DNA of 35,819 nt from NCBI GenBank assembly GCA_902513515.1, contig CABXNE010000009.1:1-35819 (forward strand). The letters are read 5' to 3'. A program made the translations under genes and the position numbers. Source of the DNA: an uncultured SAR86 cluster bacterium (GTDB lineage Bacteria; Pseudomonadota; Gammaproteobacteria; Magnimaribacterales; D2472). The notes under the pieces were generated by a model. That model made no database searches, was not told where the DNA came from, and saw only the letters and a program-made list of their open reading frames with translations. Positions 1 through 35,819 of the stretch are shown here, piece by piece. Numbering within the stretch: position 1 is the stretch's first letter; every line of letters starts with the position of its first letter.

Positions 1-2
1 CA

Positions 3-161
3 AAAGATTTAACAAAACTCTTGTTGCCATATAAACCAATACAGATCTTAAATGAGTTGGCTGAATATAAATCCAAAGACCCAGAATTTAATGTTGAACA
101 AACTCATTTTTTTCCAATTGGAGGCATCAAACAAACCGTTGATTGGTTAGACGAATTTTAA
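3..161 (+). CDS. metF: Methylenetetrahydrofolate reductase, C-terminal end (partial)
   Basis: The frame is open from base 3 to a TAA at 159-161 and gives 52 residues; the 5' end lies outside the window. The tail contains HFFPIGG followed by I-K-Q-T-x-D-W-L, which I recognise as the usual end of bacterial MetF proteins, where an H-F-Y/F-x-F/I-G-G segment is followed by a K-T-x-x-W helix. MetF interconverts 5,10-methylene-THF and 5-methyl-THF in the cytoplasm. A folate-dependent demethylase of the DmdA family begins 82 bases downstream on the same strand, and the 5-methyl-THF made by such an enzyme must be oxidised by MetF, so the context supports the call. Only the last sixth or so of the protein is visible, so this rests on a short match plus neighbourhood. 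Confidence 0.65.
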   Translation, partial: KDLTKLLLPYKPIQILNELAEYKSKDPEFNVEQTHFFPIGGIKQTVDWLDEF

Positions 162-243
162 TAAAAATTATTCGATTTTTACAAGAAAATAATTCTCTTA
201 TACATCTATTCAAGAGCAATAAAAAAAGTGATAGCATGCTGCT

Positions 244-1368
244 ATGTACAATACCTCTAAACTAGTATTCAGCCCTCGTGTGAGAAAGTCACCATACTTT
301 AACTCAACCATAAAATATGGAGCGCAAGCTTTCTCAGTTTATAACCACATGTATATGCCTATTAGTTATGAGGGGACTGTTAAAGATTACAATAATCTAT
401 TAAATGGTGTTCAGCTATGGGATGTTGGTGTTGAGCGGCAAGTTCAAATTAAGGGCCCTGATGCTGAAGCATTGTCACAGTTCTTAACACCTAGAAACAT
501 TAAAAAATGCTCAAATGGGCAAGCAATGTATGCGCCGTTTTTAGATTTCAAAGGAGGATTTATCAACGATCCGGTCATGTTAAAAATAGACGAAGATTGC
601 TATTGGTTTTCTCTGGCTGATGGAGATGCTCTCTTGTGGGTGCAGGGTATAGCTGCTGGATTTAAGTTTGATGTGGATATTCATGAGCCTGATGTATCAC
701 CACTTCAAGTTCAAGGACCTAATTCTACTAAGTTGATGGTTAGGGTTTTTGGAGATTGGGTAAATGACTTGGGGTTTTATAGGTTTAAGGAAGTAGTCCA
801 CGAAGGAATACCTATGGTTATTGCAAGGATGGGTTATAGCAGAGAGCTCTGTTATGAGATTTTTCTTCAAGATCAATCTAAGGGAGATGAATTATGGGAA
901 ATACTTTGGCTAGCAGGCCAAGATTTCAATATCAGCGCAGGTACGCCAAATGTAATTCTAAGGCTAGAAGGCGGAATACTAAGTTATTTAGCAGACATCG
1001 ACCGAACAAATAATCCCTATGAAGTTGGATTAGATTGGATGGTTGATCTTGATCAGGCTGATGATTTTATTGGCAAAGAGGCATTACGTGAAATTAGCCT
1101 AAAAGGTCCTGCAAAGAAATTAATTGGAGCTGAAATTCAAGGTGATCCTATAACGCTTTTCAATGAAGAGCACTTACCTGTTTTAATTGATAGAAAGAAA
1201 GTTGGGTCTATGAATGCAATGGCATATTCACCAAGACTAAACAAGAATATTTGTTACACCATTTTAGATATTGAGCATGCAAATAGTGGACAAGAAATTA
1301 TTATCTCAACCCCAGATTCTGAGCTAAAAGCAATAACCGTTGATCTCCCTTGGTTGGAGAGGGCTTAA
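244..1368 (+). CDS. dmdA: DmdA-like folate-dependent demethylase (GcvT family)
   Basis: This 374-residue protein has the GcvT fold: an N-terminal folate-binding region (about 30-270) and a C-terminal barrel (about 275-370). DmdA-type features are RVRKSPYF near residue 12, VYNHM at 32-36, LWDVGVERQ at 58-66, KGPDAEA at 70-76 and VQGPNS at 156-161. Length and motif order fit DMSP demethylase, which moves a methyl group from dimethylsulfoniopropionate to tetrahydrofolate. The upstream metF end and the BCCT transporter nearby support methyl transfer to folate, but the substrate could also be a betaine-type compound. Oddly, the folate-pocket loop reads C-Y-E-I-F (203-207), not the G-Y-E-I-Y seen in the paralogue next door. 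The ATG at 244 was chosen because the ATG at 236 is out of frame; the ribosome binding site is weak. Family confidence is high; DMSP as substrate is moderate. Confidence 0.72.
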   Translation: MYNTSKLVFSPRVRKSPYFNSTIKYGAQAFSVYNHMYMPISYEGTVKDYNNLLNGVQLWDVGVERQVQIKGPDAEALSQFLTPRNIKKCSNGQAMYAPFLDFKGGFINDPVMLKIDEDCYWFSLADGDALLWVQGIAAGFKFDVDIHEPDVSPLQVQGPNSTKLMVRVFGDWVNDLGFYRFKEVVHEGIPMVIARMGYSRELCYEIFLQDQSKGDELWEILWLAGQDFNISAGTPNVILRLEGGILSYLADIDRTNNPYEVGLDWMVDLDQADDFIGKEALREISLKGPAKKLIGAEIQGDPITLFNEEHLPVLIDRKKVGSMNAMAYSPRLNKNICYTILDIEHANSGQEIIISTPDSELKAITVDLPWLERA

Positions 1369-1410
1369 AATGAAGATCGGCCCAAATATGAACCGATCTC
1401 ACAATTACTC

Positions 1411-2715
1411 TTAGTCTGCGTAATCGAGTCCTTTCTCCTTCTGGACTTCTCGCTTATTAGGATTCACAGATTCTCTAAATGGGACATCAACAATCTCACC
1501 TTGTACAGCAACCCCGGATGATTCTGAGTACTCATCAGGTAATCTGACTTGTAATTTGGTACCAATTTCTGATGACGTCCATGGTACCCATCCTAAAGCT
1601 ACGTTTGTTTCTAATTCTGGTGACCACCATGGAGAAGTAACATAACCCATATCATTACCATCTGTATCAGCGATTAGCCAAAAATCAGGCGCATAATCTG
1701 TAATTTCTTTTCCACCAAAAATCATGCCAACCATGCGCATTTTAAAAGGAGCATCTCCGCCATCAATAACTGCACGTTGTTTTTCAAGTTCTTCCTTACC
1801 AATGTAGTCCGCTGCTTTGTTTCGTGGTACCTGATAGCTTAAGTTAACTTGAAAAGGAGATGTTTCATGATCTAAGTCCTGACCCCAAGATAGGATACCA
1901 GCTTGAATTCGACGGTGATGAGCAGGAGCAATAACCATGAGACCAAATTCCTCTCCAGCTTCAAGAACAGCATTCCAAATAGTCTCAGCATGTTCATGCG
2001 CATCACGAACATAAATTTCATAGCCTTTCTCACCTGTAAAACCAGTTTGGCTAATCACTACATCTGCTCCATTAATTTTTGTCTCCATAAGACCGTAGTA
2101 AGGAATTTCTCTGAGCTCTTCACCAGCAAGTTTAGCCATAAGATCTTCAGAAAGAGGCCCTTGGATTTGTACAGGACACACATCAATCTCATCAATTATG
2201 ACGTCATATTTTTTAGAGATATTTACTCCTTGAAGCCATAACAATAGATCGCTATCAGAAATAGAAAACCAAAACTCGTCTTCAGCCAATCTTAATAAAA
2301 CTGGATCATTTAAAATACCGCCTTTATCGTTACATAAAATTGCATATTTCCCGTTACCTGGTTCAATCTTTGTCGCGTCACGAGTGATTACATAATCTGT
2401 AAAAGCTTCAGCATCTGGACCCTTGACTCGAATTTGTCTTTCAACGGCAACATTCCACATGGTCACTCGATTAACCAATGCTTCGTATTCAACCATGGCT
2501 CCGCCATCTTCAGGCTTGACGTATCCTCTTGGATGATAGATGCGATTGTAAACTGTTGCTCGCCAGCAACCAGCTTCATGAGAAAGATGCCAAAAAGGTG
2601 ATTTTCTAACTCTTGTTGAAATCAGTAGCTCAGTGGGCGTTCTGCCACTCTGTCTAAGATTGTATGGTACCACTCGATCACTTTGATCGACGCTTGGATG
2701 GTTTGGATGTTTCAT
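1411..2715 (-). CDS. DmdA-like aminomethyltransferase/demethylase paralogue (GcvT family)
   Basis: This 434-residue GcvT-family protein is paralogous to the convergent dmdA-like gene. Shared elements are TRVRKSPF (34-41), VYNRIYHP (55-62), MWNVAVERQ (86-94), RVKGPDAEA (96-104) and VQIQGP (182-187). The folate loop GFTGEKGYEIY (225-235) is intact and canonical. It is about 60 residues longer than the neighbour, with a polar N-terminal extension of roughly 30 residues and a longer C-terminal barrel region. It probably transfers a methyl or methylene group from a small N- or S-methyl compound to tetrahydrofolate; the substrate is unknown. It starts 40 bases after the end of the FAD-GcvT gene and so is probably co-transcribed with it. 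The start has a good Shine-Dalgarno sequence (AAGGGGGT, about 8 bases upstream). Vanillate/syringate demethylases belong to the same superfamily, but I do not see a closer match to them. Confidence 0.75.
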   Translation of the reverse strand: MKHPNHPSVDQSDRVVPYNLRQSGRTPTELLISTRVRKSPFWHLSHEAGCWRATVYNRIYHPRGYVKPEDGGAMVEYEALVNRVTMWNVAVERQIRVKGPDAEAFTDYVITRDATKIEPGNGKYAILCNDKGGILNDPVLLRLAEDEFWFSISDSDLLLWLQGVNISKKYDVIIDEIDVCPVQIQGPLSEDLMAKLAGEELREIPYYGLMETKINGADVVISQTGFTGEKGYEIYVRDAHEHAETIWNAVLEAGEEFGLMVIAPAHHRRIQAGILSWGQDLDHETSPFQVNLSYQVPRNKAADYIGKEELEKQRAVIDGGDAPFKMRMVGMIFGGKEITDYAPDFWLIADTDGNDMGYVTSPWWSPELETNVALGWVPWTSSEIGTKLQVRLPDEYSESSGVAVQGEIVDVPFRESVNPNKREVQKEKGLDYAD

Positions 2716-2755
2716 TGTTTTTACCCCCTTATATAAGTTATTACATTGAAATTAT

Positions 2756-5359
2756 TTAAATTCGAACCTTCTCATTGTTTGGATCATATAGAGATCCTTT
2801 GCCAACTATCTGGACAGTCATAGGATAAACACCATCACCATCTTCATTAAAGTATTCAAGCGCAAGTGACTTCCCTGGTGTAGCTATATTTTTAGGAAGA
2901 TACCCCATAACAACGAATTTTTTAATTGATGGACAGTAAGACATGCCAGTGGTGTAAGATCTTCGACCTTTGCTGTCTATAGGCACTTCTCCTGTATCAG
3001 GATCTATTATTGGAGATGTTCCAACTGGATAGCGTGAACCGCTTCCAGACACATCAAGATTATCTAATGTCATCGTGCATAAAATTGCGCTGGGCTCTTC
3101 TTCTCGATGAACAAGATGAGCTGCTTTGCCATGAAAATCTGCCTCTTTGACTAAACGCCTTTCAATAGCTGATTCACAAGCATTGTATTCGGTTTCTAGA
3201 TCTGCACCTTGGAGTCTAAAACTCTTTTCAAGACGTCGGCTATTGGCATAAGTTTCAATTCCAACAGGCACAACTCCAACTTCTAATAATGAATCGTAAA
3301 GAGCCAAACCCTCTTCAGGGTCATTATTTAAATAAATTTCCCAGCCACTTTCTCCCACGTAGGAAATGCGTGATGCCCAGACATCAATTTTCTTTCCTCC
3401 AGATAAATTGAGGGTTAGATTCTTTGCAGCAACAAAAGGGAAATTCTCTATGGCTAGTTCATTTGGATCAATAAAATGGCCGAGAGCATTTTTTGCTTGA
3501 GGGCCCCACAATCCTAGAGTGGCTATATCATGAGTGCGAATACTAATATCAGCATTTAGCCCCATATCGTCTCGATAATTACGTAATGTCACCCAGTCTC
3601 GATTGCCATCTGCTCCGCCAGTAACCACTCTGTAACGATCTGCACCTAAGCGAGATATTGTAAGGTCTGCATGGACTCCACCATCCTCATCTAAAAAATT
3701 TGTATAAATCATGCGACCTTCTGGAGTATTGCCACCAACTTTTGCTACTGATAGGTACTCCAAAATATGCTCTGCATCTGGACCTTCTATGTCCATGATA
3801 GGGAAGTGTGAAAGATTGATCATGCCAACTGAGTCACTCATGGCAAGATGTTCAGCGTTTGCAATTTCATATGGCACATGACGACGATCCCACTCGTTTT
3901 CTCTAACAGGAACGTCTTTTAAATACTTATTAAGTTTTTCTTTATTACTTTCATAAGCAAGAGCACGTTCCCAGCCTGCAACTTCATTCTCAAAGAAGCC
4001 ACCAAGCTCTTTTTCTCTTTCATAAAAAGGACTTACATATAATTCTCTGTGACTGATATAAGGTTCTCTTGGATGAACAGCAGGAGTATAGATAGTTTGA
4101 GCATTCTCAAAAGATCGCGTTTTAACAAACTCTTTTTCCTTTTGTACGGGATAAAATCTCGAGATGTCGAAAGCATGCATGTCCACCTGAGTTTTGCCGT
4201 GCATCATAGACTCAGCACATAATCTTGCACATCCAGGACCATCTTTCACCCATACTGCTTCACATAACCAGAAGCCTCTGACCTCTGGACTTTCGCCGAT
4301 TAAAGACCCTGCATCAGGGGTTACAGACAGAAGACCATTGAATGAACTCTTTTCATCCCAGCCAAGTTCATTGAGTATTGGGGTAGTCTCGAATGCTTTT
4401 TCTAGCGGCTCTGCAATCTCTTCAAGATCCAAATATCTCATCGAATCAGATATCATGGTCTTTTCAGGATTACCAATATCTTCAGGATCAACCAGTCGAG
4501 GTTCTTTATCTTCGTAATAACCCCATTCAAGCATCCCACCATGGAGTCTACCAGTATCTCTAACATAGGCTGAATTTCCTTGATCACGAAGTAACGGATA
4601 GACGAGAAACTCATCTGTTCCTTGTATTTCTGGAAGAGGGCCAAAAAATAGCAAAGGATGTTCTACTGGCATTAATGGGACTGGAACACCAGCCATCTCA
4701 CCCATTAAAGGCCCCCAGATTCCTGATGCAATTACAACCTTGTTAGTTTTGATGGTGCCTTTATCAGTTTTGACTCCTGTAACACGACCATCCTTAATTT
4801 CAAAACCTACAGCTGGGGTATCTGTGTATGTGGATAAAGCACCTTTTTCTTTAGCGCTTTCTACTGCAAAGTTCACAACGTCTTGTGAGCGGGGGGTAAC
4901 TAAGCCGGCATCTGGATCCCACATTGCACCCCGGATTGATTCTTCATCTAACAAAGGAAATTTTTCTTTAGCTTCGGATGCAGAAATTAACCTAACATTA
5001 GTTCCAAAGGCTTTGCCAGATTCAACTTTTCGTTTAAGTTCTTCCCAGCGCGCATCGTCATCTTTGCGACAGATTTCCAGACCTCCTTTTTTTAAAAAGA
5101 AGCCATTATCTTCATAAAAGTTTCTACTAAAGTTCGTTGCCCAACAGCCCAGCTTGTCATGAGTAGTATTGTAGACAAAGTCTGAAGCGTGAGCAGTCGA
5201 TGCAATATCTGATGGAATAATGGTAGATTTCTCTAGACCTACGACATTTTTTTGTCCCATTTCTGCAAGCCAGTATGCAAGCATTGATCCCACAATACCC
5301 CCAACACCAACTATAACTACTTCAGCATCTGAGGGAAATTTAGAGGATTGTTTGGTCAT
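2756..5359 (-). CDS. FAD-dependent dehydrogenase-GcvT fusion (dimethylglycine/sarcosine dehydrogenase-like)
   Basis: This 867-residue two-part enzyme has a D-amino-acid-oxidase-type FAD domain (about 12-400) beginning with a G-x-G-G-x-x-G dinucleotide motif at 18-24 and an acidic end of the second strand (E43). A GcvT-like folate domain follows (about 460-750), with its C-terminal barrel at about 770-860. Length and domain order match dimethylglycine and sarcosine dehydrogenases, which oxidatively remove an N-methyl group and pass the one-carbon unit to tetrahydrofolate. His57, in T-A-H-A-S, sits where the family has the W-H-A-A-G histidine that carries covalent FAD; that equivalence is inferred by alignment from memory. 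The next gene is a DmdA-like paralogue 40 bases away, and a BCCT transporter lies behind a terminator upstream. The exact N-methyl substrate cannot be read from sequence. Confidence 0.82.
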   Translation of the reverse strand: MTKQSSKFPSDAEVVIVGVGGIVGSMLAYWLAEMGQKNVVGLEKSTIIPSDIASTAHASDFVYNTTHDKLGCWATNFSRNFYEDNGFFLKKGGLEICRKDDDARWEELKRKVESGKAFGTNVRLISASEAKEKFPLLDEESIRGAMWDPDAGLVTPRSQDVVNFAVESAKEKGALSTYTDTPAVGFEIKDGRVTGVKTDKGTIKTNKVVIASGIWGPLMGEMAGVPVPLMPVEHPLLFFGPLPEIQGTDEFLVYPLLRDQGNSAYVRDTGRLHGGMLEWGYYEDKEPRLVDPEDIGNPEKTMISDSMRYLDLEEIAEPLEKAFETTPILNELGWDEKSSFNGLLSVTPDAGSLIGESPEVRGFWLCEAVWVKDGPGCARLCAESMMHGKTQVDMHAFDISRFYPVQKEKEFVKTRSFENAQTIYTPAVHPREPYISHRELYVSPFYEREKELGGFFENEVAGWERALAYESNKEKLNKYLKDVPVRENEWDRRHVPYEIANAEHLAMSDSVGMINLSHFPIMDIEGPDAEHILEYLSVAKVGGNTPEGRMIYTNFLDEDGGVHADLTISRLGADRYRVVTGGADGNRDWVTLRNYRDDMGLNADISIRTHDIATLGLWGPQAKNALGHFIDPNELAIENFPFVAAKNLTLNLSGGKKIDVWASRISYVGESGWEIYLNNDPEEGLALYDSLLEVGVVPVGIETYANSRRLEKSFRLQGADLETEYNACESAIERRLVKEADFHGKAAHLVHREEEPSAILCTMTLDNLDVSGSGSRYPVGTSPIIDPDTGEVPIDSKGRRSYTTGMSYCPSIKKFVVMGYLPKNIATPGKSLALEYFNEDGDGVYPMTVQIVGKGSLYDPNNEKVRI

Positions 5360-5404
5360 GTATAAGCCTTAAAAATTACCAAATATATTCTTATTAATTT
5401 TTTG

Positions 5405-5433
5405 ATAATAAGCCTTCTATATATAACTGTCCA
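5405..5433 (-). promoter_or_regulatory. Probable sigma-70 promoter of the FAD-GcvT operon
   Basis: On the minus strand, TGGACA (5428-5433) and TATTAT (5405-5410) are separated by 17 bases, each matching five of six consensus positions. The -10 box lies about 45 bases before the ATG of the FAD-GcvT gene. It is downstream of the hairpin that ends the BCCT transcript, so the operon would have its own start. Confidence 0.5.
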
Positions 5434-5492
5434 ATCTTTATTTAATTATTTTTTTACCACCTATTTCGCATTAAATTTACACATTTTTTTCT

Positions 5493-5523
5493 AAAAAAAA
5501 GGAGGTTATAAAACCTCCTTTTT
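5493..5523 (-). terminator. Rho-independent terminator after the BCCT/NTF2 pair
   Basis: A perfect 7-bp stem (GGAGGTT/AACCTCC) with an ATAA loop is followed on the minus strand by a run of eight T residues. It sits just after the stop codon of the NTF2-like gene and separates that transcript from the FAD-GcvT operon. T residues on the other side would also allow activity on the plus strand, but no plus-strand gene ends here. Confidence 0.88.
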
Positions 5524-5536
5524 GTATTTAAATTTT

Positions 5537-5935
5537 TTACTCTCCAAGAAGAATTTTTGCAGCTAACTGAGTGTCCATATATTCTTTTAGCTCAATTATT
5601 TTTCCATTTTTAATTGTGAGCAAAAAGTGGTATTTATTATTGTAGGCCTCTCCTGATGCATGAATTGCTTCTCCATTTACTTCCACAGCAACTCTCTCAT
5701 TTTCAGCAGTCATTCCAGTTATATTAAATGTAATGCCAGTTGGAAATGCAGCAAGAATACCTTGAGCAAAATCTATAATTTCTTTTTTAGTTCTTGTCCC
5801 GCCAATAGCATTATTACCTGCAGTCCAGATAATCGAATCATCATTGTAAAAATCTAAATAGGCTTCAGATCCAGAGCTCAAGGCTTCAAAAAATTTAATT
5901 GCAATCTCTTTATTTTTTTTTATTGTAGAGGTCAT
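5537..5935 (-). CDS. Small NTF2-like (SnoaL-type) protein
   Basis: This 132-residue protein has the length and pattern of the NTF2/SnoaL fold. An N-terminal helix (K-E-I-A-I-K-F-F-E-A-L) leads into a D-F-Y-N-D-D-S-I-I-W-T segment, a central F-P-T-G-I-T-F strand and late strands ending in K-E-Y-M-D-T-Q-L. No signal peptide is visible, so it is likely cytoplasmic. Members act as small-molecule isomerases, hydrolases or binding proteins, and a specific reaction cannot be assigned. The start codon overlaps the stop of the BCCT gene by four bases (ATGA), which suggests translational coupling and a role tied to the imported compound. The terminator lies just after it. Confidence 0.75.
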   Translation of the reverse strand: MTSTIKKNKEIAIKFFEALSSGSEAYLDFYNDDSIIWTAGNNAIGGTRTKKEIIDFAQGILAAFPTGITFNITGMTAENERVAVEVNGEAIHASGEAYNNKYHFLLTIKNGKIIELKEYMDTQLAAKILLGE

Positions 5936-7416
5936 TTATTAAGGTCTTTTAAGAGACTTCTTGCAGCAAATGAAACCAAAATTGCAAATGGGACTCCTGT
6001 AACTATAACTGATGTTTGTAGTGCCCCTATGCCACCTCCGGCCAAAAGCACGATTGAAATTACACCTAGAGATAATGCCCAAACAATTCTCAAAATCATT
6101 GGCGGCTCATCTTTAAAATTTTCTTTTTTGGCAGCAGTTAACATCGATGTAACCAAGGCGCCTGAATCAGATGAAGTCACAAAAAAAGTTAAGATTATTA
6201 CAATTGCAAGCCACATGATTAGTTGTGAAAAAGGAAATTGCTCCAAGAAGACAAACAATGAAATGGTTATATCATTGTTGATTGCTGTACTAAGGGATGT
6301 TGGTTCTATAAATTCTTGATAGATAGCTGCATTACCAAAGACGCCCATCCAGATAAAAACAATAAAAGTTGGAACAAGTACAGCACCTATTAGAAATTCC
6401 TGGATCGATCTGCCGTAAGATATTCTTGCAATGAATAATCCTACAAAAGGAGACCAAGCGAACCACCAAGAAAAATAATAAAGAGTCCATGCATTTTGCC
6501 AAGAAGAATCTGAATAACCTTGAGTGTTAGTAGATAGGCTTAATAATTTTTGAGCATAAGAGCCTAAATTTTGAACAAGGCCATCTAAGATATAGCTTGT
6601 TGGCCCAGCAAGAAAAATAAATGAGAGAAAAATAATGCATAACATGATGTTTATTTGAGACAAAATTTTAATACCAACTTTTAAACCTAGAACAACACTT
6701 GCTAGACCCATGAGAGTTATAAGGATGACAATCCCAACAGTATTAACAAAACTCCCTTCAATAACGCCCATGTAACTAAGGCCAGAGTTAATTTGATTTG
6801 CCCCAAGTCCGAGCGATGTGGCTATGCCAAATATTGTGGCAATAATTGCAATGACATCCAAAGAAACTCTTCCCCAAATATTTTTTGTAAGGGGGCCTGA
6901 GAAAAACGAACTTACGCGAAAGGGTAGTTTGTTATTATATGCAAAATATGCAAAACATAATCCAACGACACCATAAATTGCCCAACCATGAAACCCCCAA
7001 TGCAGATAGGCAAGATTCATTGAAAGATTAGCTTTATCAGAAAAAGAGGCACCTTCTTTATGGATTACATCGGAGCTAAGATGCATGATAGGTTCTGCTA
7101 CGCCATAAAATAATAATCCAACACCCAGGCCAGCACTAAAAAGCATAGCTATCCAATTCACTCGTGAGAACTCTGGTTTAGCATCTGGCCCCCCAAGGAT
7201 AAGTTTTTTATGTTTACTAAAAGCCAAATAAATTACAAAAACCAAAAAGCCATTCGTTAGTAGGATAATCAACCAACCTAAGCTATCAGAAATCTGAGTT
7301 TGGATCTCAGCAAATAACTGATCAGCTTCCCTTAGATTCGTAAGCGTAATTCCAATAAATGCAGTTATTAGAAATATAGAGAAAAGAAAGCGTTTTGGGG
7401 CAATTTTTGTAAACAT
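5932..7416 (-). CDS. BCCT-family betaine/choline/carnitine-type transporter
   Basis: This 494-residue inner-membrane protein has about 12 hydrophobic segments. Family marks are the glycine-rich third helix AGLGVGLLFYGVAEP (95-109) and the signature region from W310 through W-W (317-318) to W321. The substrate cage of BetP (Trp189, Trp194, Tyr197, Trp374) maps by spacing onto Trp140, Trp145, Tyr148 and Trp318, so binding of a trimethylammonium or dimethylsulfonium group is plausible. Phe315 replaces the tryptophan usual in the Y-W-x-W-W motif. The N and C termini are short and lack the long charged osmosensing tail of BetP, which suggests uptake for catabolism more than osmoregulation; that is inference. 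The transporter is co-transcribed with the NTF2-like gene and lies beside the demethylase genes. Glycine betaine, choline, carnitine and DMSP are all possible substrates. Confidence 0.9.
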   Translation of the reverse strand: MFTKIAPKRFLFSIFLITAFIGITLTNLREADQLFAEIQTQISDSLGWLIILLTNGFLVFVIYLAFSKHKKLILGGPDAKPEFSRVNWIAMLFSAGLGVGLLFYGVAEPIMHLSSDVIHKEGASFSDKANLSMNLAYLHWGFHGWAIYGVVGLCFAYFAYNNKLPFRVSSFFSGPLTKNIWGRVSLDVIAIIATIFGIATSLGLGANQINSGLSYMGVIEGSFVNTVGIVILITLMGLASVVLGLKVGIKILSQINIMLCIIFLSFIFLAGPTSYILDGLVQNLGSYAQKLLSLSTNTQGYSDSSWQNAWTLYYFSWWFAWSPFVGLFIARISYGRSIQEFLIGAVLVPTFIVFIWMGVFGNAAIYQEFIEPTSLSTAINNDITISLFVFLEQFPFSQLIMWLAIVIILTFFVTSSDSGALVTSMLTAAKKENFKDEPPMILRIVWALSLGVISIVLLAGGGIGALQTSVIVTGVPFAILVSFAARSLLKDLNK

Positions 7417-7444
7417 TGTGCGTAAGTCTACTTAATATGACGAA

Positions 7445-7458
7445 AAAATACGTATTTT
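7445..7458. promoter_or_regulatory. 14-bp perfect palindrome, possible operator upstream of the BCCT gene
   Basis: AAAATACGTATTTT is a perfect inverted repeat about 29 bases upstream of the BCCT start codon, in the divergent region shared with the first TonB receptor. Such a site could bind a dimeric regulator, but no regulator gene is present in the window and no second copy was noticed. In an AT-rich genome, chance is a real alternative. Confidence 0.3.
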
Positions 7459-7539
7459 CTAAAATAAAGGGTGTTTTTTTAATATTTACTTAATATTTTT
7501 ACTTTCATTTGCTATGGTCTAGGCATGTCTTTAAAAAAC

Positions 7540-7569
7540 TTGAGCCTTGGCTTAAGCAAAAATTATAAT
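7540..7569 (+). promoter_or_regulatory. Probable sigma-70 promoter of the first TonB receptor gene
   Basis: TTGAGC (7540-7545) and a perfect TATAAT (7564-7569) are spaced by 18 bases. Transcription would start near 7576 and leave a leader of about 60 bases. The -35 box lies inside a near-perfect 18-base inverted repeat (CTTGAGCCTTGGCTTAAG, 7539-7556) that could be an operator. Confidence 0.5.
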
Positions 7570-7638
7570 GGAAGCTTTTTCTATGATGGCTTTCAATCTG
7601 TAAATCAATTCTAAAAAAATTTATCCCTGGGGGGAACC

Positions 7639-10242
7639 ATGATAAATACTATAACAAGCAACTCTAAAAACCTAAAAAAGATTTTTAATAAAAAGTCTTT
7701 TGATAAAGTGTTCGGCAAGATTGTTTCTGCTATCTCTGCATTGGCAATTATTAATGCCTCTGCATACAGTGGATATATATCTGCTCAATCTCAAGCAACT
7801 ATTGAAGAGGTTGTTGTTACCTCAAGAAAGAAAAGTGAAAGTCTTCAAGATGTCCCGCTTTCTGTTTCAGCCATTGGAGAAGAAACTCTTGAGCAAAAAG
7901 GTATAAATGTCTTTGAAGATTATTTAATGCAATTACCAGGCGTTACTGCCGGTGGATCTGGCCCTGGTCAAAGCACTATCTACATTAGAGGTCTTGCATC
8001 TACAACCCCAAACCTCACTACTGCTGGTGTTGCTGGTTTAGCACCTAACGTTGCTTTTTATCTTGATGAGCAGCCACTAGGTCAGCCAGGAAGAAATTTA
8101 GATGTTTATGCAGCTGATGTTGGGCGTGTTGAGGTTCTATCTGGACCACAAGGAACTCTATTTGGTGCTAGTTCTCAAGCTGGTGTTGTTCGAATGATTA
8201 CTAACAAACCTGTAATAGGCGAATCATCAAGCAGCTTAGAAGTTGAAACAAGATTTATGCCAGATGGCGATACTGGTAGCAAGGTTGAATATGTATCTAA
8301 TATTCCTATGGGTGATGAAACAGCATTAAGATTTGTTGCTTATAGTGATAGAAGAGGCGGTTACATTGATCAAGTTGCTGGAAAGCTTGATGCGAGCCAA
8401 TCAGCTCGTTTCAGAGCTGGCGGCACTGTAAGACAAAACGGTCTTCCTGTTTCTGCATCTAGAGCTGGTTTCCAAGCTGGGGCAGATCTTTCAGGCGTTA
8501 CTTTTAACCAAGCTGATGCAATTGTTCAAGAAGATGCTAACGAAGTTGAATATTCAGGCTTCAGAGCAAGTATAGCGCATGAAATTAATGATAACTGGGA
8601 TGCTTTAGTAACTGTTGCCAATCAAACCATTGATGCTGACGGCGTATTTTTTGTTGATCCTACTTTGGGCGACTTAGAAATCCAAAGATATACCAATGAT
8701 CAAATTGAAGACGAGTATGACAACATGAGCTTTACTCTTAAAGGGTCAATTGGTGATCTTGAAGTTCTTTATACTGGTGCTTACACAGACAGAACAACTG
8801 ATCAAGATGTAGACTACACAGATTACTTGTTTGTTGGCCAATATCTGCCTTACTACATTTGTGACTACTATGTAACTTATACATCTTATGCTCCTGGCAA
8901 TGTTCCAACTGGAACTTGTGGGGCTCCTAACTTATTAGTTGATTCAACTACAAATACTGAAGTTACAACTCATGAGTTCCGAGTTAATGCTCCAATAAGT
9001 GACACTGCTAGCCTTACAGCTGGTGTATTTGTGAGTGACTTAGAATTAAGAGAGTTAAACTTATTTACATATCCAAATTCAGTGGGTAATGATATTACAT
9101 ATGCTCCTAACTATGCTCTTACAGATATTTCTTCCACCGGAGCTATCAATAATGGAGCGGCTGGGTGGTTCTCAGCAGGACCTTATAGCGAACCTGTAAT
9201 ATTCTTCAATGATATTAAGAGAACTGATAAGCAACAAGGTATATTTGGTGAGCTTAGTGTAGACATGTCAGAAACATCTGAACTTACTGTAGGTGTTCGT
9301 TGGTATGACATTGAAGTTGATTTCGAGGGTAGTGCTAACTCATCATTTGGTAATGGGTTTGGCAATACCGATCAGCAAAAGTATGGATCTAATCTATCAG
9401 CTCAATATGCACCAGGAAATGCTAATGGCTATCCTGATGTAGCTAAAAGTGATGGCACGATTGGTAAAATAACTTATTCATGGAATCCATCTGACGATGT
9501 AATGTATTACGTAACATGGTCAGAAGGTTTTAGACCAGGATTATTAAACAGGCCGGTTGGAGCATCCAATGCAGCTGGTACATATTCTGTTAAACCTGAA
9601 GTTAAGTCTGATGAAGTTACTAACTATGAGTTTGGTTGGAAGGCTGTTCTTGCTGACGGTCAGCTGAGATTTAATGGTAGTGCATTCATGGTTGATGTGA
9701 CCGGTCTGCAAACAACCGTCTTTGACCCAAGTATTGTTAACTTGTTCTTCTCTGATAATGCAGCAGATGCTGAAATATCAGGTGTTGAAGGAGACTTTGT
9801 TTATTATCCTGATGCGGATGGCTGGATGTTATCGGGTGCTTTTTCAATATTAAATACAGAGCTTACTAAAAGCTTAGTTCCTACAGATGATATCACTGAA
9901 GGCGCTGATTTAGCTTTTGCTCCTGGAATGCAAGGTAATCTTAGTGCTAGAAAAGAATGGGGAGCGTCCTCTGGGAACACTGCTCATTTCCAAGCGCAGT
10001 TAACTTGGTCTGATGACAGTTATTCTGATGTCATGGAGCCGAATAAAGCCCTTCAAGATAGCTACAGCTTTATGAATATTCGTGCTGGAGTAAGCAATGA
10101 TAGCTGGATGGCAGAAGTTTATGTTGACAATATTACTGATGAAAGAGCAGAAATTGCTAATACTTTTGTCTTTGATAGACAGCGACTTGGAATTATAAGA
10201 CCGACTACCGTAGGTCTTAGATTTAAGAAGCATTTTAACTAG
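7639..10242 (+). CDS. TonB-dependent outer-membrane receptor
   Basis: This 867-residue protein has an unusually long N-terminal leader, a basic stretch of about 28 residues before the hydrophobic core V-S-A-I-S-A-L-A-I-I, then a TonB box E-E-V-V-V-T-S (56-62). The plug domain follows (about 65-190), including Y-I-R-G-L and R-V-E-V-L-S-G-P-Q-G-T-L-F-G. The remainder is a 22-strand-type barrel with many alternating aromatic and polar residues, ending near an aromatic residue (K-K-H-F-N). It would move a scarce large or iron-bound substrate across the outer membrane using TonB-ExbBD energy; the substrate cannot be inferred. A G-rich sequence lies just upstream of the ATG. The gene is flanked by its own promoter and a strong terminator, so it is probably monocistronic. 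Confidence 0.95.
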   Translation: MINTITSNSKNLKKIFNKKSFDKVFGKIVSAISALAIINASAYSGYISAQSQATIEEVVVTSRKKSESLQDVPLSVSAIGEETLEQKGINVFEDYLMQLPGVTAGGSGPGQSTIYIRGLASTTPNLTTAGVAGLAPNVAFYLDEQPLGQPGRNLDVYAADVGRVEVLSGPQGTLFGASSQAGVVRMITNKPVIGESSSSLEVETRFMPDGDTGSKVEYVSNIPMGDETALRFVAYSDRRGGYIDQVAGKLDASQSARFRAGGTVRQNGLPVSASRAGFQAGADLSGVTFNQADAIVQEDANEVEYSGFRASIAHEINDNWDALVTVANQTIDADGVFFVDPTLGDLEIQRYTNDQIEDEYDNMSFTLKGSIGDLEVLYTGAYTDRTTDQDVDYTDYLFVGQYLPYYICDYYVTYTSYAPGNVPTGTCGAPNLLVDSTTNTEVTTHEFRVNAPISDTASLTAGVFVSDLELRELNLFTYPNSVGNDITYAPNYALTDISSTGAINNGAAGWFSAGPYSEPVIFFNDIKRTDKQQGIFGELSVDMSETSELTVGVRWYDIEVDFEGSANSSFGNGFGNTDQQKYGSNLSAQYAPGNANGYPDVAKSDGTIGKITYSWNPSDDVMYYVTWSEGFRPGLLNRPVGASNAAGTYSVKPEVKSDEVTNYEFGWKAVLADGQLRFNGSAFMVDVTGLQTTVFDPSIVNLFFSDNAADAEISGVEGDFVYYPDADGWMLSGAFSILNTELTKSLVPTDDITEGADLAFAPGMQGNLSARKEWGASSGNTAHFQAQLTWSDDSYSDVMEPNKALQDSYSFMNIRAGVSNDSWMAEVYVDNITDERAEIANTFVFDRQRLGIIRPTTVGLRFKKHFN

Positions 10243-10260
10243 CCTCAATTTAAGGTAAAG

Positions 10261-10286
10261 AAAAGGGAGCTCACGCTCCCTTTTTA
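10261..10286 (+). terminator. Rho-independent terminator of the first TonB receptor gene
   Basis: A 9-bp stem (AAAGGGAGC/GCTCCCTTT) with a TCAC loop runs into a T tract, about 20 bases after the receptor stop codon and about 50 bases before the next gene. Confidence 0.92.
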
Positions 10287-10334
10287 CTTTCATGAGAAAA
10301 TATTATCTATTATCTTTGTTAAAATTATATAAAA

Positions 10335-12362
10335 ATGAAAGAAGATAAATTCAACACCGACGATCCAACTCTCTCAGTAGATTTAAGTGAGGCCACTCAG
10401 GCGGTTAAGGAAAATAGATTTGAGGATGCGCTAACACTATTTGAGATTATCCTAAAAGATCATCCTGATAATATTGATGCTTTATACCTTTCATCTGTCT
10501 CGTCTAGGTATTTAAAAAAATTTGATGATTCTCAAAAATATATTCAACAATTATTATTAAATGCTCCTGATATGGGTCGAGCTTATCAAGAGCTTGGCCA
10601 TATAAATAGAGATATGGGAAATGAAGAAAAAGCTGTAATTCATTACAGGCAAGCTTGTGAACTTAATCCAGCATTGCTTGCATCCTGGAATTTGCTTTAT
10701 AAATATTTTGTTAAAAATAAAAATAAACCAGCTGCTGATCATGCCCAGCAGCAAATTGAGAAACTACAATCACTTCCTCCGGCATTGCTTTATATAGATC
10801 AAATACTGAATGAAGGTAGATTGGGGTTAGCAGAAAGACAATGCAGAGCTTTTCTTAAAAAAAATCCTACGCATACATATGCGATGTCACTTTTATCTGA
10901 AATTGCTAATCGATTGGGTTATTTTGATGATGCAGAGTTTTTGCTTGAAAAGGCAGTTGAATTTAAACCAAATGATGGCGATCTTAGAATGCAATATGCA
11001 GCAATTCTTAGGAAGAAACAAAAATTTTCTAAAACTATGGAGCAAGTCAATATTCTTTGTGATCAATACCCAGACAACCCAGTCTATAAAGCTCAAAAAG
11101 CTAGTGAGATCATGCAAAATGGCGATCATGAACAAGCAATCAAAATGTTTGACGATATTCTTAGTAAAAATCCTTACAATTTCAGCACACATACCTCAAA
11201 AGGTCATGCGCAAAAAACTCTTGGTAAAACAGATCAAGCAATTAACAGTTATCAGAATGCATATCAAATTAAACCAGATCATGGCGAGGCATTCTTTTCA
11301 TTAGCAAACTTAAAAACTTATTCTTTTACCGCTGATGAATTGAATAGTATGAGAGAGCAGGCAGAGAGAGTGGATTTATCATTAAGAGATAAAGCATATT
11401 TTCATTTTGCCCTTGCTCAAGGATGTGAAGTAATCAGCGAGTTTGATGAAGCTTTTTTTCATTTACAGCAAGGTAATAAAATTAAAAATGATCAAAGTAA
11501 ATATTCCATTGAAAGGATGGATGCAGAGCTTCAAGCGCAGATAGATGTATGTGATGAGAGCTTCTTTAAAAATCTTGGTGGTGGAGGTCATGCAACAAAG
11601 GATCCCATATTTATTCTAGGTCTACCCAGAGCAGGCTCAACTCTCATTGAGCAAATCCTAGCTTCACACTCAAAGATTGATGGAACCCTAGAACTTCCTA
11701 ATATTTTATCGATTGCCCAAAGCCTTAGAGGGGATGATATTTATGGCAAGTTAGGAAATTACCCCAAAAGCATGGAGTCATTAACTCAAGAACAAAGAGA
11801 GGTCTTTGGCAATAGTTTTATTGAAGATACTCGGATGCATAGAAAAGATGCACCTATGTTTACTGACAAGATGCCTAATAACTTTAGGCATATTGGATTA
11901 ATTCATTTGATAATGCCAAATGCAAAAATCATTGATGCAAGAAGGTATCCACTAGACTGTTGCTTTAGTATGTTCAAGCAATTATTTGCTCAGGGTCAAG
12001 AATTTTCATACGGTTTGGCGGAGGCGGGCAGTTATTATAAGAGCTATGTAAAGCTTATGGATCATTGGGATAGCGTATTACCTAATAAAATATTAAGAGT
12101 AAATAATGAAGATGTAATTGAGGATCTTGAAGGGCAAGTTAAAAGAATGCTCGATTTTCTTCAATTACCCTTCGAAGAAGAGTGTATTTCATTCTATGAA
12201 ACTGATAGATCAGTAAGAACTGCTAGTTCAGAACAAGTGAGACAGCCAATTAATAAAAAGGGCATGGGTCGATGGAAGCCTTACGCTAAAAATCTAAAAC
12301 CATTGCTTGAAAGCATTGGCGAAGAACTCCTTCATCCTGAGGATATTTCTCTAATTAAATAA
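10335..12362 (+). CDS. TPR-repeat sulfotransferase family protein
   Basis: In this 675-residue protein the first ~390 residues are tetratricopeptide repeats, seen as recurring A-L-x-x-F/Y...P-x-x-x-x-A patterns such as D-A-L-T-L-F-E-I-I-L-K-D-H-P-D-N. The C-terminal ~250 residues are a sulfotransferase domain. The 5' PAPS-phosphosulfate loop is G-L-P-R-A-G-S-T-L (429-437), and a later D-A-R-R-Y-P-L-D-C-C-F-S segment fits the 3'-phosphate site. There is no signal peptide, so it is probably cytoplasmic. The family transfers sulfate from PAPS to an unknown acceptor, with the TPRs probably binding a protein partner or substrate. It follows the TonB receptor but is separated from it by a terminator. 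The acceptor and any link to the receptor are unproven. Confidence 0.88.
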   Translation: MKEDKFNTDDPTLSVDLSEATQAVKENRFEDALTLFEIILKDHPDNIDALYLSSVSSRYLKKFDDSQKYIQQLLLNAPDMGRAYQELGHINRDMGNEEKAVIHYRQACELNPALLASWNLLYKYFVKNKNKPAADHAQQQIEKLQSLPPALLYIDQILNEGRLGLAERQCRAFLKKNPTHTYAMSLLSEIANRLGYFDDAEFLLEKAVEFKPNDGDLRMQYAAILRKKQKFSKTMEQVNILCDQYPDNPVYKAQKASEIMQNGDHEQAIKMFDDILSKNPYNFSTHTSKGHAQKTLGKTDQAINSYQNAYQIKPDHGEAFFSLANLKTYSFTADELNSMREQAERVDLSLRDKAYFHFALAQGCEVISEFDEAFFHLQQGNKIKNDQSKYSIERMDAELQAQIDVCDESFFKNLGGGGHATKDPIFILGLPRAGSTLIEQILASHSKIDGTLELPNILSIAQSLRGDDIYGKLGNYPKSMESLTQEQREVFGNSFIEDTRMHRKDAPMFTDKMPNNFRHIGLIHLIMPNAKIIDARRYPLDCCFSMFKQLFAQGQEFSYGLAEAGSYYKSYVKLMDHWDSVLPNKILRVNNEDVIEDLEGQVKRMLDFLQLPFEEECISFYETDRSVRTASSEQVRQPINKKGMGRWKPYAKNLKPLLESIGEELLHPEDISLIK

Positions 12363-12426
12363 TTAAATTAGTTAATATTAATTTAAGCTGATAGATTGTC
12401 TTTTGAGCTAAACTTCCAGAAAATTT

Positions 12427-13191
12427 ATGCCAATTATCAAAGTAACAAATCTTGAGAAGCATTATCCAAGCCCTGAAAAGCCTGGTAAAACTTTTGCTGC
12501 CGTAAACAATATTAATCTCAGCATAAATACTGGAGAGATTTTTGGCTTATTAGGACCCAACGGGGCTGGAAAAACAACTACACTTGAGATGCTTGAGGGG
12601 TTAACTGATATTGATAATGGGGATGTTTCTGTAAACGATATTAATGTTAAAAAAAATCCTTATGAGGTTAAAAAAATTATTGGCGTTCAACTGCAATCGA
12701 ATGAATATTTCGACAGATTAAATTTATCTGATTTATTAATTCTTTTTGCCAATCTTTACTCTGTATCAATTGATCCAAAGGCTTTGCTTGCTAAGGTTGA
12801 TTTAGAAAATAAAATACACGCTTTGCCCGATGACTTATCGGGAGGCCAAAAGCAAAGATTCTCTATAGCTTGCGCTTTGGTCAATAACCCAATGATATTA
12901 TTTCTTGATGAGCCAACTACCGGGCTAGATCCCCAGGCAAAAAGAAATCTATGGAATTTAGCCAAAGATTTAAATGAGGAGGGCATGACTATTGTATTAA
13001 CTACCCACAATATGGAAGAAGCAGAATACCTTTGTGACAGAATTGCCATCATGGACAAAGGTTCAATTATTGCTCAAGATACGCCGCAACAACTTATCTT
13101 AGATTACGCTCCGGAGCCAAATGAAACGCCAATCCATGGAAATATTGAGGATGTATTTTTAGCTCTAACAGGCCATGGGTTAAGAGATTAA
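12427..13191 (+). CDS. ABC transporter ATP-binding protein (ABC-2/drug-export type)
   Basis: This 254-residue nucleotide-binding subunit has Walker A GPNGAGKT (43-50), a Q-loop around Q88-Q90, the signature LSGGQ (137-141), Walker B ending in DEP (161-163), and the H-loop in T-T-H-N-M-E-E-A-E. It energises export by the membrane protein encoded three bases downstream. The closest style is the CcmA/DrrA/NatA-like subfamily of ABC-2 exporters, judged from the Y-x-x-K-K-I-I-G-V-Q-L-Q region and the short C-terminal tail. The substrate is unknown. Confidence 0.93.
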   Translation: MPIIKVTNLEKHYPSPEKPGKTFAAVNNINLSINTGEIFGLLGPNGAGKTTTLEMLEGLTDIDNGDVSVNDINVKKNPYEVKKIIGVQLQSNEYFDRLNLSDLLILFANLYSVSIDPKALLAKVDLENKIHALPDDLSGGQKQRFSIACALVNNPMILFLDEPTTGLDPQAKRNLWNLAKDLNEEGMTIVLTTHNMEEAEYLCDRIAIMDKGSIIAQDTPQQLILDYAPEPNETPIHGNIEDVFLALTGHGLRD

Positions 13192-13194
13192 ACT

Positions 13195-14283
13195 ATGTTA
13201 ACCAAGCCTCAAATTCATCTAGCCTCTATCTTTATTAAGATCTTTTATAGAGATCGACAGTCACTCTTCTTCAGTTTGCTCTTTCCATTGATCTTTACAT
13301 GTATTTTTTTATTTTCTGGCGGGGAGCCTAACCCCACAAAATTAGGTTTAGTTAACCAGTCTCAAGATGCGCTTTCATTTAAGTTTGTTGAACTTGTGAA
13401 AAAAGAAAAAACTTTTCTGGTTAAAGAGGGTTCTGAGTCAGAGCTAAAAGAGGAGTTAATTTCTGCAGATCAGACGGCTGTAATTATTATTCCTGAAACA
13501 TTTAACCAATCCCCAAATCCTGGAAAATTAAGATTGTTGCTTGATGCATCTCAAGTGAGGCAAGTGGATGCAATTAAAGATTCTCTTAAGGCAACTCTCC
13601 TTTCTATTGAGCGGGATATAAGAAATATTGAGCCTATGTTTTCTCTTCAACTTGAAGATGTTAAATCTAGACCACAAAGATATATTGATTTTTTATTACC
13701 TGGAATTTTGGCATACATGCTGATGAATCTTTGCATCGCTGGGAGTGGATTCAATATTGTGGAGTATCGCAGAAGGGGTATTCTTAAAAGATTGTTTGTT
13801 ACGCCAATTCAACCTAAAGATTTTATTATCTCGATTGTTCTAGCACGCATGTTTATTATCTTAATCCAACTTTCAGTTATTTTAGGTCTAGCAATTGGAC
13901 TTTTAAAGATTAATATCATTGGAGGACTCTTACCACTATATGGTGTAATTTTATTTGGTGCATTTATATTTTTATGTGTAGGATTTTTTCTTGGTAGCCT
14001 TGCTAAAACACAGGAATCAATTCGCCCATTGGTATTATTGTTTACTTTTCCACAATTAATTTTATCTGGTATTTTCTTCCCAATTTCCTCCTTGCCTTCA
14101 TTCATTCAACCCGTAGCTAGTGGGTTACCATTGAGTGTTATAGCTTCAACAATGCGAAATATTTCAAACGATGGTGCGGCATTGTTTGCTATTAATTTTA
14201 ATTTTCTGGGCATTGTATTTTGGATATTCTTTAGCTTTTTTATAGCCACAAAGTTCTTTGTTTGGCAAAAAGTTGCCTCCTAA
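13195..14283 (+). CDS. ABC-2 type transporter permease
   Basis: This 362-residue membrane protein has one N-terminal transmembrane segment (about 22-42), then an extracytoplasmic domain of about 120 residues (about 45-165), then five further hydrophobic segments in the C-terminal half. This is the layout of ABC-2 permeases of the YhhJ/DrrB kind. The R-R-x-G-I-L-K-R-L-F-V-T-P segment (about 195-207) is the typical cytoplasmic coupling region after the second membrane segment. It starts three bases after the ATPase gene, so the two form one exporter. The substrate is unknown. Confidence 0.9.
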   Translation: MLTKPQIHLASIFIKIFYRDRQSLFFSLLFPLIFTCIFLFSGGEPNPTKLGLVNQSQDALSFKFVELVKKEKTFLVKEGSESELKEELISADQTAVIIIPETFNQSPNPGKLRLLLDASQVRQVDAIKDSLKATLLSIERDIRNIEPMFSLQLEDVKSRPQRYIDFLLPGILAYMLMNLCIAGSGFNIVEYRRRGILKRLFVTPIQPKDFIISIVLARMFIILIQLSVILGLAIGLLKINIIGGLLPLYGVILFGAFIFLCVGFFLGSLAKTQESIRPLVLLFTFPQLILSGIFFPISSLPSFIQPVASGLPLSVIASTMRNISNDGAALFAINFNFLGIVFWIFFSFFIATKFFVWQKVAS

Positions 14284-14366
14284 CTATTTCGTTATGCATA
14301 TAAAAGTTCTGAAATGTTTTAGTGCTTTTCTTGCTTATCACAATAGAAACTGACTAAGATAAATTT

Positions 14367-17300
14367 ATGTTTTTAAGCAGTGAAGCTAAGTTTGTCGATG
14401 AGCAAGAATTGGCAAAGTTTTTACTAGGAGAATCATATTTTTTAGATGATCCAGAAATAGCCCAGAATACTCAATCAATAATCAAATATTGTCGAACTAA
14501 TAAAAATAAACGCACAAAATTAGATGCCTTTATGGAGCAATATGGATTATCTAATTCTGAAGGAATCGCTCTGATGTGCCTAGCTGAATCATTAATGCGC
14601 ATACCTGACAACCCAACTAGAGATGCTTTGATTAATGAAAAGCTAACTTCTGCTAAGTGGTCTGAGCATCTAGGGAAAGCAGAGAGTTTTTTGGTCAATT
14701 CTGCAACTTGGGGGCTTGCTTTTTCCAAAGAATTTCTTCGGGCGTCTAATCATGCTAGTAATAATTGGTTGATTGCACTTGGTAAGAAAATTGGAGAATC
14801 TTCTATTAGAGAGGCTGTGCAGGTAGCAATGCAAGTTTTAAGCAAAGAGTTTGTTTGTGCAGAAAGTATTAGAGAGTTGAAGGATTCAGACTGGCTAAAG
14901 ACGCACTCATGCTCTTTTGACATGCTTGGAGAGGCCTCCCGAAATCAAGATCAATCAACTCAGTATTTTGAGTCTTACATGGAATCTATTCATTTAATAT
15001 CTGAGATAAATCTTGCAGCAGGTTTAAATAATGGAATTTCTATTAAGTTATCTGCGCTATATTCAAAATATGACACTCTTCATATTAACAATGTAAATAA
15101 ATTTTTACTTCCAAGACTTAAGGATCTTGTTGTTGAAGCCGCAAGAAAGAATGTGGCTGTAACAATTGATGCAGAAGAACAAGATCGCTTATCTTTAAGC
15201 TTGGAATTGATTGAAAATATTGCTTTGGATCCTGCAATCAAATCATGGCCTGGTCTTGGGTTGGCAGTTCAGGCTTATGGAAAAAGATCGCTTGCCGTTG
15301 TTGATTGGCTTGATAATTTATCTAAAGAAAGAGATAAGATGCATGTACGACTTGTAAAGGGAGCCTATTGGGATTATGAGATTAAGAACGCACAAGTAAA
15401 AGGGCTTAAAGGTTACCCTGTTTTTACAAATAAACACCTTACTGATCTTAATTACCTTGTAACGGCAAAAAGGCTCCTAGAATGTGACAACTTAGATGTT
15501 AGTTTTGCAACTCATAATGCTCACTCAATCGCTTCAATTATGAGTCTTAGTGAAGGTAGCAACAACAAGATAGAATTCCAGAGGCTATATGGAATGGGGG
15601 AATTGTTATATTTAGCTTGCCAGTCATCCTATGAGCAATTTCCAGATACAACCATCTATTGTCCAATAGGCCGTCACAAAGAGTTATTGCCTTATTTGGT
15701 TAGAAGGCTTCTAGAAAATGGGGCTAATAGCTCATTTATAAACAAGTACTTGAATAACAATATTCCTGAGAGTGATCTAGCCCAAAATCCAGCAGAGGTA
15801 ATTAAAGATAAGATCGATCATCTAAATATATCTAATTTAGAGCTGCCAAGAAATTTATACCTACCACGAATTAACTCTGATGGATTTGATTTAAATGAGC
15901 AGGATTGCATTCAAGCCCTCATGAAAAAGGTAAATCAATTTTCTAAAATAAGCTTTCATGCCTATTCTAAATCAATGCACGAAACTCTAAAAAATTCTCC
16001 TGTTGAGATAATTTCTAAATGTAACAAAAAGACTATTGGCATCATAGAAACCTGTGATCTTGAATCCATTAATGAAAAAATTATTTATCCTTCAGAAGAA
16101 TGGGCTAATTGCTCGACGGAGTCTAGAAACGAAATCTTAGTTTCTGTAGCAGACATGCTTGAAGATCAGCAAGCTAAATTCGTCTATTTGCTAATGCATG
16201 AAGCTGGTAAGACTCTTGAAGACTCACTAGATGAAATCAGAGAGGCAGTTGATTTTCTTCGATATTATTCTCAACAAGCACTTAATTTAAAGCCTATCTC
16301 TCAAAAAGGCCCCACTGGAGAGGATAATATTTTGGAGTATGGCCCAAAAGGGATTGTTTTGTGTATTAGTCCGTGGAATTTTCCTCTTGCAATTACAATT
16401 GGACAAATCGCAGCCGCCTTGGCTGGCGGAAACACAATTATTTCTAAGCCTTCTGAACATACTCCCATTATTGCTTTTGAGGCTATTAATTTATTTTTTG
16501 AAAAAGGTTTGCCAGAAGATTCACTTCATTTATTTCTTGGTGACGGTGACTTGGGACAGGCTATTATTTCAAATAAGACCATAGACTTAGTCGCGTTTAC
16601 TGGTTCTCTTCAAACAGCAAAAATGATACATAAAAGTTTATCCTCAAAACCTGGAAAAATTATTCCATTAATCGCTGAAACTGGCGGTTTAAACACAATG
16701 GTTGTTGATTCGAGTGCATTATTAGAAAGGGCATGTGATGATATTATTCGTTCAGCATTTAATTCAGCAGGTCAAAGATGTTCAGCTTTAAGATTACTTT
16801 TAGTTGATCAAGAAATTTATCCAGAACTCCTGTCAATGTTAAAAGGAGCGATGAATGATCTCACAATTGGTATTCCTAGTGATCCTGGGGTTGATGTGGG
16901 ACCAATTATTACTGCTAATGCTCTTAAAAAACTCCAGAACTATATTTCTAAAATGAATGCAGATGACCATAATATTTTTCAAGTTTCAACAGAAGACATT
17001 CCTATTGATGGTTCTTGGCATGCACCCACTTTAATTGAACTTGAATTAAGCTCAATACCAGATGAAGAGCAGTTTGGACCTATTCTTCATATAGCCTCAT
17101 TTTCTGAAGATTCTTTAAATGAATGTATTGAAGCGATTAACGCAAAAGGCTTTGCTCTTACTTTTGGGATTCATACAAGAATTGATGCAAAAGCTTTAGA
17201 TGCTGCAAAAAAAACATCTAGTGGAAATATATATATAAATAGAGATATTGTCGGAGCTGTGGTTGAAACTCAGCCCTTTGGTGGAAAAAATTTGTCTGGT

Positions 17301-17423
17301 TCTGGCTTTAAGGCTGGCGGACCTAATTATCTCTTGCAATTTATGGATGAAAGGGTAATTACTATAAATACAGTTGCTATAGGTGGAAATATAGACTTGA
17401 TTAATTTAAAGGATGAGAGTTAA
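14367..17423 (+). CDS. putA: Bifunctional proline dehydrogenase / glutamate-semialdehyde dehydrogenase
   Basis: This 1018-residue PutA oxidises proline to P5C in the N-terminal FAD barrel (about 130-470), then P5C to glutamate in the ALDH domain (about 540-1000). PRODH marks are L-V-K-G-A-Y-W-D-Y-E, Y-G-M-G-E-L-L and Y-C-P-I-G-R-H followed by L-V-R-R-L-L-E-N-G-A-N-S-S-F. ALDH marks are S-P-W-N-F-P-L-A, F-T-G-S, E-T-G-G-x-N and the catalytic cysteine Cys805 in G-Q-R-C-S-A-L-R. It lacks the ribbon-helix-helix domain that lets the E. coli protein repress its own gene, and it is about 300 residues shorter than the E. coli protein, so it should be purely enzymatic. No putP transporter is adjacent. 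The following gene is a TonB receptor, about 140 bases away. Confidence 0.95.
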   Translation: MFLSSEAKFVDEQELAKFLLGESYFLDDPEIAQNTQSIIKYCRTNKNKRTKLDAFMEQYGLSNSEGIALMCLAESLMRIPDNPTRDALINEKLTSAKWSEHLGKAESFLVNSATWGLAFSKEFLRASNHASNNWLIALGKKIGESSIREAVQVAMQVLSKEFVCAESIRELKDSDWLKTHSCSFDMLGEASRNQDQSTQYFESYMESIHLISEINLAAGLNNGISIKLSALYSKYDTLHINNVNKFLLPRLKDLVVEAARKNVAVTIDAEEQDRLSLSLELIENIALDPAIKSWPGLGLAVQAYGKRSLAVVDWLDNLSKERDKMHVRLVKGAYWDYEIKNAQVKGLKGYPVFTNKHLTDLNYLVTAKRLLECDNLDVSFATHNAHSIASIMSLSEGSNNKIEFQRLYGMGELLYLACQSSYEQFPDTTIYCPIGRHKELLPYLVRRLLENGANSSFINKYLNNNIPESDLAQNPAEVIKDKIDHLNISNLELPRNLYLPRINSDGFDLNEQDCIQALMKKVNQFSKISFHAYSKSMHETLKNSPVEIISKCNKKTIGIIETCDLESINEKIIYPSEEWANCSTESRNEILVSVADMLEDQQAKFVYLLMHEAGKTLEDSLDEIREAVDFLRYYSQQALNLKPISQKGPTGEDNILEYGPKGIVLCISPWNFPLAITIGQIAAALAGGNTIISKPSEHTPIIAFEAINLFFEKGLPEDSLHLFLGDGDLGQAIISNKTIDLVAFTGSLQTAKMIHKSLSSKPGKIIPLIAETGGLNTMVVDSSALLERACDDIIRSAFNSAGQRCSALRLLLVDQEIYPELLSMLKGAMNDLTIGIPSDPGVDVGPIITANALKKLQNYISKMNADDHNIFQVSTEDIPIDGSWHAPTLIELELSSIPDEEQFGPILHIASFSEDSLNECIEAINAKGFALTFGIHTRIDAKALDAAKKTSSGNIYINRDIVGAVVETQPFGGKNLSGSGFKAGGPNYLLQFMDERVITINTVAIGGNIDLINLKDES

Positions 17424-17565
17424 ATTTTTTTTTCAACAACCTTAAAATCCTTATATCTAAAGAGTTTAACCACATATAATTTGTACTCAAATTAGCTAAA
17501 AGGTCCAAAGTAGTGTATAAAAGATTTTTGAATAATAAATTTTTATCCAATCTTAGGGAGATAAT

Positions 17566-20085
17566 ATGTTAAATAAAGCTATATGGACTGCTTCAAGACT
17601 GTCCTTAACAACAATTATAGCTGTAAGCTCAATGCTTTCAGTTGGTTCATTTGCACAAGATAACGAATTCGTAGAAGAAGTTGTTAGCATTGGTACTCGT
17701 GGAAAGCCTAGATCAGTATCTAGTTCACCTGTTCCAGTTGATGTATTAAGTGCCGAGGATATCAGTAAAACTGGTACTGATGATTTGCTTATGCAGCTTC
17801 AAGGCAGCGTTCCTTCTTTGAATGTGCACTTGCAGCCTATCAGTGATGCAGCAAGTATGATTCGTCCTGCTAACTTAAGAGGTTTATCAGCTGACGCTAC
17901 TTTGATTTTTACTAACGGTAAAAGACGTCATCACGCATCAGTCATAGCTTTCCAAGGTGGTGGAGTTAATGACGGTTCTCAGGGTGCTGATATTTCTGTA
18001 ATCCCAGCTATCGCTCTAAAAAGAGTAGAGGTTTTAAGAGATGGTGCTTCAGCTCAATATGGTTCAGATGCTATTGCGGGTGTAATTAACTTTGTATTAG
18101 ATGATATTTCAGAAGGTGGAAGCCTTTCATACAAAACGGGTGAGTACTCAGAAGGTGACGGCCAAACAACTACTATCGCTGGTAAATATGGTATGCCTTT
18201 GGGTCAAGATGGTTTCGTAACAACAAGTTTTCAAATCAGACAGGCTGATGACACTTCACGAAGTGTTCAAAGACCTGATGCAGCATCTCTAATTGCTGCA
18301 GGAAACTCAGCTGTTGCTAACCCAGCACAAATTTGGGGAGCTCCAAAAGTTGATGATGATGTTACTTTCTTTATGAACTCAGGTGTAACTAACAGTGATG
18401 GATCTGAGTCTTACATGTTTGGTAACTACTCTGAAAGAGATGTGGATGGTGGTTTCTATTACCGTAATCCAGATGGCAGAAGCGGGGTTTTCACAATTGG
18501 TGATTACAGAGCAGTTGGTAATGTAGATGGAACTTGTGCATATGGTACAGGTGCTTCTGGACAAGTCGACCCTTCAAATTATGCCTTAAGAGATACAATT
18601 ATGGCTGACCCAAGCTGTTTCCTAATGAACCAAATTGCTCCTGGTGGTTATACACCAAGATTCATAGGTACCATTACTGATACTTCTCTTACAGTTGGAA
18701 GAAGAGGTGATATTACAGAAGGTTTCCTAAGCGGTCATACATATGACCTAAGTGGATCAGTTGGTAGAAACGAAGCTGACTTTGGCCTTAATAATACAGT
18801 TAACCCTTCAATGGGTCCTGATACCCCACGTAATTTTTACACTGGCTCATATATTGAATTAGAAAAAGTTTTCAACTTTGACTTAACAAGACAAGTTGAT
18901 TCTATGACTATTGCTTATGGTGCTGAGTGGAGAGAAGAAACTTTTGAAGTTATCTCTGGTGAAGAATCTTCATGGAAAGCAGGTAAATATGCTCTTCAAG
19001 GCTTTAATGTAGGCTCTCATGGGTTTGCTGGATTCTCTCCAGATTCTCAAGGTGCTTTTACAAGAAGAAGTTATGGTTTATATGTTGATTTAGAGAATCA
19101 AGTTAGCGATGAATTGCTTCTTGGCGGCTCATTTAGATATGAGGACTATACAACATTTGGCGACACAAATGACTTTAAACTTAATGCAAGATACCAAGTT
19201 TCAGAAAATGTAGCATGGCGTGCTTCTACAAGTACAGGTTTCAGAGCTCCAACTCAGGGACAGGTTAACGTAGTAAATACTCAAACCACTCTTGTTGATG
19301 GGCAATTAACACAAGCTCAAACATTACCTGGTTTCAAGCTTGGTGCTGGACAGTTAAAACCTGAAGAGGCAACTAACACATCTATTGGTATTGTTTATGA
19401 TGGTGGTGACTTGTCACTCACAGCTGATTTCTTTGTAATCGAGCTTGAAGATAGGGTTGCTTTAACAAGTAATGCAGCTCCTACAGCAGCTCAGGTTGCT
19501 GCAATGGGCGCAGCTGGCATTCCTAGTCCAGAGCTAATTGGTCAAGTTAACTACTTCACAAATGACTTTGATACAGAAACAACTGGTTATGACCTTGTTG
19601 CTGTCTACAGCACTGAATTATTCGGAGCTGATGCAGATATTAGTGCAGCATGGAACCATACAGAAACAGAAGTTACAAACTCTGGAGCTGTAACAGGTGC
19701 CTCAAAAGTAAAACGTTTAGAAGAAGGTCTTCCTGAAGACAGAATGACCATTACTGTTGCTCAAACATGGAGCGATAAAGTTAGCTCATTTGTTCGTGCA
19801 AATATGTATGGTGAGTACTATGCAGTTCATGCTGACTGGTTTGGAACAGATTCAGATGCTGAATGGACTGTTGATGCTTCTGTAAGCGTTCAAGTTACTG
19901 ATCAATTCAGTATTTCAGCTGGCGTTCAAAATTTATTTGACACTGAAGCTCTTAAGATTGATGGCTCAGCTGGAGCTGTAGCTGAAGGTGTTCCTGGAAA
20001 TGTTCTTGGAGGAATCTATTATGAAACTTCTCCTTATGGCATCGAAGGCGCTTTCTGGTATGTAAAAGCTGGATACAATTTCTAA
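17566..20085 (+). CDS. TonB-dependent outer-membrane receptor
   Basis: This 839-residue protein has a signal peptide ending near S-F-A (28-30) and a TonB-box-like V-E-E-V-V-S-I-G-T-R (36-45). Its plug domain (about 45-190) contains N-L-R-G-L-S-A-D-A-T-L-I-F-T-N-G-K-R-R, R-V-E-V-L-R-D-G-A-S-A-Q-Y-G-S-D-A-I-A-G-V and similar family marks. The barrel ends in the terminal aromatic Y-N-F typical of outer-membrane proteins. The N-G-K-R-R plug type is clearly different from the first receptor, so the two are not a recent duplication. The ligand is unknown. A good ribosome binding site (AGGGAG) precedes the ATG, and the gene ends in a strong hairpin. Confidence 0.95.
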   Translation: MLNKAIWTASRLSLTTIIAVSSMLSVGSFAQDNEFVEEVVSIGTRGKPRSVSSSPVPVDVLSAEDISKTGTDDLLMQLQGSVPSLNVHLQPISDAASMIRPANLRGLSADATLIFTNGKRRHHASVIAFQGGGVNDGSQGADISVIPAIALKRVEVLRDGASAQYGSDAIAGVINFVLDDISEGGSLSYKTGEYSEGDGQTTTIAGKYGMPLGQDGFVTTSFQIRQADDTSRSVQRPDAASLIAAGNSAVANPAQIWGAPKVDDDVTFFMNSGVTNSDGSESYMFGNYSERDVDGGFYYRNPDGRSGVFTIGDYRAVGNVDGTCAYGTGASGQVDPSNYALRDTIMADPSCFLMNQIAPGGYTPRFIGTITDTSLTVGRRGDITEGFLSGHTYDLSGSVGRNEADFGLNNTVNPSMGPDTPRNFYTGSYIELEKVFNFDLTRQVDSMTIAYGAEWREETFEVISGEESSWKAGKYALQGFNVGSHGFAGFSPDSQGAFTRRSYGLYVDLENQVSDELLLGGSFRYEDYTTFGDTNDFKLNARYQVSENVAWRASTSTGFRAPTQGQVNVVNTQTTLVDGQLTQAQTLPGFKLGAGQLKPEEATNTSIGIVYDGGDLSLTADFFVIELEDRVALTSNAAPTAAQVAAMGAAGIPSPELIGQVNYFTNDFDTETTGYDLVAVYSTELFGADADISAAWNHTETEVTNSGAVTGASKVKRLEEGLPEDRMTITVAQTWSDKVSSFVRANMYGEYYAVHADWFGTDSDAEWTVDASVSVQVTDQFSISAGVQNLFDTEALKIDGSAGAVAEGVPGNVLGGIYYETSPYGIEGAFWYVKAGYNF

Positions 20086-20103
20086 GAGTTAGCTCTTGAA
20101 TTT

Positions 20104-20132
20104 AAAAGGGTGCTTATTAGCACCCTTTTTTT
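20104..20132 (+). terminator. Rho-independent terminator, probably bidirectional, after the second TonB receptor
   Basis: A 6-bp GC-rich stem (GGGTGC/GCACCC), extendable through flanking A-T pairs, has the loop TTATTA and is followed by seven T residues on the plus strand. Four T residues follow on the minus strand, so it can also end the convergent YczE-like gene. Confidence 0.9.
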
Positions 20133-20141
20133 ATATAAAAA

Positions 20142-20807
20142 TTATTTTTTGGATATTGATGCAATAGAGTAAAGCCCCACAGATACCGCTGGGCCAATTC
20201 CGAATGCGAAGATAATAGTTCCGATACCAATCGTTCCTCCCAATGACCACCCGATACTAATCACCGTTATTTCTAAGAATATCCTTACCCAAGCAATTGG
20301 AAGTTTAGTTATCCTTTGGCAACCGGTCATCAATCCATCTCTGGGTCCTGGACCTAAATTTGCGATTAAATAGATTCCACTTGCAACACCCACTATCAAA
20401 GTTCCACAAATAATTTGAACTATCTTCATAACATAATCATCTGGATGTGGAAGATAAGGTAAAGACCACTCGATTACCGCTGCAATTATAATTACATTTA
20501 ATATTGTGCCTATTCCAGCATGTTGCTTTAAGGGTATCCATAACAGCAAAACTCCAAGACTAATTAGGAAAGTAAGAGCACCAATACTTAATCCAGTTGT
20601 TAATGAAAGGCCTTCAGCTAGAACAGTCCATGGGCTCATTCCTGCAGATGCAGTAATAATTAATGATTCACCCAATCCAAATAACCCTAAACCAATACAG
20701 AGAATTAAAACCGTTAAAGGTTTGGGTGAAAAGTTTAGTGGTTTATCTGAGCTCCATTGAGTTTTAGGAACAGATTTTATTAAAAAAATTTTCATATCTA
20801 CGTTCAT
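20142..20807 (-). CDS. YczE-family integral membrane protein
   Basis: This 221-residue protein has a polar N-terminus of about 28 residues followed by five or so hydrophobic segments. The sequence G-L-G-L-F-G-L-G-E-S-L-I and the S-A-G-M-S-P-W-T-V-L stretch, plus a second N-L-G-P-G-P-R-D-G-L-M-T repeat of that motif, are the pattern of the YczE/YitT-like membrane family. The biochemical role of these proteins is not established, so no function is claimed. The start is uncertain: no clear Shine-Dalgarno precedes the ATG at 20807, and Met5 is an alternative. It converges on the second TonB receptor gene and shares its terminator. Confidence 0.75.
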   Translation of the reverse strand: MNVDMKIFLIKSVPKTQWSSDKPLNFSPKPLTVLILCIGLGLFGLGESLIITASAGMSPWTVLAEGLSLTTGLSIGALTFLISLGVLLLWIPLKQHAGIGTILNVIIIAAVIEWSLPYLPHPDDYVMKIVQIICGTLIVGVASGIYLIANLGPGPRDGLMTGCQRITKLPIAWVRIFLEITVISIGWSLGGTIGIGTIIFAFGIGPAVSVGLYSIASISKK

Positions 20808-20919
20808 TTAAGTTTAGCTAACGTTAGTTTAAGTGAAGGCTTGAAAGATTTCTGCTTTATTTATGCATTTAAGATGATAGAGTCTAGTATAAATTTGTTA
20901 ATTCTTTTTGGAGTAAATA

Positions 20920-21330
20920 ATGAAAAATTTATTAATTGTTTCTGTTTTAATTTTAAGCTTTGATATTTCAAGCATGCATCATGAAAAACCAAAGGTTGCA
21001 GCCCAAGGTATGATTTCATCTGAAGTATTTGATCTTGCTGGAGAAATGGACTTGTATGTTGAGAAGTATGAGTCTTGTGGCGCAGCTGCTGGAGCAAAAC
21101 ATTATCACCCATATGGCACATTAGTTTATGTATTAGATGGACAGACAACTAGCAATGCTTCTGGTTCATATGAGCCAGTCAGCAAAGATAATTACTGGTT
21201 TGAAAAATCTAATTGGGTGCATGGTGGAGAAGACAATAATGCCCCGGTTGTTAATGATGATCAATGTGGAAAGATGCTTATTATTAGAATAGCTAAAAAA
21301 GGGGAGTCCCCAACTGTATTTGTAGACTAA
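20920..21330 (+). CDS. Exported cupin-like protein
   Basis: This 136-residue protein has a short N-terminal hydrophobic stretch (L-L-I-V-S-V-L-I-L-S-F), probably a signal peptide, though the cleavage site is not clean. The core has a cupin-like K-H-Y-H-P-Y-G-T-L-V-Y-V-L-D-G (60-74), with His61 and His63 as metal ligands, and W-V-H-G-G (99-103) giving a third histidine. The glutamate expected four or five residues after the second histidine in motif 1 is missing. It may bind a metal or small molecule in the periplasm; the function is unknown. Two cysteines (Cys53, Cys116) could form a disulfide. The ORF ends three bases before the convergent korB gene. Confidence 0.7.
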   Translation: MKNLLIVSVLILSFDISSMHHEKPKVAAQGMISSEVFDLAGEMDLYVEKYESCGAAAGAKHYHPYGTLVYVLDGQTTSNASGSYEPVSKDNYWFEKSNWVHGGEDNNAPVVNDDQCGKMLIIRIAKKGESPTVFVD

Positions 21331-21333
21331 TTC

Positions 21334-22389
21334 TTAATTTAAGCTTGCATTAATTTTTGCAAGTTTTTTTGCGCCAGGACACAGCTCTTTTTCAGCTAAT
21401 TGATTTAGAGGCGTGTCTGAGATATTTAAAATTTCAGCGTGATCTTTAACTTCTGGATTAATGAAGAGCAGCCCAGTTAATACTTTTCCATTTTTTTCAG
21501 CTTCATTTAAGCTTTGGATTGCTTGACCTTTATCTAGCGGGTTATATTTTTTGGAGAGTTTTTCTAGAGTTAACATTGCTCCATCATGTAAAGGAACGTC
21601 AACTTTAGTACCTTCTTTGTAGGTAGTTTTAATTTCTTTACCAATTGGAACAAAATCAAGTGAAGATACAGATTCATTATGTTCCCTGATGTGATCAAAG
21701 CTTTTAGTGGAACCCAGATGGTTATTGAATGTTACACAGGGAGAAATAATATCTATAAGTGAGAAGCCTTCAAACTTCATTGCTGCCTTTAGTAGAGGCA
21801 CCAGCTGTTGTTTATCTCCTGAAAAACTTCTTCCGACAAAACCTGCGCCAAGCTGTATTGCCATAGTCGGAAGGTCAATTGGTGCAAAGACATTCTCTTC
21901 ACCGTATTTACTTTTAGACCCTTGATCATTAGTTGCTGAGAATTGACCTTTGGTGAGACCGTAAGTTCCATTATTTTCTACAATATATGTAATATTGAGC
22001 TGCCTTCTTGCTGCGTGCATGAATTGCCCAATCCCTATTGCAGCAGTGTCTCCATCTCCAGAAACACCTAGATAAAGCAAGTCTTTATTACCTAAATTAG
22101 CTCCGGTAGCAACTGATGGCATTCTTCCATGGACAGAATTGAAACCATGAGCTTGATTTAGAAAATATGAGGGTGATTTAGACGAGCAACCAATTCCTGA
22201 GAGTTTTGCAATTTGATCTGAAGATATGCTTAAATCATAACAAGCCTCAATTACTGCTGCACTAATAGAATCGTGGCCGCATCCAGCACACAAAGTTGAA
22301 ATAGTTCCTTCATAATCTCGTCTTGTTAATCCAAGTTTATTTTTTTCAAGGTTTGGGTGATGATTAACGGGCTTAACAATGTAGGTCAT
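21334..22389 (-). CDS. korB: 2-oxoacid:acceptor oxidoreductase, beta subunit (TPP and Fe-S)
   Basis: This 351-residue protein binds thiamine diphosphate through S-G-D-G-D (110-114) to N-N-G (139-141). It carries the four cysteines that hold the [4Fe-4S] cluster in this family: Cys34 and Cys37 in C-A-G-C-G-H, Cys68 in G-I-G-C-S, and Cys218 in S-P-C-V-T. With the alpha subunit it oxidatively decarboxylates a 2-oxoacid to the acyl-CoA. The R-R-Q-L-N-I-T-Y-I-V-E-N-N-G-T-Y-G-L-T-K-G-Q segment resembles 2-oxoglutarate enzymes, but substrate choice is inferred. Its start overlaps the stop of the alpha-subunit gene by four bases. Confidence 0.9.
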   Translation of the reverse strand: MTYIVKPVNHHPNLEKNKLGLTRRDYEGTISTLCAGCGHDSISAAVIEACYDLSISSDQIAKLSGIGCSSKSPSYFLNQAHGFNSVHGRMPSVATGANLGNKDLLYLGVSGDGDTAAIGIGQFMHAARRQLNITYIVENNGTYGLTKGQFSATNDQGSKSKYGEENVFAPIDLPTMAIQLGAGFVGRSFSGDKQQLVPLLKAAMKFEGFSLIDIISPCVTFNNHLGSTKSFDHIREHNESVSSLDFVPIGKEIKTTYKEGTKVDVPLHDGAMLTLEKLSKKYNPLDKGQAIQSLNEAEKNGKVLTGLLFINPEVKDHAEILNISDTPLNQLAEKELCPGAKKLAKINASLN

Positions 22390-24218
22390 TTTATTTCCTC
22401 AGCAGGCTGCGAAGTATTTTTATTTAACAGTACATCAGAAATTGATTCTGAGATAAAGTTAGCAGTAATGGGTGATCCATCGAAACATAATATTGAAATA
22501 AATTTTTCTGGATTGACATTTCCCTCTGAGACAATAAGAGTTTTCATTTGAGCGTCTCTGTTTTGCTCAACAAGAAAAATAGTTTCATGCTGATCAATAA
22601 AATCCCAGACTTCTGGACCAAAAGGAAAAGATCTTATTCTCATTGCGTCTATTGGAAAACCTGAACAGGAGAGTTGATCTAAGGACTCCTGCATAGCTGC
22701 TTCAGTGCTGCCGAAGTATATCAATCCGTTTGAACTAGCATTAGTTTCTTGTTTGAATATTGGTTTAGGTAGAAATTTATAAGCACCTTCAAATTTTTTA
22801 AGAATTCTTGAAAGATTCCTTGCATTAACTTCCCCGTCCTCAATGTATCTTGCATATTCATCATGCGAGCTTCCGCGAGTAAAGTAAGCTCCTTTTTCAG
22901 GATGAGTTCCTGGAAGTGTTCTAAATGGAATTCCATCTCCATCAACATCAAGATACCTGCCCCATGATTCCATACTATCTAGATCATCTTTAGATAAAAC
23001 CTTTCCTCTATCGAATTTTTTATTATCATCCCACTCAAATTCTGGGCATGTCCAATCATTCATTCCAATGTCCAAGTCAGACAATACAAAAATAGGAGTT
23101 TGAAGTCGGTCTGATATATCAAATGAATCAGCTGAAAACTCAAAGCATTCTTTTGGATCAGAAGGTATTAGTATCACATGCTTGGTATCCCCATGAGAAG
23201 CATATGCGCATGACAGGATATCAGATTGTTGAGTTCTTGTTGGCATGCCGGTTGAAGGGCCGCCTCTTTGAATATTAAAAATTACCACTGGTATTTCTGC
23301 AAAATAAGCCAAACCAATAAACTCTGTCATTAATGAAATTCCTGGACCGCTGGTCGCTGTAAAAGCTCTTGCCCCATTCCAATTTGCCCCAATAGCCATT
23401 CCAATTGAAGCAAGCTCATCTTCGGCTTGAACAAAGGCAAATTTATTTTTACCAGTATTTTCATCAACTCTAAGCTGATCACAATATTTTTTGTAAGATT
23501 CTGCTAGGGATGTTGATGGGGTGATAGGGTACCAAGTGCATACAGTTGCTCCGCCATATACGCAGCCCAATCCTCCCGCATTATTTCCATTAGTGAGGAT
23601 CATTCCATCTGTAAGGTTTGTTTGATTGACCTTAATTTTACAAGCATCAACTAGATGTTTTTTTGCGTATTTAAAACCAATCTCTAAGGCCTGAACATTT
23701 GGAGCAATAAGTTTTTCTTTGCCTTTAAATTGCTCTTCAATCAGCTTGATAAAAATATCTTTATTGATATTCATTAAATATGAAAGGGCGCCAACATAGA
23801 CAAGGTTTTTAAATAACAGCCTGGTCTTAGGATTGTTAAATTCATCAACACATAAAGTAGTTAAAGGAACTTCAATGATATTAATATCTTCTCGTTTGAA
23901 GTCTCTTTTCCAAGATGAGTCATACAAAAGGTATCCCCCTGGATTAATTTCAGCTACATCTTGAGCATATGATTGGGGATTCATTGCGACCATAAAATCA
24001 ATACCAGCCTTTCGCCCTAAATATCCTTTTTCGCTTGCTCTTATTTCAAACCATGTTGGTAGACCTTGTATGTTGGATGGAAAAATATTTTTAGGACTGA
24101 CAGGGATGCCCGATCTAAATATCCCTTTTGCAAACATTTGGTTCGCGCTTGCTGAACCAGAACCGTTAACATTAGCAAATTTAATTACGAACTCATTGAT
24201 CGACGAAATCTTATTCAT
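22386..24218 (-). CDS. korA: 2-oxoacid:acceptor oxidoreductase, fused gamma-alpha subunit
   Basis: This 610-residue protein has an N-terminal gamma-type domain (about 8-185) joined to the alpha domain. The alpha domain begins at about 205 with G-N-x-A-G-G-L-G and the Y-P-I-T-P-S-T-S-L-A-E motif (230-240) that contacts CoA and substrate in this family. E-D-E-L-A-S-I-G-M-A-I-G-A and S-G-P-G-I-S-L-M-x-E-F follow, as in characterised 2-oxoacid ferredoxin oxidoreductases. The gamma-alpha fusion is usual for the KorA/VorA-type enzymes of aerobes. It overlaps both flanking genes by four bases, so the three should be made in fixed ratio. Confidence 0.9.
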   Translation of the reverse strand: MNKISSINEFVIKFANVNGSGSASANQMFAKGIFRSGIPVSPKNIFPSNIQGLPTWFEIRASEKGYLGRKAGIDFMVAMNPQSYAQDVAEINPGGYLLYDSSWKRDFKREDINIIEVPLTTLCVDEFNNPKTRLLFKNLVYVGALSYLMNINKDIFIKLIEEQFKGKEKLIAPNVQALEIGFKYAKKHLVDACKIKVNQTNLTDGMILTNGNNAGGLGCVYGGATVCTWYPITPSTSLAESYKKYCDQLRVDENTGKNKFAFVQAEDELASIGMAIGANWNGARAFTATSGPGISLMTEFIGLAYFAEIPVVIFNIQRGGPSTGMPTRTQQSDILSCAYASHGDTKHVILIPSDPKECFEFSADSFDISDRLQTPIFVLSDLDIGMNDWTCPEFEWDDNKKFDRGKVLSKDDLDSMESWGRYLDVDGDGIPFRTLPGTHPEKGAYFTRGSSHDEYARYIEDGEVNARNLSRILKKFEGAYKFLPKPIFKQETNASSNGLIYFGSTEAAMQESLDQLSCSGFPIDAMRIRSFPFGPEVWDFIDQHETIFLVEQNRDAQMKTLIVSEGNVNPEKFISILCFDGSPITANFISESISDVLLNKNTSQPAEEIK

Positions 24219-26218
24219 GAGTATACCTTGGCCTCTTCATACAAGAAGGTTTGCATGTCCCAAGCGCCTGTAGGGCATCTTTCAGCGCATAAGCCACAAT
24301 GCAGGCAGACATCTTCATCTTTAAACATGGTCCTTTTGGTTGGTAAGATCTTAGAAACCAATAAATCTTGTTCAATATTTAATGCAGGAATTCTTATATT
24401 TTGTCTCACCTCATCTTCAGGACCATTAAACATGAAATTAATACAATCGGTTGGGCAAATATCTACACAAGCATCGCACTCAATGCACAAACTTTCAGAA
24501 AAAATAGTTTGAACATCGCAATTCAAACATCTTTGAGCTTCTTCCATTGCCAGATTTTCATCGAAGCCTTTTTCAACCTCTATTTTTAAGCTTTTTAGAG
24601 CAACGTCTTGATCAGCCTTTGGAACTAGAAATCTTTTTGCTTGAGAGATGTCATTATCATAAGACCACTCATGTAACCCCATCTTTTGACTAACGAGATT
24701 CGTGCCAGGCTCCGGCCTTTTATTAATATCTTCATTTTGACAAAATTTATGAATAGAAATTGCAGCTTGGTGTCCATGTGCTGCTGCCCAAATAATATTT
24801 TCTGGACCCCAAGCAGCATCCCCACCAAAAAAAACCTTCGGATGAGTAGATTGAAAGGTTGTAGGGTTTACAACCGGCATATCCCACTCTCCAAATTCTA
24901 GACCAATATCTCTTTCTATCCACTCAAAGGAATTATCTTGACCAATAGCTACTAGCACATCATCACATTCAATAATGACAGGATCATCATCGGTTGGGAC
25001 CAGCGATCGATTACCTTTTGCATCAAAGACGGCTTCAACTTTTTGAAATTCCATTCCAGTTAGTTTTCCCTCATCATGAATAAATTTTTTAGGAACATGG
25101 TTTTCAAAAATTGGAATATTTTCCTCCATAGCATCTTCAATTTCCCATTCAGATGCTTTCATTTGCGAGAAAGGGCTTCTGACAACAACCTTTACGTCTT
25201 CAGCACCTAATCTTAAAGAGGATCTACAACAATCCATTGCTGTGTTCCCACCCCCCAAAACAATTACTTTTTTTCCAATAGAATCAATATGCTCAAAGGC
25301 AATACTTGTTAAAAAATCTATACCAATATGAATATTTGCTTTTGCTTCTTTGCGACCTTCAATGTTTAAATCTTTGCCTTTTGGTGCTCCAGTCCCCACA
25401 AAGACTGCATCAAAATCTTCATGTAAAAAATTTTTAAGGCTAGTAATTTCAGAATTAAATTTTGTATTTAATCCCATATCTAGAATCTGATTAACCTCAG
25501 CATCTAAGACTTCCTCTGGTAGTCTGAATGATGGAATATTGGTTCGCATTAAGCCTCCGGCCTGAGGATCTTTTTCAAATAGCGTACATTCGTACCCCAT
25601 GACAATTAGATCTCGCGCAACAGTTAATGATGCCGGCCCACCTCCAATGAGGGCAATTTTCTTTCCATTACTGCTTGAAGGAGCTTTAGGTAATAAATCA
25701 GAAACATCATCCTTAAAATCAGCTGCGACTCTTTTGAGCCTACATATAGCAACAGGTTTCTCATGGGTTCTTGTTCTTCTACATGCAGGTTCACAAGGCC
25801 TGTCGCATGTTCGACCAAGGATTCCAGGAAATACATTTGATTCCCAATTAATCATATAGGCTTCTGTATACTCATTTTGTGAAATTTTTCTGATATATTC
25901 CGGTACAGGCGTGTGAGCAGGGCATGCATACTGACAATCAACAACTTTATGGTAATACTGAGGATCAGAGGTATCAGTTATCGGCATAAAAGTTTTCACG
26001 GAACTCTTTCCATTGGATTGTTTAAGGTTTTCTTTGGCTGCGAATATTTGGGACTTAAAACCCTCAACTACAGCTTCTCTGAGTTTTTGAGCTTCAGATA
26101 AATCATGAGTGTGTAATGAGGTTCTTAGATCAAAACCTAATTCTTTTCGAAGGTCTTTGGGAACAGCAACTTTTACCCAATAGGTATTATGTCGTTTAAA
26201 TAAGTATTTCGTATCCAT
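24215..26218 (-). CDS. korC: GltD-like NAD(P)H/FAD/Fe-S oxidoreductase with recombinase-type N-terminal domain
   Basis: This 667-residue protein has four parts. Residues 1 to about 65 resemble the N-terminal arm-binding domain of tyrosine recombinases (K-Y-L-F-K-R-x-N-T-Y-W-V-K-V-A-V-P-K). Residues 85-170 form a GltD-type Fe-S region with Cys95, Cys99, Cys138, Cys142, Cys146 and Cys159. An FAD Rossmann domain has GGGPAS at 192-197, and an NAD(P)H domain has GGGNTA at 322-327. The last ~100 residues are a two-cluster ferredoxin (C-I-E-C-D-A-C-V-D-I-C-P and C-L-H-C-G-L-C-A-E-R-C-P). It should pass electrons from the Kor subunits to NAD(P)+, as in the 2-oxoglutarate:NADP+ oxidoreductase of Azoarcus evansii, whose gamma subunit is GltD-like. 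The start is backed by GGGGAG 9 bases upstream; the internal Met78 has no good ribosome binding site. The symbol is by analogy. Confidence 0.85.
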   Translation of the reverse strand: MDTKYLFKRHNTYWVKVAVPKDLRKELGFDLRTSLHTHDLSEAQKLREAVVEGFKSQIFAAKENLKQSNGKSSVKTFMPITDTSDPQYYHKVVDCQYACPAHTPVPEYIRKISQNEYTEAYMINWESNVFPGILGRTCDRPCEPACRRTRTHEKPVAICRLKRVAADFKDDVSDLLPKAPSSSNGKKIALIGGGPASLTVARDLIVMGYECTLFEKDPQAGGLMRTNIPSFRLPEEVLDAEVNQILDMGLNTKFNSEITSLKNFLHEDFDAVFVGTGAPKGKDLNIEGRKEAKANIHIGIDFLTSIAFEHIDSIGKKVIVLGGGNTAMDCCRSSLRLGAEDVKVVVRSPFSQMKASEWEIEDAMEENIPIFENHVPKKFIHDEGKLTGMEFQKVEAVFDAKGNRSLVPTDDDPVIIECDDVLVAIGQDNSFEWIERDIGLEFGEWDMPVVNPTTFQSTHPKVFFGGDAAWGPENIIWAAAHGHQAAISIHKFCQNEDINKRPEPGTNLVSQKMGLHEWSYDNDISQAKRFLVPKADQDVALKSLKIEVEKGFDENLAMEEAQRCLNCDVQTIFSESLCIECDACVDICPTDCINFMFNGPEDEVRQNIRIPALNIEQDLLVSKILPTKRTMFKDEDVCLHCGLCAERCPTGAWDMQTFLYEEAKVYS
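26024..26218 (-). other. Recombinase arm-binding-like domain fused to the flavoprotein
   Basis: The first ~65 codons of the GltD-like gene read as Y-L-F-K-R-x-N-T-Y-W-V-K-V-A-V-P-K-D-L, then L-R-T-S-L-x-T-H-D-L-S-E-A-Q-K-L-R-E-A-V. This is the strand-strand-strand-helix pattern at the front of many phage-type integrases (a DUF6538-like domain). No recombinase catalytic domain follows. It is in frame with the enzyme and has its own strong Shine-Dalgarno. Confidence 0.75.
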
Positions 26219-26406
26219 ATAATTTGGCTCCCCTCCAAATTAGCTATAAGGTACAGGAAAAAACCTTTACTTATAGGAATATCTAGTTTTACCATATACA
26301 TATAATAGGCAATATGCAACCTAATTTTTATTTAAATGTTTATGTACCTTTAAGTCAGAAATTTTGTATGTTATAAACATAAATAAGATATATTTTTATA
26401 CAATAA

Positions 26407-26721
26407 ATGAAATTTTCGATTGTTCTTAAAATTTTTAACTTCTTAATTTTAATTTATCTCAGTGGTTGCCAAACTAAAGAGATGAGCCCCTTTGAAAAAG
26501 CAAAAAATCCATATGCTCAACTAGGAGTAGAGGGATATATGGGAGCAGCAATGTCGTCATGCATGGGAATGGCTCCTCCAGGACCTCCAGTTGTTCGAAA
26601 GAAGGATGGCGCGACAGTGATCAATGACGATCATTCCCCAGAGCAAGGCAGTTACTTTGATTGTGTCGATAGAGAAGTTTATAAAGTTGAACACAGGAAA
26701 GCGGACAAAGATCCAGATTAA
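26407..26721 (+). CDS. Small predicted lipoprotein, function unknown
   Basis: This 104-residue protein has a signal peptide and the lipobox L-S-G-C (18-21), so it should be lipidated at Cys21 and anchored in a membrane. The mature part is small and polar, with a methionine/glycine/proline-rich stretch (M-S-S-C-M-G-M-A-P-P-G-P-P) around residues 50-62, two further cysteines (Cys53, Cys81) and a charged C-terminus. I do not recognise the family. It is divergent from the kor operon, with a 188-base gap, and ends 16 bases before the convergent metB gene. Confidence 0.7.
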   Translation: MKFSIVLKIFNFLILIYLSGCQTKEMSPFEKAKNPYAQLGVEGYMGAAMSSCMGMAPPGPPVVRKKDGATVINDDHSPEQGSYFDCVDREVYKVEHRKADKDPD

Positions 26722-26737
26722 AGAAAAATTGATCAAT

Positions 26738-27889
26738 CTATTTTAAGGCATTTTTTATTGCATCTAATAAATCATCAGTATTTTCAAGGCCTGCTGAAAT
26801 TCTAATCAGATTTTCTGAAATGCCAATTTCTTTTTTTTGATCGGAGGTAAGATCTCCATGAGTCATGGTGTATGGATGGCTAATCAGGCTTTCAAACCCC
26901 CCAAGAGATGCTGCAAGGGGCAGAATATTAACTGCTTTTATAAAACTCTCTACCTCTGAAAGACCATCATTTAAATCAAAGCTTAACATTCCACCAAATC
27001 CACTTTGTTGTTTTTTTGCTATTGAATGAGATGGATGATCAGATAAGCCTGGATAATAGACATTACCAACCTTGGGGTGATTGGATAAAAGCTCAACAAT
27101 TGCAACAGCATTTTTTTCATGTTGTTGCATTCTAATGCCTAAAGTTCTCAGACCTCTCAGCGTTAAATAACTATCAAATGGAGATCCGGTAATACCTAGT
27201 GTATTTGACCAAAATTTTAATTCTGATAAAACCTTAGGATTATTTGTGATTACGGCTCCCCCAATAACATCAGAATGACCATTTATGTATTTTGTTGTTG
27301 AATGAATAACTATATCTGCGCCCAGCTTAAGAGGGTTTTGAAGAGATGGTGATAAAAAAGTATTATCCACTGCTACTAAGGAATTACATTTTTTAGCTTG
27401 TTCTGAAATTTCTTGAATATCTACTGCCTGCAACAGTGGATTGGATGGAGTTTCTACCCAAATTAGATCAGGATTTATTTCATTGATTGTTTCTTTCAAG
27501 AAAGTGTCATGACCTTGGTTAACAAAATAAACCTCAAGAATTCCTTTTTTAGCAAGAGTTGAAAAAAGCCGAAATGTCCCACCATAACAATCATGAGGGA
27601 GAATAACCCTGCTTTTAAGTTGTAAAATATTAGCTACCAAAGTAATGGCTGCCATGCCTGAGCTCAATATTTCACCACCTAGACCATCTTCAAGATCTGT
27701 TAAGGCAGCTATCAAATGATCTCTAGTGGGATTACCTTGTCTGGTATATTCATATTCCTGTTTTCCCCCGATCTTATCGTATTCAAAATTTGATGTGAGA
27801 TATAGGGGAGGGATAATAGCTGCATGCTGTTTGTCTGTCCTAACACCAGCTTTAGAAGCAATTGTTTCTTTTTTAAATTTTTTACTCAT
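26738..27889 (-). CDS. metB: Cystathionine gamma-synthase
   Basis: This 383-residue PLP enzyme of the Cys/Met metabolism family condenses an activated homoserine ester with cysteine to give cystathionine for methionine synthesis. The PLP lysine is Lys200 in H-S-T-T-K-Y-I-N-G-H-S-D. Long stretches match E. coli MetB closely, such as R-x-G-N-P-T-R-D (50-57), A-P/L-P-H-D-C-Y-G-G (98-104) and V-D-N-T-F-L-S-P-x-L-Q-N-P-L (174-187), and the length is the same, which argues for MetB over gamma-lyase. The fold cannot fully exclude lyase activity. The gene is divergent from the CMD-family gene with a 60-base gap. Confidence 0.9.
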   Translation of the reverse strand: MSKKFKKETIASKAGVRTDKQHAAIIPPLYLTSNFEYDKIGGKQEYEYTRQGNPTRDHLIAALTDLEDGLGGEILSSGMAAITLVANILQLKSRVILPHDCYGGTFRLFSTLAKKGILEVYFVNQGHDTFLKETINEINPDLIWVETPSNPLLQAVDIQEISEQAKKCNSLVAVDNTFLSPSLQNPLKLGADIVIHSTTKYINGHSDVIGGAVITNNPKVLSELKFWSNTLGITGSPFDSYLTLRGLRTLGIRMQQHEKNAVAIVELLSNHPKVGNVYYPGLSDHPSHSIAKKQQSGFGGMLSFDLNDGLSEVESFIKAVNILPLAASLGGFESLISHPYTMTHGDLTSDQKKEIGISENLIRISAGLENTDDLLDAIKNALK

Positions 27890-27949
27890 ATATATTTATT
27901 GAAGCATTAATCATCAGACCTTGAAAGTAATTTATGTTAAGGTTTTTTA

Positions 27950-28537
27950 ATGCCTCTAGTTAATCCAATAGATATCTCTGATCAAGAGGTAAAAGAACTA
28001 GTAGATTTTTTTAATGAAACATTGGGTTTTTGCCCTAATTCAGTCCTTACAATGCAAAGAAGGCCAAATATTGCAAAAGCATTTATAGAACTAAATATGG
28101 CTGTAATGGAGAACCATGGTCAATTAACCTCGGAATTCAAACGCTTAATTGCCTTCGTGAGCAGCAATACTGCTGGATGTAGATATTGTCAGGCGCATAC
28201 CATTAGAGCTGCAGAGCGTTATGGTTCGACATCTGAGAGACTTGAGCATGTTTGGGATTTTAAGAATCAAGATTTTTTTACAGATGCTGAAAAAGCAGCT
28301 TTACAGTTTGCGCAAGAGGCCAGCATGGTTCCTGTAAATGTAGCTGAGGATACAGAAAAGCAATTACATGTTTATTGGTCCGATGATGATATTGTTGAAA
28401 TCATGGGCGTGATAGCTTTATTCGGATATTTAAATCGCTGGAATGATGTTATGGCAACTTCGCTGGAAGGGGATGCAAATACCTCAGGCAAAGATTTGCT
28501 TAAAGGAATTTCTTGGGTACCTGGTAAGCATGCCTAG
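27950..28537 (+). CDS. Carboxymuconolactone decarboxylase/AhpD-family protein
   Basis: This 195-residue helical protein has the AhpD-type redox motif C-R-Y-C-Q-A-H (Cys77, Cys80, His83) in A-F-V-S-S-N-T-A-G-C-R-Y-C. The helix pattern and the N-R-W-N-D-V-M-A-T-S near the C-terminus fit the peroxidase-related or uncharacterised CMD subgroup. A thiol-based peroxidase or disulfide-reducing role is likely, but the partner is unknown. AAGG lies about 7 bases before the ATG. Its stop codon interlocks with that of the convergent helicase gene. Confidence 0.85.
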   Translation: MPLVNPIDISDQEVKELVDFFNETLGFCPNSVLTMQRRPNIAKAFIELNMAVMENHGQLTSEFKRLIAFVSSNTAGCRYCQAHTIRAAERYGSTSERLEHVWDFKNQDFFTDAEKAALQFAQEASMVPVNVAEDTEKQLHVYWSDDDIVEIMGVIALFGYLNRWNDVMATSLEGDANTSGKDLLKGISWVPGKHA

Positions 28538-29856
28538 ACACCTTTCCCTTTTTTCCACCGAGTCTTAGCTTTAGATCTTTTCTTTTTATTTTGACTTGGC
28601 CTATTTTTTGATCCCGTATTAGATTTTTTAAAATCTGCTTTGCCTTTTTTAGCGGCCTGCCGTTTTTGAAACCCGGACTTTTTACTTCTAAAATTTTTTG
28701 GTCTAGAGCTGTTTTCTGCCTTATCCGTTGGTTTAAATCCTTCTTCAATTTTTTGTGGAATCTTGCTGTCAATTAATTCCTCAATTCCTCTTAAGAACTT
28801 TTGCTCATCTATGCTTAAAAAAGATATGGCTGTACCTTCTTTTCCTGCTCGACCAGTCCTTCCAATTCTGTGAATGTAATCATTTGGGTAGGTAGGCATA
28901 TCAAAATTAACTACATAGGGAAGATTGCTAATATCAATCCCTCTTGCGGCAACATCAGTGGCAACTAAGACTCTTACATCTTTCTCTTTAAATTCCCTGA
29001 GTGCACGCATTCTTGCTCCCTGTGTCTTATCACCATGAATGGTTGCTGTTTGTATATCTGCAGCATTTAGTTTTTTAGCAATTTTTTCAGACCCGTGTTT
29101 GGTTCTTGAAAACACAAGCGCTTGAGGCCATTGTTCTGAATGAATGAGGTGGCTTAATAAGTTAGATTTTTGGCTCTTGTCGACTTTATAAACAATTTGT
29201 TTAATTGCACTAACAGTGCTGTTTGGAGAATCAGCTGCAATTTCTATAAGGCCTGTGCCTAAGGACTGCGCAAGTTTTTTAATTTCTGGAGAAAAGGTAG
29301 CTGAAAAGAGTAAATTTTGTCTATCCGGTGGCGTTAAAGCAATAATTTTTTTGATGTCATGGATAAACCCCATATCAAGCATGTGATCAGCTTCATCTAG
29401 TACCAAAATTTGAACGTTATTTAATTTAACTGATTTTTGATTATGTAAATCAAGCAATCTTCCAGGAGTTGCAACTAAAATATCTAAGCCTTTCTTGAGT
29501 TTAGATTTTTGTGGAAAAATCTTAGCACCACCAAAAATTGCAGCTGAAGTGATAGAGGTAAATTTTCCATAGGTGTAAACATCTTCTCTTACTTGAGCAG
29601 CTAATTCTCGGGTTGGAGTTAACACTAATGCATGAACATGTTTTCTATATGGCTTTGCTTGGTTTTGCAGCAGTTCAATCATTGGTAAAACAAAACTGCC
29701 TGTTTTACCAGTTCCAGTTTGGGCAGCGGCCATTATATTTTTACCTGATAAGACAATTGGTATTGCTTGTTTTTGAATTTCCGAGGGTTCAGAATGCTTT
29801 AGATCCTCTAGAGATCGCAAAATTGGATCGGATAATCCGAGTTCTTTAAATGACAT
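28534..29856 (-). CDS. DEAD-box ATP-dependent RNA helicase (RhlE-like)
   Basis: This 440-residue protein has all the core motifs: Q-motif near the N-terminus, A-Q-T-G-T-G-K-T (45-52), P-T-R-E-L-A, T-P-G-R, D-E-A-D, S-A-T and H-R-I-G-R-T-G-R-A-G. The C-terminal ~70 residues are rich in lysine, arginine and serine, as in the basic RNA-binding tails of RhlE-type proteins. It unwinds short RNA duplexes in ribosome assembly or RNA decay. The RhlE assignment is by overall shape; CsdA and SrmB have different tails. A 16-base imperfect palindrome lies just upstream of the start codon. Confidence 0.92.
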   Translation of the reverse strand: MSFKELGLSDPILRSLEDLKHSEPSEIQKQAIPIVLSGKNIMAAAQTGTGKTGSFVLPMIELLQNQAKPYRKHVHALVLTPTRELAAQVREDVYTYGKFTSITSAAIFGGAKIFPQKSKLKKGLDILVATPGRLLDLHNQKSVKLNNVQILVLDEADHMLDMGFIHDIKKIIALTPPDRQNLLFSATFSPEIKKLAQSLGTGLIEIAADSPNSTVSAIKQIVYKVDKSQKSNLLSHLIHSEQWPQALVFSRTKHGSEKIAKKLNAADIQTATIHGDKTQGARMRALREFKEKDVRVLVATDVAARGIDISNLPYVVNFDMPTYPNDYIHRIGRTGRAGKEGTAISFLSIDEQKFLRGIEELIDSKIPQKIEEGFKPTDKAENSSRPKNFRSKKSGFQKRQAAKKGKADFKKSNTGSKNRPSQNKKKRSKAKTRWKKGKGV

Positions 29857-29995
29857 TTTTATTTATTAATATAAGCCTGTCTGATATCTATCAGATGACT
29901 GCAGGGTATAGACTTACTGAGCTAGGGTCAATGCAGCTTTAACTATATATTTAACAATAGTTATCAAGCAGGGTATTTCTTTTTTTATATTCTCG

Positions 29996-30001
29996 TATAA
30001 T
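29996..30001 (+). promoter_or_regulatory. Probable -10 box of the typA promoter
   Basis: A perfect TATAAT lies about 20 bases before the typA start codon. No good -35 hexamer is visible at 16-18 bases upstream, and the leader would be short, about 15 bases, with no clear Shine-Dalgarno. Confidence 0.4.
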
Positions 30002-30022
30002 CCTCCTCAATTATTACCCATC

Positions 30023-31807
30023 ATGAATAAAGAAAAGCTTAGAAATATTGCCATCATCGCCCACGTTGATCACGGTAAAACAACCCTGGTTGACAAGTTA
30101 CTGCAGCAATCAGGAACTTTAGATCGAAAAAGCATGGCAACTGAAAGAATCATGGACTCCAACGATCAAGAAAGGGAGCGGGGAATCACAATTCTTGCAA
30201 AAAATACAGCTATAAACTGGAAAGATCATAGGATTAACATTGTTGATACGCCTGGCCATGCCGATTTTGGTGGTGAGGTTGAAAGAGTGCTTTCCATGGT
30301 TGATTCAGTTTTATTGCTGGTTGATGCTGTGGATGGGCCCATGCCCCAAACTAGATTTGTTACACAAAAAGCATTTGAAAAAGGGCTGCATCCAATTTTG
30401 GTAATTAATAAGGTGGATCGGCCAGAAGCAAGACCTCACTGGGTTCTCGATCAAGTGTTTGAATTATTTGATAATCTTGGTGCGACTGATGAGCAGCTAG
30501 ATTTTACCGTTATTTATTCTTCAGCTATAAATGGATCGGCAGGGCATGAGCCCGATGAATTGGCAAACGATATGACTCCATTGCTGGACACGATCATTGA
30601 GAAAGTTGCAGCTCCAGAAGTCGATCAACAATCTCCCTTTAGAATGCAAATCTCAGCATTAGATAGTAATAGTTATGTTGGTGTAATTGGTATAGGTAGA
30701 ATCACTGGCGGAAGTGTTAAGCCAAACGATCGTGTGATTGTAGTTGGTAAGGATAGAGTTGAACGAAAGGCTAAAATCCTTCAAGTTCTTGGTCATCATG
30801 GGCTTGAGCGAGTTGAAACGGAAGAAGCAAAAGCTGGTGATATTGTTTGCATTACTGGAATAGAGGCGTTGAATATTTCCGATACACTATGTGATCCTGA
30901 GTATTTAAATCCACTGCCACCTCTATCAGTTGATGAGCCAACTGTCAGCATGGTTTTTCAAGTTAATGATTCACCGTTTTGTGGCAAAGAGGGTAAATAC
31001 GTCACCTCAAGAAATATTAAAGATCGACTAGAACAAGAGTTAATTCATAATGTTGCCTTAAGAGTTGAAGATGGAGAAAGCCCAGATCAATTTAAGGTTT
31101 CCGGGCGGGGAGAATTACACCTTTCAGTATTGATTGAAACTATGCGAAGAGAAAGTTATGAATTGGCTGTTTCTAAACCTCAGGTAATTCAAAAAGAAGT
31201 AGGAGAAGAGATTCATGAGCCCTATGAGGTTGTTGTAATTGATATTCAAGAAGAACATCAAGGCGCAATTATGGAGGAGATGGGAAATAGAAAAGCAGAT
31301 TTACAGTCATTAGTTATCACAGAAAATGGTCGAATGAGGCTTGAATTTATAGCTCCATCAAGAGGTCTCATTGGATTCAGATCACAATTTCTTACTTTAA
31401 CAAGTGGCAGTGGAGTTTTAACTAGTATTTTTGATCATTACGGCCTTGCTAAAAAAGGTGAAATTGCTAATCGCCAAAATGGGGTAATGGTTTCCATGAT
31501 TACAGGAAAAACTTTAGCTTACGCATTGTTTAATTTGCAAAATAGAGGCCGCATGTTTGTTGGTCACGGGCTTGAAATATATAAAGGTCAAATTGTTGGG
31601 TTACATTCTAGGGATAATGATTTACCAGTTAACCCAACCAAAGCTAAACAACTAACAAATATTAGAGCTGCTGGAACAGACGAGAATCTTATTTTAACCC
31701 CACACATTCAACATACATTAGAACAAGCTCTTGAGTTTATTGAGGACGATGAGTTAGTTGAAGTCACACCAGAAAGCATAAGATTAAGAAAAAAAACTAT
31801 CAGATAA
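30023..31807 (+). CDS. typA: Ribosome-associated GTPase TypA/BipA
   Basis: This 594-residue translational GTPase has G1 A-H-V-D-H-G-K-T (13-20), G3 D-T-P-G-H-A-D-F and G4 N-K-V-D-R. The elongation-factor-like domains II, III and V and the BipA-specific C-terminal region follow, with [11 protein letters not shown] and [10 protein letters not shown]. Length and order are those of BipA. It binds the 70S ribosome and aids assembly and stress or cold adaptation. The gene is divergent from the RNA helicase gene. Confidence 0.97.
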
Positions 31808-31895
31808 AATAAGTTAATCATTTAAAGTTTTCTCTTTTGTTAAATAACGCTTAATATTAGATGCTCATAATTTTTTTGGATAAAGGATACGGTAA

Positions 31896-32804
31896 TTGCT
31901 TTATTTTACATTTGCATTTCTTGTTTTAGCTTCTCTATATATAGGTAACGCAGCCTTATCTATATTTATGGGAATCCTTTTTGCGTATTTCCTCAAACCT
32001 TCATCAACATTCTTTACTCGTCGGATTGGCACTATCCCATTGCAGATTGGTATTGTGCTTTTGGGTGCAACCATTAGTCTGCCTAATGCATTAAATGTGA
32101 GCTCAGAATATTTGCCTTGGATTTCACTATTTGTGATTATTTCTTTCTTTTCAGGCTTGCTTCTCGGCAAAATTCTTGGAATTCATCATCGAATTGCCTT
32201 CTTGCTATCATCAGGTGCAGCTATCTGTGGTGGGACTGCCATGGCAGCGATGGCACCAATTATAAAAGCTAAACCTCAGGAATTGTTGGTAGCAATGACG
32301 ATTGTCTTTTTGTTAAATGCTTTTGCAATTATTTCATTTCCTATTGTTGGAAGTTATTTAGAAATGACTAATTTTGAATTTGGTGCTTGGTCAGCGTTAG
32401 CTATTCATGACACAGGTTCAGTTATTGGCTCGGCTCTTATTTTTAGCAATGAGTCTGCTCAAGTTGCAGCTACATTAAAATTAGGAAGAACTATATGGCT
32501 CATACCATTAATACTTATTGCCAATTGGGTATTTAATAAGCAAGCACAAGCGACTAAATTTCCTCGGTTTATAATATTTTTTATGTTAGCAATCATTGCT
32601 AACACCGTATTTAATTTTAATGAGCAGACAATCAATAGCCTTCAGTTAACCAGTCAGGGCTTTCTTCTGCTGGGTCTATTTTGTATTGGAAGCCAATTTG
32701 ATTCGGTTGAGCTCAAATCATTAAGTTGGAAACCCTTAATATTAGCCATGATTTTATGGGCTATTGTTATACCTTCGGCATATTTTTTAGTTAAGTATTT
32801 TTAA
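31896..32804 (+). CDS. YeiH-family membrane transporter (putative sulfate exporter family)
   Basis: This 302-residue protein has about 10 hydrophobic segments. Family marks include I-G-I-V-L-L-G-A-T-I-S, L-S-S-G-A-A-I-C-G-G-T-A-M-A-A-M-A-P and H-D-T-G-S-V-I-G-S-A, which match the YeiH/UPF0324 group. That group is named for putative sulfate export, but the substrate is not firmly shown. Translation probably starts at the TTG at 31896: an in-frame stop lies just upstream, AAAGGA is 8 bases before it, and starting at the next ATG would lose the first helix. It follows typA on the same strand, with a gap of 88 bases. Confidence 0.85.
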   Translation: MLYFTFAFLVLASLYIGNAALSIFMGILFAYFLKPSSTFFTRRIGTIPLQIGIVLLGATISLPNALNVSSEYLPWISLFVIISFFSGLLLGKILGIHHRIAFLLSSGAAICGGTAMAAMAPIIKAKPQELLVAMTIVFLLNAFAIISFPIVGSYLEMTNFEFGAWSALAIHDTGSVIGSALIFSNESAQVAATLKLGRTIWLIPLILIANWVFNKQAQATKFPRFIIFFMLAIIANTVFNFNEQTINSLQLTSQGFLLLGLFCIGSQFDSVELKSLSWKPLILAMILWAIVIPSAYFLVKYF

Positions 32805-32855
32805 TTTTATTTAAGATAAGATAATCTTAATGGGAGCGTTGAAACGAAGGAATGA

Positions 32856-33695
32856 ATGAAAAATTTTGAAAATAAAGTAGCTGTAATAACCGGAGCGGGT
32901 AGCGGTATTGGTCGAGGAATCGCTGAGATTGCTGCTAATAATAAAATGCGGGTTGTATTAGCAGATGTAGATGAGACTGGATTAAATAAAACGCTTGAGA
33001 TAGTTAAAAGCAAAGGCGTTGAGGCCATAGCTAGAGTGACTGACGTAAGCAAGCTAAATGAAGTTGAAAACCTTGCAAGTCAAACTTTTGAAACATTCCA
33101 AAATTGCCATCTTCTATTTAATAATGCTGGAGTGCTTGGTCCTGCTCCTTTAAGTCAAGTAAACCGAGATATGTATGACTGGCTAATTAATATAAATTTA
33201 GGAGGTTGTTTTAATGGAGTGCATGCCTTTTTACCAAAAATGCAATCTTCTAAAGAAGAAGCGCACATCATTGCAACTTGCTCTACCTCAGGCTTTATAG
33301 CCTATCCGATGTTAGGACTTTATTCAGCATCTAAATTTGGTATTAGGGGCCTTATGACATCGTTGCGAGCTGAATTAACTAATTCAAACGTTGATGTAAG
33401 CATTGTCTGTCCAGGAGAAGTAACAACCAATATTGTAAATAGCACATACGGTAGCAGTTCAAATCAGAAGGTCGAGTCAGAAGATTCAGACAATAACCCA
33501 AAAGCTTTATTGGAGGTTGCAGCTGAGGATGCACAAAACACTTATCCAATATCGCCGCTTGAGGCTGCGCAAGCTATTTTTGCTGGAATTGAAAATAAAG
33601 ATTTTTATATATTTACTCACAAAGGTTATAAACGTCAGTTAGAAGAAATTTCAAATGAATATCTTGATGCCTTTAATCAATCAATGTTCCAATAA
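32856..33695 (+). CDS. Short-chain dehydrogenase/reductase (SDR)
   Basis: This 279-residue classical SDR has T-G-A-G-S-G-I-G (12-19) for the cofactor, N-N-A-G (89-92), Ser143, Tyr156 and Lys160 in the Y-S-A-S-K active site. An aspartate ends the second strand (L-A-D, Asp37), which usually favours NAD(H). The substrate is unknown; the extended C-terminus from about 195 is typical of lid regions. GAAGGA precedes the ATG, and the other ATG at 32852 is out of frame. It begins a same-strand run with gaps of 2-3 bases to the following hydrolase genes. Confidence 0.92.
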   Translation: MKNFENKVAVITGAGSGIGRGIAEIAANNKMRVVLADVDETGLNKTLEIVKSKGVEAIARVTDVSKLNEVENLASQTFETFQNCHLLFNNAGVLGPAPLSQVNRDMYDWLININLGGCFNGVHAFLPKMQSSKEEAHIIATCSTSGFIAYPMLGLYSASKFGIRGLMTSLRAELTNSNVDVSIVCPGEVTTNIVNSTYGSSSNQKVESEDSDNNPKALLEVAAEDAQNTYPISPLEAAQAIFAGIENKDFYIFTHKGYKRQLEEISNEYLDAFNQSMFQ

Positions 33696-33698
33696 TCA

Positions 33699-34904
33699 AT
33701 GATGCTGAATAAAATTTTAATTGGGATTTTTATAGCTATTTTTTTTGCTGCCTTAATCTATATTCCTAAAGCAATAAGAGTTTATAACGTTGTTCATTTG
33801 TTTGATGAGGACAAGATTGTCGAGAATTTTATGAATATGAATAAGATCTTTCCTACTACAACAGTAAAAGCTTCAGATAGACCTTATATTTTTAAAACAA
33901 AACCCTTTGAACTTCCTGAATTTTATGAAATGGAAGGTAAGAAACATAACCTTGTTGAGGCATTAGATTACTTTAAGTCAGATGGATTGATTATTCTTCA
34001 TGAAGGGACCTTGATCTATGAAAATTATTGGCAAGGTAATTCAAAAGATCAACCTCATATTTCATGGTCAGTTGCAAAATCATTTCTTTCAGCTCTTATT
34101 GGGATAGCCTATCATGATGGGCTTATTGAAAGCTTGGAAGATCCAATAACAAAATATTTAAAAGATTTTATTGGAACTGGTTACGAAAATATCCCTATTA
34201 AAGACATTTTACAAATGTCATCAGGAATCATATTTAATGAAGATTACACAGACTATAACTCTGATATTAATAAATTTGCTCGAGCCATAGCGCAAGGTAC
34301 ATCTATGAGAGACTTTGCAAAAAATTTAAAAAATGGAAAAGAGCCTGGGACCTTTAATCATTATGTAAGTATCGACACTCAGATGCTAGCGATGTTGTTA
34401 GAGGAGGTAACTGGTCAGCCAGTTGCTAAAACTCTTGAAGACAAAATTTGGACCAAAATAGGAATGGAGCATGATGCCTATTATATGGTTGATGATACAG
34501 GCATGGCATGGGCTCTCGGCGGCCTTAATGCTACTTTGCGTGATTACGCTAAATTTGGTCAGCTTTACTTAAATAATGGAAAATGGAATGATCAACAAAT
34601 TATTCCAGAGCAATGGGTGCAGGCATCACATTTAACTGATGGACCTCATCTTCAACCTGGTGAAAATAATCTTTCTTCAAGTACCTGGGGTTATGGTTAT
34701 CAATGGTGGGTTCCTGGTTTTCCTTCTTCTGACTATTTAGCAGCTGGGCTTTATAACCAATATATTTACATTGATCCAATTAGCAATGTTGTTATTGCGA
34801 AATCTTCCTCTAACTATAAATTTTATCAAGAGATACAGTATTCAAAAGATGCGCATGTTGCTATGTTTCGATCCATTGCAAAATCTATAGTTGAATTTCA
34901 TTAA
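33699..34904 (+). CDS. Serine hydrolase, class C beta-lactamase-like (NylB-type)
   Basis: This 401-residue protein has an N-terminal transmembrane helix (about 4-22) followed by a penicillin-binding-protein-like serine hydrolase domain. The nucleophile motif is S-V-A-K (Ser124, Lys127) and the second motif is Y-V-S (222-224). The late G-L-Y-N-Q-Y-I-Y-I-D-P stands in for the K/H-x-G region, as in 6-aminohexanoate-dimer hydrolase relatives. It is probably anchored at the inner membrane with the domain outside. Possible substrates are esters, small amides or peptidoglycan fragments; true beta-lactam resistance is not implied. It starts three bases after the SDR gene and ends two bases before the nuclease gene. 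Confidence 0.88.
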   Translation: MMLNKILIGIFIAIFFAALIYIPKAIRVYNVVHLFDEDKIVENFMNMNKIFPTTTVKASDRPYIFKTKPFELPEFYEMEGKKHNLVEALDYFKSDGLIILHEGTLIYENYWQGNSKDQPHISWSVAKSFLSALIGIAYHDGLIESLEDPITKYLKDFIGTGYENIPIKDILQMSSGIIFNEDYTDYNSDINKFARAIAQGTSMRDFAKNLKNGKEPGTFNHYVSIDTQMLAMLLEEVTGQPVAKTLEDKIWTKIGMEHDAYYMVDDTGMAWALGGLNATLRDYAKFGQLYLNNGKWNDQQIIPEQWVQASHLTDGPHLQPGENNLSSSTWGYGYQWWVPGFPSSDYLAAGLYNQYIYIDPISNVVIAKSSSNYKFYQEIQYSKDAHVAMFRSIAKSIVEFH

Positions 34905-34906
34905 GT

Positions 34907-35698
34907 ATGTTTAAAAAAATATTCTTTACTTCGCTTTTTATTTTATCTATGGATTCTAGTGCGTGGTGGGATACTGGGCATCAGATGGTTTGTGATGAGG
35001 CTTATAAGTTATTGAATCCTTCTGCCGTAAAAGCAGTAGACCCACTGATTGAAGAGCATGGCTCTTTTGGGAGAGCATGTCTTTGGGCTGACTGGATCAA
35101 AGGTGAAAGAAAAGATACTAGATCATGGCATTACATCAATCTCTCTGATTCTGAGCAAGATACTTATGCTGTAAAGTGTCCTGAGAATGGGTGCATTATT
35201 GCTTCTTTTTATGAGCAACTAAATATTTTAAAAGATAAAAATACGTCATTTAGTAAAAAAGAAGAGGCTTTATGGTTTGTTGGTCATTTTGCTGGAGATA
35301 TTCATCAGCCTATGCATGCTGGTTATCCTGAGGATTTGGGTGGTAATAGGCATTTTCTCAAGTTTGAAAATGGTAAAAATACCAATATGCATAAATTGTG
35401 GGACGGACAGATTATTGATCACATGGAATTTATTCATGGTAAAGATTACCTATTAGATAATGTGACATCTAAGATAAAAATATTTTTAGAGGTAGATCAT
35501 TCTCATGAGATCGAATCTTGGGCTCAAGAGAGTCGAGATATTGCAATGCAAAAATCTGTTGGTTATCGACACAATGAGTTAAAAATTGTGACAAATAAAT
35601 ATATGGAAAGCCATTTTGAAATCGTTCAAGAAAGGATCGCATTGGGAGCAATTAGACTTAGCCAAACTTTAAACAGAATTTATCTAGAGAGCAATTGA
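34907..35698 (+). CDS. Secreted S1/P1-type zinc nuclease
   Basis: This 263-residue protein has a signal peptide cleaved after S-S-A (17-19), leaving mature Trp20, which the family needs as a zinc ligand. All nine trinuclear zinc ligands of P1 nuclease can be placed by spacing: Trp20, His25, Asp62, His75, His127, Asp131, His137, His162 and Asp166. The enzyme should cleave single-stranded nucleic acids or 3'-phosphate nucleotides outside the cytoplasm, which suits phosphate or nucleoside scavenging. The gene is packed between the hydrolase and the patatin-like gene. Confidence 0.95.
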   Translation: MFKKIFFTSLFILSMDSSAWWDTGHQMVCDEAYKLLNPSAVKAVDPLIEEHGSFGRACLWADWIKGERKDTRSWHYINLSDSEQDTYAVKCPENGCIIASFYEQLNILKDKNTSFSKKEEALWFVGHFAGDIHQPMHAGYPEDLGGNRHFLKFENGKNTNMHKLWDGQIIDHMEFIHGKDYLLDNVTSKIKIFLEVDHSHEIESWAQESRDIAMQKSVGYRHNELKIVTNKYMESHFEIVQERIALGAIRLSQTLNRIYLESN

Positions 35699-35701
35699 TC
35701 A

Positions 35702-35819
35702 TTGTATATTCAGCGTTTTTTTAAATCTCTCACTCCATCCAAAAAAACAAAACTAGTTTTATCTTTTGACGGGGGAGGCGTAAGAGCAATTGCAGCAGTG
35801 GTTTTTCTTAAGCAATTAG
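35702..35819 (+). CDS. Patatin-like phospholipase, N-terminal fragment (partial)
   Basis: The frame opens with TTG at 35702, three bases after the nuclease stop codon, and is open to the end of the window (39 codons). The lipid-hydrolase oxyanion motif D-G-G-G-V-R (residues 23-28) in L-V-L-S-F-D-G-G-G-V-R-A-I is characteristic of the patatin family. The serine and aspartate of the dyad lie beyond the window. No ATG is available in this frame before the motif, so TTG is the most likely start, but this is uncertain. It is probably the last member seen of the SDR-hydrolase-nuclease run. Confidence 0.75.
   Translation, partial: MYIQRFFKSLTPSKKTKLVLSFDGGGVRAIAAVVFLKQL

Follow-up and report, generated by a model that had tools for sequence, protein, structure and literature searches.

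The arm-binding domains of integrases, for which lambda, Tn916 and P4 types are distinguished, bind DNA. Passages of a classification of tyrosine integrases that includes arm-binding domains (PMC8138268) accord with this DNA-binding role. Two further systems are close to the locus described here: trifunctional PutA, presented in PMC5293562 as a flavoenzyme with an N-terminal ribbon-helix-helix (RHH) DNA-binding domain, and MrpR of the prophage SPbeta, described in PMC10516654 as a repressor with the tyrosine-recombinase fold that has lost the recombinase function. The DNA analysed in this work (the window, 35,819 nucleotides from an uncultured SAR86 cluster bacterium) contains a gene in which a domain of the family DUF6538 (PF20172) stands in front of a flavoprotein and heads an operon for a 2-oxoacid:ferredoxin oxidoreductase (KOR). 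A literature search found no paper naming DUF6538, nor any description of such a fusion in titles and abstract beginnings. New here are DUF6538 on unrelated proteins, the motif GGTACA upstream of its carriers, the repeats at other DUF6538 genes and the two captures suggested by the tree.

Like PutA, the fused protein is a flavoenzyme whose N-terminal domain is of a DNA-binding type and which, judging by sequence, has operator-like sites at its own promoter; autogenous control is proposed for it. However, the domain belongs to an integrase family instead of RHH, it is found on six kinds of carrier, and repression and switching are putative for the fused protein. Arm-binding domains are likewise small and N-terminal, with a long helix and three strands as in the window model (which adds a short helix), and have repeats that adjoin the gene, whereas the fusions are attached to metabolic or membrane proteins, have no core-binding or catalytic domain, and no recombinase gene was detected next to them. 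MrpR offers the likeness of a recombinase-like protein acting as the DNA-binding regulator of a repeated element, a binding that is putative here; MrpR still has the recombinase fold overall and is a prophage repressor, whereas in the fusion the N-terminal domain alone is placed on an enzyme. The DUF6538 integrases belong to the same Pfam family and have similar repeats just upstream, but they retain the catalytic domain that the fusions are devoid of.

Features of the fused gene, its promoter region and its operon (positions in the window)
Feature	Position	Strand	Remarks
Second operator-like site AAGGTACA	26343..26350	-	about -132 to -125
Promoter-like TTGCAT-N17-TATGGT between both sites	26291..26319	-	own reading; conserved stretch; not called by promoter scan
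Operator-like site AAGGTACA (TGTACCTT on gene strand)	26248..26255	+	about -37 to -30
Leader inverted repeat AATTTGG-AGGGGAG-CCAAATT	26221..26241	-	Shine-Dalgarno in and beside loop
Fused protein, 667 aa: DUF6538 + GltD/NfnB-like Fe-S flavoprotein	24215..26218	-	heads KOR operon
DUF6538 domain, residues 5-53	26060..26206	-	Pfam E 1e-9; beta-beta-alpha-beta-alpha in predicted model, mean pLDDT 92
Linker, about residues 59-80	25979..26044	-	sequence and length differ among relatives
Fer4_20 domain, residues 94-169	25712..25939	-	Pfam
Pyr_redox_2 domain, residues 187-482	24773..25660	-	Pfam
Two C-terminal 4Fe-4S motifs, about residues 577-652	24263..24490	-	Pfam
KOR gamma-alpha subunit, next gene	22386..24218	-	TIGR03710 OAFO_sf, 559.8 bits, above cut-off 482.75
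KOR beta subunit	21334..22389	-	best model TIGR02177, 188.1 bits, below cut-off 261.9

The initial annotation had read this gene as an integrase-type domain, without recombinase catalytic domain, in frame with a complete GltD-like enzyme. The Pfam search agrees with it, as DUF6538 is followed by Fer4_20, Pyr_redox_2 and two 4Fe-4S motifs, and no recombinase catalytic family is present among 25 of the 26 families listed at E <= 1. PRK12771 (NAD(P)-binding protein, GltD/NfnB-like) is the top of 149 NCBIfam families for the flavoprotein (412.3 bits, E 3.1e-123); because this score is under the curated cut-off of 516 bits, the flavoprotein is a relative and not a member of that family. The window protein is a member of DUF6538 by the Pfam cut-off (38.3 bits against 27). 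Residues 1-76 searched alone match it with E 1.4e-10 and, in the tree, the domains cluster with integrase N-termini, which sustains the integrase-type N-terminus proposed earlier. A fold search with the domain model gave the integrase arm domain 3rmp_C as a weak match (Z 4.2, 50 aligned residues, 2.8 A, rank 4) behind mitoribosomal chains, and this similarity is just suggestive because unrelated chains head the fold lists. With the same model Foldseek found no significant match (best E 1.2); a PHROGs search found no match, and neither domain alignment yielded a confirmed relative in profile scans of viral contigs. The full-length AlphaFold model of the fused protein (mean pLDDT 50) was set aside.

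The fusion is conserved over three SAR86 families and Woeseiaceae-related genomes, as revealed by the comparison of orthologues. Proteins from ten further genomes of the genus match the window protein along residues 1-666 or 1-667 with 89-99% identity, and the leader GGAGGGGAG is exact in 10 of the 11 genus sequences, the remaining one (L010) having AGAGGGGGG. The possibility that relatives start at Met78 with an unconserved upstream part is contradicted by the 15 domain residues (Y5, L6, K8, R9, W14, V15, K16, V19, P20, G28, D30, L31, R32, A43 and R47) that are invariant in 15 aligned full-length fused proteins. The DUF6538 fusion is kept under purifying selection in SAR86, with dN/dS values for residues 4-58 of 0.042-0.090 in four within-genus pairs and, for the three of four more distant pairs that gave a value, 0.15-0.38.

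The same domain is N-terminal on six unrelated kinds of protein: the KorC flavoprotein, IscS, the Rieske protein PetA and a membrane-anchored protein (TA) in SAR86, plus, in Woeseiaceae-related genomes, KorGA and an NfnA-like subunit. One example of each of the other carriers gave DUF6538 scores of 27.9 (Rieske), 37.6 (KorGA), 42 (NfnA-like) and 26.8 bits (TA), and some carriers of the SAR86 group f3 gave 19.6-26.7 bits. Among the KOR loci that were read, the first KOR/Nfn gene carries the domain, whichever subunit this gene encodes; where KOR is absent, at six f3 loci, the adjacent iscS carries it. Within the order of the window, 121 of 203 genomes contain exactly one strong non-integrase copy; the module is dispensable, because the other 82, some of them single-contig, contain none. 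The carriers are mostly redox or Fe-S proteins. From its C-terminal hydrophobic stretch, TA is putatively tail-anchored and, by our reading, TA and Rieske could have one topology in common (cytoplasmic domain, linker, membrane helix).

Of the 125 carrier genes, 118 have GGTACA within 250 nt upstream; among control ORFs from 41 loci (window, L131-L150, L243-L262) the motif precedes 22 of 372. Many of the carrier upstream regions stem from close relatives and do not count as independent. By carrier, the motif precedes KorC in 54/54 genes, IscS in 13/13, KorGA in 15/15, NfnA in 6/6, Rieske in 7/7 and TA in 23/30, the last rising to 29/30 when GAGTACA is also counted. Shuffled carrier upstream regions contain it in 4-11% of cases, and two or more copies precede only 3 of the 372 control ORFs. 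Of 20 ORFs whose start is no more than 600 nt away from that of a carrier, and which have the spacer in common with it, 13 are preceded by GGTACA. Number, spacing and orientation of the sites vary among carriers, and some sites are also inside carrier genes. The site logo was built from sites picked by RGTACA and informs on the flanks only, not on the core. In the domain-free KOR control (six loci), the sole clear orthologue, a KorGA at L368 with 58% identity, has no GGTACA in about 1.3 kb upstream; the remaining five loci have KOR genes of more distant relationship, some of them operon-internal or near a contig end.

Similar elements are found at other DUF6538 genes, most of which encode integrases. 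Of 80 such genes, 45 have a direct repeat with a period of 12-13 bp immediately ahead of the start codon; in the region farther upstream the number is 7, and shuffles give 3.3%. GGTACA is found close upstream of 17 of the 80, compared with 3 in the farther region. The 7/8 repeat at 12-13 bp is missing in the other 35, and many repeats are not GGTACA. Among the 30 of these genes that were analysed with long frames, 21 match Phage_integrase and 16 have the repeat. In the tree, the type A domains form one clade (100/98) and those of TA and Rieske another (99/97) that adjoins an integrase (99/89), which suggests two captures of the domain from integrases.

At the window promoter, the site at -37 to -30 sits within TTTCCTGTACCTTAT, which is invariant in 11/11 aligned genus sequences. 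The site at about -130 is exact in 4/11 (one shifted) and degenerate in 7/11, so that a two-site loop is not conserved. The promoter scan gave a single match, on the plus strand and below the shuffle mean. Sites AAGGTACA paired within 200 bp occur in the window's genome only at the promoter of the fused gene, and in the one-contig genome G037 the sole paired cluster is its KOR promoter.

Taking together the computational findings on domain identity, conservation, selection, repeated fusion and upstream sites, the reading we prefer, with a probability of about 0.7, is as follows. With DUF6538, a group of tyrosine integrases would bind DNA sequence-specifically, at short repeats (GGTACA and variants) directly upstream of the integrase's own gene. 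The 5' end of such a gene, with operators and N-terminal domain, would have been captured, probably twice, in SAR86 and Woeseiaceae-related bacteria, where it now heads other genes. In the window, the electron-transfer flavoprotein of KOR would become a trigger enzyme, autoregulating the KOR operon by binding to the AAGGTACA sites of its own promoter, and the state of its FAD or Fe-S clusters may alter the binding, by analogy with PutA. Regarding what defines a trigger enzyme, operator-like sites are seen in its own promoter region, and enzyme and integrase-type domain are together in one chain by homology, with putative DNA binding. The enzyme may control its own operon because the probable binding sites precede the same gene. 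That the protein physically binds DNA, that it represses instead of activating, and that it senses redox or Fe-S state are inferences.

Three options had been offered for the domain: a remnant of integration turned into a new start, a protein-interaction domain and a DNA-binding redox sensor. DNA binding gains most, because similar sites are upstream of all six kinds of carrier and of other DUF6538 genes, most of them integrases. These sites would be incidental if the domain were an interaction or targeting module for its host complexes, as could be thought from the prevalence of redox or Fe-S carriers and the like topology read for TA and Rieske; but this explanation, which we consider unlikely, accounts neither for them nor for the shift of carrier subunit while the domain stays on the first KOR/Nfn gene. 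The remnant holds only as regards origin, since an integrase 5' end was seemingly captured with its sites, and fails as the stray scar of a single integration, which is rejected given the conservation, the dN/dS and the many carriers. Related to this, the sites could be arm-type (att) relics and the fusion a passive insertion scar at gene 5' ends, in line with the grouping of the domains with integrases and the similar repeats of DUF6538 integrases. This idea, already disfavoured, is very improbable in view of the conservation under purifying selection in three SAR86 families and Woeseiaceae-related genomes; besides, phmmer with seven integrases against the ORFs of the 41 loci found, apart from the carriers (via their domain), only the integrase locus L262.

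The module could also be a mere portable promoter, ribosome-binding site and start, with a functionless peptide and the AAAGG of the motif as Shine-Dalgarno; in its favour, a number of sites containing AAGG extend into the ribosome-binding region (-7 to -17). We give it hardly any credit: the domain has a dN/dS of 0.042-0.090 within the genus, SAR86 KorC genes have sites also at -106 to -186 and on both strands, and the top 6-mers of an unbiased scan span GTACA, beyond AAGG. We find it most doubtful that the domain would bind the repeats as RNA in the 5' leader to regulate translation: the SAR86 KorC sites occur in both orientations and far upstream, and the arm-binding domains of integrases bind DNA. 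In favour of this idea, one orientation predominates among the Woeseiaceae-type, TA, Rieske and integrase sites, which are often near the start, and a hairpin surrounds the Shine-Dalgarno in the window leader. Going beyond the preferred reading of an autoregulating KOR flavoprotein, operators and domain might constitute a portable autoregulation cassette, captured probably twice from integrases and moved between first genes of redox/Fe-S operons, that makes each carrier sensor and repressor of its own operon; we hold this at slightly less than even odds. If true, the cassette would also control Fe-S cluster assembly in f3 SAR86, where the sites lie in the kor-isc interval and the locus showed no IscR-like gene.

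GGTACA alone shows no enrichment over the entire window, and single AAGGTACA sites exist elsewhere in its genome (16 in all). A wider regulon is unsupported, as the clusters of AAGGTACA or TGGGTACA examined (L263-L267, L270 and L271) fall inside coding sequences. At L272, clustered sites are found at and inside the TA gene itself.

The 667-residue fused protein of the window opens the operon of a 2-oxoacid:ferredoxin oxidoreductase (KOR). Judging from named relatives, the lineage is SAR86. A Pfam search places DUF6538 (PF20172), an integrase-type N-terminal domain, at residues 5-53 (E 1e-9, 38.3 bits, cut-off 27), with Fer4_20, Pyr_redox_2 and two 4Fe-4S motifs C-terminal to it; no recombinase catalytic family is present among the best 25 of its 26 families. 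The top NCBIfam model is PRK12771 (412.3 bits, under the cut-off of 516), a GltD/NfnB-like flavoprotein reading referred to here as KorC. The next gene encodes a fused KOR gamma-alpha subunit (KorGA; TIGR03710, above cut-off); a gene for a KOR beta-like subunit, scoring under the model cut-off, is also found downstream. The full-length fusion occurs in 20 of 60 genomes, the window's own counted, and one further copy is truncated at the end of its contig. An alignment of 15 proteins shows a variable linker and invariant positions that include 15 residues of the domain. The dN/dS values for residues 4-58 are 0.042, 0.090, 0.088 and 0.068 in four within-genus pairs, and 0.288, 0.381 and 0.150 in three more distant pairs, a fourth being not computable. 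In one relative (L010), both sides of one pair in the leader inverted repeat are altered (G-C to A-T), and this paired change suggests that the repeat is a conserved hairpin.

Features at the start of the KOR operon in the window
Feature	Position	Strand	Remarks
Fused ORF, 667 aa	24215-26218	minus	ORF reading
Leader inverted repeat	26221-26241	minus	around the Shine-Dalgarno
Operator-like site AAGGTACA	26248-26255		inside TTTCCTGTACCTTAT, invariant in 11/11 genus sequences
Second operator-like site AAGGTACA	26343-26350		exact in 4/11 genus sequences

Within the order of the window, PF20172 matches are present in 120 of 203 genomes, exactly one in each, a few of them being integrases. Using two refined models on the same 203 genomes, a strong type A domain (at least 102.9 bits) was found in 72 and a strong type B domain (at least 108.8 bits) in 49. 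Thus 121 genomes have one strong non-integrase copy and 82 have none; no genome has two strong copies or both types together. A true integrase is found in G027, and a weak type B match with internal stops (G105:C1:388550-388669) is likely a decaying copy. Sorted by frame length, type A carriers comprise 60 of KorC type and 12 of IscS type, except that the frames of G188 (read as KorC) and G009 are cut by contig ends; IscS was read directly in seven genomes. Type B carriers, also sorted by frame length with examples read directly, comprise 40 of membrane-anchored type (putatively tail-anchored, TA) and 9 of Rieske type. Profile searches, one example each, identified IscS (TIGR02006), Rieske (TIGR01416) and an NfnA-like reductase (PRK06222), all above cut-off, and confirmed the KOR domains of a KorGA carrier. 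The Rieske, KorGA and NfnA-like examples score above the DUF6538 cut-off and the TA example slightly below it (26.8 bits); the IscS example scores 24.7 bits, and DUF6538 is not among its matches at E 1e-5.

Operator-like sites accompany these genes. AAGGTACA occurs four times in the window against 1.04 expected, two of them at the fused-gene promoter. Its 16 occurrences in the window's genome are below the reversed control (47), and pairs no more than 200 bp apart are found only at that promoter. GGTACA alone is not enriched across the whole window (7 versus 6.9 expected). Upstream regions of 126 genes (125 carriers and one SAR86 integrase) were compared, excluding exact duplicates and regions shorter than 150 nt. 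Within 250 nt upstream, on either strand, GGTACA is present in KorC 54/54, IscS 13/13, KorGA 15/15, NfnA 6/6, Rieske 7/7, TA 23/30 (29/30 when GAGTACA is also counted) and the integrase 1/1, and in 2.5-11% of shuffled regions. Many of these genes come from close relatives: those distinct by their first 30 residues are 33 KorC, 12 IscS, 21 KorGA plus NfnA, 20 TA and 5 Rieske. In an unbiased scan, GGTACA and AGGTAC are in the top three 6-mers for KorC, IscS, KorGA and NfnA; ATGTAC and GGGTAC lead for TA, and GGGTAC is second for Rieske. The flanks follow the domain type, with AAGGTACA for type A and TATGRGTACA for type B. The sites are absent from a clear KorGA orthologue without the domain (one case).

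As a control, GGTACA was found upstream of 35 of 392 other ORFs from 41 loci, 32 ORFs at carrier starts having been removed. Those whose start is no more than 600 nt from that of a carrier, for the most part divergent genes on the same spacer, have it in 13 of 20 cases; the remaining ORFs have at least one in 22/372 and at least two in 3/372. Site density is 0.7-2.5 per 100 bp across the 100-200 nt before the start and 0-0.2 in most bins elsewhere within 1.5 kb; the exceptions inside genes are the first 100 nt of KorC, IscS and TA genes (0.8-1.4) and other bins of up to 0.73. In TA genes (L272 and others), ATGAGTACAAAT encodes the MSTN start and NVPI-type linker stretches contain TGTACCCAT. 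Since further sites sit inside these genes, a protein anchored in the membrane and bearing a domain of DNA-binding type may hold them as an array.

Other DUF6538 genes were taken from searches of the class (PF20172 in 23 of 369 genomes) and phylum (81 of 319). Of 89 loci, 40 were picked from the phylum list because their domain is almost complete; two carriers and four partial matches had been excluded by hand. Nine loci without a start, with a stop or with a short flank were discarded, leaving 80. In the 75 nt next to the start, 45/80 genes have a direct repeat with a period of 12 or 13 bp (at least 7/8 matches), against 7/80 farther upstream and 3.3% of shuffles; the remaining periods between 8 and 30 bp give 0-7%. 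GGTACA is found in these 75 nt in 17/80 genes, farther upstream in 3/80 and in 3.1% of shuffles. DUF6538 was confirmed in all 30 genes with at least 280 residues of sequence, 16 of which have the repeat; Phage_integrase was found in 21 of these 30, the other 50 genes being short or cut short. Repeats beside the own start are therefore frequent among DUF6538 genes, mostly integrases.

Taken together, these parts are consistent with an autogenous regulator of the KOR operon, because i) an integrase-type domain heads the operon's first protein, ii) the sites cluster at that promoter and not between genes elsewhere where examined, and iii) the parent family shows the same pairing of domain and sites. 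DUF6538 on the first protein would then bind the sites at its own promoter, an arrangement for which PutA is a working precedent (PMC5293562). The initial annotation had considered a remnant, an interaction domain or a moonlighting DNA-binding redox sensor; as to the last, redox or Fe-S sensing by the fused protein, like the sign of its control, is something that we infer.

Related to the origin of the domain, a tree built from 144 domains over 71 columns, with bootstrap not settled, gathers type A in one clade (100/98) and TA plus Rieske in another (99/97), which the SAR86 integrase L039 adjoins (99/89), with further integrases surrounding them (100/88). On this tree, whose deeper forks are weak, the integrase label has to change twice, and two captures from integrases are suggested as the simplest reading. 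The predicted domain structure (pLDDT 92) is beta-beta-alpha-beta-alpha; its PDB matches are weak, with a P4-like integrase domain at rank 4 (Z 4.2) and, at rank 10, an AP2 (ERF) domain (3.6).

A one-pattern scan of genome contigs gave 66 domain loci, mostly from SAR86 or other gammaproteobacteria, together with three Woeseiaceae MAGs and one weak SAR324 match. Two further records labelled Bacteroidota (L162, Cytophagales, and L211, Flavobacteriaceae) are probably misbinned contigs, because their domains fall inside SAR86 clades. The type A model matches 7 of 369 genomes of the class, with one strong match outside SAR86 (G368), and 21 of 196 genomes of G368's order, three of these being weaker and integrase-like. 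This order is here labelled Woeseiaceae-related by likeness, because named Woeseiaceae loci share its carrier and group with it; there the domain is carried by the KOR gamma-alpha subunit and by an NfnA/PyrK-like subunit. Among the 15 loci whose ORF table kept the carrier, the domain heads KorGA in 10, with no KOR or Nfn gene ahead, and the NfnA-like gene in 5, followed by a GltD-like gene and by a KorGA without the domain.

Ten SAR86 KOR loci carry the domain on their leading KOR gene (GltD-like), and in loci of two groups within SAR86, f2 and f3, this operon and isc genes are divergently oriented. The two f2 loci have an Rrf2-family (IscR-like) gene in the interval that separates iscS from the KOR operon; none was seen in f3 loci. 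In six f3 loci (L135-L138, L148 and L150) there is no KOR operon at the corresponding place and the domain heads iscS instead. An acetolactate-synthase gene (PRK08322, one example) occupies the KOR place, together with an acylating-aldehyde-dehydrogenase-like gene in four of the six, and these genes are a possible non-homologous replacement of the step from 2-oxoacid to acyl-CoA. An f3 isc operon also contains a 242-residue fusion of 2Fe-2S ferredoxin and Fe-S_biosyn (IscA-like) domains (L031:3996-4721).
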